Below, one piece after another: positions 1 through 64,000 of a stretch of DNA of 64,000 nucleotides (positions are counted from its first letter, which is position 1; each line of letters opens with the position of its first letter). This DNA comes from Streptococcus gwangjuense (lineage in GTDB: Bacteria > Bacillota > Bacilli > Lactobacillales > Streptococcaceae), in the NCBI RefSeq assembly GCF_003627155.1, contig NZ_CP032621.1, positions 248,001 through 312,000 of the forward strand, in the 5' to 3' direction. The position numbers and the translations under genes were made by a program. The notes beneath the pieces are model-generated. The model saw nothing but the letters and a program-made list of their open reading frames with translations, was not told the origin of the DNA and did no database searches.

Positions 1-1
1 T

Positions 2-436
2 CTAGTAGATAACAACTTTGTTGAAGCAGTGATTTCCCTTCCAGACAATCTCTTCTTTGGAACTTCTATCGCAACGACTATCTTGGTTTTGGCAAAAAAT
101 AAACTAGAGAACAAAACGCTCTTTATCGATGCGAGTAAGGAATTCAAAAAAGAGACTAACAACAATGTTTTGACGGGTAGCAATATCGAACATATAGTTG
201 AATTATTCTCTAATTATCAAAATGTTGACTATAAATCTGCTCTTGTTGATAATGATGTGATTGGTTCAGAGCAGAATTATAACCTATCTGTTTCAACCTA
301 TGTCGAACAAGAAGATACACGTGAGAAGATTGATATTGATGTGCTTAATAAAGAAATAGCTGAGACCGTTACTAAGATTGACCACTTGCGTGCAGAGATA
401 GATAAGATTGTCGAGGAGCTGAGCTATGGCAAATGA
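2..436 (+). CDS. hsdM: Type I restriction-modification DNA methyltransferase HsdM, C-terminal part (5' end outside window)
   Basis: The reading frame is open from the window edge, so the start lies upstream. The visible part begins LVDNNFVEAVISLPDNLFFG and contains SIATTILVLAKNK, the typical end of the N6-adenine methyltransferase domain of type I HsdM (the region after the NPPY catalytic motif, which is off-window). The last ~45 residues are charged and heptad-like, the C-terminal helical tail that in the family packs on HsdS. HsdM with HsdS methylates adenines in a bipartite site and, with HsdR, forms the restriction complex. Its stop overlaps the next start by 11 bases. The partners hsdS and hsdR follow at 1755 and 3539, interrupted by two accessory genes. 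Identification is firm; the catalytic residues cannot be checked here. Confidence 0.9.
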   Translation, partial: LVDNNFVEAVISLPDNLFFGTSIATTILVLAKNKLENKTLFIDASKEFKKETNNNVLTGSNIEHIVELFSNYQNVDYKSALVDNDVIGSEQNYNLSVSTYVEQEDTREKIDIDVLNKEIAETVTKIDHLRAEIDKIVEELSYGK

Positions 437-798
437 TGTGATTCTCTATCGAACAGATGATGGTGAGTCAGCTATTGAACTCCACTTGGATAATGGAACG
501 GTTTGGCTGACTCAACAAGAACTAGCTGAGCTCTTTCAAACTTCCAAGCAAAATATTAGTAAACATATTAAGGCTATTTTTGAAGATGGTGAGTTGGATG
601 AAGCAGTGGTTGTCAACTATCAGTTGACAACCACTGCTTCATGGTGCAATGGCTGGTAAAACTCAGTCAAAAAAAGTCGCCTACTATAATCTCGATATGA
701 TTTTAGCGATTGGCTACCGTGTATACTATATTGAAAATATTGAAAATAATTCCAAAAATAGTAAAAAATCCTTGAATTATCTGTTAAAAACGGTATAA
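426..798 (+). pseudogene. RhuM-like DNA-binding protein, frameshifted and truncated
   Basis: From ATG 426 the first ~70 residues match the N-terminus of the RhuM family, including WLTQQELAELFQTSKQNISK, a helix-turn-helix-like segment. The frame runs into a stop at 657-659, but the next frame continues the family sequence from about 637 (HGAMAGKTQSKKVAYYNLDM then ILAIGYRV, ending near 723), so a frameshift lies close to 637. After GYRV the family similarity stops and the frame ends at 796-798 with AT-rich, unrelated residues. The gene is therefore both frameshifted and cut off early. The frameshift coincides with a perfect 21-bp inverted repeat (598-642). Intact rhuM-like genes are often found inside type I restriction loci; their role is not established. 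It overlaps hsdM by 11 bases, so it was probably once translationally coupled. Confidence 0.75.
598..642. repeat. Perfect 21-bp inverted repeat with a 3-base loop inside the rhuM relic
   Basis: Bases 598-618 are the exact reverse complement of 622-642 (arm starts ATGAAGCAGTGGTTGTCAAC), with loop 619-621. It lies in coding sequence, has no T-tract and sits at the point where the rhuM frame is lost. It looks like a palindrome completed by template switching rather than a regulatory hairpin; that reading is inference. Confidence 0.85.
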
Positions 799-799
799 T
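772..799 (+). promoter_or_regulatory. Promoter for the Abi_2 gene
   Basis: TTGAAT at 772-777 and TATAAT at 794-799 are separated by 16 bases and lie 68 bases before the Abi gene start. The promoter is just downstream of the rhuM relic, so the Abi gene and possibly hsdS-hsdR can be transcribed independently of hsdM. Confidence 0.6.
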
Positions 800-867
800 A
801 GAATTAATAGGACCGCCCACCTCTCTTTGATGTGACAAGGCGGACATTTTTTTATACGGAAGTTACT

Positions 868-1743
868 ATGAAAATTAAAGAATTTAAAACTTGGGATGAG
901 CAGGTGGCCAAATTAATTGAGCACGGATGTAAAGATATCAAATCAAATGAGTATGCGATTGATATTTTACAAAAGGTTAATTATTATCGGCTAACTGCTT
1001 ATTTTTTACCTTTTCGTGACAAAGAGACGCAGAAGTATGATTCCAGCAAGGTTTCTTTGGAGAAAATTTATGGAATTGCTTGTTTTGATTCAGAGTTACG
1101 TTTGCTTATTTTCAAGTATTTAGAGGACATTGAGTTGTATTTTAGGACTCAAGTCGCCTATCATCATGGAAATAAATACGGAGCTTTAGCTTATAAAGAA
1201 GCGACTGCTTTTAATAAATTTCATAAACATAATGAATTTTTAGGAAATGTTGAAAAGGAGTTGGAACATAGGAAGAAAAGCCCTATTTATAAGCATCACC
1301 ACCGAAAATATGATGGAGAATTTCCTATCTGGGTTTTAGTAGAATTTTTTACTTTTGGAATGACTTCGAAATTTTTTGCAGATTCTCCGATAGATATCCA
1401 GAAAGATATTGCTAAAAATGTTGGTATAAAGTCTACTCAAGTTAGAACCTATCTAGAAGTTGCAGTGGTTCTAAGAAATTACTGTGCCCACTATAATCGT
1501 TTATATTATACAAGCTTCACAAAGGTCCCTGGTCAACTCCCTACTTTCATGAACGAAAATAGTAAATTGAAAAATAGACTAATGGCACAACTTTATGCGG
1601 TTAAAAGCCTCCATCCTGATAAGAAAAAATGGAATGAAGGATTTCTAGGTGAATTGTCAGCACTCATTAAACGTTATCAAGCAGTAATTCATCTGCATCA
1701 TATTGGATTTGTAGAGGAGTGGGAAAAAGTACTAAAGAAATGA
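868..1743 (+). CDS. Abi_2 family abortive-infection protein with HEPN RNase motif
   Basis: This 291-residue protein matches the Abi_2 (AbiD/AbiF-type) family: an early NYYRLTAYFLPF motif, a middle ELRLLIFKYLEDIELYFRT segment and a C-terminal RNYCAHYNRLY. The last contains the HEPN signature R-x4-H (R203 and H208), the catalytic pair of HEPN ribonucleases, so it is predicted to abort phage infection by cutting RNA, possibly tRNA. I take ATG 868 as the start because GGAAG precedes it by a suitable distance and the family begins here; an in-frame GTG/TTG extension to 832 has no such support. It has its own promoter (772-799). It lies between hsdM and hsdS, where accessory defence genes are known to insert. 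Its stop is 11 bases before the hsdS start, whose ribosome site overlaps the end of this gene. The family call is firm, the biochemical role inferred. Confidence 0.85.
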   Translation: MKIKEFKTWDEQVAKLIEHGCKDIKSNEYAIDILQKVNYYRLTAYFLPFRDKETQKYDSSKVSLEKIYGIACFDSELRLLIFKYLEDIELYFRTQVAYHHGNKYGALAYKEATAFNKFHKHNEFLGNVEKELEHRKKSPIYKHHHRKYDGEFPIWVLVEFFTFGMTSKFFADSPIDIQKDIAKNVGIKSTQVRTYLEVAVVLRNYCAHYNRLYYTSFTKVPGQLPTFMNENSKLKNRLMAQLYAVKSLHPDKKKWNEGFLGELSALIKRYQAVIHLHHIGFVEEWEKVLKK

Positions 1744-1754
1744 GGAAGTATAAT

Positions 1755-3482
1755 ATGAACATCCTAGAGGAAATCCAAAACTGTCCTGTTGAGTGGAAAG
1801 ATTTAGGGGAAGTGGTATTTCTAAAACGTGGAAAAACAATTACCTCTAAAACAGCTACTGATGGACCTTATCCAGTTATTTCTGGAGGTCAGAAGCCTGC
1901 ATACTTCCATGGAGACTTTAACAGAGAAGGTGAAACAATAACTGTTGCAGGTAGTGGTGCATATGCAGGTTTTGTGATGTATTGGAATGAACCGATATTT
2001 GTATCAGATGCTTTTTCTATTAAACCATTTGATAAAATGTTAAGTACAAAGTATTTATACCATTATCTCCTTGAAAAACAAGGAATACTTTTTAGTCTAA
2101 AAAAAGGATCAGGAGTACCACACGTGTATCCTAAGGATGTTTCAAGAATTTCCATCCCTATTCCTCCGTTAGAAATTCAAGAAAAAATCGTGCAAAAACT
2201 TGACAAAATGACTGAGTATGTTACAGAATTGACCTCAGAATTGACCTCAGAATTGACCTCACGTAAAAAGCAATATTCTTATTATCGAGATAAACTCTTA
2301 TCCTTTGAGGATGAAGTTTATCAGGTTGAGTGGAAGATGTTAAGTGAGTGTCTAAAAAAAGGAAAAGGGACTAAAATTACAGCTGGTCAGATGAAACTAC
2401 TTCACAAAGATGGTGCACCAATCCGTATCTTCGCAGGAGGAAAGACTTACGCTGATGTGAACTATGGAGATATTCCTGATAAAGATATTCATACTGAAGA
2501 AGCAATTATTGTAAAATCTCGCGGGATTATTGATTTTGAATATTGTACAAAACCATTTAGTTTTAAAAATGAATTTTGGTCATACAGTTCAGACAATGAA
2601 AATATCAATTTAAGATATATTTATCATTACTTAGTTCATAATAAAGAACATTTTCAAAACATCGCTAATAATATGCAGATGCCACAAATTTCTAGTAATG
2701 ATACTGAAAAATTCAAAATCCCAGTCCCTTCTCTCGAAATCCAGTCTCGTATTGTTCAAGTTCTGGACAATTTTGACAAGGTTTGTAATGCCCTCAACAT
2801 CGGACTGCCCAAAGAGATTGAACTTCGACAAAAACAGTATGAATATTTTAGAGAAAAACTCTTGACATTCGTCGCCGAAGGCGAGTACACTGAGAGTAGA
2901 GTAGAGGAGTGGGACAACTCCGCTATTATCAAGCTTTTACAGTGGGTATTTGGGCCAATTCGAGTGAAGGTGGGACAAGTTGTCAATTTGCAACGTGGGA
3001 AACGACTTGTTAGAAAGCAACTAACTACTTCAGGAAGTGTTCCAGTTTATCAAAATAGTTTGGCCCCCTTAGGATATTATACCGAATCAAACAGAGTGAA
3101 AAATACTAGCTTTGTAATTTGTGCAGGGGCGGCTGGTGAAATTGGGTATAGCACTGTGGACTTTTGGGCAGCAGATGATGTCTACACGTTAGAGACGTCA
3201 GATAATATTTCTGATAAATTTATGTACTATGTCTTGTTAAGTAAGCAAGATAGACTCAAATCACAGGTTCGAAAGGCTAGTATTCCTAGATTGTCTAAGG
3301 ATATTATTGATAAAGTAACGTTCTACTTACCATCTCTTACTGAACAAGTAAGAATCGTCTCTACCCTTGACAATTTCAATACTTTAACCAACTCTCTTTC
3401 TGAGGGCCTTCCAAAAGAAATCGAACTAAGACAGAAACAGTATGAATACTGGAGAGAACAATTATTAAACTTTACTAGATAA
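1755..3482 (+). CDS. hsdS: Type I restriction specificity subunit HsdS with three target-recognition domains
   Basis: At 575 residues this is longer than the usual two-domain HsdS (~380-420). Three recognition-domain-like units can be read: about 1-150 (VEWKDLGEVVFLKRGKTI to ISIPIPPLEIQEKIV), 190-345 (VEWKMLSECLKKG to FKIPVPSLEIQSRIV) and 403-545 (VKVGQVVNLQRGKRL to VTFYLPSLTEQVRIV). Each is followed by a conserved helix: RKKQYSYYRDKLLSF, RQKQYEYFREKLLTF and RQKQYEYWREQLLNF. The first helix carries three tandem TSEL-type units (residues 158-169). HsdS positions two HsdM subunits on a bipartite DNA site; how a third domain would be used is unclear. I start at ATG 1755 (preceded by GAGGAAG) rather than the GTG at 1719 that overlaps the Abi gene. 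A fusion or duplication of half a second hsdS is the simplest origin. hsdR follows after 56 bases. Confidence 0.88.
   Translation: MNILEEIQNCPVEWKDLGEVVFLKRGKTITSKTATDGPYPVISGGQKPAYFHGDFNREGETITVAGSGAYAGFVMYWNEPIFVSDAFSIKPFDKMLSTKYLYHYLLEKQGILFSLKKGSGVPHVYPKDVSRISIPIPPLEIQEKIVQKLDKMTEYVTELTSELTSELTSRKKQYSYYRDKLLSFEDEVYQVEWKMLSECLKKGKGTKITAGQMKLLHKDGAPIRIFAGGKTYADVNYGDIPDKDIHTEEAIIVKSRGIIDFEYCTKPFSFKNEFWSYSSDNENINLRYIYHYLVHNKEHFQNIANNMQMPQISSNDTEKFKIPVPSLEIQSRIVQVLDNFDKVCNALNIGLPKEIELRQKQYEYFREKLLTFVAEGEYTESRVEEWDNSAIIKLLQWVFGPIRVKVGQVVNLQRGKRLVRKQLTTSGSVPVYQNSLAPLGYYTESNRVKNTSFVICAGAAGEIGYSTVDFWAADDVYTLETSDNISDKFMYYVLLSKQDRLKSQVRKASIPRLSKDIIDKVTFYLPSLTEQVRIVSTLDNFNTLTNSLSEGLPKEIELRQKQYEYWREQLLNFTR
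2226..2261 (+). repeat. Three tandem 12-bp repeats (GAATTGACCTCA) in hsdS
   Basis: Three perfect copies of GAATTGACCTCA start at 2226, 2238 and 2250 and encode ELTS-ELTS-ELTS in the helix between the first and second recognition domains. In EcoR124I/II a 12-bp repeat encoding TAEL at the same place changes the spacer length of the DNA target when its copy number changes. By analogy this tract can alter specificity by slippage without breaking the frame. Confidence 0.85.
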
Positions 3483-3538
3483 ATTCTTTAATCATTTTGA
3501 GATAGAATCTCAATTAAAATAAAAAAAGGAAGCATGCA

Positions 3539-6500
3539 ATGGTTGATTATTCAAAAGTACATGAAGTAATTGCGGAAACAAATGAAGGGATTCTCTTGGC
3601 TGAGTATCAACCAGAGTATCGCACAGATAGAGAATTTCAGTCTGAGGCAGATTTGGAAAGACAATTGCTTATGGATTTAGTCAATGGTCTCAATTATGAA
3701 CGATTGGATATCCATACACCTGCGGAGCTTTTAGCAAATGCAAAGGTCCAAATTGAAAAGCTTAATAAGGTGATCTTTACGAATGCTGAATGGCAACGTT
3801 TTGTAGTCGAGTATTTAGACTGTCCCAATGAAGGTTTGGTTGAAAAAACACGAAAAATCCAAGAAAATCATATCTATGACTTTGTTTTTGATGATGGACG
3901 GATTAAAAACATTTTTATCCTTGACAAGAAAAACATTCACAACAACAGTATGCAGGTCATCAACCAAGTGACGCAAGTGGGGAGTCATACCAACCGTTAT
4001 GATGTGACCATTTTAGTCAATGGTCTTCCGCTAGTTCAGATTGAATTGAAGAAGCGTGGGGTTAGTCTACAAGAAGCCTTTAATCAGGTTCACCGTTATA
4101 GTAAGGAAAGCTTTAACAGCGAAAATTCTTTGTATAAGTATGTTCAGATTTTTGTGATTTCGAATGGCACTTATACACGCTACTTTGCAAATACGACAGC
4201 TCAAAATAAAAATCACTATGAGTTTACCTGTGAGTGGGCAGACCGTAAGAATAAGACTATTCACGAATTGGAAGATTTTACTGTTACTTTCTTAAGCAAG
4301 CGTGTCCTCTTGGAAGTTTTGACCAAGTATTGTGTTTTTGATGTGGACAATACCTTGCTCATCATGCGCCCTTATCAGATAGCAGCTACCGAGAGTATTT
4401 TGAGAAAAATTCATTCCTCTAATGAGATGAAGAATTTTGGAACAATCAATGCTTGTGGCTATATCTGGCATACAACAGGGTCAGGGAAAACCTTGACCAG
4501 CTTTAAGACTGCACGCTTAGCGACAGAGTTGGACTATATTGACAAAGTGATATTCGTTGTAGATAGAAAAGACATAGACTATCAAACTATGAAGGAATAT
4601 CAAAAATTCCAACCAAATTCAGTCAATGGTAGTAACAATACAAAAGAACTACAACGCAGTATCGAAGAAAATGATGATCGAATCGTTGTCACAACTATTC
4701 AAAAATTAAATAAGTTTATCACTGCGAATCCTAATCATGAAGTCTATGCTAAGAAATGTGTCTTGATTTTTGACGAGTGTCATCGTTCTCAGTTTGGGAA
4801 GGCTCAAAAGCGCATTAAGAAGGCTTTTAAACAGTACGCTCTATTTGGTTTTACAGGGACACCGATTTTCCCAGAAAATAGTTTAACGGGAGAAACAACT
4901 CAAGAAGTTTTTGGGGAGCAACTTCATAACTATGTTATCACGGATGCTATTCGAGATAAAAAAGTCTTGAAGTTCAAGGTTGATTACAACTATATCAAGC
5001 CTGAAATCAATAAGTATAGAGAAGCTGAAAAAGCAGTTGGCCGAGAGATTGATGAGAAGAAACTCAAAAAGATGGAGAAGGAGCTACTTCTACATCCAGA
5101 ACGGATAGCAACCATCACAGAGTACCTGTTGAGAGTGTATAATACAAAAACACACCGAAATCAACACTATACTCATAAACAAAAACAATTGTCTGGATTT
5201 AATGCTATGCTGGCTGTACAAAGTATTGAAGCAGCAAAATTATACTATGAAGAACTCCAACGACAGCAAGCAGCTTTACCAGAGGCTAAGCGTTTGAAAG
5301 TTGCGACTATTTTTAGCTTTGCGCCTAACGAAGAACAGTCAGCTTATGGAGAAATTCAAGATGAAGAGCTAGAACCTCAAGATACAGCCATGCCTCTAAC
5401 TTCTAAAGAGTTTCTTTCTAGAGCAATTGATGATTATAATCACATGTTTAAGACCAACTTCTCAGCTGATGGGAAGGAGTTTCAAAATTACTATCGTGAC
5501 CTTTCCAAACGCGTTAAATCCAAGGAAGTGGATTTGCTGATTGTGGTCGGTATGTTCTTAACGGGATTTGATGCCCCGACTATGAATACACTCTTTGTCG
5601 ATAAAAATCTACGTTATCATGGTTTGATTCAGGCCTTCTCGAGAACCAATCGGATTTTTAACAAGGTTAAACCTTTTGGAAATATTGTTTGTTTCCGTGA
5701 TTTAGAAAAGGCTACGCAGGAAGCTATTAAGACTTTTGGAGACACCAACAAGCTTGAAATCATCTTAGAAAAAAGCTTTAGTGAATATATGGATGGTTTC
5801 GTTGACCAAGTAACGGGTATCGAGGTCAAAGGCTATACTGCAGTTTGTCAGGAAATTCTGGAAAGATTCCCGAATCCGCAAGAAATTGAAACAGAGCATG
5901 ATAAGAAGGAGTTTGTTAAGTTATTTGGTGAGTTGTTGAAGCTTGATAATGTCCTTCGAAATTATGATGAGTTTCAAGAAATCGACAAACCTATTTCAGA
6001 AGGTTATCTTCAGGATTTAAGAAGCACTTATGTGGAAATTCGAGATGAATTTTTGAACCTTAAAAATTATGAAAAGGCCAAGGACTTGGATATTGATCTT
6101 TCAGATGTCGAATTTGAGATTGAACTCCTAAAAACAGATGAGATTAACCTGGACTACATTCTTGCATTGATTGTTGAAAAATCGAAGAATTCTGAGTCTA
6201 AAGAAGTAATGAAAGCAGAAGTTAGTCGTGTGATTCGCTCTAGCATTGATATCCGTGCTAAAGAAGAGTTGGTTATTGGATTTATCAATGACACTGATTT
6301 GCAAAAATTGAAAGACCATGATGGGATTATTAATGCTTTCTATGAATATGGCAAAGAGCGCAAGAAAATTGCGATTCACGACCTAGCTGAGGCTGAGAAA
6401 CTTGTAGCTGATTATCAATTATTCATAGACAAATCAATTCAACGAGGTTATGCTGAAAATAGTGGGACTGATTTGGATTCGATTATTCCACCAACTTCTC

Positions 6501-6583
6501 GTAGACAAGGAGCGCGTGAACGGAAAAAGCAAGAAGTTTTACGTAAGATTCAGTTGTTAGTAGAGACTTATTCAGGTATTTAA
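3539..6583 (+). CDS. hsdR: Type I restriction endonuclease subunit HsdR
   Basis: The 1014-residue product has the usual length and domain order. An N-terminal nuclease domain contains FILDKKN (~131) and the acidic/lysine motif VQIELKKRG (~166). A superfamily 2 translocase follows with Walker A TTGSGKT (~310), DECH (~411), FTGTP (~440) and QAFSRTNRI (~697), then a helical C-terminus that docks on the methylase core. It pumps unmethylated DNA and cuts at a distance. AAAGGAAG precedes ATG 3539. All key motifs are present, so restriction should work if hsdM is intact upstream. It is the last gene of the island; an AT-rich 134-base gap with the direct repeat ATTCGCTCAT follows. Confidence 0.97.
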   Translation: MVDYSKVHEVIAETNEGILLAEYQPEYRTDREFQSEADLERQLLMDLVNGLNYERLDIHTPAELLANAKVQIEKLNKVIFTNAEWQRFVVEYLDCPNEGLVEKTRKIQENHIYDFVFDDGRIKNIFILDKKNIHNNSMQVINQVTQVGSHTNRYDVTILVNGLPLVQIELKKRGVSLQEAFNQVHRYSKESFNSENSLYKYVQIFVISNGTYTRYFANTTAQNKNHYEFTCEWADRKNKTIHELEDFTVTFLSKRVLLEVLTKYCVFDVDNTLLIMRPYQIAATESILRKIHSSNEMKNFGTINACGYIWHTTGSGKTLTSFKTARLATELDYIDKVIFVVDRKDIDYQTMKEYQKFQPNSVNGSNNTKELQRSIEENDDRIVVTTIQKLNKFITANPNHEVYAKKCVLIFDECHRSQFGKAQKRIKKAFKQYALFGFTGTPIFPENSLTGETTQEVFGEQLHNYVITDAIRDKKVLKFKVDYNYIKPEINKYREAEKAVGREIDEKKLKKMEKELLLHPERIATITEYLLRVYNTKTHRNQHYTHKQKQLSGFNAMLAVQSIEAAKLYYEELQRQQAALPEAKRLKVATIFSFAPNEEQSAYGEIQDEELEPQDTAMPLTSKEFLSRAIDDYNHMFKTNFSADGKEFQNYYRDLSKRVKSKEVDLLIVVGMFLTGFDAPTMNTLFVDKNLRYHGLIQAFSRTNRIFNKVKPFGNIVCFRDLEKATQEAIKTFGDTNKLEIILEKSFSEYMDGFVDQVTGIEVKGYTAVCQEILERFPNPQEIETEHDKKEFVKLFGELLKLDNVLRNYDEFQEIDKPISEGYLQDLRSTYVEIRDEFLNLKNYEKAKDLDIDLSDVEFEIELLKTDEINLDYILALIVEKSKNSESKEVMKAEVSRVIRSSIDIRAKEELVIGFINDTDLQKLKDHDGIINAFYEYGKERKKIAIHDLAEAEKLVADYQLFIDKSIQRGYAENSGTDLDSIIPPTSRRQGARERKKQEVLRKIQLLVETYSGI

Positions 6584-6717
6584 GGATTGTTGACTAATAT
6601 TTATTAGAAAAATCAGGCTCTACAAAAAATACTATTTATTCGCTCATAATTCGCTCATTTTTAAGATATAACTTTGTTTCCTTATTTCCGGGGAACTAGT
6701 AGAAAGTAAGGAGAAAT

Positions 6718-7122
6718 ATGGAAAATCGCAACCAACGTGCCCTTTGCCAGCAACTCTGGGCGAGAAACAAATATCTCGTTTTGAGTCATTCTAGCAATAT
6801 ATACAATGAGATTCGTCAGTATCTCAAGAATGAAGAGGTGGAGGTGAGTATGGTTCAAGAGATGATTGACCGTGCCTGCCAGATTCCAGAACACAGGGGT
6901 CAGGTTTGTAATGCTTTTCAGCATATTTGGGGATATTTCAAGAAGAAAGCGACTGATGCTGAGCGCAAGGACTATATGTTTTTACTGGAGCGTTATCACT
7001 CTGGCCATGCCACCAAAGAAGACTTAATTGTTAAGACGAGAGATTTACTTGAACGTTACCCAAATACATACTTGCAACATTCGACTTTACTGAAAGGAGA
7101 CGCCCATGAGACTTTGGCATGA
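6718..7122 (+). CDS. DUF1722 family protein (YbgA-like)
   Basis: A 134-residue protein made only of the DUF1722 domain: RALCQQLWARNKYLVLSHS near the N-terminus, AFQHIWGYFKK in the middle and LLERYHSGHATKEDLI with YPNTYLQHSTLL near the end. In E. coli the family member YbgA lies next to the photolyase gene, and elsewhere DUF1722 is fused to DUF523. Here its 3' end overlaps by 17 bases the start of a pyrimidine-dimer glycosylase gene, a second link to UV damage. GTAAGGAG precedes ATG 6718. The biochemical function is unknown to me; a role alongside UV-damage repair is inferred from context only. Confidence 0.8.
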   Translation: MENRNQRALCQQLWARNKYLVLSHSSNIYNEIRQYLKNEEVEVSMVQEMIDRACQIPEHRGQVCNAFQHIWGYFKKKATDAERKDYMFLLERYHSGHATKEDLIVKTRDLLERYPNTYLQHSTLLKGDAHETLA

Positions 7123-7468
7123 GGCTTTGATTTCACAACTTCCCCGTCCTCAACTCTTGGGGCAGCATCGAGAGTGTTGCGCTCTACGTGGCAATGGCTG
7201 GGGTAGAAAGCATGCGACGGTGGACTATGTCTTTACTCACTCGCCCTATTGTCTCTATGCCTATCATCGCTTGATCATGGAGGAGATGGCTAACCATGGC
7301 TATAAGGTAAGTCAAGAGTGGCTGGACAAGAACTACCGAGGTAAGACCTGCCCTCCTTATCAAGACTTAGTAGAGGAAAAGATGAAAAGTCCTATCTATA
7401 GTGAGCATGATGCTACCTACTATGAGGAGTGCCTGGAAAATCTCCGAGAGAAGGGAATCAACATATAG
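7106..7468 (+). CDS. Pyrimidine dimer DNA glycosylase family protein (Pyr_excise, TIGR02328-like)
   Basis: The 120-residue protein begins MRLWHEALISQLPRPQLLGQ and carries HRECCALRG, the pattern of the Pyr_excise family related to T4 endonuclease V, in which the N-terminal residue and an early Arg/Glu set act on cyclobutane pyrimidine dimers. The length fits the family (~120-140). AAAGGAG lies just ahead of ATG 7106, inside the end of the DUF1722 gene, so the two are translationally coupled. It probably removes or nicks at UV dimers. Family assignment is fairly secure; activity on dimers in this streptococcal branch has not, to my knowledge, been shown, and a YqjG-like alternative cannot be excluded from sequence alone. 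Confidence 0.75.
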   Translation: MRLWHEALISQLPRPQLLGQHRECCALRGNGWGRKHATVDYVFTHSPYCLYAYHRLIMEEMANHGYKVSQEWLDKNYRGKTCPPYQDLVEEKMKSPIYSEHDATYYEECLENLREKGINI

Positions 7469-7565
7469 TCTTTTCTAATAACAAGCCATAGTCACTTATA
7501 AGAGTTACTAATAACGCGTTTGAACCGTCTAACTGAAATAAAGCTATAAAACAAGCTACACAAAG

Positions 7566-7600
7566 GATTTGAGGCATTTGTCTCAAGTCTTTTTCTTTTG
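7566..7600 (+). terminator. Terminator or attenuator hairpin upstream of metE
   Basis: GATTTGAG (7566-7573) pairs with CTCAAGTC (7582-7589) with one G-U pair, followed by TTTTTCTTTTG. It ends the glycosylase operon or lies just before the metE promoter region. Confidence 0.55.
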
Positions 7601-7611
7601 TTTAAAACAGA

Positions 7612-7632
7612 GATATAGTTTCAAACTATATC
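7612..7632 (+). promoter_or_regulatory. MetR/MtaR-type palindromic box upstream of metE
   Basis: GATATAGTTTCAAACTATAT C (7612-7632) is a perfect palindrome around a central C. Its core TATAGTTTCAAACTATA matches the streptococcal MetR (MtaR) motif TATAGTTT-S-AAACTATA for methionine genes. A TATACA element at 7654 lacks a good -35, as expected for a promoter that needs an activator bound at this box, 81 bases before ATG 7713. Confidence 0.8.
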
Positions 7633-7712
7633 AAAGCCTAATTTTTTACAATTATACAGATGATTTCTTTTCTGTTAAGATAGTTTCAACAACAAATTTT
7701 GGAGGACACATC

Positions 7713-9962
7713 ATGTCAACTACAATCATCGGTTTCCCTCGTTTGGGCGAATTCCGCGAATTAAAATTTACAACTGAAAAATATTTTAGAAAAGAAATCT
7801 CAGAAGAAGAACTCCTTGCAGCCGCAAAAGACTTGCGTGCTAAACACTGGAACATTGTCAAAGAAAAAGGCATCACTGAAATTCCATCAAATGATTTTTC
7901 TCACTATGACAACTTCCTAGATGCTGCTTTCCTTTTCAACGTGGTACCTGCTTCAGTTCAAAACTTGGACTTGTCTGACCTTGAGCGCTACTTCGCTTTG
8001 GGTCGTGGTTACCAAGGAGAAAAAGGGGACGTTCGCGCGCTCCCAATGAAGAAATGGTTCAACACCAACTACCACTACATCGTTCCTAAATTTGAAAAAG
8101 ACACTCAAGTTAAACTTGCAGGTCACAAGATCTTCGATGAGTTCCAAGAAGCAAAAGAACTTGGTCTCAACACTCGTCCTGTTCTTGTAGGTCCATTCAC
8201 TTTCCTTCAATTGTCAGACTTTGAAGAAGGCGTGAAAGCAGAAGACTTCGTAGACAGCTTAGTTGCTGCTTACCAAGAAGTTTTTGCTAAATTGGCAGAA
8301 CTTGGTGCGACTCGTATCCAACTCGACGAAGCTGCTCTTGTAAAAGATTTGACAGCTGAAGAAAAAGCCCTCTTCTTGAACCTTTACAACAAACTCTTGG
8401 CTGACAAAAAAGGTCTTGAAGTCTTGCTTCAAACTTACTTCGGAGACGTTCGTGACGTTTACGCTGACCTTGTGACCTTGCCAGTAGATGCTATCGGTCT
8501 TGACTTCGTTGAAGGTAAGAAAACTCTTGAACTCGTTAAAGGTGGTTTCCCAGCTGACAAGACTCTTTATGCAGGTATTGTCAATGGTAAAAACATCTGG
8601 CGCAACAACTACGAAAAGAGCTTAGCTGTTCTTGAACAAATTCCAGCTGAAAACATTGTCTTGACAAGCTCATGCTCACTTCTTCATGTGCCATTTACAA
8701 CAGCTAATGAGGAATTTGAACCAGCTATCTTGAACCACTTTGCCTTTGCAGTTGAAAAATTGGATGAGATTCGTGACTTGGATGCTATCCGCAATGGTCA
8801 AGGTGAAGAAGCACTTGCTGCTAATAAAGAACTCTTTGCGACTGAACGTGTTGGTGAAAATGCTGAACTTCGTGCGCGTATCGCTGGCTTGACAGACGCT
8901 GACTACACTCGTTTGCCAGCCTTTGCAGAACGTGAAGCTATCCAAGAAGAAGCTTTCAAACTTCCAGCTCTTCCAACAACAACTATCGGTTCATTCCCTC
9001 AAACTAAGGAAGTTCGTGCGAAGCGTTTGGCTTACCGTAAAGGTGAATTGTCTCAAGAAGAGTACGATGCTTTCCTTGCTGAAACGATCGATGAATGGAT
9101 CAAATGGCAAGAAGATATCGACTTTGATGTCCTTGTTCACGGTGAATTTGAGCGTAATGACATGGTTGAGTACTTCGGTCAAAACTTGTCAGGCTACCTC
9201 TTCTCTAAAAATGGTTGGGTTCAATCATACGGTATGCGTGGGGTTAAACCACCAATCATCTGGGGTGATGTCACTCGTCTTAACCCTATCACTGTTAAAT
9301 GGTCTAGCTATGCACAAAGCCGTACAAACAAACCTGTTAAAGGTATGTTGACTGGACCTGTTACAATTCTTAACTGGTCATTCCCACGTGAAGACATCTC
9401 TATCAAGGATTCTACTCTTCAAATCGCCCTTGCTATCAAGGATGAAGTACTTGACCTTGAAGCTGCTGGTGTGAAAATCATCCAAATCGATGAGGCTGCT
9501 CTTCGTGAGAAATTGCCACTCCGTCGTAGCGACTGGTACGAAGACTACCTTGACTGGGCAATTCCTGCCTTCCGCTTGGTACACTCAACAGTAGCGCCAG
9601 ACACACAAATCCACACTCACATGTGTTACTCAGAATTTACAGATATCATCCCAGCTATCGACAACATGGATGCAGATGTTATTTCCTTTGAAGCTAGCCG
9701 TTCAAACCTTGAAATCTTGGACGAACTCAAAGCGAAAAACTTCCAAACAGAAGTGGGACCTGGGGTTTACGATATCCACTCACCTCGTGTGCCAAATGAA
9801 GGCGAAATCGACCACACAATCGAAGCTATCCTTGCTAAAGTGCCAAGCAAGAAAGTTTGGATCAACCCTGACTGTGGTTTGAAAACACGTGGTATTCCAG
9901 AAACAAAAGAAAGCTTGATCCGCCTTGTGGAAGCAGCGAAAGCTGCGCGTGAGAAATTGTAA
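7713..9962 (+). CDS. metE: Cobalamin-independent methionine synthase MetE
   Basis: The 749-residue enzyme transfers a methyl group from 5-methyltetrahydropteroyl-triglutamate to homocysteine, the last step of methionine synthesis. It starts [18 protein letters not shown] and has the zinc-site segments HTHMCYSEF and NPDCGLKTR plus [15 protein letters not shown] at the start of the second barrel. ATG 7713 follows GGAGGA by six bases; the open frame extends upstream to 7569 but that stretch is leader DNA carrying the MetR box and a hairpin. metF follows 102 bases later and supplies its methyl donor, so the two form one unit. Codon use is strongly biased to preferred codons, which suggests high expression. 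Confidence 0.98.
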
Positions 9963-10064
9963 GATAGGATTTCTCAAGAAGCGCTGTTTGGTCAATCTGC
10001 CTGTTTCACTTAGATTCTAGGAATCCAGCTAACGAAAAAAATCAACTAGAAAAGGATAATGACT

Positions 10065-10931
10065 ATGTCACGCCAAACACCGTCACTCTCATTTGAAGTG
10101 TTCCCTCCCAACCCAGCCGTGGGTAATGATAACATTATTTCTGCTCTTCAAGATATGCAGGAGTTGGCTCCTCACTTTATCAGTGTAACTGCCAGCAATA
10201 ATAAATTTAATATCAAGGAAACGACGGTTCGTTTGGCCGACTTTATCCAAAATGACTTGGCGATTCCGACTATTGCTCACTTGCCAGCCATCTATTTGAC
10301 TAAGGACAAGGTTGCTGAAACCATTGCCGACTTAGACAAGGTTGGGGTGCAGAAAATCTTGGCTCTTCGTGGGGATATTATTCCAGATGTGGAGCCGCAA
10401 AAAGATTTTCGCTACGCAACGGACTTGATTGAGTTCATCAAGGAGCAAGCCCCTCACTTTGATATTGTCGGAGCTTGTTATCCAGAAGGTCATCCAGATT
10501 CACCAAATCAGATTTCAGATATTCAAAATCTTAAGAAGAAAGTGGATGCAGGCTGCTCGAGCCTTGTAACTCAACTTTTCTTTGACAATGAGCGCTTCTA
10601 TGATTTCCAAGACAAGTGCATCTTGGCTGGGATTGATGTTCCCATTCATGCAGGGATTATGCCAATTCTGAATCGAAATCAGGCTCTCCGCCTCTTGAAG
10701 ACTTGTGAGAATATCCATCTTCCACGCAAATTTAAAGCCATCTTAGACAAGTATGAGCATGACCCTGAGTCGCTCAGAGCAGCAGGACTTGCCTATGCAG
10801 TGGACCAAATCGTGGACTTGGTAACTCAGGATGTTGCAGGTGTGCATCTCTACACCATGAACAATGCAGAAACAGCAAAATACATCCACCAAGCAACCCA
10901 TGCCTTGTTTAATCATCAGTCTCTAGGATAA
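10065..10931 (+). CDS. metF: 5,10-methylenetetrahydrofolate reductase MetF
   Basis: The 288-residue flavoprotein reduces methylene-tetrahydrofolate to methyl-tetrahydrofolate, the donor used by MetE just upstream. It has SFEVFPPNP at the N-terminus, ISVTASNNK, LALRGD and ACYPEGHPD, all typical MetF barrel motifs. Two ATGs compete: 10059 lies only two bases after AAAGGA, while 10065 has eight-base spacing and matches the usual MSRQTPSLSFE start, so I choose 10065. A terminator at 10941-10977 closes the metEF unit. Confidence 0.95.
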   Translation: MSRQTPSLSFEVFPPNPAVGNDNIISALQDMQELAPHFISVTASNNKFNIKETTVRLADFIQNDLAIPTIAHLPAIYLTKDKVAETIADLDKVGVQKILALRGDIIPDVEPQKDFRYATDLIEFIKEQAPHFDIVGACYPEGHPDSPNQISDIQNLKKKVDAGCSSLVTQLFFDNERFYDFQDKCILAGIDVPIHAGIMPILNRNQALRLLKTCENIHLPRKFKAILDKYEHDPESLRAAGLAYAVDQIVDLVTQDVAGVHLYTMNNAETAKYIHQATHALFNHQSLG

Positions 10932-10940
10932 TAAAAAGCA

Positions 10941-10977
10941 AACCATTCTTCTCAGGTGAGGGGAGTGGTTCCTTTTT
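10941..10977 (+). terminator. Rho-independent terminator after metF
   Basis: AACCATTCTTCTC (10941-10953) pairs with GAGGGGAGTGGTT (10958-10970) using several G-U pairs, then CCTTTTT. Confidence 0.7.
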
Positions 10978-11001
10978 AATGGTAAAGGCCGCACTTTTTA
11001 A

Positions 11002-11464
11002 GAAAAATATGATAAAATAGACTCTGTACGTACTTGATACAAAGATGAGGGTATTAAAATTTTAAAGGCTTTTCAAATGTGGTTGGAGCGACACGAGCGA
11101 GTCAAATCGATGTTATATGAGGAAAGAGTTAGTAAAGCGTTTAGCTAATCGCCTGATAGCGATTAGCGTGAAAGGTTCAGATGCTTTAGTATCAAACCTT
11201 TCTAATGATTTGTATCTTGAGTAATTGAACACGGGCTAAATCCCTAGTGAAAAAGATAGATTTCCTGGTGTGCATGGTACACTGCGTCAATCGAATGCTA
11301 TCTTGAGTAATCGAACCCGGCCGAAAAGCTGTGTAAAAAAGATAAACTGTCTTGTCTTCATCGAAGACTTCGTCAGTTTCCTATTTTACTTTGCTTTTGA
11401 CGCCCTTTGTATCCTGATCTTTGTAGGCAAGGCGTATAATTTCATCAATCCAAAGGGGATTAAA
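11002..11464 (+). promoter_or_regulatory. Long structured leader upstream of pnp
   Basis: An extended -10 (TGATAAAAT, 11010-11018) starts a ~440-base leader with no credible long gene. GATACAAA (11036-11043) is complementary to TTTGTATC (11209-11216), closing a ~180-base domain that contains a perfect 9-bp hairpin (11144-11152 with 11159-11167) and an 8-bp one (11170-11177 with 11195-11202). Downstream, TATCTTGAGTAATYGAACMCGG occurs twice with 20 of 22 bases identical (starts 11213 and 11299). A short frame (KILKAFQMWLERHERV...KAFS) overlaps the first hairpin. PNPase is autoregulated through its leader in other bacteria; here the role is inferred. Confidence 0.5.
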
Positions 11465-13678
11465 ATGACAAAACAAGTGTTTCAAACGACTTTTGCGGGT
11501 CGTGAGTTAATTGTAGAGACTGGTCAGGTTGCTAAGCAAGCAAATGGCGCAGTTGTCGTGCGTTACGGTGAGTCAACTGTCTTGACTGCGGCCGTGATGT
11601 CTAAGAAGATGGCAACTGGGGATTTCTTCCCACTTCAAGTCAACTACGAAGAAAAAATGTATGCAGCTGGGAAGTTTCCTGGTGGCTTTATGAAACGTGA
11701 AGGACGTCCTTCAACGGATGCGACTTTGACAGCGCGTTTGATTGATCGTCCAATCCGTCCTATGTTTGCGGAAGGTTTCCGTAACGAAGTCCAAGTCATC
11801 AACACAGTACTTTCTTATGATGAAAATGCTTCTGCACCAATGGCTGCTATGTTTGGTTCATCCTTAGCACTTTCCATTTCAGATATTCCATTTGACGGTC
11901 CAATCGCTGGTGTACAGGTGGGCTATGTAGATGGTCAAATCATCATCAATCCAAGTCAAGAACAAGCAGAGCAATCTCTCCTTGAATTGACAGTAGCTGG
12001 TACCAAGCACGCCATCAACATGGTAGAATCTGGTGCTAAAGAATTGTCAGAAGAAATCATGTTGGAAGCCCTTCTTAAAGGGCACGAAGCAGTCAAAGAA
12101 TTGATTGCCTTCCAAGAAGAAATCGTTGCTGCTGTCGGTAAGGAAAAGGCTGAAGTAGAATTACTTCATGTAGACGCTGACTTGCAGGCTGAAATCATCG
12201 CAGCCTACAACAGCGACCTCCAAAAAGCGGTCCAAGTAGAAGAAAAATTGGCTCGTGAAGCTGCAACTCAAGCAGTTAAGGACCAAGTAACTGCTGTTTA
12301 TGAAGAAAAATATGCGGACCACGAAGAATTTGACCGTATCATGCGTGATGTGGCTGAAATCTTGGAACAAATGGAGCACGCTGAAGTGCGCCGTTTGATT
12401 ACAGAAGATAAGGTTCGTCCTGACGGCCGTAAGGTCGATGAAATCCGTCCTTTGGATGCGGTTGTTGACTTCCTTCCTCGTGTGCACGGTTCTGGTCTCT
12501 TCACTCGTGGGCAAACTCAAGCCCTTTCAGTCTTGACCTTGGCTCCGATGGGTGAAACTCAAATCATTGATGGTTTGGATCCAGAGTACAAGAAACGCTT
12601 TATGCACCACTATAACTTCCCACAATACTCTGTAGGGGAAACGGGTCGTTACGGTGCGCCAGGTCGTCGTGAAATTGGTCACGGTGCTCTCGGTGAGCGT
12701 GCCCTTGCTCAAGTCTTGCCAAGTTTGGAAGAATTCCCATATGCTATTCGTCTAGTAGCAGAAGTTTTAGAATCAAATGGTTCTTCATCTCAAGCTTCTA
12801 TCTGTGCGGGAACGCTTGCCCTTATGGCTGGTGGTGTGCCAATCAAGGCGCCAGTAGCTGGTATTGCTATGGGTCTGATTTCAGATGGAAACAACTATAC
12901 AGTCTTGACAGATATCCAAGGTTTGGAAGACCACTTTGGAGATATGGACTTCAAGGTTGCAGGAACTCGTGACGGGATTACAGCCCTTCAAATGGATATC
13001 AAGATCCAAGGGATTACTGCAGAAATCTTGACTGAGGCTCTTGCCCAAGCCAAGAAAGCCCGTTTTGAAATCCTTGATGTGATTGAAGCAACCATTCCAG
13101 AAGTTCGTCCAGAATTGGCTCCAACTGCTCCGAAAATTGATACGATCAAGATTGATGTGGACAAGATCAAGATTGTCATCGGTAAGGGTGGAGAAACCAT
13201 CGACAAGATTATCGCTGAAACAGGCGTTAAGATTGATATCGACGAAGAAGGAAATGTGTCTATCTACTCTAGCGACCAAGATGCTATTAACCGTGCTAAA
13301 GAAATTATTGCTGGTTTGGTCCGTGAAGCTAAGGTGGACGAAGTTTACCGTGCTAAAGTCGTTCGTATCGAGAAATTTGGTGCCTTTGTTAACCTCTTTG
13401 ATAAGACAGATGCCCTTGTTCATATCTCTGAGATGGCTTGGACGCGTACCAATAATGTCGAAGACTTGGTAGCAATCGGGGATGAAGTTGATGTTAAGGT
13501 TATCAAGATTGATGAAAAAGGACGTGTGGATGCTTCTATGAAAGCTCTTCTTCCTCGACCTCCAAAACCTGAACGTGATGAAAAAGGTGAAAAATCAGAG
13601 CGTCCTCACCGCCCACGTCATCATAAGGATCACAAACCTAAGAAAGAATTTACAGAAACACCAAAAGATTCAGAATAA
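11465..13678 (+). CDS. pnp: Polyribonucleotide nucleotidyltransferase (PNPase)
   Basis: The 737-residue enzyme degrades RNA 3' to 5' by phosphorolysis. Domains in order: RNase PH-like 1 ([20 protein letters not shown] onward), a helical linker, RNase PH-like 2 ([15 protein letters not shown]), a KH domain ([15 protein letters not shown], ~560) and an S1 domain ([19 protein letters not shown], ~620). The end is a charged tail rich in Arg, His and Lys, variable between streptococci. AAGGGGAT precedes ATG 11465; the frame is open to 11270 but that stretch is the leader. cysE follows after 15 bases in the same transcription direction, so the two are cotranscribed. Confidence 0.98.
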
Positions 13679-13693
13679 GAAAAGGAGAAATGT

Positions 13694-14311
13694 ATGGGAT
13701 GGTGGCGCGAAACCATTGATATCGTAAAAGAAAATGATCCAGCGGCCCGCACCACTTTGGAGGTTTTGCTGACTTATCCAGGTGTCAAGGCCTTGGCGGC
13801 CCACCGTCTCTCCCATTTTCTCTGGAAGCATGGCTTCAAACTCATGTCTCGTATGCACAGTCAATTTTGGCGTTTTTGGACGCAGATTGAGATTCATCCA
13901 GGTGCCCAGATTGATTCAGGTGTCTTTATCGACCACGGTTCAGGCTTGGTGATTGGAGAGACAGCGATTGTTGAAAAGGGTGTTCTCCTTTATCATGGGG
14001 TGACTCTCGGTGGGACTGGTAAGGATGTTGGCAAACGCCATCCGACTGTTCGTAAAGGAGCTCTCATATCAGCCCATGCCCAAGTTATCGGGCCGGTGGA
14101 AATCGGTGAAAATGCCAAGGTCGGTGCTGCAGCAGTTGTCGTGGCAGATGTACCTAGTGATGTGACAGTTGTCGGTATTCCGGCTAAGATTGTCCGTGTA
14201 CATGGTAAAAAAGACGAGCCGGTCATTCACGAAGTTGAAGAAAAACGAGAGTACTATGTCAATAAACTCGAGCAGGCTAAAGAAGCCAGTCACAGATCGT
14301 CTGGTTTGTAA
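13694..14311 (+). CDS. cysE: Serine O-acetyltransferase CysE
   Basis: A 205-residue left-handed beta-helix acyltransferase that makes O-acetylserine from serine and acetyl-CoA, the first step of cysteine synthesis. The N-terminal helical part contains DPAARTTLEVLLTYPG and KALAAHRLSHFLW; the hexapeptide part contains HPGAQIDSGVFIDHG and VTLGGTGKDVGKRHPTV with the catalytic His-Asp pair. AAAGGAG precedes ATG 13694 and the gap after pnp is only 15 bases. Cysteinyl-tRNA synthetase lies 1.7 kb downstream, so cysteine genes are clustered here. Length is normal. Confidence 0.96.
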   Translation: MGWWRETIDIVKENDPAARTTLEVLLTYPGVKALAAHRLSHFLWKHGFKLMSRMHSQFWRFWTQIEIHPGAQIDSGVFIDHGSGLVIGETAIVEKGVLLYHGVTLGGTGKDVGKRHPTVRKGALISAHAQVIGPVEIGENAKVGAAAVVVADVPSDVTVVGIPAKIVRVHGKKDEPVIHEVEEKREYYVNKLEQAKEASHRSSGL

Positions 14312-14322
14312 AGGTTACCTAT

Positions 14323-15207
14323 ATGATTCAAGCAAGAAACAAGTTAAGCCAAAAGGAGTTATCTGAGGCAAAAAAATTAATTAACTGTTGCCAAGCCTAT
14401 GATGGAACTTATCGTGATCCCTATCTCTCTAACATGCTTAATTTTGACCCAAACATGCCCGCCTTTTTCCTTTATTATGAAAAAGGCGAACTTGTTGGTT
14501 TATTAACTGTCTATGCAGATGACCAAGATGTGGAAGTGACGATGCTGGTTCATCCAGATTATCGCCGTCAGGGGATTGCGCGTGCATTGTTTACTAGTTT
14601 TGAGAAAGAAACGGCTTCTTTCCCTATTCGTTCAGTTACTTTTCAGACAGAACGTATTTTTCTAGACCGCCATCCTAATTTTGTTAGCAACTGGGGATTG
14701 GTCGAGGACGAGGATACAGAAACTTGGTTGGGTAAGGATAGAAGACCTTATCCGTTAGCAAAGCTTTCTAATCTTGAAGTTTTGTTAGCAGATAGTTCAT
14801 ATCAGGAGCAAATTAGTCAGTTAAAATTTCAGGCATTCTCAGAGGAACATGAGTCTAGAGAGATTGTGGATAGATATGTCGCTGAAGCTCTGAAGGATCC
14901 AGAAAGTCGCTTATATATTTTGTTAAAAGACGGTCAGGTTATTGGAACTTGCACGGTTGATTTATCGAGCAATACGAATTATTTCTACGGTTTAGCAATA
15001 TCTGAACCTGAACGTGGGAAAGGATATGGAAGCTACTTAGCAAAATCCCTTGTCAACCAACTGATTGAGCAAAATGATAAGGAGTTCTAAATTGCAGTGG
15101 AAGATAGCAATGTAGTTGCCAAACGTTTGTATGAAAAAATTGGCTTTGTCAAACAGACTCAGGTGGTTTATCTGAATGAGAAAGGAGCAAGGGATTCCGA
15201 AGTGTAG
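14323..15207 (+). pseudogene. Two-domain GNAT acetyltransferase interrupted by an in-frame stop
   Basis: The frame from ATG 14323 encodes two tandem GNAT domains: the first with VHPDYRRQGIARALF, the second with LAISEPERGKGYGSYLAKSL as acetyl-CoA-binding motifs. It stops at TAA 15088-15090 after KEF, yet the same frame continues without interruption to TAG 15205-15207 with IAVEDSNVVAKRLYEKIGF, the conserved last strand of GNAT domains. A single CAA-to-TAA change explains this. The product from 14323 to 15090 (255 residues) would lack the end of the second domain. It could still be active through the first domain, so the defect may be partial. It follows cysE by 11 bases. Substrate unknown. Confidence 0.8.
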
Positions 15208-15507
15208 AGAGATTCGGACTGAAATTCAATTGAACTCTTAGTGATTTACTAATTGTTCTTGGATTTTAGTTTTCTTGACTATTACTTTATGATTAAAATC
15301 TAAGACACCTTGAGCCGTAAGTAGACAGGAGAGGCGCTTGAATGTTTAAGAATGAACCGTTCTGTTGCAGATTGGAATTGCTGTTGTCTGGCTTATTTTT
15401 CTTGTCCAGCAAGGATTTTGCTGAATACTTTGATTAGCTTAGGTCTAATCATCTGGAGCTATCCCGCTAAGTGAAGGCGAAGTAGAACTAGAAAGGAAAC
15501 TACAAGA
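15208..15507 (+). other. 300-base gap with coding relics, no intact gene
   Basis: No open gene is seen. A short hydrophobic stretch (IGIAVVWLIFLVQQGF, ~15370-15417) continues in a shifted frame as LNTLISLGLIIWSY, and SEGEVELERKLQEWQ runs into the start of the next gene in another frame. This looks like the remains of a small membrane protein. The next gene has GAAAGGA before its ATG. Confidence 0.4.
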
Positions 15508-16029
15508 ATGGCAGTATATTTTTACGGCTGTATCACCATGGATGGCTACTTGGCAGACAGCCAGCACAGGATAGACTGGCTGCATCAGCTTGGTTCTGTA
15601 GAGGATACAGGCTATGATGACTTTTACAGGCAAATGGATATCACCATCATGGGCAAGCGGACCTTTGAGGAAATCCAAGATTTGCAAGATGTAGAAAGTT
15701 TTTATCAAGCTACGGAAAACTATGTCTTTACGCATGATAGAAACCTGCCTGTCAGCAATTACCAGCCAGTAGCTGGGGATGTGGTGGACTTTGTTCACCA
15801 AATTGACAAAGGCAAAAATGTCTTTGTGATTGGTGGTAATTCCTTAGTAGGACCGCTCTTGGATGCGGATCTTTTCGACCACCTCATTGTTCAGATAGCG
15901 CCCCTTATCCTAGGAAAGGGGGTTCCCTTCTTTACCCAAGAGGAAGGGCAGCGCTTTTACCAACTGGATAGCCTCAGACAATTTGGTCCTTTTGCAGAGC
16001 TGGTTTTCAGCCGAAAAAGTCAGAAATAG
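15508..16029 (+). CDS. RibD C-terminal/dihydrofolate reductase-like oxidoreductase (YyaP-like)
   Basis: A 173-residue protein of the RibD_C/DHFR-like fold: VYFYGCITMDGYLA at the start, ITIMGKRTFEEI, VFVIGGNSLVGPLLDADL in the middle and HLIVQIAPLILGKGVPFF near the end. These match the small stand-alone members close to YyaP/YwjB, presumed NADPH-dependent reductases. It lacks the deaminase half of RibD and is not the folate-pathway DHFR. AGAAAGGAAAC precedes ATG 15508. It sits 17 bases before cysS and may be cotranscribed. Substrate unknown. Confidence 0.8.
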   Translation: MAVYFYGCITMDGYLADSQHRIDWLHQLGSVEDTGYDDFYRQMDITIMGKRTFEEIQDLQDVESFYQATENYVFTHDRNLPVSNYQPVAGDVVDFVHQIDKGKNVFVIGGNSLVGPLLDADLFDHLIVQIAPLILGKGVPFFTQEEGQRFYQLDSLRQFGPFAELVFSRKSQK

Positions 16030-16046
16030 AGAAGGGAGTGGACCGC

Positions 16047-17390
16047 ATGATTAAAATTTACGATACCATGTCTCGTGATTTGCGAGAGTTTGTCCCGATT
16101 GAGGACGGCAAAGTCAAGATGTATGTTTGTGGGCCAACCGTGTATAACTATATCCACGTGGGGAATGCCCGTTCGACGGTAGCTTTTGATACCATTCGTC
16201 GATATTTTGAGTACCGTGGGTATGAGGTTGCCTATATTTCCAATTTTACGGATGTGGATGATAAGATTATCAACCGTGCCAAGGAAGAAGGCATTACGCC
16301 ACAGGAGGTTGCGGACAAGTACATCGTTGCCTTTCGTGAGGATGTGACGGCCTTGGGCGTCAAACCTGCGACTCGCCATCCGCGTGTAGTGGAGTTTATG
16401 ATTGACATCATCCGTTTTGTGGAAGACTTGATTGAAAAAGGTTTTGCCTATGAGAGCCAAGGAGATGTTTACTTCCGTGTGGAAAAATCCCACAACTATG
16501 CTAAATTAGCAAATAAAACCTTGGAAGATTTGGAACTAGGTGCTTCAGGTCGTACCGATGAAGAAACGGCACGTAAGGAAAATCCTGTAGACTTTGCCCT
16601 CTGGAAAGCTGCCAAATCAGGCGAGATTTCTTGGGACAGTCCTTGGGGACCTGGTCGTCCGGGCTGGCACATCGAGTGTTCAGTCATGTCGACAGAGATT
16701 TTGGGCGACACCATTGATATTCACGGTGGTGGAGCCGACCTAGAGTTTCCTCATCATACCAATGAAATTGCCCAGTCAGAAGCCAAAACTGGCAAGACCT
16801 TTGCCAACTATTGGATGCATAATGGCTTTGTCAATATTGATAATGTCAAGATGTCCAAATCCTTGGGTAACTTTATCACAGTGCACGATGCCCTTAAAAC
16901 TCTTGATGGGCAAGTGCTTCGTTTCTTCTTTGCGACTCAGCATTACCGCAAGCCTATCAACTTTACGGAAAAGGCAGTGCGAGACGCTGAGACCAATCTC
17001 AAGTATTTGAAGAACACTTATGAGCAACCATTTACAGGAAATGTGGACGCCCAAGAGTTACAAGCCTTTAAAGATAAGTTTGTAGCAGCTATGGATGAAG
17101 ATTTTAACGCTGCCAACGGTATCACAGTTGTTTTTGAAATGGCCAAATGGATCAATTCTGGCAACTATGATGCAAGTGTCAAGCAAGCTTTTGCGGATAT
17201 GTTGGAAGTCTTTGGAATTGTCTTTATTGAGGAAGTTTTGGACGTTGAGATTGAAGACTTGATCCAAAAACGCCAAGAAGCGCGTGCCAGTCGTGATTTT
17301 GCGACAGCGGACCAGATCCGTGACCAATTGGCTGCTCAAGGGATTAAGCTCCTTGACACCAAAGATGGAGTGAGGTGGACACGTGATTGA
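16047..17390 (+). CDS. cysS: Cysteinyl-tRNA synthetase
   Basis: The 447-residue class I synthetase charges tRNA-Cys. It has VCGPTVYNYIHVGNARS, containing the zinc cysteine and the HIGH-like motif HVGN, then the zinc ligands in WHIECSVM and HHTNEIAQSE, and the KMSKSLGN loop. The C-terminal helical anticodon-binding part ends with IRDQLAAQGIKLLDT. I choose ATG 16047 (after GAAGGGAGTGG) because the family begins MIKIYDTMS; GTG 16038 is less likely. The last eight bases overlap the mrnC start, so translation is coupled. Confidence 0.98.
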   Translation: MIKIYDTMSRDLREFVPIEDGKVKMYVCGPTVYNYIHVGNARSTVAFDTIRRYFEYRGYEVAYISNFTDVDDKIINRAKEEGITPQEVADKYIVAFREDVTALGVKPATRHPRVVEFMIDIIRFVEDLIEKGFAYESQGDVYFRVEKSHNYAKLANKTLEDLELGASGRTDEETARKENPVDFALWKAAKSGEISWDSPWGPGRPGWHIECSVMSTEILGDTIDIHGGGADLEFPHHTNEIAQSEAKTGKTFANYWMHNGFVNIDNVKMSKSLGNFITVHDALKTLDGQVLRFFFATQHYRKPINFTEKAVRDAETNLKYLKNTYEQPFTGNVDAQELQAFKDKFVAAMDEDFNAANGITVVFEMAKWINSGNYDASVKQAFADMLEVFGIVFIEEVLDVEIEDLIQKRQEARASRDFATADQIRDQLAAQGIKLLDTKDGVRWTRD

Positions 17391-17769
17391 TGTCAATCTC
17401 ATTAACGGAATTGCGTTAGCTTTTGAGGGGGACGCGGTGTATTCCATGTATATTCGCCGTCACCTCATCCTCAAAGGCATGACAAAGCCCAATAAACTCC
17501 ACCAAGAGGCCACCAAGTATGTCTCAGCCAAGGCTCAGGCTCGCCTGATTTCCCTCATGTTAGAAGAGCAAGTCCTGACGGAAAAAGAAGAAGAAATCTA
17601 CAAACGTGGCCGCAATACCAATAGCCACACCAAGGCCAAAAATGCTGATGTGGTGACTTACCGTATGTCCACAGGTTTTGAAGCCGTCATGGGTTATCTC
17701 CATATGACTGAAAATCTGGAACGTCTTGAGAGCTTGATTTCATGGTGTATCCAAAAAGTGGAGGGCTAG
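17383..17769 (+). CDS. mrnC: Mini-ribonuclease III
   Basis: A 128-residue RNase III-type catalytic domain without the dsRNA-binding domain. It starts at GTG 17383, overlapping cysS by eight bases. ALAFEGDAVYSMYIRRHLI near the N-terminus carries the catalytic acidic residues. In Bacillus, Mini-III matures 23S rRNA ends. The cysS-mrnC order is conserved in Firmicutes, where an rRNA methyltransferase gene often follows; here a PucR-type regulator follows after three bases. Confidence 0.95.
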   Translation: MIDVNLINGIALAFEGDAVYSMYIRRHLILKGMTKPNKLHQEATKYVSAKAQARLISLMLEEQVLTEKEEEIYKRGRNTNSHTKAKNADVVTYRMSTGFEAVMGYLHMTENLERLESLISWCIQKVEG

Positions 17770-17772
17770 GGT

Positions 17773-18642
17773 ATGATGGCAAAAGAACTACAAGACTGGT
17801 TTCCTGAAGCTCAGATTTCAGACCAACCAGTAGAGAAAGAGGGCTATCTCACGCTCCCTTTAGCTTCTCAGCGGTGGATTTTGCTGGAGGAAGCTGGGCT
17901 CAGTGAGCGTGAAAAGCAGTTGATTTCTCTTTTGACCCAGCAGGAGCAGGCTCGTTCGCTCAATCCTTGGTATTCCTATCTGATTGAGGGTAAGGGACAG
18001 GCACCACAAGCTTTTAAAAAGATTCAGCTGGTTTACTGTCATCTTTCCTATTTTCAGCAGGAAAATCTATCCTCTTGGCTAGATATGATGAGGACCCTTT
18101 TTCCTAACTGTCAGACGGTGCTTCAGGTTGGGGCTCAGGATTATGTTTTCGTACTTCAACAAGATAAATACACCTCTGTACGAGCTATTTTAAGTGATAC
18201 GATTGAAGCGGTTGAGTATGACTTTGGACTGCGTCTCTCTATCATGTTAGGTCAGGTTTGGTCTCAGACAGGACATCAAGCCCTATCAGACTTAATCAAA
18301 GCAGAGCGAGATTTGTTTAAGACTTGGTGGCGTCAGGGTCACCAAGGTGTTCATACCTTTTCACAACTCTATCTTTGGAGTATGGGGGAAAGAATTGTTG
18401 ACCTGAGAGCAATCAAGGAATGCCTGCACCAGATGATTTTGGACCAGGATCAGATTCAGGAAATCATTCTCTCCCTTTGGGAAAATAGTGCTGTCCTAAC
18501 AAAAACAGCCCAGCAACTCTATCTGCACCGCAATTCTCTTCAATATAAGATTGATAAATGGGAAGAGTTGACAGGGCTTCAGTTGAAGGAATTGACGGAT
18601 CTCACCTTGTGCTATCAGTTGATTTTACCAGATATTCTCTAA
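17773..18642 (+). CDS. PucR-type helix-turn-helix transcriptional regulator
   Basis: A 289-residue protein whose last ~60 residues match the PucR C-terminal HTH: LWENSAVLTKTAQQLYLHRN then SLQYKIDKWEELTGLQL and DLTLCYQLI. The N-terminal ~220 residues match no domain I can name, although the segment ending FGLRLSIMLGQVW resembles the GGDEF-like core of CdaR/PucR proteins. It starts three bases after mrnC, sharing its transcript. msmK, the sugar-transporter ATPase, lies just downstream after a strong terminator, which makes a role in sugar metabolism possible but unproven. Confidence 0.75.
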   Translation: MMAKELQDWFPEAQISDQPVEKEGYLTLPLASQRWILLEEAGLSEREKQLISLLTQQEQARSLNPWYSYLIEGKGQAPQAFKKIQLVYCHLSYFQQENLSSWLDMMRTLFPNCQTVLQVGAQDYVFVLQQDKYTSVRAILSDTIEAVEYDFGLRLSIMLGQVWSQTGHQALSDLIKAERDLFKTWWRQGHQGVHTFSQLYLWSMGERIVDLRAIKECLHQMILDQDQIQEIILSLWENSAVLTKTAQQLYLHRNSLQYKIDKWEELTGLQLKELTDLTLCYQLILPDIL

Positions 18643-18679
18643 AGTTTTGTGCAAGTTGCACAGAACTTTTTTATTTTTT
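18641..18679 (+). terminator. Strong terminator after the PucR-type gene
   Basis: AAAGTTTTGTGC (from 18641) pairs with GCACAGAACTTT (to 18669) with one G-U pair, then a run of Ts. It overlaps the stop codon and separates this operon from msmK. Confidence 0.9.
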
Positions 18680-18693
18680 TAGTCATCTTGCCA

Positions 18694-18722
18694 TAGAAAT
18701 GTAAAGCGTTTTCATCTATAAT
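18694..18722 (+). promoter_or_regulatory. msmK promoter with an overlapping cre-like site
   Basis: TAGAAA (18694-18699) and TATAAT (18717-18722) are 17 bases apart. The spacer holds TGTAAAGCGTTTTCA (18700-18714); its right half fits the CcpA cre consensus, its left half is one base off register. Placement between -35 and -10 suits carbon catabolite repression. Confidence 0.6.
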
Positions 18723-18754
18723 AAAACTATCAAAAGACAAAAGGAGTTCACCTC

Positions 18755-19885
18755 ATGGTAGAATTGAATCTTAAAAACATTTACAAAAAATATCCAAACA
18801 GCGAACACTATTCAGTTGAAGACTTCAACTTGGACATCAAAGACAAAGAATTTATCGTTTTCGTAGGTCCTTCAGGATGTGGTAAATCAACAACTCTTCG
18901 TATGATTGCTGGTCTTGAAGATATCACAGAAGGAACTGCATCTATCGATGGCGTGGTTGTCAACGACGTCGCTCCAAAAGACCGTGACATCGCCATGGTA
19001 TTCCAAAACTACGCTCTTTACCCACACATGACTGTTTATGACAACATGGCTTTCGGTTTGAAATTGCGTAAATACAGCAAAGAAGACATCGACAAACGTG
19101 TGCAAGAAGCAGCTGAAATCCTTGGATTGAAAGAATTCTTGGAACGTAAACCAGCTGACCTTTCAGGTGGTCAACGTCAACGTGTTGCCATGGGTCGTGC
19201 AATCGTCCGTGATGCAAAAGTGTTCTTGATGGACGAACCTTTGTCAAACTTGGATGCCAAACTTCGTGTATCAATGCGTGCTGAAATTGCGAAAATCCAC
19301 CGTCGTATCGGAGCTACAACTATCTACGTAACTCACGACCAAACAGAAGCGATGACACTGGCAGACCGTATCGTTATCATGTCAGCAACTAAGAACCCTG
19401 CTGGTACAGGTACTATCGGACGTGTAGAACAAATCGGTACTCCTCAAGAAGTTTACAAAAACCCAGTTAATAAATTCGTAGCAGGCTTCATTGGAAGCCC
19501 AGCTATGAACTTCATCAATGTGAAATTGGTTGGTAGCGAAATTGTTTCTGACGGTTTCCGTTTGAAAGTTCCAGAAGGCGCATTGAAAGTTCTTCGTGAA
19601 AAAGGCTACGAAGGTAAAGAATTGATCTTCGGTATCCGTCCAGAAGATGTGAATGCAGAACCTGCTTTCCTTGAAACATTCCCAGAATCAGTTGTCAAAG
19701 CTACTATCTCAGTATCAGAATTGCTTGGTTCAGAATCTCACCTTTACTGCCAAGTTGGTAAAGATGAATTTGTTGCCAAAGTTGATGCTCGTGACTACTT
19801 GCAAACAGGTGCAACAGTTGAACTTGGATTTGACTTGAACAAAGCACACTTCTTCGATGTAGAAACTGAAAGAACGGTTTACTAA
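18755..19885 (+). CDS. msmK: Multiple-sugar ABC transporter ATPase MsmK (UgpC family)
   Basis: The 376-residue ATPase has Walker [27 protein letters not shown], Walker [12 protein letters not shown] and the H-loop YVTHD, followed by a TOBE/OB regulatory domain. In streptococci one MsmK energises several sugar importers (raffinose, maltodextrin, sialic acid), which matches its solitary position here without permease genes. AAAGGAG precedes ATG 18755. The cre-like site in its promoter suggests CcpA control. Codons are highly biased, consistent with strong expression. A terminator shared in sequence with another locus follows. Confidence 0.95.
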
Positions 19886-19899
19886 GATAAAAGAAATTT

Positions 19900-19938
19900 A
19901 AAACACTGCTAGAGAAATCTGGCAGTGTTTTTTGAGAT
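19900..19938 (+). terminator. Terminator after msmK; 39-bp sequence repeated exactly at 54713
   Basis: AACACTGC (19902-19909) pairs with GCAGTGTT (19922-19929), then TTTT. The whole 39-base stretch recurs without change at 54713-54751, after the Rrf2 gene. Confidence 0.95.
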
Positions 19939-20019
19939 GTGGATTGATTGAGAGGGAATTTTCTAGTTTTCATATTCTTAAAAAAGTGATAAAATGGTAG
20001 GAAGAATTGGAGAGTAGAG

Positions 20020-22242
20020 ATGCCGAAAGAAGTGAATTTAACAGGCGAAGAAGTTGTCGCTTTAACTAAAGAATATTTAACGGAAGAGGATGTCCATTTT
20101 GTCCATAAGGCCTTGGTCTACGCGGTGGAATGCCATAGTGGTCAATATCGCAAATCAGGTGAGCCTTATATTATTCACCCTATCCAAGTGGCAGGTATTT
20201 TAGCCAAGCTCAAGCTGGATGCCGTAACGGTAGCTTGTGGTTTCTTGCATGATGTGGTGGAAGATACAGATGCGACCTTGGACGATTTGGAAAGAGAGTT
20301 TGGTCCTGATGTGCGGGTAATCGTAGATGGGGTTACTAAGCTTGGTAAGGTCGAGTACAAATCAATTGAGGAGCAATTAGCGGAAAACCATCGCAAGATG
20401 CTCATGGCCATGTCTGAGGACATCCGTGTTATTTTGGTTAAACTGTCTGACCGCTTGCACAATATGCGGACCCTGAAACATCTTCGAAAAGACAAACAGG
20501 AGCGTATTTCTAAAGAAACCATGGAAATCTATGCGCCGCTTGCCCACCGTCTGGGGATTTCTAGCGTTAAATGGGAATTGGAAGACCTATCTTTCCGTTA
20601 TCTTAATCCAACGGAGTTTTACAAGATTACCCATATGATGAAGGAAAAACGCAGAGAGCGTGAAGCCTTGGTGGATGAGGTAGTTACAAAATTAGAGGAA
20701 TATACGACGGATCGTCACTTGAAAGGGAAGATTTACGGTCGTCCTAAGCATATTTACTCGATTTTCCGCAAAATGCAGGATAAGAGAAAACGTTTTGAGG
20801 AAATCTATGACCTGATTGCCATTCGTTGTATTTTGGATACCCAAAGTGATGTTTATGCCATGCTTGGTTATGTGCATGAGCTTTGGAAACCGATGCCTGG
20901 CCGTTTTAAAGACTATATTGCTAACCGCAAGGCCAATGGTTATCAGTCTATCCATACGACCGTCTATGGACCAAAAGGGCCGATTGAATTCCAGATTCGT
21001 ACCAAGGAAATGCACGAGGTCGCTGAGTACGGGGTTGCAGCTCACTGGGCTTATAAGAAAGGCATCAAGGGGCAGGTTAACAGCAAGGAATCAGCCATTG
21101 GGATGAACTGGATCAAGGAGATGATGGAGCTCCAAGACCAGGCCGATGATGCCAAGGAATTTGTCGATTCAGTTAAGGAAAACTATCTGGCTGAGGAGAT
21201 TTACGTCTTTACCCCAGATGGAGCTGTCCGCTCTCTTCCAAAAGATTCAGGACCGATTGACTTTGCCTACGAAATCCATACCAAAGTCGGTGAAAAAGCA
21301 ACTGGTGCCAAGGTCAATGGTCGTATGGTTCCACTTACAACTAAGCTCAAGACAGGGGATCAGGTTGAAATTGTCACCAACCCGAACTCCTTTGGACCGA
21401 GCCGTGACTGGCTCAATATGGTCAAGACCAGCAAGGCTCGTAACAAGATTCGCCAGTTCTTTAAAAACCAAGATAAGGAATTGTCTGTCAACAAGGGTCG
21501 TGAGATGCTGATGGCTCAGTTCCAAGAAAATGGCTATGTGGCCAATAAATTCATGGACAAGCGTCATATGGACCAAGTTCTGCAAAAGACCAGCTACAAG
21601 ACAGAAGAATCCCTCTTTGCGGCTATTGGTTTTGGAGAAATCGGTGCTATTACCGTCTTTAACCGTCTGACTGAAAAGGAACGCCGTGAGGAAGAGCGTG
21701 CCAAGGCCAAGGCGGAAGCAGAGGAACTTGTCAAAGGTGGCGAGATCAAGGTTGAAAATAAAGAAACCCTCAAGGTTAAGCATGAGGGTGGTGTGGTCAT
21801 TGAAGGTGCCTCAGGACTCCTAGTGCGGATTGCTAAGTGTTGTAATCCTGTTCCTGGTGATGACATCGTCGGCTATATCACTAAAGGGCGTGGTGTGGCT
21901 ATTCACCGTGTGGACTGTATGAACCTGCGCGCTCAAGAAAACTACGAGCAACGTCTCCTTGATGTGGAATGGGAAGACCAGTACTCTAGCTCAAATAAGG
22001 AGTATATGGCCCATATCGATATCTACGGCCTCAACCGTACAGGACTGTTGAACGATGTACTGCAAGTTCTTTCCAACACTACTAAGAATATCTCAACGGT
22101 CAACGCCCAACCAACCAAGGATATGAAATTTGCTAATATCCATGTGTCCTTCGGCATTGCTAACCTCTCGACGCTGACCACGGTCGTAGATAAGATTAAG
22201 AGTGTGCCAGAAGTTTATTCTGTCAAACGGACCAACGGCTAA
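20020..22242 (+). CDS. relA: Bifunctional (p)ppGpp synthetase/hydrolase RelA (Rel/SpoT family)
   Basis: The 740-residue stringent-response enzyme has all domains of long RSH proteins: HD hydrolase with LHDVVEDT (HDxxED, ~75), synthetase with RPKHIYSIFRKM, RFKDYIANRKANGYQSIHT and EFQIRT (~240-330), TGS (EEIYVFTPDGAVRSLPKDSG, ~390), a conserved-Cys helix region (RIAKCCNPVPGDDI) and a C-terminal ACT domain (DIYGLNRTGLLNDVLQ). Both catalytic sites look intact, so it should make and break (p)ppGpp on the ribosome. The likely promoter is TGATAAAAT at 19986-19994. dtd follows after 29 bases, a common pairing in Firmicutes. Confidence 0.98.
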   Translation: MPKEVNLTGEEVVALTKEYLTEEDVHFVHKALVYAVECHSGQYRKSGEPYIIHPIQVAGILAKLKLDAVTVACGFLHDVVEDTDATLDDLEREFGPDVRVIVDGVTKLGKVEYKSIEEQLAENHRKMLMAMSEDIRVILVKLSDRLHNMRTLKHLRKDKQERISKETMEIYAPLAHRLGISSVKWELEDLSFRYLNPTEFYKITHMMKEKRREREALVDEVVTKLEEYTTDRHLKGKIYGRPKHIYSIFRKMQDKRKRFEEIYDLIAIRCILDTQSDVYAMLGYVHELWKPMPGRFKDYIANRKANGYQSIHTTVYGPKGPIEFQIRTKEMHEVAEYGVAAHWAYKKGIKGQVNSKESAIGMNWIKEMMELQDQADDAKEFVDSVKENYLAEEIYVFTPDGAVRSLPKDSGPIDFAYEIHTKVGEKATGAKVNGRMVPLTTKLKTGDQVEIVTNPNSFGPSRDWLNMVKTSKARNKIRQFFKNQDKELSVNKGREMLMAQFQENGYVANKFMDKRHMDQVLQKTSYKTEESLFAAIGFGEIGAITVFNRLTEKERREEERAKAKAEAEELVKGGEIKVENKETLKVKHEGGVVIEGASGLLVRIAKCCNPVPGDDIVGYITKGRGVAIHRVDCMNLRAQENYEQRLLDVEWEDQYSSSNKEYMAHIDIYGLNRTGLLNDVLQVLSNTTKNISTVNAQPTKDMKFANIHVSFGIANLSTLTTVVDKIKSVPEVYSVKRTNG

Positions 22243-22271
22243 TGGTCTGAGTTCTTACTAGAAAGGCTATT

Positions 22272-22715
22272 ATGAAAATCATTATTCAACGAGTCAAAAA
22301 AGCTCAAGTGAGTATCGAAGGTCAGGTTCAGGGAAAAATCAATCAGGGACTCTTATTGCTGGTTGGTGTTGGACCAGAGGACCAAGAGGAAGATTTGGAC
22401 TATGCTGTGAGAAAGCTTGTCAACATGCGGATTTTTTCAGACGCAGAAGGCAAGATGAACCTGTCTGTCAAAGATATTGAAGGAGAAATCCTCTCTATTT
22501 CTCAGTTTACCCTCTTTGCGGATACTAAGAAAGGCAATCGTCCAGCCTTTACAGGTGCAGCCAAGCCTGATATGGCATCAGACTTCTATGATGCATTCAA
22601 TAAAAAATTAGCGCAAGAAGTACCCGTTCAGACAGGCATCTTTGGAGCGGATATGCAGGTTGAACTGGTCAATGACGGTCCAGTTACCATTATCCTTGAT
22701 ACTAAAAATAGATAA
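22272..22715 (+). CDS. dtd: D-aminoacyl-tRNA deacylase
   Basis: The 147-residue DTD hydrolyses D-amino acids from mischarged tRNA. It carries the two signature motifs, SQFTLF (~78) and the Gly-cis-Pro site [12 protein letters not shown] at the C-terminus, plus [18 protein letters not shown] precedes ATG 22272 and the gap from relA is 29 bases. A terminator at 22719-22746 ends the relA-dtd unit. Confidence 0.97.
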
Positions 22716-22718
22716 GAA

Positions 22719-22746
22719 AGACCAAGCCCAGTCGGCTTGGTTTTTC
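22719..22746 (+). terminator. Terminator after dtd
   Basis: ACCAAGCC (22721-22728) pairs with GGCTTGGT (22734-22741), then TTTTTCTT. Confidence 0.93.
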
Positions 22747-22753
22747 TTATCTA

Positions 22754-23167
22754 TCACAAAATACTCCAAAATGAAATCGGTTCCTGATATGCCTTGGGGA
22801 AATCTCTTTTCAGGCTTTGGCTTATGCGGTAGGAAGGGATGAGGTGTCCTAAGATTAGGAGAGTTCCCTGAAGGAAAAGTGGCATACCACTTAAACATAT
22901 CAAGGAGAGAATGATCAGGCTATCCCATAGGAGGATTTGTAAGGCAAAACGCCAGAATCTGAGTCTAATCTGGGAATAGAGTTGACTAAAGTGGTCACAA
23001 AGTTGGTTGGAAAGATAGGTCAATAGCACAGGATGAAAGAAAATGAGCCAACCGCTATAAATCAAAATCCAGTCCCAAGTAAGTCCCTCTTTAAATGTCA
23101 AAAATGCCAGCATGATTCCATCAATGACAAGGAGTTGAATGCTTTTGATGAAGATGATTTTTTTCAT
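22754..23167 (-). CDS. Small four-helix membrane protein, paralogue of the upstream gene
   Basis: A 137-residue hydrophobic protein, start MKKIIFIKSIQLLVIDGIML, with about four membrane helices at residues 8-25, 33-52, 72-92 and 97-112 and a polar C-terminus ending FWSIL. I recognise no domain. Its size, helix spacing and C-terminal pattern match the gene at 23186-23599 (also 137 residues), so the pair arose by tandem duplication. AAAAGGAGGTTTTAGC precedes the start on the minus strand. Function unknown. Confidence 0.65.
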   Translation of the reverse strand: MKKIIFIKSIQLLVIDGIMLAFLTFKEGLTWDWILIYSGWLIFFHPVLLTYLSNQLCDHFSQLYSQIRLRFWRFALQILLWDSLIILSLICLSGMPLFLQGTLLILGHLIPSYRISQSLKRDFPKAYQEPISFWSIL

Positions 23168-23185
23168 GCTAAAACCTCCTTTTCC

Positions 23186-23599
23186 TTATAGGCACTCCCA
23201 TAAAGAGATATGTTTGCCGTAAAAGTCTGGATAGTTGTTTCTTAGGTAGTCCGCTGTCCTATAATAAAAAGTAGAATGGCAAGCAGTGATGATTGGCATA
23301 AGAGAGTAAAAATGCTGAGAACTAACGAAGGCTAAAAGGACAAAAAATAGAAAGTCGCTGATGAGCACCCCTAAATAGTAGAAGCGAATCTTTTTATTGA
23401 TTTGAGGATAAATCTCAGCGAATTGATGTTTGAGTTGGACAACCAAGCGAAATAGCAGTAGTCCTTGAGCAAGGAGGAAAATAAAACCAGTGAGCAAGAG
23501 CCGGTCGAAATCTGTCTCGGGTCTAGTGCTAAAAAATGCGAATAGTAGCAAATCGATAACTGCAATTGCTGTAAAATGGAGTCTAAAGAGTTTTTTCAT
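23186..23599 (-). CDS. Small four-helix membrane protein, tandem paralogue
   Basis: A 137-residue membrane protein starting MKKLFRLHFTAIAVIDLLLF with about four hydrophobic helices and a short polar end HISLWECL. It is the first of two tandem relatives; both share LLxGxIFLLAQG-like second helices, a Q-I-x-x-x-x-R-F segment after it and an aromatic Y-R motif before the C-terminal YPDFY/FPKAY turn. GGGAGGTCATC lies ahead of the start on the minus strand. No known domain is visible and I cannot assign a function. Confidence 0.65.
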   Translation of the reverse strand: MKKLFRLHFTAIAVIDLLLFAFFSTRPETDFDRLLLTGFIFLLAQGLLLFRLVVQLKHQFAEIYPQINKKIRFYYLGVLISDFLFFVLLAFVSSQHFYSLMPIITACHSTFYYRTADYLRNNYPDFYGKHISLWECL

Positions 23600-23727
23600 A
23601 AGATGACCTCCCTCTTTTATCTATTTTCATTCTACTCCAAAAGAATGGGAGTTACAACTAAAATGATAAAAATAGCAGAAGGGAGATTCTCTTAAGTCGA
23701 CTTGTTTTTTATTTAAGTTTTCTTCTA

Positions 23728-24435
23728 TTATCTTACTTCTTCATCATTCCAGACAAATAAAGCTCCGATTGCATTGAGGATATAAAAGATGTATTTTCCA
23801 ATATTGGCAAAATTCCCTTGAATACCAGCTTTTGTCAGCTGAACAAAATTGTAAATCAACCAAAAGCCCCACTGAGTTGTTAGTTTCAATGCGTTAAAAG
23901 CATTGGCAATGAGAGACAGTGCAAAGGCAATAGTTGTCACGTAGGCAAGGAGATTCATCTTGCCTCCATAACCGATATAGTTGGTCACAAAGGCAAAGAG
24001 GAAGGCGATGATGGAAATGATGATGGCCGCTAATTTTAGCTGTTTTTGGCTCATTTGGTTGGGTCTGCCTTCTTGCGAAGCTTCCCATTTCTTAATAGCA
24101 AAGGTATAAATGAGGAAGGTGACGGGATAGGTAATGATGGCTGCCTTATTTCCAAGGATATAATCAATGGTACCAGATAAAATCGTATTAACAATACCAA
24201 AGTAATTTCCCCATTTGCTTAATTTTCCCGTGAAACGAGTGGACAACATGGAAATCCCAACGTTGGTTACGGAAATTAATCCAAAGGGTACAAGAGCTGT
24301 CCATGGTCCCCAGTCTACAAATTTATCGAGGCGTGAGTTGAGGTAACCAGATGCAATCGCAATCCCAACGACCAAAGCAACCCCGAAGAGATCAAACCAT
24401 TTGGATGTCGCAAAAATTTTTAGTGATTTTTTCAT
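23728..24435 (-). CDS. pnuC: Nicotinamide riboside/NMN transporter PnuC
   Basis: The 235-residue protein has about seven membrane helices and the PnuC end pattern: WGFWLIYNFVQLTKAGIQGN followed by FANIGKYIFYILNAIGALFVW. PnuC carries NAD precursors by facilitated diffusion. It starts MKKSLKIFATSKWFDLFG; a promoter with TTGATT and TATAAT lies 31-59 bases before it. It is the last of the minus-strand genes here and is separated from psaR by a terminator, so it is a single-gene unit. Whether it prefers nicotinamide riboside or NMN cannot be told from sequence. Confidence 0.9.
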   Translation of the reverse strand: MKKSLKIFATSKWFDLFGVALVVGIAIASGYLNSRLDKFVDWGPWTALVPFGLISVTNVGISMLSTRFTGKLSKWGNYFGIVNTILSGTIDYILGNKAAIITYPVTFLIYTFAIKKWEASQEGRPNQMSQKQLKLAAIIISIIAFLFAFVTNYIGYGGKMNLLAYVTTIAFALSLIANAFNALKLTTQWGFWLIYNFVQLTKAGIQGNFANIGKYIFYILNAIGALFVWNDEEVR

Positions 24436-24465
24436 ATATTAAGATATCTTTCTTTTTTGACAAAT

Positions 24466-24494
24466 ATTATACAACTAAATGAAAGTAAAATCAA
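24466..24494 (-). promoter_or_regulatory. pnuC promoter
   Basis: On the minus strand TTGATT (24494-24489) and TATAAT (24471-24466) are exactly 17 bases apart. A perfect AAGATATCTT palindrome lies between it and the start at 24441-24450. Confidence 0.75.
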
Positions 24495-24505
24495 ATGATA
24501 GAAAT

Positions 24506-24532
24506 AAAACCCTGAAAATAAAATTTTCAGGG
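24506..24532 (-). terminator. Terminator after psaR
   Basis: CCCTGAAAAT and ATTTTCAGGG (24510-24519, 24523-24532) form a 10-bp stem; on the minus strand it is followed by TTTTATTT. Confidence 0.9.
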
Positions 24533-24553
24533 GTGGTTGGGGTACTTGAGAAA

Positions 24554-25204
24554 TCAGTCGATTTTTTCGACATAGAGTTGTTTGGCAATGTCCATACTTA
24601 CTTGTAAGTCCTCGTCTTTACTAAGGATAGTGAAGGTATTGCTGAAGCCATCAAACTGCTGGACTTGGATATGGTCACCGATGTGAAGTGAGTGCTTATC
24701 CAAATAATTGAGAATGTCAAAACTATCATGCACCCGAGTCAGGCGGTAGGCGCCAGCTTCCTTGATATCAGCTAGTGGGAGGTTATTGATTTCAACTAAG
24801 AGTTCTCCCTTGGCAGGAATAGTACCTCCGTGGGGGCAGGTCTTGGGGAATCCTAGTAGTTTATCCAGTCTTTCCACGAACAGGTCAGAGACAGTGTGTT
24901 CCAATACCTCAGCTTCCTCGTGAATCTGGTCACTCGTATAGTCTAAATGATGGACTAGAAAAACTTCAATCAAACGGTGCTTACGATAGAGCTCAGAGAC
25001 CAGCTTGAGGCCGATGTCAGTCAGTAGATAACCGCATTCCTTGTCCTTGAGGATGAGATTTTCGCTCTTCATCCGTTTAATCATTTCAGTTACGGCAGGG
25101 GGAGAGACTTGCATACGAGCTGCAATTTCCTTGTTGGTAATCTTATGCAAATCTATGCCAATTTCATAAATACACTTTAGATAATCTTCTTTATTCGGGG
25201 TCAT
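24554..25204 (-). CDS. psaR: DtxR-family manganese-dependent repressor PsaR (MntR/ScaR type)
   Basis: The 216-residue metalloregulator has an N-terminal winged HTH (KITNKEIAARMQVSPPAVTE), a dimerisation and metal-binding domain with HRLIEVFLVHHL and EAEVLEHTVSD, and a C-terminal FeoA-like domain (HIGDHIQVQQFDGFSNTFTI). These match PsaR/ScaR/MntR of oral streptococci, which repress the manganese importer when Mn is plentiful. The target psaBCA operon lies just upstream, with a matching operator at 28583-28604. The gene is separated from tpx by a terminator, so it has its own promoter. Confidence 0.93.
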   Translation of the reverse strand: MTPNKEDYLKCIYEIGIDLHKITNKEIAARMQVSPPAVTEMIKRMKSENLILKDKECGYLLTDIGLKLVSELYRKHRLIEVFLVHHLDYTSDQIHEEAEVLEHTVSDLFVERLDKLLGFPKTCPHGGTIPAKGELLVEINNLPLADIKEAGAYRLTRVHDSFDILNYLDKHSLHIGDHIQVQQFDGFSNTFTILSKDEDLQVSMDIAKQLYVEKID

Positions 25205-25240
25205 TCGTTTCCTCTTGTCTAATATCTTTATCTAGTATAT

Positions 25241-25265
25241 CAAAAAAAGCTAGATTTCTCTAGCT
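25241..25265 (-). terminator. Terminator after tpx
   Basis: AGCTAGA (25248-25254) and TCTAGCT (25259-25265) enclose a four-base loop; the minus strand then reads TTTTTTT. Confidence 0.92.
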
Positions 25266-25282
25266 ATCTGCCACAATGGCTT

Positions 25283-25777
25283 CTAATTTAGTTCTTTAGC
25301 AGCTGCAATTGCGGCTTCGAAGTTTGGTTCAGAATTGATATTGTCCACGTATTCAACGTAGCGAATAGTATTGTCAGTGTCGAGGACAAAGACCGCGCGT
25401 GCCAATAGGTGCCACTCATTGATTAAGAGGGCATAATCACGTCCAAAGGACTGGTCGAAATAGTCTGAGAGCATGATGGCATTTTCAATACCTTCAGCAC
25501 CGCACCAACGTTTTTGGGCAAAAGGGAGGTCCATGGAAACAGTCAAGACAACCGTATTATCCAGTCCAGCCAGTTCTTCATTAAAACGACGCGTTTGAGT
25601 TGAGCAGATACCTGTATCGATAGAAGGCACGACACTCAAGACTTTTTTCTTGCCATCAAAATCAGCCAGAGATTTTTTAGAAAGGTCTGTTGTAGTGAGT
25701 GAAAAATCAAGTGCCTTGTCGCCGACTTGTAGTTGTTTACCTGTAAAGCTCACAGGATTTCCGAGAAAAGTTACCAT
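25283..25777 (-). CDS. tpx: Thiol peroxidase (PsaD)
   Basis: A 164-residue atypical 2-Cys peroxiredoxin with the active site [20 protein letters not shown]; the peroxidatic Cys is in the TGICSTQ turn and a resolving Cys lies in RWCGAEG. I start at MVTFLGNP (25777), which has GGAG seven bases upstream, rather than nine codons earlier. In pneumococcus tpx follows psaA and removes H2O2, matching a species that makes peroxide. Here a BOX repeat and a terminator separate it from psaA, so read-through or its own promoter is needed. Confidence 0.95.
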
Positions 25778-25860
25778 AGGATACTCCAATCTTTTTTCTT
25801 CCATTTTAGCTGAAACAGTCGGAATTTTCCAATGATTTGACCGGAAATATGGATATAGAA

Positions 25861-25892
25861 AAAACGCCAGCTCATGAGAGAATGACGTTTTT
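25861..25892 (-). terminator. Terminator after psaA
   Basis: AAAACGCCA (25861-25869) pairs with TGACGTTTT (25883-25891) with one mismatch; the minus strand continues in Ts. A BOX element lies between it and the psaA stop. Confidence 0.75.
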
Positions 25893-25900
25893 CAGAGGCT

Positions 25901-26016
25901 TATACTAAATGAAAATCAAAGAGCAAACTAGGAAGCTAGCCGCAGGTTGCTCAAAGCACCGCTTTGAGGTTGCAGATAAAGCTGACGTGGTTTGAAGAGA
26001 TTTTCGAAGAGTATTA
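25901..26016 (-). repeat. BOX-type repeat ending at the psaA stop codon
   Basis: The ends read TATACT...GAAGAGTATTA, and the minus strand begins ATACTCTTCGAAAATCTCTT, the known boxA end of streptococcal BOX elements, and ends with a boxC-like AGTTTGCTCTTTGATTTTCA. A central stem (CTCAAAGC with GCTTTGAG, 25950-25968) is peculiar to this copy. Its final TTA is the complement of the psaA stop TAA. Confidence 0.85.
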
Positions 26017-26943
26017 TTTTGCCAATCCTTCAGCAATCTTATCAAGGTTGTATTTCATCATGTTGTAGTAGCTGTCGCCTTCTTTACCTTGTTCTGCGAT
26101 AGAGTCAGTAAAGATTTGTGCGTAGATTGGGATGTTTGTGTCTTGTGAAACAGTCTTCATTGGACGGTCATCCACACTTGATTCTACAAAGAGGGAAGGA
26201 GTTTTGGTTTGGCGAAGTTTTTCAACCAAGGTCTTGATTTGTTCAGGTGTTCCTTCTTCTTCAGTATTGATTTCCCAGATGTAGGCACTTGGGACACCAT
26301 AGGCTTTAGAGAAGTATTTGAATGCTCCTTCGCTGGTTACAATGAGTTTCTTTTCAGCAGGGATGTTATTAAATTTATCCTTGCTTTCTTTATCAAGTTT
26401 GTCTAATTTATCAGTATATTCTTTGAGATTTTTTTCGTAGAATTCCTTGTTGTTAGGATCTTTGGCGCTCAATTGTTTGGCAATGTTTTTAGCAAAGATA
26501 ATCCCATTTTCAAGGTTAAGCCAAGCGTGTGGGTCTTCTTTTCCTTTTTCATTTTTTCCTTCAAGGTAGATAACTTCAACGCCTTCGCTAACTGCAAAGT
26601 AGTCTTTGTTTTCAGTTTTCTTAGCATTTTCTACTAATTTTGTAAACCAAGCATTGCCACCTGTTTCAAGGTTGATACCGTTATAGAAAATGAGGTCAGC
26701 CTCAGAAGTTTTCTTAACGTCTTCAGGAAGTGGTTCGTATTCGTGTGGGTCTTGACCAATAGGAACGATACTGTGAAGATCAATCTTGTCACCAGCAATA
26801 TTTTTAGTAATATCAGCGATGATTGAGTTTGTGGCAACAACTTTTAGTTTTTGACCAGAAGCTGCATCTTTTTTTCCGCTAGCACATGCTACAAGAGCAA
26901 TGACGGAAAGAAAGAGAACGAACAATGTACCTAATTTTTTCAT
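26014..26943 (-). CDS. psaA: Manganese ABC transporter substrate-binding lipoprotein PsaA
   Basis: A 309-residue cluster A-I binding protein. The signal peptide ends with lipobox LVAC (Cys at ~20). The Mn ligands are in [11 protein letters not shown] (His), EDPHAWLN (His), TSEGAFKYF (Glu) and the Asp in [11 protein letters not shown]. The sequence is almost the same as pneumococcal PsaA as I recall it, so it delivers Mn to PsaC and PsaB. GGAGGATCTA precedes the ATG at 26943; a TTG four codons earlier is unlikely. It is last in psaBCA, 31 bases after psaC. The stop codon lies at the edge of a BOX element. Confidence 0.98.
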
Positions 26944-26974
26944 TAGATCCTCCAATTTATTGGGGCTTTACCCC

Positions 26975-27823
26975 TTATTTTAACAAATGTTTATTTTTCA
27001 GTTTCAAATATCGTTGTTTTGGAGCGATAAAGAAGCTAATGAGAAAGAAACTAGCAGCTGTGAGCACGATACTAGAACCTGCCGCAACGTTAAAGCTATA
27101 ACCGATAAAGAGTCCCAAAACTGAAGCAGTAGCTCCAAAGGTTGAGGAAAGGAAAATCATGCTTTTCAGGCTATTAGCATACAGATAAGCAGTTGCAGCT
27201 GGGGTAATCAGCATGGCTACAATCAGGATAGTTCCGACACTTTGCATGGCTGTCACAGACACGAGAGTCAGGAGTACCATGAGAAGGTAGTGATAGAAAT
27301 TGACAGGCATTCCCATGGCTTTAGCCAAGAGTTCATCAAAGGAAGTTATCAAGAGTTGCTTGAAGAAAATCCAGATTAACAAGAGAATGACTGCCCCAAC
27401 ACCCATAGTAATAAACATATCCGTATCTTGGACGGCCAGGATATTACCAAAAAGGATATGGAAAAGGTCAGTTGAACTTTTAGCGACACTAATCAAGATG
27501 ATACCGAGGGCTAAGAAAGAAGAAAAGGTAATGCCGATGGCGGTATCGCTTTTGATAATCGAATTTCCCTTGATGTAGGTAATGATGATAGCAGCTAGCA
27601 ATCCAAAGACAATGGCTCCTATAAAGAAGTCAAGGCCCAAGATAAAGGAGAGGGCAACACCTGGTAAGACAGCATGTGAAATGGCATCTCCCATGAGTGA
27701 CATCCCGCGTAGGATGATGAAACATCCCACAGCTCCAGCTACGACCCCGACGACAATGGCTGTTATCAAGGCATTTTGTAGGAAATGGAATTTTTGCAAT
27801 CCATCGATAAATTCTGCAATCAT
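26975..27823 (-). CDS. psaC: Manganese ABC transporter permease PsaC
   Basis: A 282-residue membrane protein of the ABC-3 family with eight or nine helices. It has the motifs [20 protein letters not shown] and [10 protein letters not shown] early, and [20 protein letters not shown] in the cytoplasmic coupling region. Its start overlaps the psaB stop (ATGA type). With PsaB and PsaA it imports Mn2+. Confidence 0.96.
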
Positions 27824-28542
27824 AGGTCACCTCCATTGAAAAAGAGTCGATTACCGTAAGCTTCTTTGAGATTGGCTTCGGTAAAGGTTTCTTTGGTTGG
27901 ACCAAAGGCGATCACTTCTCGATTGACAAGCAAGACTTGATCGAAGTAGTGGGGAACCTTGCTGAGGTCGTGGTGGACGATGAGAACCGTCTTCCCAGCT
28001 TTTTTCAAATCTCTCAGCGTATTCATGATGATTTCCTCACTGACAGAGTCAATCCCAACAAAGGGTTCATCCAAGAGGATATAGTCGGCTTCCTGAACCA
28101 AACATCTGGCAATCAAGACCCGCTGGAATTGACCTCCAGACAGTTGACTGATTTGCCGTTCAGCATAGTCAGCTAGGCCGACGATTTCAAGGGCTTCCTC
28201 TACTTTTCTCCAATGTTTAGCGTTTAAACTGCGAAAGAGAGGGATAGAGGGAAAGAGTCCTAACGAGACGCACTCCTTGACCTTGATGGGAAAGTTGTAG
28301 TCGATATTGATTTTTTGTTCGACATAGGCAATTCGGTGTAAGGATTTTTTAACTTCCTTGTCATCGAGAAATGCCTGACCTTGATGTGGGATAATTCCCA
28401 GCATACCTTTTAATAATGTTGATTTTCCAGCACCGTTTGGACCAATGATACCGGTAATTGTTGGTCCTTGGAGCACTAGTGAAATATCCTTAAGTGCCAA
28501 TGTTTCTTTGTAGGAGACACTGAGGTTTTCGATACGTATCAT
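27820..28542 (-). CDS. psaB: Manganese ABC transporter ATPase PsaB
   Basis: The 240-residue ATPase has Walker [15 protein letters not shown]-loop [20 protein letters not shown], Walker [13 protein letters not shown] and the H-loop IVHHD. It is first in psaBCA. GGAGGAATACAACTGT precedes the start on the minus strand. The PsaR operator at 28583-28604 lies 41 bases before the ATG. Confidence 0.97.
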
Positions 28543-28582
28543 ACAGTTGTATTCCTCCTGCCTCTTAATATACCTTAAAAAA

Positions 28583-28604
28583 AAAATTAAGTCAAGTTAA
28601 TTTT
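28583..28604 (-). promoter_or_regulatory. PsaR/MntR operator of psaBCA
   Basis: AAAATTAA-N6-TTAATTTT is a perfect 8-bp inverted repeat with CTTGAC as the middle on the minus strand. It matches the site described for PsaR in the pneumococcal psaB promoter. Confidence 0.9.
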
Positions 28605-28721
28605 TGAAAAATTTAAAATAATAACTGAAAAATGATGGAAAAGGAAAGTCCATTTTTAATTGCATTCCCAAGCAATTTTTGTTAAGCTAGCAATAACTTA
28701 AAAAATGAAAGCGAGAACAAG

Positions 28722-30614
28722 ATGACACGTTATCAAGATGATTTTTATGATGCTATCAATGGAGAATGGCAGAAGACAGCTGAAATCCCAGCAGATAAGT
28801 CTCAAACGGGAGGTTTTGTTGATTTAGACCAGGAAATTGAAGACTTGATGTTGGCGACAACAGACAAGTGGTTGGTAGGAAAAGAGGTACCTGAGGATGC
28901 TATCTTGGCAAACTTTGTCAAATACCACCGCCTAGTTCGTGATTTTGATAAGAGAGAAGCTGACGGTATCACACCTGTCTTACCACTCCTTAAAGAATTC
29001 CAAGAGTTGGAGACTTTTGCGGATTTCACTGCTAGACTAGCAGAGTTTGAACTTGCAGGAAAACCTAACTTCCTTCCTTTTGGTGTATCGCCAGACTTTA
29101 TGGATGCAAGAATCAATGTTCTATGGGCCAGTGCTCCAAGCACGATCCTGCCAGATACGACCTACTATGCAGAAGACCATCCTCAGCGCGAAGAGCTCTT
29201 GACTCTTTGGAAAGAAAGCAGCGCAAATCTTCTCAAGGCTTATGATTTCTCTGATGAAGAAATTGAAGACTTGCTAGAGAAAAGACTTGAATTGGATCGC
29301 CGAATTGCAGCAGTGGTGCTTTCTAATGAAGAAAGTTCAGAGTATGCTAAACTTTACCATCCATATGATTACGAAGATTTCAAGAAATTTGCGCCTGCCC
29401 TACCTTTGGATGACTTCTTCCAAGCCGTTCTTGGACAAGTGCCAGACAAGGTTATCGTAGACGAGGAACGTTTCTGGCAAGCAGCAGACCAATTCTATAG
29501 TGAAGAGGCATGGCCTCTCCTCAAGGCAACCTTGATTTTGAGTGTGGTTAATCTCTCAACCAGCTATTTAACAGAAGAAATTCGTATCTTGTCAGGTGCC
29601 TATAGCCGTGCGCTTTCAGGAGTTCCAGAAGCTAAAGACAAGATCAAGGCAGCCTACCAGCTAGCACAAGGTCCATTCAAACAAGCCTTGGGTCTCTGGT
29701 ATGCCCATGAAAAATTCTCCCCAGAAGCTAAGGCAGACGTAGAAAAAAAAGTGGCAACCATGATTGATGTCTATAAGGAACGCTTGGCTAAAAATGACTG
29801 GCTGACTCCTGAAACTCGTGAAAAGGCCATCGTCAAACTCAATGTCATCAAGCCTTATATCGGTTACCCAGAAGAATTGCCAGCACGCTACAAAGACAAG
29901 GTAGTGGATGAAAATGCTAGTCTTTTTGACAATGCTCTAGCCTTTGCGCGTGTGGAAATCAAACACAGTTGGAGTAAGTGGAACCAGCCTGTAGATTACA
30001 AGGAGTGGGGCATGCCTGCTCATATGGTCAATGCCTACTACAATCCACAGAAGAACCTGATTGTTTTCCCAGCGGCTATTTTACAGGCACCTTTCTATGA
30101 CTTGCATCAGTCATCTTCTGCTAACTACGGTGGTATTGGGGCAGTTATTGCCCATGAAATTTCCCACGCCTTTGATACCAATGGAGCTTCCTTTGATGAA
30201 AATGGTAGCCTAAAGGATTGGTGGACAGAGAGTGACTATGCTGCCTTCAAGGAGAAAACACAAAAAGTCATTGACCAATTTGATGGACAGGATTCTTATG
30301 GTGCAACCATCAACGGTAAATTGACTGTGTCAGAAAACGTGGCTGACTTGGGAGGAATCGCTGCAGCGCTTGAAGCAGCCAAGAGAGAACCAGACTTCTC
30401 AGCAGAAGAATTTTTCTACAACTTCGGTCGCATTTGGCGCATGAAAGGTCGTCCAGAATTTATGAAACTTTTGGCTAGTGTCGATGTGCACGCACCAGCC
30501 AAACTCCGTGTCAATGTGCAAGTACCAAACTTCGATGATTTCTTTACAACCTATGATGTCAAAGAAGGAGATGGTATGTGGCGTTCACCAGAAGACCGCG
30601 TGATTATTTGGTAA
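28722..30614 (+). CDS. pepO: Neprilysin-like endopeptidase PepO (M13)
   Basis: A 630-residue zinc peptidase with VIAHEISHAFD (HExxH, ~490) and SENVADLGG holding the third ligand Glu (~545), and the C-terminal VNVQVPNFDDFF. There is no signal peptide; pneumococcal PepO is nevertheless found on the surface and binds plasminogen and fibronectin. The start MTRYQDDFYDAINGEW is typical. GAAAGCGAG precedes ATG 28722. It diverges from psaB, with the PsaR operator in the shared gap, so Mn may also influence it (inference). Confidence 0.97.
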   Translation: MTRYQDDFYDAINGEWQKTAEIPADKSQTGGFVDLDQEIEDLMLATTDKWLVGKEVPEDAILANFVKYHRLVRDFDKREADGITPVLPLLKEFQELETFADFTARLAEFELAGKPNFLPFGVSPDFMDARINVLWASAPSTILPDTTYYAEDHPQREELLTLWKESSANLLKAYDFSDEEIEDLLEKRLELDRRIAAVVLSNEESSEYAKLYHPYDYEDFKKFAPALPLDDFFQAVLGQVPDKVIVDEERFWQAADQFYSEEAWPLLKATLILSVVNLSTSYLTEEIRILSGAYSRALSGVPEAKDKIKAAYQLAQGPFKQALGLWYAHEKFSPEAKADVEKKVATMIDVYKERLAKNDWLTPETREKAIVKLNVIKPYIGYPEELPARYKDKVVDENASLFDNALAFARVEIKHSWSKWNQPVDYKEWGMPAHMVNAYYNPQKNLIVFPAAILQAPFYDLHQSSSANYGGIGAVIAHEISHAFDTNGASFDENGSLKDWWTESDYAAFKEKTQKVIDQFDGQDSYGATINGKLTVSENVADLGGIAAALEAAKREPDFSAEEFFYNFGRIWRMKGRPEFMKLLASVDVHAPAKLRVNVQVPNFDDFFTTYDVKEGDGMWRSPEDRVIIW

Positions 30615-30673
30615 TGAATCGAATCTAATACTAAAATCCGTAAATCTGTATAGGATGGGTTAAAGAGGTTAAT

Positions 30674-31438
30674 ATGAAGAAATTTTTAATGATATTTTCA
30701 GCTATTCTTACTGTTTTTGTTTTAGCATCTTGTGGTGCAAACAAAAAAGATGAAAAAATAGAACCTTCGGCAATACAATCATCTTCTACCAAAGAGGAAC
30801 AGAAGGAAAACTCTACGAAGTCAGAGAGCCAAACTAGTACAAGTTCTTCAATGGCAACGCCGTCAACAACAATGGAAACGAAAAGCGAAACAGGAAAAGA
30901 TTTGTACAAGGAAGTAATAGAGCGGTACAATCACTATCAGGCACTTTTAAGTAGTGGTGACCGAGAATCCTTGTATGAAAAGTTGAAACAGAACAAGATT
31001 TTTTCTGAAGAGTATGGCTATATCTTTACACTAAGCACCTACGATAAACCAGCTAGTCTTCATTATGTGTTTGCTGATTTAAATAATGATGGTCAGGATG
31101 AATTGATTATTGGAGATAAAAAATATATAGGGGCCATTTACTATTTAGAGAATAAACAACCCAAGTTGCTTCATACAGCTTATGTAGCTTCTGCAGGTGG
31201 TTTTCGTTCAAGTTTAGTTATCTATGAAAATGGTCAAGTCAGATATGCAGACTGGCAGTCAACACGACCAGAAATGAACTTAAGTCTGTATGCTTTTGAT
31301 AAAGACGGAGTACAGAAGATTAAAGAAGGAATCTTTCAAATTGGTAGTGATCAAAAGCCAGAGCAAATCTTGGGGATTTCTTCTAATGAACTTGATTTAG
31401 CTAAATTTGAATGGAAAGAATTTCAGCCAGTCAACTAG
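30674..31438 (+). CDS. Lipoprotein with Ser/Thr-rich linker and Ca2+-loop-like motif
   Basis: The 254-residue product has a signal peptide ending in lipobox LASC (Cys at 20), then a Lys/Ser/Thr/Glu-rich low-complexity linker to ~80, and a C-terminal domain. That domain has VFADLNNDGQDELIIGDKK, a DxNxDGxxE loop of the FG-GAP/EF-hand kind that can bind calcium, and a second part ending FQIGSDQKP. I do not recognise the family; similar lipoproteins occur in streptococci without known function. It follows pepO by 59 bases with the ribosome site AGAGG and may be cotranscribed with it. Confidence 0.75.
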   Translation: MKKFLMIFSAILTVFVLASCGANKKDEKIEPSAIQSSSTKEEQKENSTKSESQTSTSSSMATPSTTMETKSETGKDLYKEVIERYNHYQALLSSGDRESLYEKLKQNKIFSEEYGYIFTLSTYDKPASLHYVFADLNNDGQDELIIGDKKYIGAIYYLENKQPKLLHTAYVASAGGFRSSLVIYENGQVRYADWQSTRPEMNLSLYAFDKDGVQKIKEGIFQIGSDQKPEQILGISSNELDLAKFEWKEFQPVN

Positions 31439-31506
31439 TATTCGATGAAATTCAATACTAGACTAGATCCTAAAATCAAAAAATGGAGAATTGAATAGAA
31501 GTACAC

Positions 31507-31538
31507 AAAAACCAAGGATAAAAAATTCCTTGGTTTTT
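31507..31538. terminator. Bidirectional terminator between convergent genes
   Basis: AAAAACCAAGGA (31507-31518) and TCCTTGGTTTTT (31527-31538) form a 12-bp perfect stem with A- and T-tracts, serving the lipoprotein (+) and the MBL-fold gene (-). Confidence 0.95.
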
Positions 31539-31544
31539 TGCTAG

Positions 31545-32174
31545 CTAGAAAAAAGGATTGAAGGTTTTTTCGTGAGCAATAGTAGTAGCTGGACCATGCC
31601 CTGGATAGACATCATAGTTTGGCAGGGTGAAGAGTTGGGTCTGGATACTATGAAGGAGTTGCTCCATGCTACCAGTTGGAAGGTCGGTCCGTCCAATAGT
31701 TTCTCGGAAAAGAGCATCCCCTGTTAAGACTAGGTGAGCATCAGGAAAGACGATAGAAACACCACCGATAGAGTGACCTGGTGTTGGCAAGACAGTGAAA
31801 CGAAATTCCTCTAATTGATATTCCTCATGAAAGCTAAAAGTGTGCTCAGCCGGTTTTGCGACCACATCTGCCATATCATCGTGGCGGGGAAGTCCAGAGA
31901 GATTATCGACAGGAGTATAGAGCCAGCTAGCCTCACTCTCTGCAATATAGACAGGAGGATTGCCAAAAGTCTCGCGAACCAGGTCCAGACTCATGATATG
32001 GTCATAATGGGCGTGGGTCAAGAGAATAGCACAGATCGGTTTGTTGATGTTCTCTATTGTCTGACGAATGGCTTCCCAATGGCTACCAGGATCAACAACG
32101 ATGAGGTTCTTTTCACCTTCCAGGTAATAGGTGTTTTCATAGGCAACAGGATTCACAGTTTTATGGATTTTCAT
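31545..32174 (-). CDS. MBL-fold metallo-hydrolase (glyoxalase II-like)
   Basis: A 209-residue beta-lactamase-fold enzyme with THAHYDH (zinc ligands HxHxDH), PTPGHSIGG, LTGDALF and the last His in YPGHGPATT. The set fits the YcbL/glyoxalase II-like group. A C-terminal substrate domain of true glyoxalase II is missing, so the substrate is uncertain. It starts MKIHKTVNPVAYENTYYL on the minus strand. It converges on the lipoprotein gene at a shared terminator and shows no partner gene. Confidence 0.88.
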   Translation of the reverse strand: MKIHKTVNPVAYENTYYLEGEKNLIVVDPGSHWEAIRQTIENINKPICAILLTHAHYDHIMSLDLVRETFGNPPVYIAESEASWLYTPVDNLSGLPRHDDMADVVAKPAEHTFSFHEEYQLEEFRFTVLPTPGHSIGGVSIVFPDAHLVLTGDALFRETIGRTDLPTGSMEQLLHSIQTQLFTLPNYDVYPGHGPATTIAHEKTFNPFF

Positions 32175-32781
32175 ATTAGCTCCAATCTCAAAGAATGTAC
32201 TAAGATAAGTATAGCACAGTTGGGGAGAATAGAGTGGACAGAAAATCCTTCTCTTTTAAAGAAGGTTACTGGTTATCTATTTCATTCTGTCTAAAATAAA
32301 GATAGCTATTTTTAGAGTTATGAACTAGCTAGAGCTTTTAATTGACTGGGATTTAAAATAAAGTTAATGATTTGGAGAGTGAATTAATGAAACAAGTAAA
32401 TTGTACTCTGTATTAGAAGAAAGTTTGTAATAAAAGAAAACAAAATATACATGTATAGTTAATATAAATTAATATACTGATTATTAAAAAATATAGTGTG
32501 TGGCCTATGACAGTTTGATGCATCTTATTTTACAACTTAAAGAGTCTGAAAATTGTTGTATTTTTGGAAAATATTTATTTTAAATTTAGAATAAAAAAAT
32601 AAGTCATTTTATTTGCTACAGACTAGAAAATATGATATCATAAAGTTGTATGTTGTAAACAATTTTATGATATCAAACTTCACTTCTAACATCTTTTGTT
32701 TCATCTGAGGTTACCTGTGAGTTTTCGATATCAATAACTTGTAAATCGACATCAAAATAAAAAAGGAGGTTGTGGGTCTAA
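32175..32781 (+). other. 607-base AT-rich gap upstream of the giant adhesin gene
   Basis: No gene is seen on either strand. It is very AT-rich from 32290 to 32640. At 32633-32675 lies a near-perfect 17-bp hairpin. On the minus strand 32679-32758 reads FDVDLQVIDIENSQV then TSDETKDVRSEV and a stop, an acidic run with no start, which looks like the remnant end of a lost gene. AAAAGGAGG (32761-32769) lies 12 bases before the adhesin ATG, a long spacing. Confidence 0.6.
32633..32675. repeat. 17-bp inverted repeat upstream of the adhesin gene
   Basis: TGATATCATAAAGTTGT (32633-32649) pairs with ACAATTTTATGATATCA (32659-32675) with a single G-U, loop of nine. It has no T-tract on the plus strand. 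It may be an operator or leader hairpin for the adhesin gene, or the terminator of a lost minus-strand gene. Confidence 0.8.
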
Positions 32782-35700
32782 ATGAAAGGCAAGCAACAAC
32801 AAGATTTTAGAGTAGAAAAGTACATCCGTTATGGTATCCGGAAATATAGCTTTGGAGCAGCATCAGTAGCAATTGCAGCTGGTTTGATGTTCCTTGGAAA
32901 TGGTGCGGTATCAGCAACGGAAGTTCAAGGTGCTGAAACATCAGTAGCGGCAGCTACTGCCCCAGCAAATCAAGCGGATTCTAATAAAGATAAGGAAGCC
33001 GTTAAGCCAGAAACTAAAGTAGCGGAAGCAAAACCTGAAGTTAAAGTACAGGAAGCTAAAAAAGTTAATAAAGCTGTCCTAGAAGCAAGCATTGCAACTT
33101 TGGAGTCTAAACTTTCAACTGCTAAATATGCAGATGCTACAGTAGTAAGCTCAGCTAAGGAAGTATTGGCAGCAGCTAAAGCAACTCTTGCAAAAGCAGA
33201 TGCTAGTCAAGCTGATGTAGATGTTCAAGCAGAAACTGTATCAGCATTGAGTACTGTAGTTACTGAATCAAATACTGCTGGTTTCGATAAAAAGAAAGCA
33301 GCAGAAAAAGAAGTGGCTAAAGCAGAAGCTGAAAAGAAAGCTACTCCAGCAGAAAAATCTCTTTCAGAAGCTAAATCAGCGCTTGACAAAGCTTCATCAG
33401 AAGCAGATGTAACAAACAGACTTGCAAAATCTGAACTTTCTAAGAAGGAAGTGAAGGAAGAAAACAAAGCAGCTGTTGAAGCAGCAGTAGCTAAAAACCA
33501 AGCAGTTCTTACTGAAACTAAGGCTCTTCTTGCTGATAAGAGTGTAACAAAAGAACAAGTAGATGCTCAATTGGCTCGTCTTAACGAATCAATCCTTGCA
33601 GTTTACAATGAATTGAAAAACGCAGGAATCGGCCGTGATGGTAAGTTCGCAGTCAACTTGGAAGATGCTCAAACAACAGCACTTAAAGACTCATCTACAG
33701 AAGCAGGACAAAAATGGTTGGCAGATCATGGTTACTCATCTCTAGCTGATATTCCTATCTTAAACAAAGGAAAAGATGATAAAGAGATAAAAGAAGCTTC
33801 TAAGCAAATCCAATGGCTAGATTTTACAGACACAGCAGCTTGGACTAACTTAGATGCAGATGGACAACTTCAAATCGGTTCAACTTTCAAAAAGGAGTTG
33901 ATGCCAGGTTATGTTGTAACATTAACTGTTAAAGAGATGAAACCGTTCCATGCTACAGAGACTTATAAAAATCGTGTGGCGGGAACTGCTAGTGAAGATA
34001 CTTATAATCCAGATGCAGTAAATAGCTTTAAACAAGCGACTGGTATCGGTGGTTCTGCTCAAACAAAATGGGCACACGTGAAAAACGCAGGTTTTGATAC
34101 TGATCCACATAAAACTACCATTGCGGGTACTGATGATAAATCGGTTCAAAAGAATGGTACTATCGCTGGTGTAGTATTTAGTGTTGATGCTGAATATAAC
34201 GGTAAGAAAACAAAACCAACTATTTTAATGACATCTGGTGAAGATATCAAGGTAAACGAAAGTGAAATCTACACTACAAACGGAACGCCTTGGGATTTAT
34301 ATGCATTGGTAGGTAACGCAGCAGAAACAACTCCTTATCAACCTAATGTGAAGATGAAAAATGTCACAAGCCCTCAAGAATTTAGCCCTGCAGACGCTAA
34401 ACTTCAAAAAGCGTTAGCAAATTCTGCTTTTTCAACACCTGATACAGCAACATCAGGATTAGGTTCTCAAGTCTTTGGTAGTTACATCAATGGTGAAGGT
34501 GGTAACAAAGCTACACCAATCGTATCTACTGCAGGAGCAACTGAAGTTGGATTCTACATCATTTCGGGTGGAGCTCAGTCATCTATGATTGGTATCTCTT
34601 TATCAGACTTTGGAGATCTTCCAGAATCTTATGGTAAAGCAGAGCATTCTCTCAGAACATCTACTACTGACTATGCAACCAATCAAGTAGAAGAAATTCA
34701 ACAACCATATCTAGGTACAGTAAAAGCTGACCCTGAAGCGCAAAATGGTGAGCGCGTACGCGGTATCGGATCAGATGATGCTACTGACAATGGCGATGAA
34801 GGTGTAGCACAACTTATTGCTCTAGAAAATGTTCATATCAATAAAGATAATGGTGAACCAGAAGTTAAACTTGTCCAAGGTGCAGATAATACATACCGTG
34901 TCAAAGTAGTTGCTTCAGCAAATGGTAATGACAAATACACAGGTACAGTAGAACCTGCTTACGTGCGTGGATTTATCGATTTCAACAATAACGGTAAATT
35001 CGATGAAGGTGAAGCATCTGATATCGTTAAAGTAACTGGAAACAATGAAACAGTGGAATTAGTGTTCCGAAACACTCAGGTTGTTGATACAACTAAAGAT
35101 AAAGTTAACTTCCGTACACGTATCGCTAAATCTGAAAAACAAGTAACCAAACCTACTGGTATTGCTTTCTCAGGTGAAGTAGAAGATAACCAAATTCAAG
35201 TTGCTTTACCTCCACGTGGAGATAAGGAAGAAACAACTGGTAAACAAGGTGAAACTCAGTCTGTAGGTATTGAATTTGTATCACGTGCTCTAGGGGACGA
35301 TGCTTCTAACCTTGGTTCAAACAACGGAAATACTACTTTCAATTCATACGGTAAACTAGATTACTCTGAACAACCAAACTCTATTAGCTTAGAAACAACT
35401 AAGAAAAAACAATCTCAAGGTGTTATGATTGTAGATCCAAGTGGAAACTTGGTGAAATCATACACTAAAGCAGGTCAAGGTACTTATACAGTAACTGATG
35501 ACAAAGTTACCTTCACTCCAGAGCCTAACTTTGTTGGTAAAGCAGATGGTATCGTACTTCGTGCTGTAGATGCTAATGGTCATTCAACTGGATGGACAGC
35601 CCTAACAGCACAACACGGTCTTGAAAATATCAATGATGGAACACACACAACATCTGAAAAAACAATGGATGCTGTATACATTCCAACAGTAACTCCAAAA

Positions 35701-38700
35701 GAAATCGTTGGAACTCCGGAAACATCGACAGATATTCAAGGTAAACCACAAACGAAAACACCTAAATTCTCAATCGACGTAGATAAAGATGGTGATGGCA
35801 CTGCTCCAGACGCAGTAACTCCAAGTGCACAATATCCAGCTAAACTAGTTGATCCAGCAACTGGACAGCCAACAGATGAAAAAACTGTAACAGTACCAGG
35901 TGAAGGAACTTACACAATCGATCCAACAACTGGAGCGGTAACCTTCACACCAGAACCACAATTTACAGGAACTGCTAAAGGTATTAATGTATCATTAACA
36001 GCGCCAGTAGGTCAAGATAAAGATGGAAATCCGGTAACAGCTACAGCTACAGCTAAATACACACCAACTGTGACACCAGTAACACCAACAGCGGATCCAG
36101 CTACTTCAACAGGAGTACAAGGTGAAACTCAAAAAGGAACTCCTACATTTACAGAAGGAAACTCTGAAGTTCCAATTAAAGAAGGTTCTGTCAAACTATT
36201 GAATCCAGATGGAACAGAAGCAACTGGACCAGTTGATGCATTGGATCCAAATGGAAACAAGGTAGGTACATACACTGTTGATCCAACAACAGGAGAAGTA
36301 ACATTCACTCCAACAGATAAAACTTATGTAGGACCAGTGCAACCAGCAAACGTACAAGCTGAAGATAAAAATGGAACTAAAGTTAAGACAACTTACACGC
36401 CAACAATTGTCGGAGTAACCCCAACAGCAGAACCAGCTAAATCTGTCGATATTCAAGGTGCAACTCAAGAAAGTACAGTTTCATTTGAACCTGGTAAGAC
36501 TACAATTGCTGGAAAAGAAAAAACTGTAGATATCGATCCATCCACTTACACACTTCTAGGTGAAGATGGTCAACCAGCTACAGAAGTTCCAGCTAAAGAT
36601 CCAGAAGGAAATGTAATTGGTAAATACACACTGAAAACTGTAGATGGTAAAGCGGTGGCAGTGTTTGAACCAACAGATAAGACATACTCTGGAGAAGTTC
36701 AACCAGTAAGAATCCAAGCTAAGGATAAAAACGGAACAGCTGTTGAAACAACTTATACACCATTAATTACTCCAGTAGTTCCAACAGCAGAACCAGCTAA
36801 ATCAGAAGCTATCCAAGGTGACGTTCAAAAAGGAACTCCAACATTCGCTCCTGGAGACACTATTGCTCCAATTAAAGAGAATTCATACAAACTTCTTGAT
36901 AAAGAAGGAAATGAAGTTCCAGCAGGACAAACAACTCCAGCATACGCTGAAGATGGAGTAACCCCAGTAGGTACTTACTCAATCGATCCAGCAACAGGTG
37001 AAGTAACCTTCACACCAACAGATAAATCTTACACTGGTAAAGTAACACCAGCTAACGTTCAAGCAGAGGACACAAATGGAACTAAAGTTTCTACAACTTA
37101 CACTCCATCAATCATTCCTGCACAACCAGAAGCAGAACCAGCAAAATCTGTCGATGTTCAAGGTGCAACTCAAACAGGTAAACCAGTATTCCAAGGTGGA
37201 ACAGCTATGGTTAATGGTGAAGAGAAAACTGTTGAAATCGACGATACAGTACCAGCTAAATTGGTAGATCCAAAAACTGGAGAACAAGTTGATTCAGTCA
37301 CTGTAGAAGGTGAAGGAACATACACAGTAGCTCCAGATGGAACAGTAACCTTTAAGCCAGAACCACAATTTACAGGAGTAGCCAAAGGTGTTGAAGTAGT
37401 TCGTCAAGATAAGAACGGCACACCAGCTAAAGCTACATACACACCGGAAGTCAAACCAGTAACACCAACAGGAACAGATGCTGTAACTGAAGATATTCAA
37501 GGTTCAACTCAAACAGGTAAACCAGAATTCAAGGGTGGAACAGTAACAATCGATGGTAAAGAGAAAACGGTTGAAATCAACGAAGATAAACCAGCTAAAT
37601 TGGTAGATCCAAAAACAGGAGATCCGGTTGATTCAGTAACTATCGATGGTGAAGGAACATACACAGTAGCTCCAGATGGAACAGTTACATTCACACCAGA
37701 AAAGAACTTCACAGGTAAAGGAACAGGTGTCACAGTTCAACGCGAAGATAAGAACGGCACACCAGTTAAAGCTACTTACACACCAGTTGTTAAGAAAGCA
37801 ATACCAACAGGAACAGATGCAGTAACTGAAGATATCCAAGGTTCAACTCAAACAGGTAAACCAACATTTGAAGGTGGAAAAGTTACTGTAAATGGTGAAG
37901 AAAAAACGGTTGAAATCAACGAAGATAAACCAGCTAAATTGGTAGATCCGAAAACAGGAGATCCAGTTGATTCAGTAACTATCGAAGGTGAAGGAACATA
38001 CACAGTATCTCCAGATGGAACAGTTACATTCACACCAGAAAAGAACTTCACAGGTAAAGGAACAGGTGTCACAGTTCAACGCGAAGATAAGAACGGCACA
38101 CCAGTTAAAGCTACTTACACACCAGTTGTGAAACCAGCAACACCAACAAGTTCAGATGTTATCACTACAAATGTTCAAGGTGCTACTCAAGAAGGAACAC
38201 CAACATTTGAAGGTGGAAAAGTTACTGTAAATGGTGAAGAAAAAACTGTAGAAATCGACGAAACTGTTAAGCCAACATTCGAAGATGGAACAACTGAGAA
38301 GAATGTACCAGGCGAAGGAACTTACACAATCGACGAGAACGGTAAAGTAACCTTCACACCAGAGAAGACATTCACTGGTCAAGCAACAGGTGTAACTGTT
38401 AAACGTGTAGATAAGAACGGCACACCAATCACAGCTAAGTACACTCCAGTAGTCGTTCCAGTAACACCAACTTCAAAAGATTCTGAATCAGAAGGTCCTA
38501 AAGGACAGCCTCAATCAGGAACACCAACATTTGAAGGTGGAAAAGTTACAATCAACGGTAAGGAAGTTCCAGTTGAAATCGATGAAACTGTTAAACCAAC
38601 ATTTGACGATGGTACAACTGAGAAGAAAGTACCAGGCGAAGGGACTTACACTATTGATAAAGATGGTAAAGTAACATTCACACCAGAACCAAACTTCGTA

Positions 38701-40899
38701 GGAAAAGCTAAAGGTGTAACAGTTAAACGTGTAGATAAGAACGGTACACCAGTAACAGCTAAGTACACTCCAACAGTACGTCCTGATACATCATTCGTTG
38801 ATAAAGATGGTAACCCACTTTCACCAACAGAAGACGGAACTAAACCATCTAAAGATATCCCAGGATATAAGATTGTTAAAACTGAAGTAGACGAAAAAGG
38901 AAATACAAAACACATCTATGAGAAAGTTACAACAACTCATAAAGATAAAGATGGAAATGTAATTCCAGGAACAACTACTGAGGAAGGTACAACTCCTAAG
39001 AAAGATATTCCAGGCTACCGCTTCGTAGAGACTAAGAAACTTCCAAATGGCGATACAGAGCACGTTTATGAGAAAGTTAAGACAAGTCACAAGGATAAAG
39101 ACGGAAATGAAATTCCAAACTATCCAACAGAAGACGGCGAACAACCTAAGAAAGATATCCCAGGTTACCGCTTCGTAGAGACTAAGAAACTTCCAAATGG
39201 CGATGTAGAACACGTTTATGAGAAAGTTAAGACAAGTCACAAGGATAAAGACGGAAATGAAATTCCAAACTATCCAACAGAAGATGGCGAACAACCTAAG
39301 AAAGATATCCCAGGTTACCGCTTCGTAGAAACTAAGAAACTTCCAAATGGAGATACAGAGCACGTCTACGAAAAAGTTAAGACATCATTCAAGGATAAAG
39401 AAGGAAACGAAATTCCAGGAAATCCAAGTGAAGATGGCGAACAACCTAAGAAAGATATTCCAGGTTACCGCTTCGTAGAAACTAAGAAACTTCCAAATGG
39501 AGATACAGAGCACGTCTACGAAAAAGTTAAGACATCATTCAAGGATAAAGAAGGAAACGAGATTCCAGGAAATCCAAGTGAAGATGGCGAACAACCTAAG
39601 AAAGATATTCCAGGTTACCGCTTCGTAGAAACTAAGAAACTTCCAAATGGAGATACAGAGCACGTCTACGAAAAAGTTAAGACATCATTCAAGGATAAAG
39701 AAGGAAACGAGATTCCAGGAAATCCAAGTGAAGATGGCGAACAACCTAAGAAAGATATTCCAGGCTACCGCTTCGTAGAAACTAAGAAACTTCCAAATGG
39801 AGATACAGAGCACGTCTACGAAAAAGTTAAGACATCATTCAAGGATAAAGAAGGAAATGAGATTCCAGGAAATCCAAGTGAAGATGGCGAACAACCTAAG
39901 AAAGATATTCCAGGTTACCGCTTCGTAGAAACTAAGAAACTTCCAAATGGAGATACAGAGCACGTCTACGAAAAAGTTAAGACATCATTCAAGGATAAAG
40001 AAGGAAACGAAATTCCAGGTAATCCAAGTGAAGATGGCGAACAACCTAAGAAAGATATTCCAGGCTACCGCTTCGTAGAAACTAAGAAACTTCCAAATGG
40101 AGATACAGAGCACGTCTACGAAAAAGTTAAGACATCATTCAAGGATAAAGAAGGAAATGAGATTCCAGGAAATCCAAGTGAAGATGGCGAACAACCTAAG
40201 AAAGATATTCCAGGTTACCGCTTCGTAGAAACTAAGAAACTTCCAAATGGAGATACAGAGCACGTCTACGAAAAAGTTAAGACATCATTCAAGGATAAAG
40301 AAGGAAACGAAATTCCAGGAAATCCAAGTGAAGATGGCGAACAACCTAAGAAAGATATTCCAGGTTACCGCTTCGTAGAAACTAAGAAACTTCCAAATGG
40401 AGATACAGAGCACGTCTACGAAAAAGTTAAGACATCATTCAAGGATAAAGAAGGAAACGAGATTCCAGGAAATCCAAGTGAAGATGGCGAACAACCTAAG
40501 AAAGATATTCCAGGCTACCGCTTCGTAGAAACTAAGAAACTTCCAAATGGCGACATCGAGCACGTCTACGAAAAAGTTAAGACATCATTCAAGGATAAAG
40601 AAGGAAACGAGATTCCAGGTAATCCAAGTGAAGATGGCAAGCAACCTAAGAAAGATATTCCAGGCTACCGCTTCGTAGAGACTAAGAAACTTCCAAATGG
40701 TGACACAGTTCATGTTTATGAAAAAATCATTCCTTCTGTGAAACCAGAACCTGCGAAACCATCAAAACCAGCTCCAGCTAAACCAGCTAAGGAATTGCCT
40801 AATACTGGTACAGAAGATCACTCAAGCCTAGCAGCTCTTGGACTTCTTGGAGTATTGAGCGGATTTGGTCTTGTGGCACGCAAGAAAAAAGAAGACTAA
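32782..40899 (+). CDS. CshA-type giant fibrillar surface adhesin, LPXTG-anchored
   Basis: 2705 residues. Residues 1-45 form a YSIRK-type signal (YGIRKYSFGAASVAIAAG, cleavage near VSA). Residues ~50-280 are Ala/Lys/Glu-rich and helical. A non-repetitive CshA-like domain follows (GRDGKFAVNLEDAQTTALKD onward). FIDFNNNGKFDEGE (~732) marks a GEVED-type domain. From ~968 to ~2000 nine CshA-type fibril repeats occur, each with VQGxTQxGTPTF, YTVDPxTGEVTFTP and a KNGTxVKxTYTP end. Residues ~2003-2047 hold one divergent unit, then twelve 50-residue repeats (2048-2647). A Pro/Lys spacer, LPNTG (2672-2676), a hydrophobic helix and RKKKED complete the sortase signal. CshA of S. gordonii binds fibronectin and forms surface fibrils; a similar role in oral adhesion is inferred. 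It stands alone between terminators. Confidence 0.93.
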   Translation: MKGKQQQDFRVEKYIRYGIRKYSFGAASVAIAAGLMFLGNGAVSATEVQGAETSVAAATAPANQADSNKDKEAVKPETKVAEAKPEVKVQEAKKVNKAVLEASIATLESKLSTAKYADATVVSSAKEVLAAAKATLAKADASQADVDVQAETVSALSTVVTESNTAGFDKKKAAEKEVAKAEAEKKATPAEKSLSEAKSALDKASSEADVTNRLAKSELSKKEVKEENKAAVEAAVAKNQAVLTETKALLADKSVTKEQVDAQLARLNESILAVYNELKNAGIGRDGKFAVNLEDAQTTALKDSSTEAGQKWLADHGYSSLADIPILNKGKDDKEIKEASKQIQWLDFTDTAAWTNLDADGQLQIGSTFKKELMPGYVVTLTVKEMKPFHATETYKNRVAGTASEDTYNPDAVNSFKQATGIGGSAQTKWAHVKNAGFDTDPHKTTIAGTDDKSVQKNGTIAGVVFSVDAEYNGKKTKPTILMTSGEDIKVNESEIYTTNGTPWDLYALVGNAAETTPYQPNVKMKNVTSPQEFSPADAKLQKALANSAFSTPDTATSGLGSQVFGSYINGEGGNKATPIVSTAGATEVGFYIISGGAQSSMIGISLSDFGDLPESYGKAEHSLRTSTTDYATNQVEEIQQPYLGTVKADPEAQNGERVRGIGSDDATDNGDEGVAQLIALENVHINKDNGEPEVKLVQGADNTYRVKVVASANGNDKYTGTVEPAYVRGFIDFNNNGKFDEGEASDIVKVTGNNETVELVFRNTQVVDTTKDKVNFRTRIAKSEKQVTKPTGIAFSGEVEDNQIQVALPPRGDKEETTGKQGETQSVGIEFVSRALGDDASNLGSNNGNTTFNSYGKLDYSEQPNSISLETTKKKQSQGVMIVDPSGNLVKSYTKAGQGTYTVTDDKVTFTPEPNFVGKADGIVLRAVDANGHSTGWTALTAQHGLENINDGTHTTSEKTMDAVYIPTVTPKEIVGTPETSTDIQGKPQTKTPKFSIDVDKDGDGTAPDAVTPSAQYPAKLVDPATGQPTDEKTVTVPGEGTYTIDPTTGAVTFTPEPQFTGTAKGINVSLTAPVGQDKDGNPVTATATAKYTPTVTPVTPTADPATSTGVQGETQKGTPTFTEGNSEVPIKEGSVKLLNPDGTEATGPVDALDPNGNKVGTYTVDPTTGEVTFTPTDKTYVGPVQPANVQAEDKNGTKVKTTYTPTIVGVTPTAEPAKSVDIQGATQESTVSFEPGKTTIAGKEKTVDIDPSTYTLLGEDGQPATEVPAKDPEGNVIGKYTLKTVDGKAVAVFEPTDKTYSGEVQPVRIQAKDKNGTAVETTYTPLITPVVPTAEPAKSEAIQGDVQKGTPTFAPGDTIAPIKENSYKLLDKEGNEVPAGQTTPAYAEDGVTPVGTYSIDPATGEVTFTPTDKSYTGKVTPANVQAEDTNGTKVSTTYTPSIIPAQPEAEPAKSVDVQGATQTGKPVFQGGTAMVNGEEKTVEIDDTVPAKLVDPKTGEQVDSVTVEGEGTYTVAPDGTVTFKPEPQFTGVAKGVEVVRQDKNGTPAKATYTPEVKPVTPTGTDAVTEDIQGSTQTGKPEFKGGTVTIDGKEKTVEINEDKPAKLVDPKTGDPVDSVTIDGEGTYTVAPDGTVTFTPEKNFTGKGTGVTVQREDKNGTPVKATYTPVVKKAIPTGTDAVTEDIQGSTQTGKPTFEGGKVTVNGEEKTVEINEDKPAKLVDPKTGDPVDSVTIEGEGTYTVSPDGTVTFTPEKNFTGKGTGVTVQREDKNGTPVKATYTPVVKPATPTSSDVITTNVQGATQEGTPTFEGGKVTVNGEEKTVEIDETVKPTFEDGTTEKNVPGEGTYTIDENGKVTFTPEKTFTGQATGVTVKRVDKNGTPITAKYTPVVVPVTPTSKDSESEGPKGQPQSGTPTFEGGKVTINGKEVPVEIDETVKPTFDDGTTEKKVPGEGTYTIDKDGKVTFTPEPNFVGKAKGVTVKRVDKNGTPVTAKYTPTVRPDTSFVDKDGNPLSPTEDGTKPSKDIPGYKIVKTEVDEKGNTKHIYEKVTTTHKDKDGNVIPGTTTEEGTTPKKDIPGYRFVETKKLPNGDTEHVYEKVKTSHKDKDGNEIPNYPTEDGEQPKKDIPGYRFVETKKLPNGDVEHVYEKVKTSHKDKDGNEIPNYPTEDGEQPKKDIPGYRFVETKKLPNGDTEHVYEKVKTSFKDKEGNEIPGNPSEDGEQPKKDIPGYRFVETKKLPNGDTEHVYEKVKTSFKDKEGNEIPGNPSEDGEQPKKDIPGYRFVETKKLPNGDTEHVYEKVKTSFKDKEGNEIPGNPSEDGEQPKKDIPGYRFVETKKLPNGDTEHVYEKVKTSFKDKEGNEIPGNPSEDGEQPKKDIPGYRFVETKKLPNGDTEHVYEKVKTSFKDKEGNEIPGNPSEDGEQPKKDIPGYRFVETKKLPNGDTEHVYEKVKTSFKDKEGNEIPGNPSEDGEQPKKDIPGYRFVETKKLPNGDTEHVYEKVKTSFKDKEGNEIPGNPSEDGEQPKKDIPGYRFVETKKLPNGDTEHVYEKVKTSFKDKEGNEIPGNPSEDGEQPKKDIPGYRFVETKKLPNGDIEHVYEKVKTSFKDKEGNEIPGNPSEDGKQPKKDIPGYRFVETKKLPNGDTVHVYEKIIPSVKPEPAKPSKPAPAKPAKELPNTGTEDHSSLAALGLLGVLSGFGLVARKKKED
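35686..38790 (+). repeat. Nine CshA-type fibril repeats (coding)
   Basis: Units of roughly 100-115 codons begin near 35686 with VTPKEIVGTPETSTDIQG and restart at each PT-x-x-QG block. The copies at ~37450-38120 are nearly identical over long stretches (two consecutive units share KTVEINEDKPAKLVDPKTGD), pointing to recent internal duplication. Confidence 0.8.
38923..40722 (+). repeat. Twelve tandem 150-bp repeats in the adhesin gene
   Basis: Period exactly 150 bp (50 residues), phase set by VYE at 39072, 39222 and so on to 40722. Each unit has KDKEGNEIPGNPSEDG, KKDIPGYRFVETKKLPNGD and HVYEKVK. Units 4-11 are nearly identical in DNA; 1-3 carry SHKDKDGNEIPNYP variants and 12 differs at the end. 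Confidence 0.95.
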
Positions 40900-40946
40900 T
40901 GTTTTAATCATTAAAGATTAAACAAAGGAATTCAATTTCATAAATG

Positions 40947-40982
40947 AAAACCCAACTAATCAAGTGATTAGTTGGGTTTTTT
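40947..40982. terminator. Bidirectional terminator between the adhesin and lipase-like genes
   Basis: AAAACCCAACTAAT (40947-40960) and ATTAGTTGGGTTTT (40967-40980) form a perfect 14-bp stem, with T and A tracts on the two strands. Confidence 0.95.
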
Positions 40983-40989
40983 ATGTGGA

Positions 40990-42063
40990 TTATCTATTTT
41001 TCCATGCTTGGTAACGGGTATCAATCAATAACTGGGTGAGGCGTCCCATGGTTTCCCTTTCTTCTGGAGTGAGAGATTGAGCTTGGACGAAGAGATGACG
41101 AATGTGTTCGATAGCCTTTAAGGAAGACAAGTCATTGATAGATGTAATACCAGAATCAAGAATGGTGCCAAAGAAGAGATCGAAGTAGAGCTGGAGTTCT
41201 TCGTCAGAGACTGTGGCCACCCACTCCTTGATGGTTGTGTCAACTTGTTGGCTATCACTGTTGGTTTTATCTAGTTGGACGAAGTGCTTGTCTTCAATCT
41301 GCCAACTAAAGGTATCGTGCTGGGCGATACCACCTAAGGCAGTACTGTGCACGATGATTTGCTGGTTAGGGATTTCTAGCATCATACCGATGATGGAACC
41401 TTGTGGAATGAAGACCTTGGTTTTATCCATTATCCTTTGATAGCCCTCGGTTTGTGTCAATTCTGTGTGGAGACCAGGCGCATCAAAGGTATAAACTGCT
41501 GTGATCTGATCTTGCAAGTTTTGCTCAATTTGACTAGCAGCATAGATGGCTAAATTTCCTCCCTTGGAATGTCCAGCCAGAATGACCTTTTGCTTAGGAT
41601 GGTGGGCAAAAAAGTTCTTTAAATAGCGGAGGGCATGCTTTTGAGCAGGAATTTCCTTCATATAAGTCAGGTGGAAATCTTCCTTCCAGCCAATGATACT
41701 GTCATCAGTCCCACGAAAGACAATCAGATAGGTATCGAGATTGAGGTGGTAGGTCATAGCTGCAAATTGTTTTTGCAATTCAGGATTGATGTCATTGATA
41801 AAATGGGAGAGTTTGCAATTTTTGAAGCGTTTGTGTCGAGCTAATTCATCCAATAGCTGGAGGCGATTTTTGCTGGTCAACATGTTAGGCTCTCTTGGAA
41901 CCTGAGGTGCCAGGTCTAAAAGTCGCATAGGAGTTGTGGAGACCAAATTATCAAAGGAGAGGTAGGTGATTTCTGTTAAGGCTAGAATGTCTAACTCATT
42001 TAAAGGAAGATCGTAAAAGGAATCGTGTGCGACATCTTTCAGGTAGTCAAAAATATTGGTCAT
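40990..42063 (-). CDS. Alpha/beta-hydrolase, lipase class 3-like (Mbeg1/DUF2974 family)
   Basis: The 357-residue cytosolic protein has the nucleophile elbow VILAGHSKGGNLAIYAA (GxSxG, ~190) and an upstream LIVFRGTDDSIIGWKEDF typical of lipase-3 folds, plus YTFDAPGL. These match the Mbeg1-like/DUF2974 family of Firmicutes. There is no signal peptide. Substrate unknown. It is a single gene on the minus strand, convergent with the adhesin, with GGAGTTCTT before its start. Confidence 0.85.
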   Translation of the reverse strand: MTNIFDYLKDVAHDSFYDLPLNELDILALTEITYLSFDNLVSTTPMRLLDLAPQVPREPNMLTSKNRLQLLDELARHKRFKNCKLSHFINDINPELQKQFAAMTYHLNLDTYLIVFRGTDDSIIGWKEDFHLTYMKEIPAQKHALRYLKNFFAHHPKQKVILAGHSKGGNLAIYAASQIEQNLQDQITAVYTFDAPGLHTELTQTEGYQRIMDKTKVFIPQGSIIGMMLEIPNQQIIVHSTALGGIAQHDTFSWQIEDKHFVQLDKTNSDSQQVDTTIKEWVATVSDEELQLYFDLFFGTILDSGITSINDLSSLKAIEHIRHLFVQAQSLTPEERETMGRLTQLLIDTRYQAWKNR

Positions 42064-42186
42064 AAGAACTCCTTTCTTTTTATTTATCTTATCACAATCA
42101 CATATAATTTACTAGTTGGTTTGTACGAGCTCTCTACATACTGACCTATAATGGTATGATTCAGACACATAGAAGACAGTTTGCTT

Positions 42187-42963
42187 TTATTTCAAACCTC
42201 TAAACATACTTGTTTGTATCTGTTTGGCGTCAATCCCATTCTCTTTTAAGAAATTCTTCATCTCATTTATATCATCAGGTTGGCCGGTTAAGAGATAAAT
42301 AGCTTGGTTACCGTATTTCACAACCGCATTTTTTAAAAATGCTTGGCTTTGAGAAAAGGTTTCGCTAGTTTTATAAGTTAGATTCGGATTATTCTTACTA
42401 AGCTCTCTTAACTCATTATCAAAAATGTTTACTCCTTTGTCTAAATGATTAAGAATGATGGAGCGCTTACCAGCCCACTCTTTCACAACTGGACGTAGAG
42501 TAGAAATACCGACATCAGAGGCAAAACAAACCAGTGCTTGGTCATTGTCTTTAACAGATAAAGATGACTCCAGCCAACTCATCTCAATTTTACTACCAGC
42601 TGGTAAATGTGTTAAGGTTTCCTTAAACACGCTACCACTATTATGGGTTACAATAAGAATTTCATCCTCATCAGGAGTGGAAGCAAGGGTTAGCCATCGA
42701 CTGGTCTGCTCTCCCTTAGCTTCGTTTTTCATAGCAGCGGACGACGTATCAGGGAGTGTAAACTTAGCAAAAGCTCCAGCTTTCCAGGTTTGATGACTCG
42801 GCTTTGTGATATGAATTAAATACAGATCTCCTCTGGGGTTTTCGATGGATTTTATTGATAATGTCTGACTTCGTCCAAGATAGGCGATGGCACCCCAAGT
42901 TATAAGAGCTAGTAATCCAAGTGTTGATAGAATGATAATAAACATTTTTTTACCTCTTTTCAT
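42187..42963 (-). CDS. Membrane-anchored ferredoxin-NADP reductase-like protein
   Basis: A 258-residue protein with one N-terminal membrane helix (KKMFIIILSTLGLLALITWG) and an FNR-like body: a GDLYLIHITKP flavin-barrel start, RWLTLASTP in the place of the RxYS flavin motif, VCFASDVGISTLRPVVKEW in the place of GGIGITP, and a YLLTGQPDDINEMKNFL end resembling CGPxxM. Changes in the classical motifs mean cofactor binding is uncertain. GGTAAAAAAATG-like spacing supports ATG 42963. An inverted repeat at 42990-43017, identical in form to one before the neighbouring TetR gene, suggests TetR control. Confidence 0.7.
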   Translation of the reverse strand: MKRGKKMFIIILSTLGLLALITWGAIAYLGRSQTLSIKSIENPRGDLYLIHITKPSHQTWKAGAFAKFTLPDTSSAAMKNEAKGEQTSRWLTLASTPDEDEILIVTHNSGSVFKETLTHLPAGSKIEMSWLESSLSVKDNDQALVCFASDVGISTLRPVVKEWAGKRSIILNHLDKGVNIFDNELRELSKNNPNLTYKTSETFSQSQAFLKNAVVKYGNQAIYLLTGQPDDINEMKNFLKENGIDAKQIQTSMFRGLK

Positions 42964-42989
42964 TTTTTATGACTCCTGTTCTTATTTTT

Positions 42990-43017
42990 TGAATGAACCA
43001 AAAATAAAATTCATTCA
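42990..43017 (-). promoter_or_regulatory. TetR-type operator candidate before the flavoreductase gene
   Basis: TGAATGAA-N12-TTCATTCA, 27 bases upstream of the gene start on the minus strand. The same arms and the same spacing recur at 43633-43660. Confidence 0.85.
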
Positions 43018-43050
43018 CATATTATCAAAAAATAAAGAAAACCATTTTCT

Positions 43051-43614
43051 TTATTTTAGAACTCCTTTTATGAAGTTGGTTGCAAGTATTTCGACAGTTT
43101 TGCCAATATCTGGAAAATCTTTTTCCGTGATATGCATATCCATGTAGTAAAATAGGTTGTAAACTTGTAAAATCTCTTGAATTTTTTCTGGAGAATACCC
43201 CTCAGCCTGCATACGATTTGTAAAAGTTTTAACAAGAAACTGATGAAATGGATTTGCGACTTTGCCCTTTTCTGAGGAATAGTAGCTATGCAACTCATCG
43301 GCTATGGCAGGATTGTACCATTCTGCAAGGATTTTATTAGAAGAAACGAGTGCTCTGGACTGAGCAAAGAGTTGACTAATAAGATCAATCATATCAATTT
43401 CCCAATCCAGTTCTTCAATCATAGCTTGGCGAACACGGTTGTTTTCATCTATGTAGATGTCTAGAAAAATGGCTTCTTTACTCTCGTAATAGTTATAAAA
43501 AGATCCGACTGCCATATGAGCTTGTCTAGCAATTTCTGAAATTCCTGTCGCCTTGTATCCTTTTTTTGAAAAAACTTCATAAGCTGCGGATTTCAAAGCC
43601 TGTTTTTTGTCCAA
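43051..43614 (-). CDS. TetR/AcrR family transcriptional regulator
   Basis: A 187-residue regulator. The N-terminal HTH reads KALKSAAYEVFSKKGYKATG then ISEIARQAHMAVGSFYNYYE, a textbook TetR domain; the rest is a helical ligand-binding domain with no known relation. A 28-bp operator-like repeat lies 19 bases before its start (43633-43660), indicating autorepression, and the same repeat lies before the flavoreductase-like gene downstream. It therefore probably controls both. The inducer cannot be guessed. Confidence 0.92.
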   Translation of the reverse strand: MDKKQALKSAAYEVFSKKGYKATGISEIARQAHMAVGSFYNYYESKEAIFLDIYIDENNRVRQAMIEELDWEIDMIDLISQLFAQSRALVSSNKILAEWYNPAIADELHSYYSSEKGKVANPFHQFLVKTFTNRMQAEGYSPEKIQEILQVYNLFYYMDMHITEKDFPDIGKTVEILATNFIKGVLK

Positions 43615-43632
43615 TTTGATTCACCTCTTTTC

Positions 43633-43660
43633 TGAATGAATATTAAATCCTATTCATTCA
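43633..43660 (-). promoter_or_regulatory. TetR-type operator candidate before the regulator gene
   Basis: TGAATGAATA and TATTCATTCA are perfect 10-bp arms separated by 8 bases; the core TGAATGAA-N12-TTCATTCA equals the site at 42990-43017. Confidence 0.88.
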
Positions 43661-44035
43661 TATCTTAACAAATCTTTTTCAGATTGTCAATCTGAAAGCT
43701 AGAATTTTTTACGGATACCACTCGATAAGGAGCTTTTCAATGTTAGAAGAGTATAGAGTGTCGTTTTAACTACACTCAAGGTTTGGAAGAATAGATATAA
43801 ATTTTGGTTAAGGGGATGGATAAAAGAACTGTAATGAAGGTTGAAAAAATTAAAGATAAAAAATAAAAGGGTAGGGCTGGCACTATGTATGAAAATAAGG
43901 TATGATATCAATGGGGTTATTCGCTATTTGTTTTTGAGCTGTTGTGACAAGGAAATGTCAAAAAAGTATTAGATACCAGCCCCTTTATTTATAATAAAGG
44001 ATTTAAGACTCCTAGAATTAGCAAAGGAGAATCAG
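43661..44035 (+). other. Gap between TetR and the two-component operon
   Basis: No gene is seen. TGACA-N6-TGTCA (43945-43960) is an inverted repeat 76 bases before the response-regulator ATG and resembles binding sites of BceR-type regulators, so autoregulation is possible. GAGTGT...ACACTC (43757-43778) is a second, weaker repeat. AAAGGAG precedes ATG 44036. Confidence 0.45.
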
Positions 44036-44713
44036 ATGCACAAGATTTTATTAGTAGAAGATGATCAGGTCATTCGTCAACAGGTCGGGAAAATGCTCTC
44101 TGAATGGGGATTTGAAGTGGTTCTGGTAGAAGACTTTATGGAAGTTTTGAGTCTTTTTGTCCAGTCGGAGCCTCATCTGGTCCTCATGGATATTGGTTTG
44201 CCCTTGTTTAATGGTTATCACTGGTGTCAGGAAATTCGCAAGATTTCCAAGGTCCCCATCATGTTTCTGTCTTCGAGAGACCAGGCTATGGATATTGTCA
44301 TGGCAATCAATATGGGGGCGGATGACTTTGTGACCAAGCCTTTTGACCAGCAGGTTCTTCTAGCCAAGGTTCAGGGCTTGTTGCGTCGTTCCTATGAGTT
44401 TGGGCGTGACGAGAGTTTACTGGAATATGCCGGTGTTATCCTCAATACCAAATCCATGGATTTACATTATCAAGGTCGAACCTTGAATTTGACTAAGAAC
44501 GAATTCCAGATTTTACGTGTTTTATTTGAACACGCGGGCAATATCGTAGCGCGTGACGATCTGATGCGAGAACTTTGGAACAGTGACTTTTTCATTGATG
44601 ATAATACCCTCTCAGTTAATGTGGCTCGTTTACGTAAAAAATTGGAAGAGCAGGGCTTGGTAGGATTTATCGTGACCAAGAAAGGGATAGGGTACGGACT
44701 GAAGCATGCTTGA
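44036..44713 (+). CDS. OmpR-family response regulator (pneumococcal TCS01/BceR-like)
   Basis: A 225-residue regulator. The receiver has the acidic pair VEDD (8-10), phospho-acceptor Asp52 in VLMDIGLP and the TKPF lysine (~102); the C-terminal winged helix has LTKNEFQILRVLFEHAGNIV and DDNTLSVNVARLRKKLEEQG. It resembles RR01 of pneumococcus, whose locus also lies next to thrS, and BceR-type regulators of peptide-antibiotic responses. It overlaps its kinase gene by eight bases. No BceAB transporter is adjacent, so the target genes lie elsewhere or include the nearby exporter (inference). Confidence 0.93.
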   Translation: MHKILLVEDDQVIRQQVGKMLSEWGFEVVLVEDFMEVLSLFVQSEPHLVLMDIGLPLFNGYHWCQEIRKISKVPIMFLSSRDQAMDIVMAINMGADDFVTKPFDQQVLLAKVQGLLRRSYEFGRDESLLEYAGVILNTKSMDLHYQGRTLNLTKNEFQILRVLFEHAGNIVARDDLMRELWNSDFFIDDNTLSVNVARLRKKLEEQGLVGFIVTKKGIGYGLKHA

Positions 44714-45680
44714 TTGGAAACAATTTTTTCTAGCCTATCTGCGCTCCCGTAGTCGTCTGTTTGTCTATCTGCTTTCTTTGGCATTTCTGGTTTTGCTCTT
44801 TCAGTTTTTATTTGCCAGTTTGGGAACTTACTTTCTCTACTTTTTCCTCTTGTGCTGCTTTGTAACCATCTTATTTTTCACTTGGGACATATTGGTGGAG
44901 ATGCAGGTCTATCGCAAGGAACTTCTCTACGGAGAGAGGGAAGCCAAATCTCCTTTAGAAATAGCTTTAGCAGAAAAATTAGAAGCGCGTGAGATGGAAC
45001 TCTATCAGCAAAGGTCAGATGCCGAAAGAAAACTGACGGATTTGCTGGATTACTATACCTTGTGGGTCCATCAGATTAAGACCCCCATTGCAGCCAGTCA
45101 GCTCTTAGTTGCAGAAGTAGCCGACCGACAACTGAAGCAGCAATTAGAACAGGAAATTTTCAAGATTGACTCCTATACTAATCTAGTTTTACAGTACCTG
45201 CGTTTAGAAAGTTTCCATGATGATTTGGTCTTAAAGCAGGTTCAAATTGAGGATTTGGTCAAGGAAATAATTCGTAAATACGCTCTTTTCTTTATTCAAA
45301 AAGGACTAAATGTCAATCTACATGACCTTGATAAAGAAATCGTGACGGATAAGAAGTGGCTGCTAGTTGTCATTGAGCAAATTATTTCAAACAGTCTCAA
45401 GTACACCAAGGAAGGTGGTCTGGAGATTTATATGGAAGGGCAAGAACTCTGTATCAAGGATACAGGAATAGGGATAAAAAACAGTGATGTCCTCCGAGTC
45501 TTTGAACGTGGATTTTCAGGATATAATGGCCGCCTAACCCAGCAGTCATCTGGACTTGGACTTTACCTATCTAAGAAAATTTCTGAAGAACTGGGGCACC
45601 AGATTCGTATCGAGTCTGAGGTCGGAAAAGGAACGATAGTACGGATTCAGTTTGCTGACATGAATCTAATAATTGAGTGA
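44706..45680 (+). CDS. Intramembrane-sensing histidine kinase (TCS01/BceS-like)
   Basis: The 324-residue kinase has two N-terminal membrane helices (residues ~17-38 and ~41-60) with almost no external loop, the layout of intramembrane-sensing kinases. The phospho-acceptor His122 is in WVHQIKTPIAAS; ATP-binding motifs are EQIISNSLKYT (N box), IKDTGIGIK (G1) and SSGLGLYLSKKI (G2). Such kinases usually sense through a partner BceAB transporter, absent nearby. Its start overlaps the regulator gene, so both are made together. Confidence 0.94.
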   Translation: MLDWKQFFLAYLRSRSRLFVYLLSLAFLVLLFQFLFASLGTYFLYFFLLCCFVTILFFTWDILVEMQVYRKELLYGEREAKSPLEIALAEKLEAREMELYQQRSDAERKLTDLLDYYTLWVHQIKTPIAASQLLVAEVADRQLKQQLEQEIFKIDSYTNLVLQYLRLESFHDDLVLKQVQIEDLVKEIIRKYALFFIQKGLNVNLHDLDKEIVTDKKWLLVVIEQIISNSLKYTKEGGLEIYMEGQELCIKDTGIGIKNSDVLRVFERGFSGYNGRLTQQSSGLGLYLSKKISEELGHQIRIESEVGKGTIVRIQFADMNLIIE

Positions 45681-46163
45681 GCATAGACGAAAAGAGACTG
45701 GGGGAAAACCATTTTTTACAGGGATTGAGTTTTTACACAATCTCTTTTTCCTATATTTCAGGATATTTGAAAATTGTATTTTAGAAAAATAATAATAGAG
45801 TTCTTGATACGGGATATAGTATAAATACTGGTTCAAAGTGAAGTTTTGTATGCTTTATACTTTTGTTGAGTATAAAATCTATAAACTAAGGGTGAATTAC
45901 AAAAATTAATTTGAGATGAAGTGAATTGTAGACTTGGGAAATGTCTCCTATTCGATTTCAGAATGAATCGTTGATACAGGATTAAAAGAACTACAGCTTT
46001 CTTTTTATTTTGAATGAGATAGGTGTATATAGATTTGTGTAACTGGTGTAGAACTGTTTCCAAGAATTTATTGAATGTATCGAATACACACATTCTATTG
46101 ATTTTGAACCAGTTTTTAATTTCTAAATGTTATAATAGTTTTATCAAGTAAAAGGAGACTGCC
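45681..46163 (+). other. 483-base gap with an 11-bp inverted repeat pair and an extended -10 promoter
   Basis: No gene is seen. ACTGGTTCAAA (45827-45837) and its exact complement TTTGAACCAGT (46103-46113) bound a 287-base AT-rich segment; no clear target duplication flanks it, so a small mobile element is not proven. TGTTATAAT (46128-46136) is an extended -10 that would transcribe the relic genes and the exporter. A weak hairpin with a T-run near 45717-45751 may end the kinase operon. Confidence 0.5.
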
Positions 46164-46265
46164 ATGATTGGAGACAATATAAAATTCTTACGAAAATCAC
46201 ATAATCTGATATAACCAGAATTTTCACGGATTGTGGGTGTGTCACGAAATAGCCTAAATCGTTAG
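46164..46265 (+). pseudogene. XRE-type HTH regulator relic
   Basis: ATG 46164 after AAAGGAGACTGCC encodes MIGDNIKFLRKSHNLI, a stop where Gln is expected (L-T/I-Q), then PEFSRIVGVSRNSLNR and further stops. This is the start of a Cro/C1-type HTH (LRKSxNLTQxEFxxxVGVSRxSLSRYE) with at least two nonsense changes. The ribosome site and promoter remain, so decay is recent. Confidence 0.65.
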
Positions 46266-46498
46266 AAAAACTGAAAAAGCTTACTTTCAATAGAAGTATT
46301 GGAAATATTCATTTTACATCTATCAAAGAAACATGGGATAGACCTATATTTTACAAAATAGCAAATTATATTTTGAATGATAGTAAAAACTGCAGTACTT
46401 GTGTGATTTACAATTATTGCACTCAATGTCCGAGTATCGCACTATCTGAAATAGGGAATAGTAGAGATTGTTCTGCGATATGTAAAAAAACGCATTAG
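46256..46498 (+). pseudogene. C-terminal relic of a radical-SAM/SPASM-like peptide maturase
   Basis: An open frame without a start runs from about 46256 to TAG 46496-46498. It reads GNIHFTSIKETWDRPIFYKI and then CSTCVIYNYCTQCPSIAL, ending GNSRDCSAICKKTH. The spacing C-x2-C-x5-C-x2-C-P with A-x4-G-N and two later Cys is that of the auxiliary Fe-S (SPASM) domain of peptide-modifying radical-SAM enzymes, where GNI..SIKDxWxxxxFxxI also precedes it. The N-terminal radical-SAM core is missing; the relic is fused to the HTH relic. The exporter gene starts 16 bases later, as in RiPP gene clusters. Assigned by pattern only. Confidence 0.55.
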
Positions 46499-46513
46499 CA
46501 AGGAGTATCGTAT

Positions 46514-48025
46514 ATGCTTCCATATCTTAAAACTATTAGATGGTATTTATTCTTTAATTTTCTTTTTGGTGTAGTATCGAATATCTGCACAGCTTTGTTA
46601 CCGTATTTCACGCAGGCATTAATCAAAGGAGATTATCAAGTAGCTCTATATGGTTACTCTATGTCAGTGGCAGGCTATTTGAGTTGTAACTATATCCAAA
46701 TGATACTTGATTGGAAGCAGGGGATTATCTTTTCGACTACTTTGAAAAATGAGTGGTTTCGTTCACTTCTGGGACTCAGTCACCACGATTTCAAGCAGAA
46801 AACAGTAGCAGAGTATATTTCCTATCAATCTAATGACCTAGATTCGTTGGAAAAGGATTACCTTCCTCCATTGATGAGTTTTATCAAACAAATTTTACGT
46901 ATCATCATTTACGCTTTCATTATTAGCAGAACAATTAATCCTATTGTATCACTGATTTTAATCTTTTCCACTGGAATTAGTATTCAAATTCCTAAAATCG
47001 TTGGGAAGTTGATCGCTAATCGTAGACAGGTTTACTTGAAAAAACAAGGAGATTACTATCGAACCTTGGAGGATTTGCTCATGGGACATCATTTGGTAAA
47101 TAAACTAACTATGTCGCATTTTTTGAATCAACAAAAGAGCTCTCTAAAGAATTTGCAGGATAAGTATTTTAAGTATGGTTTGACAAAAATTACAGGCATC
47201 TTATTGACAGGTGTTTCTTTTGAATTCATTAGTCTTGTTCTGTTTATTTATTTAGCCTACTCTCTATCTCACCAGCAACTCGGTATTCCTGAGGTGGTGG
47301 CGAGTTTCGGATATATTAATGCTTTTTCTGAACCAATACAGGAAATCCTTTATGATTTACAAATGTTAGAGTCCGTAAAGCCTGTAATCAAGAGTTTTCA
47401 AAACATTGTTGGGAGACCCGTTTCAGTTCAAGCACCTCAACATTCTTTTGATACGATTACTTTGAAAAACATTTCCAAACAACTGGGAGAATCAAAATTG
47501 ATAATTACTTCCGCTACGATTCAAAAAGGGGATAAAATTGCGCTTATTGGTAAGAATGGGTCTGGAAAAAGTAGTCTTCTCAACATTTTAAATGGAACAG
47601 ATGAAGATTTTGAAGGACAAATTGTGCTAGATGGGCTTGTTTTGGACCATCTTTGGGGAAGATTCGGTATGATTCTGCAACAAGAACATACATTTATTTC
47701 GAGTTATGAAAATAATGTAACGCTATTCAATAGTTTCAATGAAAAATTCAGAGAAGAAGATTTTGAAAAAATTCCACCACAATCCCTGTCAGGTGGTCAG
47801 CAACAACGAATGTATTTAAATCGTGAGAAAAATCGTAAAAATCCATTGCTTATCCTAGACGAACCTTTCTCTGCCCTGGATACTAATCAGTTTAAAATGG
47901 AATTGGAAAGAGTTCTGGAACTACCAAGTGCCGTCATTGTTACTTTACATCGCCAAAACGAATTATTAAGTAAGTTTGACCAAGTTTGGGAAATTAAGAA
48001 TGGAGAACTTGTAATTTTGAAATAG
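46514..48025 (+). CDS. ABC transporter, fused permease and ATPase, peptide-exporter type
   Basis: A 503-residue half transporter: about five or six membrane helices in residues 1-290 and an ATPase with Walker A GKNGSGKSSLLNIL (~345), LSGGQQQRMYL (~430), Walker B LLILDEPFSALD and a TLHRQ H-loop. No C39 peptidase domain is present. It starts at ATG 46514 with AAGGAGT upstream, just after the SPASM-like relic. The arrangement suggests export of a modified peptide or pheromone, now without its maturase. The ATPase domain is shorter than usual between Walker A and LSGGQ. No precursor peptide gene is visible nearby. Confidence 0.85.
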   Translation: MLPYLKTIRWYLFFNFLFGVVSNICTALLPYFTQALIKGDYQVALYGYSMSVAGYLSCNYIQMILDWKQGIIFSTTLKNEWFRSLLGLSHHDFKQKTVAEYISYQSNDLDSLEKDYLPPLMSFIKQILRIIIYAFIISRTINPIVSLILIFSTGISIQIPKIVGKLIANRRQVYLKKQGDYYRTLEDLLMGHHLVNKLTMSHFLNQQKSSLKNLQDKYFKYGLTKITGILLTGVSFEFISLVLFIYLAYSLSHQQLGIPEVVASFGYINAFSEPIQEILYDLQMLESVKPVIKSFQNIVGRPVSVQAPQHSFDTITLKNISKQLGESKLIITSATIQKGDKIALIGKNGSGKSSLLNILNGTDEDFEGQIVLDGLVLDHLWGRFGMILQQEHTFISSYENNVTLFNSFNEKFREEDFEKIPPQSLSGGQQQRMYLNREKNRKNPLLILDEPFSALDTNQFKMELERVLELPSAVIVTLHRQNELLSKFDQVWEIKNGELVILK

Positions 48026-48315
48026 CTAAATTATAAAGAATAAAACGCATAGTATCAAGGTTCAGGAGATACCGTTTTTCCTTCTTCGGATAAGGAAACA
48101 AAAATTTCTTGCTGCATCTATCTATTCAATTGAGAGATTTCTTCAGAGAAAAACTGTAAAATTTTTGATATAATATGGAGGATGGACTGACGGATACTTA
48201 AAAGATAATTCTCAAAAGAATAACAGATGAGAAGAAAAATATGTAAGACGGGACAGAAGTCTCTCTACCATCATCCATGCAGAAACAAGATTATATGAAA
48301 TAAAAGGAGTAACCA

Positions 48316-48756
48316 ATGAACGGAAATTATTCAACACGTGAATACCGTGAAAAATTATACGATGATCTTCATGTTAGATCGAGAGATACAGCGATTTTGA
48401 TGTGTGCGATTTTTATTGCCTCTATCGGTCTAAATATGAATTCAACAGCTGTTATTATTGGAGCCATGTTAATTTCACCTCTCATGACACCGATTGTTGG
48501 ACTGGGATTCGGTTTAGCTATTTTTGATACGCGTTTAATCAAGCAATCTCTAGAGGTTTTATTGACTCAAGTGTTGGTCAGTTTGCTTGTCTCGACTCTG
48601 TATTTCTGGATTTCTCCCTTGTCTTATGCAAGTAGCGAGTTGATCGCACGAACCTCTCCAACCATTTGGGATGTTCTCATTGCTATTGCTGGTGGGATTG
48701 CTGGTGTGATCGGTTCAAGGAAAAGAGTTAGAAAAACCAACAACACCAAGTCTTGA
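48316..48756 (+). pseudogene. DUF389 membrane protein, truncated duplicate
   Basis: The first ~135 codons repeat the DUF389 gene at 49558: from about 48411 to 48720 the DNA is identical to 49653-49962, with a few differences before. Similarity stops abruptly at GGTTCAAGGAAAA (48711-48723), after which the frame picks up [10 protein letters not shown] from unrelated DNA and stops. The fragment lacks the later helices and the C-terminal soluble domain and is unlikely to work alone. It has its own ribosome site (AAAGGAG) and a TGATATAAT promoter element near 48168. Confidence 0.85.
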
Positions 48757-48903
48757 AGCTTTTTGGGATTTACGGCAAAATTTCTTTGCTTGTTTTCTTT
48801 CCTTTTTCTGGTTGGGATCGTTATGGATGGCACTAAACACATTATGGGAAAAGGTTGAGAAAATTTCCTCAGAAATTATTTGGTGGAATTTGTTTCTACT
48901 CTT
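48725..48903 (+). pseudogene. TMEM175-like (DUF1211) K+ channel fragment
   Basis: In a frame different from the DUF389 duplicate, 48725-48903 reads [20 protein letters not shown], then a hydrophobic helix with FLSFFWLGSLWMALN and KISSEIIWWNLFLLL. This is the middle of a bacterial TMEM175-family channel (PSLxAFWxLRxxFxAYxxSFxxxxxxW). The start with the FSDG motif and the end are lost. Confidence 0.65.
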
Positions 48904-49224
48904 GGAGCGGCAGGAGTTCTCTTTGGAGAATTTCATGCCATCCAAGATACCAGTCTGAATGATGTGGTGGACCGGATCTATATAAATGTCAAGGATTTAC
49001 CGTTTCAGTCCTTGGGAGCTTTAGCTAATATCCTGTCTGATGTTAAGAAGGGACTGATTCAAGACAGTCATATCTGGTCTTTCTTCCAGTCATTTTTCAA
49101 ACAATATCAGTTGATAATCAGCTTAAATCAGATCTATCAGTTTGTCTATCTTTCTCTGATGGAGATCATGTCCTATCTTCACTTTGATTATTGGAAAAAA
49201 CGGCTCGGTCAGGAGCTAGTATGA
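48880..49224 (+). pseudogene. Unknown C-terminal protein fragment
   Basis: An open frame of up to 114 residues (TTG 48880 or GTG 48883) reads STLGAAGVLFGEFHAIQD, LPFQSLGALANILSDVKKGL and ends with KKRLGQELV. It has no ribosome site and begins where the TMEM175 fragment ends, so it is probably the tail of a further gene joined here by deletion. I recognise no family. Its stop is 13 bases before the K+ channel start. Confidence 0.45.
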
Positions 49225-49237
49225 ATAAGGAGAACAA

Positions 49238-49561
49238 ATGAGACGTTTAAAAATGTTATGGCATATTATACAGGTTACGGGTTTTACTCGGTTTGCTCTG
49301 AGTTTTGTGACCTTTGTTTTTGGGTCAGGAGGCGTGCTTTTCCTAGTTGAACCTGCTATCACAAATTACGGAGACGGTCTTTGGTATGCTTTTGTGACTT
49401 CGACGACTGTCGGCTACGGGGATCTCCTAGCTGTGACCTTGATTGGAAGGATTACCAGTGTCTTCTTGACGATTTATGGGCTCATATTTTTTGGCTGTTT
49501 ATCAGCTGTTATTATTAATTATTATACCGATTTAAATAAGGAAAGAGGAGAGGACAAATGA
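49238..49561 (+). CDS. Two-helix potassium channel (TVGYGD filter)
   Basis: A 107-residue ion channel subunit: helix 1 at ~15-37 (FTRFALSFVTFVFGSGGVLF), a pore loop with the K+ selectivity filter TTVGYGD (~60-66), and helix 2 at ~70-95. There is no voltage sensor or regulatory domain, as in minimal KcsA-like channels. AAGGAGAAC precedes ATG 49238. Its last four bases overlap the DUF389 start (ATGA), coupling the two genes. Tetramer formation and K+ conduction are family knowledge. Confidence 0.9.
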   Translation: MRRLKMLWHIIQVTGFTRFALSFVTFVFGSGGVLFLVEPAITNYGDGLWYAFVTSTTVGYGDLLAVTLIGRITSVFLTIYGLIFFGCLSAVIINYYTDLNKERGEDK

Positions 49562-50607
49562 CTGCCAATTATTCAACACGGGAATACCGTGAGAAATTAT
49601 ACGATGACCTTCATGTTCGATTGAGAGATACAGCGATTTTGATGTGTGCAATTTTTATTGCCTCTATCGGTCTAAATATGAATTCAACAGCTGTTATTAT
49701 TGGAGCCATGTTAATTTCACCTCTCATGACACCGATTGTTGGACTGGGATTCGGTTTAGCTATTTTTGATACGCGTTTAATCAAGCAATCTCTAGAGGTT
49801 TTATTGACTCAAGTGTTGGTCAGTTTGCTTGTCTCGACTCTGTATTTCTGGATTTCTCCCTTGTCTTATGCAAGTAGCGAGTTGATCGCACGAACCTCTC
49901 CAACCATTTGGGATGTTCTCATTGCTATTGCTGGTGGGATTGCTGGTGTGATCGGTTCAAGGAAAAAAGAAGCAAACAATATCGTGCCAGGAGTAGCCAT
50001 TGCTACAGCTTTGATGCCGCCTATCTGTACTGCTGGCTATGGTTTAGCTAATGGGAATGTACGATTTTTATTGGGGGCTCTCTATCTTTTCTTGATCAAC
50101 TGTGTCTTTATCATGCTAACCAACATTGTTGGAACAAGAATTATGATGAGAAAATCTCCCTTAAGTTCATTTAAAGAGCTAAATATTAAAATGAGAATAG
50201 GGTTGACATCCTTGATTGTATTATTGATTCTTCCAGCCAGCTATTCAGCAGTCACGCTGACGATAGATCAAGCACGAAAAGAAGGAATCAAACAGTTTGT
50301 AGGAAAAGAGTTCACCAATCACACGGTCATTAATCAAGTCTACAAGTCAAGGGACAATGAATTGGTCTTGACGGTTGTTGGAGATCCGATTTCAGAAGAA
50401 GAATTGGAAACGCTCCACCAAAAACAAGCCTCTTACGGTATTCAATCTGTTCAATTGAAAGTCAACCAAGTTCATAATTCGACAAAATTAGACAGTGAAG
50501 CGACCAAGGAATTTTATGAAACCATTAACAAGTATATCGATCAAAAACTCTCTGAAAAAGATTCACAAAACGATCTCGTAAAAGAAAATGAAGCAGACAA
50601 GGAATGA
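49558..50607 (+). CDS. DUF389 family membrane protein
   Basis: A 349-residue protein with about six membrane helices, including [21 protein letters not shown] and PGVAIATALMPPICTAGYGL, the two Pro-containing motifs of the DUF389 (TIGR00341/TIGR00271) family, and a soluble C-terminal part with VLTVVGDPISEEELETLHQK. The function of DUF389 is not settled. Overlap with the K+ channel gene implies linked roles in ion or osmotic homeostasis (inference). A BOX element and then a terminator follow. Confidence 0.88.
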   Translation: MTANYSTREYREKLYDDLHVRLRDTAILMCAIFIASIGLNMNSTAVIIGAMLISPLMTPIVGLGFGLAIFDTRLIKQSLEVLLTQVLVSLLVSTLYFWISPLSYASSELIARTSPTIWDVLIAIAGGIAGVIGSRKKEANNIVPGVAIATALMPPICTAGYGLANGNVRFLLGALYLFLINCVFIMLTNIVGTRIMMRKSPLSSFKELNIKMRIGLTSLIVLLILPASYSAVTLTIDQARKEGIKQFVGKEFTNHTVINQVYKSRDNELVLTVVGDPISEEELETLHQKQASYGIQSVQLKVNQVHNSTKLDSEATKEFYETINKYIDQKLSEKDSQNDLVKENEADKE

Positions 50608-50683
50608 GGATATTGACCTTGTCTAACTCATGAAAGCAAATCTTGTGTGGTGGTTTGACCAATCACTACTAGCTCAGGTTAAA

Positions 50684-50790
50684 TAATACTCTTCGAAAAT
50701 CTCTTCAAACCACGTCAGTGTCGCCTTACCGTACTCAAGTACAGCTTGCGGCTAGCTTCCTAGTTTGCTTTTTGATTTTCATTGAGTATA
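50684..50790 (+). repeat. BOX-type repeat (boxA-boxC) after the DUF389 gene
   Basis: Starts ATACTCTTCGAAAATCTCTT (boxA), continues through CCACGTCAGTGTCGCC, the segment used in BOX-PCR, and ends TTTTCATTGAGTATA (boxC). Its ~107-base length is that of boxA plus boxC with no boxB. A terminator follows directly. Confidence 0.92.
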
Positions 50791-50796
50791 AAATAT

Positions 50797-50829
50797 AAAA
50801 AGCAACAGCTGTTTCAGTTGTTGCTTTTT
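50797..50829. terminator. Bidirectional terminator between DUF389 and thrS
   Basis: AAAAAGCAAC (50797-50806) pairs with GTTGCTTTTT (50820-50829); A- and T-tracts allow both directions. Confidence 0.93.
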
Positions 50830-50850
50830 AGCTAGCTAGGATTTTATCTC

Positions 50851-52794
50851 TTATTTCTCAACTCGTGATTTGTTGGCGATATCAGCTAGGATAGCTTGAA
50901 CAAAGTCATCAACTGAGACAGTTTGTGTTTCTTTTTGGCCGTAGCGGCGAACATTGACTGTTCCGTCTTCCATTTCCTTGTCCCCAACAATCAATTGGTA
51001 AGGAATCTTGCTGGTTTGTGAAGCACGGATCTTGAACTGCATTTTTTCATTGCGCTCATCCACATCAGCACGGACCCCACGGTCACGGAGTTTCTTAGCT
51101 ACTTCCCAAGCGTAGTCTACGTGTTTTTCGTTAGATACTGGGATGAGGGTTACTTGGTGTGGTGCAAGCCATGTTGGGAAGGCACCCTTGTAGTTCTCAA
51201 TCAAGATCGCTGTGAAGCGTTCCATAGTTGAGATAACCCCACGGTGGATCATAACTGGACGGTGCTCTTCACCATCAGCTCCGATGTATTTGAGGTCGAA
51301 GCGTTCTGGAAGCAAGAAGTCAAGCTGGATAGTAGAAAGTGTTTCTTCTTTACCAAGGGCAGTTTTAACCTGGATATCCAATTTTGGTCCGTAGAAGGCT
51401 GCTTCGCCTTCGGCTTCAAAGTAGTCCACACCCATTTCATCAAGAGCTGCACGAAGCATAGTTTGGGCATTTTCCCACATCTCATCGTTGTCAAAGTACT
51501 TGTGAGTATCTTGAGGGTCGCGAAGAGAGAGGCGGAAGCGGTATTCAGTCAAGTTGAAGTCTTCATAAACATCGATAATCAACTGAAGAGCACGTTGGAA
51601 TTCTTCTTGAATTTGTTCTGGAGTCACAAAGAGGTGACCGTCGTTGAGGGACATTTCACGTACACGTTGAAGACCAGTCAGGGCACCAGATTTTTCATAA
51701 CGGTGCATCATACCGATTTCGGCGATACGGATTGGCAATTCACGGTAAGAGTGAACATGGTGTTTGAAGACTTGGATGTGGTGTGGGCAGTTCATTGGAC
51801 GAAGGACAAATTCTTCCCCGTCACCCATATCCATAGTTGGGAACATGTCTTCTTGATAATGATCCCAGTGACCAGAAGTCTTGTAAAGTTCAACAGAAGC
51901 AAGTGGTGGAGTGTAAACGTGTTGGTAGCCAGAAGTCAACTCCTTGTCGACAATGTAGCGTTCCAATTCACGACGGATAGTCGCACCATTTGGCAACCAG
52001 AATGGAAGTCCTTGACCAACCTCTTGTGAAATCATGAAGAGGTCAAGCTCTTTACCAAGTTTACGGTGGTCACGTTCTTTGGCTTCTTCACGCATTTGGA
52101 GGTAGTTTTTCAAGTCTTTCTTGTCAAACCAAGCTGTACCGTAGATACGTTGCATCATAGCGTTGTCGCTATTTCCACGCCAGTAAGCACCGGCTACATG
52201 GAGAAGGTGGAAGATTTGGATGCGGCCTGTTGATGGGACGTGAGGGCCACGGCAAAGGTCTACATATTCACCCTGACGATAGATAGTCAAACCACCTTCG
52301 TCTTCAGAGTGTTCTTCAATCAATTCCAACTTGTAAGGGTCATTTTTGAAGATTTCACGGGCTTCATCTTTGGTCACTTCTTCACGAATAGATGGGAAGT
52401 TTTCTTTGACGATTTTTTGCATTTCTTCTTCGATACGAGGAAGGTCTTCGTTAGAGATTTGACCAGCTGTGTTGTCAGTATCGTAGTAGAAACCATCTTC
52501 GATGGCTGGACCAACTCCCAAGTGAATGTCTGGGAACAGACGACGAGCTGCTTGGGCGAACAAGTGAGCGGCTGAGTGACGCAAGATTGGAAGGGCATCT
52601 TCGTGATCAGGTGTCACAATTTCGATGCTTCCATCTTCAGTGATAGCACGAGTAGTGTCGATAAGTTTGCCGTTGAATTTACCAGCCAAGGCCTTTTTAG
52701 CTAGGGAATTGCTGATAGATTGGGCAATTTCAAAAGTAGTAACGCCAGATTCGAATTCACGAACAGCGCCATCTGGGAAAGTAATGTTAATCAT
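50851..52794 (-). CDS. thrS: Threonyl-tRNA synthetase
   Basis: The 647-residue class II synthetase has an N-terminal TGS domain ([18 protein letters not shown]), an editing domain with [17 protein letters not shown], HxxxH motifs and the Cys in YVDLCRGPH, a catalytic core with [10 protein letters not shown] and the motif 2/3 segments [12 protein letters not shown] and [13 protein letters not shown], and a C-terminal anticodon-binding domain. The real start is MINITF at 52794 after AGGAGAAC; the open frame to 52926 is T-box leader. It is regulated by a T-box with a terminator. It sits next to the TCS01-like locus as in pneumococcus. Confidence 0.98.
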
Positions 52795-52869
52795 GATGTT
52801 CTCCTTACTTATATTATTTACGAATATGTTAACCCTATTCTGAAAACAGGGACAGAGGATTGTAAAAGC

Positions 52870-53096
52870 TAGAAAAACAAAAAGCGACCTCCTCGAAAGG
52901 ACGTCGCAACGTGGTTCCACCTTCATTTATGTACCTCAAAAGAGAGGGACACCTCTGATTGGCTCTAACGTAGCCACCGTTTTATGTTTTCATAAAAAAC
53001 TCAAGAGTAGTATCAGTTTAGGCCTCCTATGCGTTTCCAGCAACCACGCACTCTCTAGTAGAAAGGGACTAAGTGACTTGTCTCTATGGATTATTA
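52870..53096 (-). promoter_or_regulatory. T-box leader of thrS
   Basis: On the minus strand the promoter TTGAAA-N16-TATAAT (around 53118-53091) is followed by a ~220-base leader. It holds the T-box sequence AAGGTGGAACCACG (52912-52925) and then the terminator stem GCGACGTCC/GGAGGTCGC (52884-52907) and a T-run. Uncharged tRNA-Thr should pair with TGGAA to prevent termination. Thr codon candidates (ACT) occur in the presumed stem I at ~53008-53014, but I cannot fix the specifier. Confidence 0.93.
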
Positions 53097-53282
53097 TAGC
53101 ATGATTGTGAGATTTTTCAAGATATTTGTAGATTTTTTTGAATTTTCTTCATTGAAAGAGTGCCTGCTATGCTCTGTTAGGAGTAATGTGAAATCATCTT
53201 TTTGATAAGTCTTTACCTTGATAAAAGTAGTGTTCTGGATTGAGTAAGAGTGGGTTAGATGTCACTCTTATACAGTATTTTT

Positions 53283-53291
53283 TGTTATAAT
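53283..53291 (+). promoter_or_regulatory. Extended -10 promoter of the metallophosphoesterase gene
   Basis: TGTTATAAT (53283-53291) lies 37 bases before ATG 53328 with no clear -35. The rest of the 52795-53327 gap is the thrS leader and AT-rich spacer. Confidence 0.6.
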
Positions 53292-53327
53292 ATTAAAAAG
53301 ATATATAAGAGGAAATGAGGAGAAAGA

Positions 53328-54170
53328 ATGACAAAAATAGCTCTTCTTTCAGATATTCATGGAAATACCACCGCCTTGGAGGCTGTTTTGGCAGATGCTC
53401 GGCGGCTAGGAGTGGATGAATACTGGCTTTTGGGAGACGTTCTCATGCCAGGGACAGGGCGTAGAAGGATTTTGGACTTGTTGGCTCAACTACCGATTAC
53501 AGCTAGAGTTTTGGGAAACTGGGAAGATAGTCTTTGGCATGGTGTCCGCAAGGAATTGGATAGTACTCGTCCCAGTCAACGCTATCTCTTGCGCCAGTGT
53601 CAGTATGTTTTAGAGGAAATATCCCTAGAAGAAATCGAAACGCTCCATAATCAACCTCTCCAGCTTCATCGTCAGTTTGGGGATTTGACGGTGGGAATTA
53701 GCCACCATCTTCCTGATAAGAACTGGGGGCGAGAGTTGATTCATACTGGAGCGCAAGAGGATTTTGACCGCTTGGTGACCAATCCCCCTTGTGATATTGC
53801 TGTTTATGGTCATATTCACCAGCAGTTGCTTCGTTACGGGACTGGTGGGCAATTGATTGTCAATCCGGGTTCAGTTGGCCAGCCTTTCTTTCTAGATGCC
53901 CAGTTGCGGAAGGACTTGCGTGCCCAGTATATGATTTTGGAGTTTGATGACAAGGGCTTGGTAGATATGGACTTTCGACGGGTAGACTACGATGTGGCAG
54001 CTGAATTGCAGTTGGCTAAAGACCTCAAACTTCCCTATTTTGAGGTTTACTATGAAAGTCTGGTCAATGGTATCCATCATACTCACAATCAGGAATTTTT
54101 GAGAAAATTAGCTCAGAAAGAGGGCTACGATAGGGAGTTAGATGCCTGGTTGAAAAGTGGTAATGATTGA
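53328..54170 (+). CDS. Calcineurin-like metallophosphoesterase (YfcE/MJ0936-like)
   Basis: The 280-residue phosphoesterase carries the five two-metal motifs: SDIHGN (8-13), GDVLMPG, GNWED (GNHD type), a VGISHH strand and YGHIHQQ with NPGSVGQ. The fold suits hydrolysis of small phosphoesters or nucleotides, substrate unknown. The catalytic domain is longer at the C-terminus (~90 residues with DFRRVDYD) than in small YfcE enzymes, as in several streptococcal homologues. GAGGAGAAAG precedes ATG 53328. The Rrf2 promoter overlaps its last codons. Confidence 0.9.
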   Translation: MTKIALLSDIHGNTTALEAVLADARRLGVDEYWLLGDVLMPGTGRRRILDLLAQLPITARVLGNWEDSLWHGVRKELDSTRPSQRYLLRQCQYVLEEISLEEIETLHNQPLQLHRQFGDLTVGISHHLPDKNWGRELIHTGAQEDFDRLVTNPPCDIAVYGHIHQQLLRYGTGGQLIVNPGSVGQPFFLDAQLRKDLRAQYMILEFDDKGLVDMDFRRVDYDVAAELQLAKDLKLPYFEVYYESLVNGIHHTHNQEFLRKLAQKEGYDRELDAWLKSGND

Positions 54171-54194
54171 CATTACAACTAAAAAGGGTATAAT
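54167..54194 (+). promoter_or_regulatory. Consensus promoter for the Rrf2 gene
   Basis: Perfect TTGACA (54167-54172) and TATAAT (54189-54194) separated by 16 bases. It overlaps the stop codon of the metallophosphoesterase gene. Confidence 0.88.
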
Positions 54195-54245
54195 AATAGA
54201 AAAAGAAGAGTAGAGGCAGGGTAGCCTCGTAAAAAGGAGAAGAGG

Positions 54246-54683
54246 ATGCAAATTCCAAGTAGATTTACCATTGCGACTCATATGCTGATAATCATTGCCC
54301 TCAAGGGGAAGGAAAGCAAGGTGACCAGTGATTTTCTGGCTGCTAGTGTCGGGGTCAATCCAGTCATTATCAGAAAGACCTTGTCCCAGTTGAAGAAGGC
54401 AGAGCTGATTTCAGTAGCGCGTGGAACAGGGGGAACAGAGATTGTTAAGGATCTCAAGGACATTAGTCTTTTAGATGTTTATCAAGCGGTCGAGTGTCTT
54501 GGTAAGACAGGTCAACTCTTTAGTTTTCATGACAATCCCAATCCAAATTGCCCTGTAGGAGCTCATATTCATGATGTTTTGGATCAAAAATTGGAGAGAA
54601 TTCAGTTGGCTATGGAGGCTGAACTTGGTCAGACCAGTTTAGAGCAAGTTGTGGCCGATGCAGAGAGTCAAATGAAGGATTAA
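54246..54683 (+). CDS. Rrf2 family transcriptional regulator
   Basis: A 145-residue regulator with the Rrf2 HTH (SRFTIATHMLIIIALKG and FLAASVGVNPVIIRKTLSQL) and wing VARGTGGTEI. Only one Cys (PNCPVG) is present, where iron-sulphur types such as IscR and NsrR have three, so it resembles YwnA/CymR-type or redox-thiol regulators. AAAAGGAGAAG precedes ATG 54246. It converges on the SpNOX-like gene, with which it may be functionally linked (inference). Confidence 0.9.
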   Translation: MQIPSRFTIATHMLIIIALKGKESKVTSDFLAASVGVNPVIIRKTLSQLKKAELISVARGTGGTEIVKDLKDISLLDVYQAVECLGKTGQLFSFHDNPNPNCPVGAHIHDVLDQKLERIQLAMEAELGQTSLEQVVADAESQMKD

Positions 54684-54712
54684 GAGGGATAGATGCCTGC
54701 AAATGAAATGTC

Positions 54713-54751
54713 AAAACACTGCTAGAGAAATCTGGCAGTGTTTTTTGAGAT
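54713..54751 (+). terminator. Terminator after the Rrf2 gene; identical to 19900-19938
   Basis: Same AACACTGC/GCAGTGTT stem with T-tract; all 39 bases match the copy after msmK. It lies between convergent genes. Confidence 0.95.
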
Positions 54752-54795
54752 TGCGTAGAAAAAACTCCTGGGAAATTCCAGGAGAGTATGAGTGG

Positions 54796-55998
54796 TTATT
54801 TAAACTTGAATCCTTCGTATATAAGCTCTGCTTTTGGATTTTGTTTCTTAATCTGTTTGGCAAGTGACTTCATCATAGAAAGAGGACCACACATATAGAC
54901 GCTTGCATGTTCGGGCACTTCTTCTTGATCAAAATTAAGATAGCCGTCTTTCCTACTGTCTACTAGATAGAGTTCAAAATTAGGATTTTTCTGAGCATAG
55001 TCACGGAGTAAATCTAGATAGACTGCATTTTCCTCTCCACGGAAGCTATAGAAGAAGTGAACCTGTTTATCTAAAATAGGATGTTCACGGATGTAAGAGA
55101 TGAAGGGAGTAATCCCAATGCCTCCAGCAATCCAAACTTGATTTTCTCGTCCTTCTTCTATGATCATGTGTCCGTAAGCTCTGTCTACGCTTACTTTGCT
55201 GCCGACTTGAAGATTGTCATAGATATTCTTGGTATGGTCGCCTGAATTTTTGACAGTAAAGTAAATAGTTTGACCGTGACCTCCTGAGATAGAAAAGGGA
55301 TGCGGAGCACTTTCAAAACCTTCTTGGAAAATCTTTAGGAAGGCAAATTGTCCTGCTTGATAGTTGAAAGGTCTGCTAAGATGGATTTGAATTTCTATAG
55401 TATCGTGATTTAAGCGTTTGAGATTGGTAATTTTCCCTAGATAGGGGAAGCCAATCTTTTGATATAGAAAAATGATATAAAAACCAGCTAGTAAGCCTAA
55501 AAGGGCATAGCTACCAACAAGAAAACTTAGAAGATTAAATGTGAGAAGACGATTGCCCATCATCATGTAGACGTGAAAGAGTCCAAAAATATAGGCTAGG
55601 TAAACCAGGCGGTGAATCCATCGCCAAGCTTCGTATTGGATGTATTTGCCTAAATAGGCGACAAGGATGATACTGATAAAGATATAGATGGCAAGATTGC
55701 CAAACTGAGCAGCTAAACGAGAGCCCCACAAACCGCCCATACTAAAGTTATGAAAGATGAGTAGGATGACGGATAGAAAGGCTGTGAATTTGTGGACGGT
55801 GTAGACCTTCTCCAAACCGTGAAACCAGCTTTCTAGTAGGGGGAGACGAGTGGCTAGGATAAAAGTCAGAGATAGGCTTGTTAAAGCTAGTCCTGGAATC
55901 ATGAATTGGGGAGAAGTGTTCATCCAAGCAAAAAGAGTCAAGATAAAACTAGCTATGATAAAGAGTAGTCCTTTGATTGATTTCATAGAAAATTCCAT
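54796..55998 (-). CDS. SpNOX-like flavocytochrome b reductase (NADPH oxidase homologue)
   Basis: The 400-residue membrane oxidoreductase has six helices with two His pairs for two haems (H-x13-H in HKFTAFLSVILLIFH and H-x12-H in HRLVYLAYIFGLFH), an FAD motif HPFSISGG, the pyridine-nucleotide motifs GGIGITPFISYI and MCGPLSMMKSL, and the aromatic C-terminus EGFKFK. It is close to pneumococcal SpNOX, a NOX/DUOX-type enzyme that passes electrons from NAD(P)H to O2. I place the start at 55998, giving 400 residues and a Phe at 397, which is the reported flavin-stacking residue; ATG 55986 is the alternative. The upstream palindrome may be an operator. Confidence 0.9.
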   Translation of the reverse strand: MEFSMKSIKGLLFIIASFILTLFAWMNTSPQFMIPGLALTSLSLTFILATRLPLLESWFHGLEKVYTVHKFTAFLSVILLIFHNFSMGGLWGSRLAAQFGNLAIYIFISIILVAYLGKYIQYEAWRWIHRLVYLAYIFGLFHVYMMMGNRLLTFNLLSFLVGSYALLGLLAGFYIIFLYQKIGFPYLGKITNLKRLNHDTIEIQIHLSRPFNYQAGQFAFLKIFQEGFESAPHPFSISGGHGQTIYFTVKNSGDHTKNIYDNLQVGSKVSVDRAYGHMIIEEGRENQVWIAGGIGITPFISYIREHPILDKQVHFFYSFRGEENAVYLDLLRDYAQKNPNFELYLVDSRKDGYLNFDQEEVPEHASVYMCGPLSMMKSLAKQIKKQNPKAELIYEGFKFK

Positions 55999-56019
55999 TT
56001 CATTTAGATTTTGATTTGT

Positions 56020-56038
56020 TGTAAACAAATTTGTTACA
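56020..56038 (-). promoter_or_regulatory. Near-palindrome before the SpNOX-like gene
   Basis: TGTAAACAAATTTGTTACA has a perfect CAAATTTG core and TGTAA/TTACA ends, offset by one base. It lies 22 bases before the chosen start, suitable for a repressor; the regulator is unknown. Confidence 0.5.
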
Positions 56039-56094
56039 TTTTATCATAGAAAAAGTATGGTGTCAAATTGAGATCTATAAATGTTTACTATCAT

Positions 56095-56123
56095 AAAAAA
56101 ACTCTCCAATTGAACTGGAGAGT
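56095..56123 (-). terminator. Terminator of the amino-acid ABC operon
   Basis: ACTCTCCA (56101-56108) pairs with TGGAGAGT (56116-56123); the minus strand then reads TTTTTT. Confidence 0.92.
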
Positions 56124-56130
56124 GGCTGTT

Positions 56131-56238
56131 TATACTCAATGAAAATCAAAGAGCAAACTAGGAAGCTAGACGCAGGCTGTACTTGAGTACGGCAAGGTGA
56201 AGCTGACGTGGTTTGAATTTGATTTTCGAAGAGTATTA
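56131..56238 (-). repeat. BOX-type repeat (boxA-boxC) ending at a permease stop codon
   Basis: Minus strand starts ATACTCTTCGAAAATC, includes CCACGTCAGCTTCACCTTGC and CGTACTCAAGTACAG, and ends TTTGATTTTCATTGAGTATA. Its last TTA (56236-56238) is the complement of the stop codon of the permease gene. Confidence 0.92.
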
Positions 56239-56895
56239 TTCTGCAGCTTGTTGCCAACGTTTGGCTAACATATGAGACAGGCTAGAAATGGCTAGGTTAA
56301 AGCTGAAGTAGATGAGGGCAATCAGGATATAAAGACTAAACACTTGCTCTGGTTCGAAATAACGGCCCATGAGAATTTGGCTAGCTCCAAAGAGTTCTTG
56401 TAGGGCGATAACAGAGTAGAGGAGGCTGGTATCCTTAATTACGGTTACAAACTGAGAAATGATGGCTGGCAACATTTTACGGATTGCTTGTGGGAGAATA
56501 ATGTAGTAGAGGATTTGCGCAGAAGTAAATCCCTGAGACATTCCTGCTTCGTATTGTCCCTTGTCCACAGCATTGAGACCGCCTCGGATAATCTCAGCTA
56601 GGGCTGCTGATGTAAAGAGGGTGAAGGCAGTGATTCCTGCTGGTGTTGACTTCATCTTGAAAACCAAAAAGATGGTGAAAATCCAGAGGAGGTTGGGAAC
56701 GTTACGCACAAACTCGATGTAAATGCTGGAGATGATTCGTAAGACAGGATTTTTGCCATTTCTCATGACGGCTAGCACCGTACCAATGAGGGTAGAGAGG
56801 ATGATGGCAATCAGAGAAATGTAGAGGGTCAAGCCAAATCCTTTAAAGATAAAGACTAGGTTATCTGGGGTCAAAACTTCTAAAATAGATTCCAT
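56236..56895 (-). CDS. Polar amino-acid ABC transporter permease (second)
   Basis: A 219-residue HisM/GlnP-type permease with about five helices; the EAA loop reads EAGMSQGFTSAQILYYIILP followed by QAIRKMLP. It is the last gene of a four-gene importer operon and pairs with the preceding permease. ATG follows GGAGGTTACT by normal spacing. The stop TAA lies at the very edge of a BOX element. Confidence 0.93.
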   Translation of the reverse strand: MESILEVLTPDNLVFIFKGFGLTLYISLIAIILSTLIGTVLAVMRNGKNPVLRIISSIYIEFVRNVPNLLWIFTIFLVFKMKSTPAGITAFTLFTSAALAEIIRGGLNAVDKGQYEAGMSQGFTSAQILYYIILPQAIRKMLPAIISQFVTVIKDTSLLYSVIALQELFGASQILMGRYFEPEQVFSLYILIALIYFSFNLAISSLSHMLAKRWQQAAE

Positions 56896-56904
56896 AGTAA
56901 CCTC

Positions 56905-57582
56905 CTAAAGTGAATAGGCTTTTTTGTTGGCTTGCTCCATCTTGCGACCAAACTGGGCAACAGGGAAGCAAAGAGAAAAGTAGAGAAGGGCAGCGCCTAA
57001 AAATGCTGGAATGTAGTTTCCGTTAAGTGCCGACCAAGACTTGGTCACAAACATCAAGTCTACACCAGAAATGATAGCGACTGTGGAGGTATTCTTGATG
57101 AGGTTAACAATTTGGTTGGTCAAAGGAGGGAGAATGATACGGAAGGCTTGAGGCAAGATAATCAAGCGCATGGCACTGATATAGGTAAACCCTTGCGACA
57201 AGGCGGCTTCCATCTGACCGATAGGAATAGACTGAATGCCTGAGCGAATAACCTCAGCAATATAGGCACCGTGATAGAGTCCCACGCAGAGAACGGCTGT
57301 CCAATAAATCGGAATCATGATGGTGTGGTCACTGATAAGAGGTAGACCATAAAAGACGATAACAAACTGCACCAAGAGGGGAGTGTTTTGGTAAAACTCC
57401 ACAAATATGCGAGCCAAAATTCTCAATATCGGACGTTTACTGGTTGACATGGCTCCGAAGAAGATGCCCAAAACCATGGCGAGGATAAAGGATCCAATTG
57501 CTAGGGCAAGGGTGAAGAGGAAACCATTGAAAAATTGTCCAAAATCCTGAAAATAGGCTGTCCAAGATGATAAATCTGTCAT
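56905..57582 (-). CDS. Polar amino-acid ABC transporter permease (first)
   Basis: A 225-residue permease with five helices, EFYQNTPLLVQFVIVFYGLP near the middle and the EAA loop EAALSQGFTYISAMRLIILP. It forms a heterodimer channel with the next permease. AAGGAGGATACCAC precedes the start on the minus strand, 12 bases after the binding-protein gene. Confidence 0.93.
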   Translation of the reverse strand: MTDLSSWTAYFQDFGQFFNGFLFTLALAIGSFILAMVLGIFFGAMSTSKRPILRILARIFVEFYQNTPLLVQFVIVFYGLPLISDHTIMIPIYWTAVLCVGLYHGAYIAEVIRSGIQSIPIGQMEAALSQGFTYISAMRLIILPQAFRIILPPLTNQIVNLIKNTSTVAIISGVDLMFVTKSWSALNGNYIPAFLGAALLYFSLCFPVAQFGRKMEQANKKAYSL

Positions 57583-57594
57583 GTGGTATCCTCC

Positions 57595-58389
57595 TTAATC
57601 TGCAGTATGGCTAGATGGTTTGAGCTTGTAACGGTCATAAAGTTTTTGCAAACTGCCATCTTTGCTCCATTTGGTGACCAAGTTATCGAGATAGTCGTTG
57701 AGCTCTGTATTTGATTTCTTGGTAACGATACCGTAGTCAGATGGCTTGAAACTATCATCTAGTAGTTCTGTCCGTTTACTGATGTAGCCAGATAGGATAG
57801 AACGGTCAACGGAAAAGGCATCAATACGGTGAGCGTGTAGGGAAGTGATCAATTCTGGGTAGGAACCAAGTTCGACGAATTTAAAGGTCAAGCCTTTCTT
57901 TTTACCTAGTTCGGTAATCAAGCGTTGAGTAATGGAACCTTGGGCAACACCGATGGTTTTTCCGTTTAGGTCCTCAATCTTTTTGATTTTGGCAGACTTA
58001 TTGACCAAAAAGCCAGAAGCGTCCGTGTAGTAGGGGCTTGTGAAGTTGTAGAGTTTTTTGCGTTCGTCTGTGATGGTGAAGGTTGCGATATCCATATCGA
58101 CCTGTTCATTGTCTAGAAGGGGTCCACGGGTTTGAGCGGTAACAGGCACATAACGAACCTTAACCTTGAGCTCATCAGCTACCATCTTGGCCAAGTCAGT
58201 TTCGATACCAGAATAGGTTCCTGTCTTGGGATCCTTGTAACCAAAATTGGGAACGTCTTGTTTCACACCGACAACTAGCTCGCCTCTCTTTTGAATGTCT
58301 GCGACACTGGTATCAGCCAGGACTGGTTTTGCAGCAGCAAGGCCGAAAAGGCTAATCAATATTGCTGATAAAAAGAATTTCTTTTTCAT
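57595..58389 (-). CDS. Amino-acid ABC transporter substrate-binding protein without lipobox
   Basis: A 264-residue SBP_bac_3 protein: RGELVVGVKQDVPNFGYKDP at the start of the mature part, TFTITDERKKLYNFTSPYY and LNGKTIGVAQGSITQRL. The signal peptide ends AAAKPVLADTS with an AxA-like site and no Cys, so it is predicted to be released rather than lipid-anchored, unusual for a Gram-positive binding protein. The pneumococcal orthologue (SP_0609 region) has the same layout as far as I recall. GGAGG lies before ATG 58389. Substrate may be a polar amino acid or cystine; unknown. Confidence 0.92.
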   Translation of the reverse strand: MKKKFFLSAILISLFGLAAAKPVLADTSVADIQKRGELVVGVKQDVPNFGYKDPKTGTYSGIETDLAKMVADELKVKVRYVPVTAQTRGPLLDNEQVDMDIATFTITDERKKLYNFTSPYYTDASGFLVNKSAKIKKIEDLNGKTIGVAQGSITQRLITELGKKKGLTFKFVELGSYPELITSLHAHRIDAFSVDRSILSGYISKRTELLDDSFKPSDYGIVTKKSNTELNDYLDNLVTKWSKDGSLQKLYDRYKLKPSSHTAD

Positions 58390-58399
58390 AGGCGCCTCC

Positions 58400-59158
58400 T
58401 TATTTGACTTTGTCACTTTCGTGGTTGATAATTTTGCTGAGGAATTGTTGAGCACGAGGTTCGCTTGGATTGTCGAAAAAGTCATCGACATCGGTCGTAT
58501 CTACTAAAACCTCTCCGTCAGCCATAAAGATGATTCGGTCAGCAACTTCACGGGCGAAGCCCATTTCATGGGTAACGACAATCATATTCATACCCTCGTG
58601 GGCCAATTTTTGCATAACTGCCAGAACGTCACCGATGGTTTCAGGGTCAAGGGCAGATGTTGGTTCATCGAAGAGGAGGAGCTCCGGATGCATAGCGAGT
58701 CCACGTGCGATGGCGATTCGTTGTTTTTGTCCACCAGAAAGCATGGCTGGATAAGAATCTTTCTTGTCCCACATATTTACAAATTCCAGATATTTTTGGG
58801 CTGTCTTTTCAGCTTCTTTTTTATCAATTCCTAGAACTTTTATGGGCGCAAGTGTTACGTTTTCTAACACTGTTTTGTGTGGATAGAGGTTGAAATGTTG
58901 GAAAACCATGCCGACTTCCTTGCGAAGCGGTACTAAATCTTTCTGGCTGGCACCAGCAACTTGGTGACCATTTACTAGAAGACTTCCCTTGTCTACAGCC
59001 TCCAAACCATTGATGGTGCGGATAAGAGTGGACTTCCCAGAACCAGAAGGGCCTAGGAGTACAACAACTTGCCCTTTTTCAAAACGGAGATTGATGTCGC
59101 GGAGTGCATGGTAATTTCCGTAATATTTTTCGACGTGTTCAAATTCTACTAAAGCCAT
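58400..59158 (-). CDS. Amino-acid ABC transporter ATPase (GlnQ type)
   Basis: The 252-residue ATPase has Walker A GPSGSGKSTLIRT, Q-loop FQHFN, LSGGQKQRIAIARGL, Walker B LLLFDEPTSALD and H-loop VVTHEM. It heads the operon ATPase, binding protein, permease, permease with gaps of 9-12 bases. GGAGATTCCTT precedes the start. It diverges from recJ. Confidence 0.96.
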   Translation of the reverse strand: MALVEFEHVEKYYGNYHALRDINLRFEKGQVVVLLGPSGSGKSTLIRTINGLEAVDKGSLLVNGHQVAGASQKDLVPLRKEVGMVFQHFNLYPHKTVLENVTLAPIKVLGIDKKEAEKTAQKYLEFVNMWDKKDSYPAMLSGGQKQRIAIARGLAMHPELLLFDEPTSALDPETIGDVLAVMQKLAHEGMNMIVVTHEMGFAREVADRIIFMADGEVLVDTTDVDDFFDNPSEPRAQQFLSKIINHESDKVK

Positions 59159-59292
59159 AAGGAATCTCCTTTGTGTTAGGTTTTATAACATGATTCTACA
59201 CCAAAAGATTTGTCTTGTCAAATCATATCAGAAAAAAGTTAGTAAAATTTTTGTAGAAAGCAATCAGGATAGAGAAAAAGCCTAAATCATGT

Positions 59293-59298
59293 TATAAT
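59293..59298 (+). promoter_or_regulatory. recJ promoter element
   Basis: TATAAT preceded by TGT (extended -10), 37 bases before TTG 59335. Confidence 0.6.
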
Positions 59299-59334
59299 GA
59301 AGCAATAGAATTCTTAGAAAGAGTGGATGTCTTT

Positions 59335-61557
59335 TTGATAACACCTACTTATGAATGGCAGTTTGCCCCGCAGGTAGAAGATGCGGATTTTACAAAGATA
59401 GCCAAGAAGGCTGGACTGGGTCCTGAGGTGGCTCGGTTATTATTTGAGAGAGGGATTCAGGACCAAGAAAGTCTGAAGAAGTTTTTAGAACCTTCCTTGG
59501 AGGACTTGCACGACCCTTATCTGCTCCATGATATGGACAAGGCAGTGGAACGGATTCGTCAGGCCATTGAAGAAGGGGAAAATATCCTCATATACGGAGA
59601 CTACGATGCGGATGGCATGACCTCGGCTTCTATTGTTAAGGAAAGTTTGGAACAGCTTGGTGCTGAGTGCCGTGTTTACTTGCCCAATCGTTTTACAGAC
59701 GGTTATGGACCTAATGCCAGTGTCTACAAATACTTTATTGAGCAAGAAGGAATTTCCTTGATTGTGACGGTGGATAATGGAGTTGCTGGTCACGAGGCTA
59801 TTGAACTGGCTCAGTCTATGGGAGTGGATGTCATTGTGACCGACCACCATTCTATGCCTGAAACTTTGCCAGATGCCTATGCTATTGTCCATCCTGAGCA
59901 TCCAGATGCGGACTATCCTTTTAAATATTTGGCTGGATGCGGAGTGGCCTTCAAGTTAGCTTGTGCCCTTTTAGAAGAAGTACAAGTGGAATTGCTTGAT
60001 TTGGTCACTATCGGAACTATTGCAGATATGGTGAGTTTGACGGATGAAAACCGTATCTTGGTTCAATATGGTCTGGAAATGTTGGGTCATACTCAGCGCA
60101 TTGGTTTACAAGAAATGTTGGACATGGCTGGAATTGCCGCAAATGAAGTAACAGAAGAAACGGTTGGTTTTCAGATTGCCCCTCGTTTGAATGCCTTGGG
60201 TCGCTTGGATGATCCCAATCCTGCCATTGATTTGCTGACTGGGTTTGACGATGAGGAAGCCCATGAGATTGCCCTCATGATTCATCAGAAAAACGAAGAG
60301 CGCAAGGAAATCGTCCAGTCAATCTATGAAGAAGCCAAGACTATGGTGGATCCTGCGAAGAAGGTCCAGGTTTTGGCTAAGGAAGGCTGGAATCCTGGGG
60401 TTTTGGGAATCGTGGCTGGGCGTTTGTTGGAAGAACTAGGGCAGACAGTCATCGTTCTTAATATAGAAGACGGTCGTGCCAAGGGTAGTGCTCGTAGTGT
60501 GGGAGCGGTCGATATTTTTGAGGCTCTGGATTCCCATCGAGATCTCTTCATAGCCTTTGGAGGCCATGCTGGTGCAGCAGGGATGACGCTAGAAGTTGAG
60601 AAACTCTCAGATTTATCTCAGGTCTTGGAAGACTATGTCCGTGAAAAAGGAGCGGATGCTGCTGGCAAGAACAAGTTAAATCTAGATGAAGAACTGGATT
60701 TGGAGGGACTTAGCTTGGAAACGGTCAAAAGTTTTGAACGTTTAGCTCCCTTTGGAATGGACAATCAGAAACCTGTCTTTTATATCAAAGATTTTCAGGT
60801 CGAAAGTGCCCGTACCATGGGGGCAGGCAATGCTCATCTCAAGTTGAAAATCTCTAAGGGTGAAGCGAGTTTTGAAGTGGTAGCCTTTGGTCAAGGAAAA
60901 TGGGCAACAGAGTTTTCTCAAACCAAGAATCTAGAACTGGCAGTCAAATTGTCTGTCAACCAATGGAATGGCCAAACTGCCCTCCAGTTGATGATGGTGG
61001 ATGCGCGTGTGGAGGGTGTTCAACTTTTTAACATCCGTGGGAAGAATGCAGTCTTGCCAGAGGGAGTTCCAGTCTTGGATTTTGCTGGAGAATTACCAGA
61101 TTTAGTAGCTAGTGACGCAGTTGTTGTAAAAACCATTCCTGAGGATATTACTCTGTTGAAGACCATTTTTCAGGAACAGAATTTCTCTGCTGTCTATTTC
61201 AAAAATGACATTGACAAGGCCTACTATCTGACAGGCTATGGGACTAGAGAGCAGTTTGCCAAATTGTACAAGACCATCTACCAGTTTCCAGAGTTTGATA
61301 TTCGCTACAAGCTGAAAGATTTGGCAGCTTATCTTAATATTCAGCAAATCTTGCTGGTCAAAATGATTCAAATATTTGAAGAATTAGGTTTTGTGGTAAT
61401 CAAAGATGGGGTTATGACAGTCAATAAAGAAGCGCCAAAGAGAGAAATCGGAGAAAGTCAGATTTACCAAAATCTCAAACAAACCGTTAAAGACCAAGAA
61501 ATGATGGCGTTGGGTACCGTGCAAGAAATTTATGACTTTTTAATGAAAAAAGAATAG
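59335..61557 (+). CDS. recJ: Single-stranded-DNA exonuclease RecJ
   Basis: A ~740-residue DHH-family 5'-3' exonuclease used in recombination and mismatch repair. It has YGDYDADGMTSASI (motif I, ~85), TVDNGVAGHEAI, TDHHSMPE (the DHH motif) and NALGRLDDPNPA, then the DHHA1 part GGHAGAAGMTL and an OB-fold with NAHLKLKISKG; a streptococcal C-terminal extension follows. I start at TTG 59335 (ITPTYEW) with GGAT six bases before; GTG 59323 is possible. The recJ, rnjA, estA order matches pneumococcus. A terminator is present at 61567. Confidence 0.96.
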   Translation: MITPTYEWQFAPQVEDADFTKIAKKAGLGPEVARLLFERGIQDQESLKKFLEPSLEDLHDPYLLHDMDKAVERIRQAIEEGENILIYGDYDADGMTSASIVKESLEQLGAECRVYLPNRFTDGYGPNASVYKYFIEQEGISLIVTVDNGVAGHEAIELAQSMGVDVIVTDHHSMPETLPDAYAIVHPEHPDADYPFKYLAGCGVAFKLACALLEEVQVELLDLVTIGTIADMVSLTDENRILVQYGLEMLGHTQRIGLQEMLDMAGIAANEVTEETVGFQIAPRLNALGRLDDPNPAIDLLTGFDDEEAHEIALMIHQKNEERKEIVQSIYEEAKTMVDPAKKVQVLAKEGWNPGVLGIVAGRLLEELGQTVIVLNIEDGRAKGSARSVGAVDIFEALDSHRDLFIAFGGHAGAAGMTLEVEKLSDLSQVLEDYVREKGADAAGKNKLNLDEELDLEGLSLETVKSFERLAPFGMDNQKPVFYIKDFQVESARTMGAGNAHLKLKISKGEASFEVVAFGQGKWATEFSQTKNLELAVKLSVNQWNGQTALQLMMVDARVEGVQLFNIRGKNAVLPEGVPVLDFAGELPDLVASDAVVVKTIPEDITLLKTIFQEQNFSAVYFKNDIDKAYYLTGYGTREQFAKLYKTIYQFPEFDIRYKLKDLAAYLNIQQILLVKMIQIFEELGFVVIKDGVMTVNKEAPKREIGESQIYQNLKQTVKDQEMMALGTVQEIYDFLMKKE

Positions 61558-61566
61558 CAGATAGGA

Positions 61567-61592
61567 AAGAGTTGGGCAACCAGCTCTTTTTT
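61567..61592 (+). terminator. Terminator after recJ
   Basis: AAGAGTTGG (61567-61575) pairs with CCAGCTCTT (61580-61588) with a G-U, then TTTT. Confidence 0.85.
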
Positions 61593-61609
61593 GAAAACAA
61601 ATCTTCATT

Positions 61610-61637
61610 TTGAAAATCATCAAAAAAATGGTATAAT
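61610..61637 (+). promoter_or_regulatory. rnjA promoter
   Basis: TTGAAA (61610-61615) and TATAAT (61632-61637), spacer 16, giving a ~85-base leader with a short AGGG/CCCT hairpin at 61680-61694. Confidence 0.78.
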
Positions 61638-61727
61638 GGTAGGAAAAGATTCGGCTAAAAGTAGTGCTTTTAGAATAAGAGGGCAAGCAACCCTATAATC
61701 AAGATAAATTAAGCTTTCGGAGGAAAA

Positions 61728-63389
61728 ATGAGTAATATCAGTTTAACAACACTTGGTGGTGTACGTGAAAACGGGAAAAATATGTATATCGCTGAAATCG
61801 ATGGATCTATTTTCGTTTTGGATGCAGGTCTGAAATACCCTGAAAATGAACAACTAGGGGTGGATGTCGTCATTCCAAATATGGACTACCTTTTTGAAAA
61901 TAGTGACCGTATCGCAGGGGTCTTCTTGACCCATGGACATGCGGATGCTATTGGTGCTCTACCTTATCTTTTGGCTGAAGCCAAGGTGCCTGTATTTGGG
62001 TCTGAGCTGACCATTGAGTTGGCCAAACTCTTTGTCAAAGGAAATGACACAGTTAAGAAATTTAATGATTTCCATGTTATCGATGAGGATACGGAGATTG
62101 ATTTTGGAGGAACTGTGGTGTCCTTCTTCCGTACAACTCACTCTATTCCAGAAAGTCTGGGTGTTGTCTTGAAGACAGCTGAAGGTAGCATCGTTTATAC
62201 AGGTGACTTCAAATTTGACCAGACAGCTAGTGAATCCTATGCGACAGACTTCGCTCGTTTGGCAGAAATCGGTCGTGATGGAGTTCTAGCTCTGCTTAGC
62301 GATTCAGCCAATGCAGATAGCAATATCCAAGTGGCTAGCGAAAGTGAAGTTGGGGACGAAATCACTCAAACCATTTCGGACTGGGATGGACGTATTATCG
62401 TTGCAGCAGTAGCTAGCAACCTCTCTCGTATCCAGCAGGTGTTTGACGCTGCGGATGCAACAGGTCGTCGTGTGGTTTTGACAGGATTTGATATTGAAAA
62501 TATCGTCCGTACTGCTATTCGCCTCAAGAAATTATCCCTAGCTAACGAAAGTCTTTTGATTAAGCCAAAAGATATGTCTCGCTTTGAAGACCATGAGTTG
62601 ATTATCCTTGAGACAGGTCGTATGGGTGAGCCAATCAATGGTCTTCGTAAAATGTCGATTGGTCGCCACCGTTATGTGGAAATCAAGGACGGTGATTTGG
62701 TCTATATCGTAACCACTCCGTCTATTGCTAAAGAAGCAGTTATGGCGCGTGTGGAAAATATGATTTACCAAGCTGGAGGTGTTGTCAAATTGATCACCCA
62801 AAGCTTGCGTGTGTCAGGGCACGGAAATGCGCGTGATTTGCAGTTGATGATTAATCTCTTGCAACCTAAGTATCTCTTCCCAATTCAAGGGGAATACCGT
62901 GAGTTAGATGCCCATGCTAAGGCTGCTATGGCGGTCGGGATGTTGCCAGAACGCATTTTCATTCCTAAAAAGGGAACCAGCATGGCTTATGAGAATGGGG
63001 ACTTTGTCCCAGCTGGCGCGGTTTCGGCAGGCGATGTCTTGATTGATGGAAATGCCATCGGTGATGTTGGTAATGTAGTCCTTCGTGACCGTAAGGTCTT
63101 GTCAGAGGATGGTATTTTCATCGTAGCAATCACCGTTAACCGTCGTGAGAAGAAAATTGTGGCCAAGGCTCGTGTTCACACGCGTGGATTTGTTTATCTC
63201 AAGAAGAGTCGCGATATTCTCCGTGAAAGTTCAGAATTGATTAACCAAACGGTAGAAGACTATCTTCAAGGGGATGACTTTGACTGGGCAGACCTTAAAG
63301 GGAAGGTTCGGGATAATCTGACCAAGTATCTCTTTGATCAAACCAAGCGTCGTCCAGCTATTCTACCAGTAGTCATGGAAGCAAAATAA
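61728..63389 (+). CDS. rnjA: Ribonuclease J1
   Basis: The 553-residue metallo-beta-lactamase/beta-CASP ribonuclease has LTHGHADAIGALPYLL (HxHxDH-type; the last His is Ile-Gly shifted, as in RNase J HGHEDHIG variants, here HGHADAIG), TTHSIPESLG, YTGDFKFD, and the beta-CASP end VSGHGNARDLQLMINLLQPK. RNase J1 acts as endo- and 5'-exonuclease in mRNA decay. The replacement of the second metal-site His (H-x-H-x-D-A instead of D-H) is a real departure from the consensus. CGGAGG precedes ATG 61728. estA follows after 66 bases. Confidence 0.95.
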   Translation: MSNISLTTLGGVRENGKNMYIAEIDGSIFVLDAGLKYPENEQLGVDVVIPNMDYLFENSDRIAGVFLTHGHADAIGALPYLLAEAKVPVFGSELTIELAKLFVKGNDTVKKFNDFHVIDEDTEIDFGGTVVSFFRTTHSIPESLGVVLKTAEGSIVYTGDFKFDQTASESYATDFARLAEIGRDGVLALLSDSANADSNIQVASESEVGDEITQTISDWDGRIIVAAVASNLSRIQQVFDAADATGRRVVLTGFDIENIVRTAIRLKKLSLANESLLIKPKDMSRFEDHELIILETGRMGEPINGLRKMSIGRHRYVEIKDGDLVYIVTTPSIAKEAVMARVENMIYQAGGVVKLITQSLRVSGHGNARDLQLMINLLQPKYLFPIQGEYRELDAHAKAAMAVGMLPERIFIPKKGTSMAYENGDFVPAGAVSAGDVLIDGNAIGDVGNVVLRDRKVLSEDGIFIVAITVNRREKKIVAKARVHTRGFVYLKKSRDILRESSELINQTVEDYLQGDDFDWADLKGKVRDNLTKYLFDQTKRRPAILPVVMEAK

Positions 63390-63410
63390 TCGTTGAAATA
63401 AACGGAGAGA

Positions 63411-63432
63411 AAGTCGAATTTCGGCTTTTTCT
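63411..63432 (+). terminator. Weak terminator after rnjA
   Basis: AAGTCG/CGGCTT stem with TTTTTCTT, 22 bases after the stop. Confidence 0.65.
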
Positions 63433-63455
63433 TATAGAAAAATAGAGGAAAAATT

Positions 63456-64000
63456 ATGGCAGTAATGAAAATTGAGTATTACTCACAAGTCTTGGATATG
63501 GAGTGGGGAGTGAATGTTCTTTACCCCGATGTCAATCGAGTGGAAGAACCAGAGTGTACAGATATCCCTGTCTTGTACCTCTTGCACGGGATGTCTGGCA
63601 ATCATAATAGTTGGCTCAAGCGGACCAATGTAGAACGCTTGCTTCGAGGAACCAATCTCATCGTCGTCATGCCCAATACCAGCAACGGTTGGTACACCGA
63701 TACCCAGTATGGTTTTGACTATTACACAGCTCTAGCAGAGGAATTACCACAGGTTTTGAAACGTTTCTTCCCTAATATGACTAGTAAACGTGAAAAGACC
63801 TTTATCGCTGGTCTCTCTATGGGTGGCTACGGCTGTTTCAAACTGGCTCTTGCTACAAATCGTTTTTCTCATGCAGCTAGCTTCTCAGGCGCCCTTAGCT
63901 TTCAAGATTTTTCTCCTGAAAGCCAAGATCTGGGAACGCCAGCATACTGGAGAGGTGTTTTTGGGGAGATTAAAGACTGGACAACTAGTCCCTATTCGCT
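63456..64000 (+). CDS. estA: Tributyrin esterase-like alpha/beta-hydrolase EstA, 3' end outside window
   Basis: ATG 63456 after AGAGGAAAAATT opens a frame to the window end (181 residues visible). It has [26 protein letters not shown] and the nucleophile elbow [16 protein letters not shown], as in esterase D/tributyrin esterase (EstA), a pneumococcal surface or secreted esterase acting on short acyl chains and O-acetyl groups. The catalytic Asp and His lie beyond the edge. It is the third gene of the recJ-rnjA-estA series. Confidence 0.93.

Follow-up and report, generated by a model that had tools for sequence, protein, structure and literature searches.

A three-domain HsdS protein in Streptococcus gwangjuense and a tandem repeat that sets the reading frame of its third recognition domain across related loci

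The hsdM, hsdS and hsdR locus

At the start of the window, that is, the whole stretch of 64,000 nucleotides of Streptococcus gwangjuense DNA that was analysed, lies a complete and intact locus of hsdM, hsdS and hsdR, which is classed from its gene sequences as a type IC restriction-modification system. All three genes are on the plus strand. The 3' end of hsdM is found at positions 1-436, and its 528-aa frame opens before the window (contig 246850-248433). The encoded protein matches PF02384 and TIGR00497, the latter at 674 bits for the full frame (L034:2350-3933), and carries the motifs DPTCGSG and NPPY. The gene hsdS is located at 1755-3482 and is followed by hsdR at 3539-6583, which encodes a protein of 1014 aa with matches to PF04313, PF18766, PF22679 and TIGR00348 and with an EcoR124-type C-terminal domain (PF12008, EcoR124_C). 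The closest solved relative of HsdS by sequence is EcoR124II HsdS (7bst, E 2.8e-34). Scans for promoters and terminators gave numbers close to those obtained from shuffled sequence.

Other genes are present between hsdM and hsdS. A reading frame at 426-660, which we take to be RhuM-like, overlaps the end of hsdM and ends early, just after a perfect 21-bp inverted repeat (598-618/622-642). A similar start is found between hsdM and hsdS in 25 of the 41 loci examined, including the one in the window, and often opens a long frame. An Abi_2/AbiD-type gene is located at 868-1743 (PF07751; AbiD by PADLOC), a defence-like gene nested inside the restriction operon, and Abi_2/AbiD-like genes starting with MKIKEFKTWDEQ are found at the same place in the related loci L035, L036, L037 and L039. 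In three other relatives, the S part and hsdR are separated by a gene of 405-412 codons (L050:6797-8035, L043:3679-4917 on the minus strand and L058:6130-7347). These genes have an ATP-binding motif near their start and may encode PrrC/RloC-like proteins.

Domain organization of HsdS

The preliminary description of this DNA reported a 575-residue HsdS with three recognition domain (TRD)-like units, each followed by a conserved helix, and this is borne out by the present analysis. The hsdS frame is open throughout, with no stop or frameshift between units 2 and 3, and PF01420 (Methylase_S) is the sole Pfam family in the protein, where it occurs in three stretches; NCBIfam gave matches below the cut-off only. 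In a search of the window's own genome, these stretches were placed within a 603-aa open frame at 1788-2258, 2430-2822 and 2964-3425 (window positions, calculated as the contig coordinate minus 248000). No other PF01420 match was found at E 0.001 in the genome, a single contig of 1,972,481 bases, and there is no second hsdS.

The first unit consists of TRD1 (1788-2168, residues about 12-138), which is delimited by its PF01420 match and by modelled secondary structure, and the first conserved helix CR1 (2169-2303, residues 139-183), which appears as a helix in both models, one of the full-length protein and one of units 1-2 alone. Within this linker, a 12-bp tandem repeat of 3.2 copies encoding TSEL is located at 2224-2261; a run of 24-48 bp of this kind is present in 41 of the 46 loci fetched from related genomes. 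The second unit consists of TRD2 (2322-2732, residues about 190-326) and CR2 (2733-2867, residues 327-371), the latter being modelled as a helix in units 1-2 alone, a model in which TRD2 is also mostly well formed. The third unit consists of TRD3 (2955-3335, residues about 401-527) and CR3 (3336-3464, residues 528-570), which is a helix in the full-length model. In that model, the pLDDT of TRD3 is 72-84 per block, except for 59 at residues 451-460. The helix motifs that follow units 1, 2 and 3 are RKKQY, RQKQY and RQKQY, respectively.

The similarity of the DNA around the second and third helices, which had been noticed before, extends over 62 nt (2802-2863 and 3405-3466) with 77% identity, and a third copy at 2238-2299 has 61% identity. 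The long DNA repeat common to units 2 and 3 comprises the helix part only, and TRD2 and TRD3 are not identical duplicates.

Between units 2 and 3 lie three short features, all on the plus strand. A short palindromic word, CGCCGAAGGCG, is located at 2873-2883, followed by a pentanucleotide tract, AGAGTAGAGTAGAG, of 2.8 units (14 bp) at 2893-2906. The tract, which is read as GAG AGT AGA GTA GAG GAG TGG, leads into a linker and short helix, EWDNSAIIKLLQWVFG, at 2907-2954, with which half-S begins whether the locus is fused or split; the helix is modelled at residues 388-399. Neither this tract nor the 12-bp repeat in the first linker was mentioned in the preliminary description. The palindromic word shows few changes among the seams of the relatives compared. 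A 10-base core, GCCGAAGGCG, has two copies in the window; the second is located at 51405-51414 on the minus strand, where there is no resemblance to hsdS.

Split and fused loci in related genomes

Relatives were sought in 284 genomes of the genus, of which 51 gave matches, and one locus per genome was fetched for 46 of these 51; the genomes G018, G055, G060, G088 and G272, with short or weak matches, were left out, as were second weak places in G122 and G245. In most of the 46 loci, the order is hsdM, often other genes, hsdS of about 370-470 codons, half-hsdS as a frame of its own and then hsdR. The half-hsdS frame has 195-253 codons and matches residues 381-575 of the window protein. The third unit is thus, on sequence comparison, the counterpart of the downstream half-hsdS frame and not a stray duplication.

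A junction between hsdS and half-hsdS is present in 42 of the 46 loci, and these are divided into 26 split loci and 16 that are fused in frame. All three units stand in one frame in 13 of the fused loci (L034-L039, L044, L047-L050, L055 and L059); in the other three (L046, L073 and L078), the parts are joined at the seam and the first part is short, separate or interrupted by N. Of the four loci with no junction, L058 and L065 have neither a half-S nor a seam repeat and carry another gene adjoining hsdS, L076 is cut by the contig end, and L077 has a 1236-aa frame of another kind. L073, L074 and L079 show a further break in the hsdS frame, between unit 1 and unit 2.

These loci bear on the origin of the three-unit protein. 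It had been suggested that a two-TRD HsdS gained a third half from another hsdS gene. The gain of a third half is upheld, but its source need not be another locus, because a half-hsdS stands downstream of hsdS in most of the relatives. Two artefacts had also been considered. A sequencing or assembly error as the source of the fusion is rejected, because the same fused frame with the 14-bp tract recurs in other genomes (L035-L039) and the genome is a single contig. The idea that unit 3 is a common linker of two-TRD proteins is ruled out by the relatives, since it is a complete unit, which 26 of the 42 loci carry as a half-hsdS frame of its own.

The tandem repeat at the seam

A tandem repeat with a unit of 5 or 7 bp is located exactly at the junction in all 42 loci, and in no case is the unit a multiple of three. 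Multiple classes are observed: (GAGTA)n of 14, 19, 24, 29 or 34 bp, (CAGTA)n of 14, 19, 24 or 36 bp, a (GGAAC)n run in L068 that is 109 bp long, and runs of 16 to 30 bp with a 7-bp unit (TGGACAG and its shifts). Such repeats are concentrated at the seams. Runs of period 5 of at least 14 bp were found at 37 of the 42 seams and once in the rest of the 500,913 bases, and runs of period 7 of at least 16 bp at five of the 42 seams and four times in the rest of the same sequence.

The state of the locus follows the length of the repeat. With (GAGTA)n of 14 bp, the class to which the window belongs, the two parts are fused in 10 of 10 loci, and with longer (GAGTA)n they are split in 10 of 10 (six with 19 bp, two with 24 bp and one each with 29 and 34 bp). 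In the (CAGTA)n class, loci with 14 bp are split in nine of 10 cases, the exception being the fused L055, which has one more imperfect unit; those with 19 bp are fused (2/2), those with 24 bp split (3/3) and the one with 36 bp fused. In the 7-bp class, the loci with 23 and 24 bp are fused, whereas two loci with 16 bp and one with 30 bp are split. Across loci, repeat length therefore sets the reading frame between unit 2 and unit 3.

Tract length also changes between species faster than its surroundings do. The genome collections searched contain one genome per species, so that all comparisons of tract length are between species. L072 and L074 have 150-nt flanks that are 96.7% and 99.3% alike and three substitutions in 194 half-S codons, with tracts of 34 and 19 bp, and in L040 and L070, with flanks that are 93.3% and 98.0% alike, the tracts are 14 and 24 bp. 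When TRD3 sequences were grouped by single linkage at 75% identity, four groups were obtained that hold 31 of the 42 loci, the other 11 being ungrouped, and all four groups include both fused and split members. The loci are not independent events, because of shared descent and domain exchange; strains have probably exchanged TRDs in the course of evolution. Tracts of 94-109 bp are found in the three relatives L120, L118 and L068.

Selection on half-hsdS and its translation

The dN/dS of the half-S part ranges from 0.03 to 0.27 over 48 pairs from 18 loci in three TRD3 groups, L038 and the fourth group (12 loci) having been left out of this calculation. When both members of a pair are split, which is the case for 15 pairs, it ranges from 0.08 to 0.22, with 0.10 for L043-L053 and 0.08 for L061-L075. 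As these ratios show, purifying selection acts on half-S in the groups tested.

In all 26 split loci, no ATG is present upstream of the conserved half-S motif LLxWVFGPI, and a GTG or TTG upstream of or in this motif was counted by eye in 10 of the 26 and was lacking in the other 16. In L043, a GTG just after the motif opens a frame of 172 aa. In those 16 loci, the head of half-S is conserved upstream of the possible starts, as is expected if half-S is mainly read through from hsdS. The simplest reading of these sequences is that half-S is mainly read as the tail of a long protein and that the split state would not be permanent.

A proposed frame switch and its alternatives

Taken as a whole, the loci make it probable that HsdS alternates between a two-TRD and a three-TRD form through slippage at the seam repeat, with TRD3 perhaps taking the place of TRD2 beside TRD1. 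With the 14-bp repeat of the window, both parts form one frame for a three-TRD protein. With many other lengths found in relatives, the frame ends just after unit 2, which gives a two-TRD HsdS, and the half-S lies out of frame or behind a stop. The tract length would change by slipped-strand mispairing during growth, so that a population may hold both forms. The long form may then target a different DNA site, perhaps with TRD3 paired with TRD1 and TRD2 set aside, and methylation, with it restriction and perhaps gene expression, would switch. The earlier suggestion that the third half may change the specificity or take part in a switch is in line with this proposal.

The alternative that fares best concerns the split state, in which half-S may be translated alone from GTG or TTG and act as a homodimer with a palindromic site or as the partner of a full HsdS. 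The repeat would then decide between two separate subunits and one fused chain, which is compatible with the slippage toggle. We regard independent translation as less likely, though it has several points in its favor: purifying selection is also seen between split loci, a possible GTG or TTG start lies at or before the motif in some loci and just after it in others such as L043, hybrid dimers of full and half HsdS have been speculated on for BlihIA (PMC12429846), and TRD3 alone of Hpy99XV modifies a palindromic site (PMC3936762). The missing ATG in every split locus, the missing GTG or TTG in 16 of them and the conserved half-S head upstream of the possible starts speak against it.

A second alternative is a fixed gene fusion, in which the tract varies over evolution, there is no switching in a growing population, and the three-TRD protein is simply the HsdS of its lineage. 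The window tract has only 2.8 units, all 10 loci with the 14-bp GAGTA tract are fused, and a six-unit GAGCA tract has been called highly stable (PMC6265453). Nevertheless, slippage is expected of tracts as long as 94-109 bp, the tracts of L072 and L074 are 15 bp apart in length although these loci have three substitutions in 194 codons, and the TRD3 groups span both states. A fixed fusion is given a small share of the probability.

A smaller share still is given to the reading that the third unit is an inert tail or decoy, with TRD1 and TRD2 working as usual and TRD3 playing no role in the choice of target. When modelled alone, units 1-2 take the form of a standard HsdS, and this model fits solved HsdS structures better than the full three-unit model does. 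Against an inert tail, purifying selection acts on TRD3 in the groups tested, and TRD3 occurs as several distinct alleles; structure alignments of the full model to solved HsdS also extend from unit 1 to unit 3, although this is weak. The VIA-align output consists of ranges, which do not assign target residues to units.

Homologous recombination between the repeated helix sequences, the route of switching put forward in the preliminary description, is very improbable, since the 77% likeness of the CR2 and CR3 DNA over 62 nt is low for such a mechanism, the genome has no second hsdS and no inverted copy among the pairs listed for window 1-6700, and the state of the relatives tracks the 5- or 7-bp repeat. 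DNA inversion is not supported either: no inverted hsdS repeat is present among the 15 pairs listed for window 1-6700, and the genome has one PF01420 gene.

Relation to known systems

The comparisons made here refer to the parts of the cited papers that were covered. Within these, three-TRD HsdS proteins, operons with full and half HsdS, and repeat-driven switching of hsdS are known separately. In the NgoAV system of Neisseria gonorrhoeae, a poly-G tract is located between hsdS1 and hsdS2, and joining gives an active form that has a new site (PMC9577141); the system makes a truncated or a full-length HsdS (PMC7394358). As in NgoAV, a simple repeat that ends one hsdS frame decides whether a second hsdS frame is joined; the unit of the repeat at the hsdS join is not a multiple of three, and the repeat length differs between genomes (here, species) and sets the product. 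Unlike the NgoAV homopolymer, repeats of 4, 5 or 7 bp join a full two-TRD HsdS to a half. Simple repeats are reported for 7.9% of the hsdS genes in REBASE (Atack et al. 2020, FASEB J, cited in PMC7394358).

Three consecutive TRDs in one HsdS chain, each with a conserved helix, have also been described for M.Hpy99XV/JHP1422 of Helicobacter pylori J99, where TRD1 with TRD3 and TRD2 with TRD3 give two target sites (PMC3936762). In JHP1422, TRD2 and TRD3 are identical (PMC3936762), whereas in the window protein TRD3 differs from TRD2 and matches the downstream half-hsdS frame. A frame-setting repeat is not described for JHP1422 in the part of PMC3936762 covered. Furuta et al. 2011 described a TRD1-TRD2-TRD2 gene and a three-TRD gene of Mycoplasma, which were ascribed to recombination (PMC3077401), and the survey of Atack et al. 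2020 is cited for three-TRD HsdS in PMC12429846.

Full- and half-length HsdS in one operon, as found in the split loci, are known from BlihIA of Bacillus licheniformis (PMC12429846) and from hsdRSMS of Staphylococcus xylosus, where the short HsdS is conserved and lies before hsdM (PMC10030836). No frame-setting repeat appears in the described parts of these two papers. The first linker and the HsdR of the window locus resemble those of EcoR124I/EcoR124II, with an EcoR124-type HsdR and a 12-bp in-frame repeat that encodes TSEL at the place of TAEL; the TAEL repeat of EcoR124 has a spacer effect (PMC3077401). The HsdS of EcoR124 has two TRDs, in contrast to the three found here. In streptococci, the type I systems SpnD39III of S. 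pneumoniae and those of S. suis switch by DNA inversion between several hsdS genes (PMC6265453). The locus in the window is likewise a streptococcal type I system for which a switch of specificity is proposed, but it has one hsdS, with no inverted copy among the 15 pairs mentioned above. The parts of PMC5149525, PMC4996451, PMC6241649 and PMC13076061 covered hold nothing on a full-plus-half layout joined by a repeat. More generally, the parts of the literature searched, to which the survey of Atack et al. 2020 did not belong, gave no description of a full hsdS and a half-hsdS joined by a repeat.

Three-TRD HsdS proteins, reported before as unusual cases, are placed here in a natural series of alleles that are joined or separated by a short repeat. 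Natural alleles of both kinds exist, and the role of the third TRD is therefore open to testing with them. If the switch is active, the methylation pattern could be changed without DNA inversion or a second complete hsdS gene, and the barrier to foreign DNA and perhaps gene expression would change too. A normal hsdS followed by a half-hsdS fragment in streptococcal gene calls and methylomes may then be one state of a single switching gene.

Distribution among streptococci and other genomes

A scan of a species collection for the seam pattern gave 34 records, 26 from streptococci and eight from others. The streptococci include S. mitis, S. oralis, S. infantis, S. pseudopneumoniae and S. parasanguinis, as well as S. 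suis, S. gallolyticus and S. sobrinus. In the eight non-streptococcal records, no frame of at least 150 aa resembling the window HsdS was found at E 1e-8. A search for the three-TRD layout in Mitis-group genomes had been proposed. Fused frames are present in S. mitis (L085 and L097, the latter cut at its start), S. infantis (L086 and L090), S. pseudopneumoniae (L107) and S. oralis subsp. tigurinus (L109). Split frames are present in another S. mitis record (L080) and in S. oralis records (L091, L094 and L110).

Across the order, 395 genomes were sampled, and 20 of them gave a match at E 1e-25. Nine of the 20 are from outside the genus, and three of these nine were read by hand. In G422 (L118), a 654-aa frame has three PF01420 matches, and a tract of a 4-bp unit, 101 bp long, lies between matches two and three. 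In G382 (L114, L120), a 94-bp tract of a 5-bp unit is in frame and the first unit is shortened, and in G307 (L115, L119), a two-TRD hsdS and a half-S are split at a 32-bp tract of a 4-bp unit. In the remaining six, the frames that match are as long as two-TRD proteins (374-405 aa). In L114 (826-2442, minus strand), one frame runs from the start of a RhuM-like protein into the later portion of HsdS unit 1.

With these genomes, a wider reading can tentatively be put forward, in which a switch in tract length may swap half of a type I target site without recombination, as a device with a cassette and multiple patterns that recurs in the order. A half-hsdS cassette that lacks an efficient start would be kept behind a frame-setting repeat; once joined, TRD3 would replace TRD2 beside TRD1, or the three TRDs would combine in more than one way. 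One locus could then write at least two methylation patterns, to which the 12-bp repeat in the first linker would add a control of spacing, and the same device, with other repeat words, would be shared by streptococci and at least three further genomes of the order.

Carriage on phages or plasmids was considered and rejected. The junction pattern had no match in viral contigs. Matches were obtained in eight phage records, in two pieces for seven of these and as a single short piece for the eighth. Among plasmids, 1005 records match, and in the 15 of these that were listed, the matching regions are about 0.9-1.2 kb, which is the size of a two-TRD gene.
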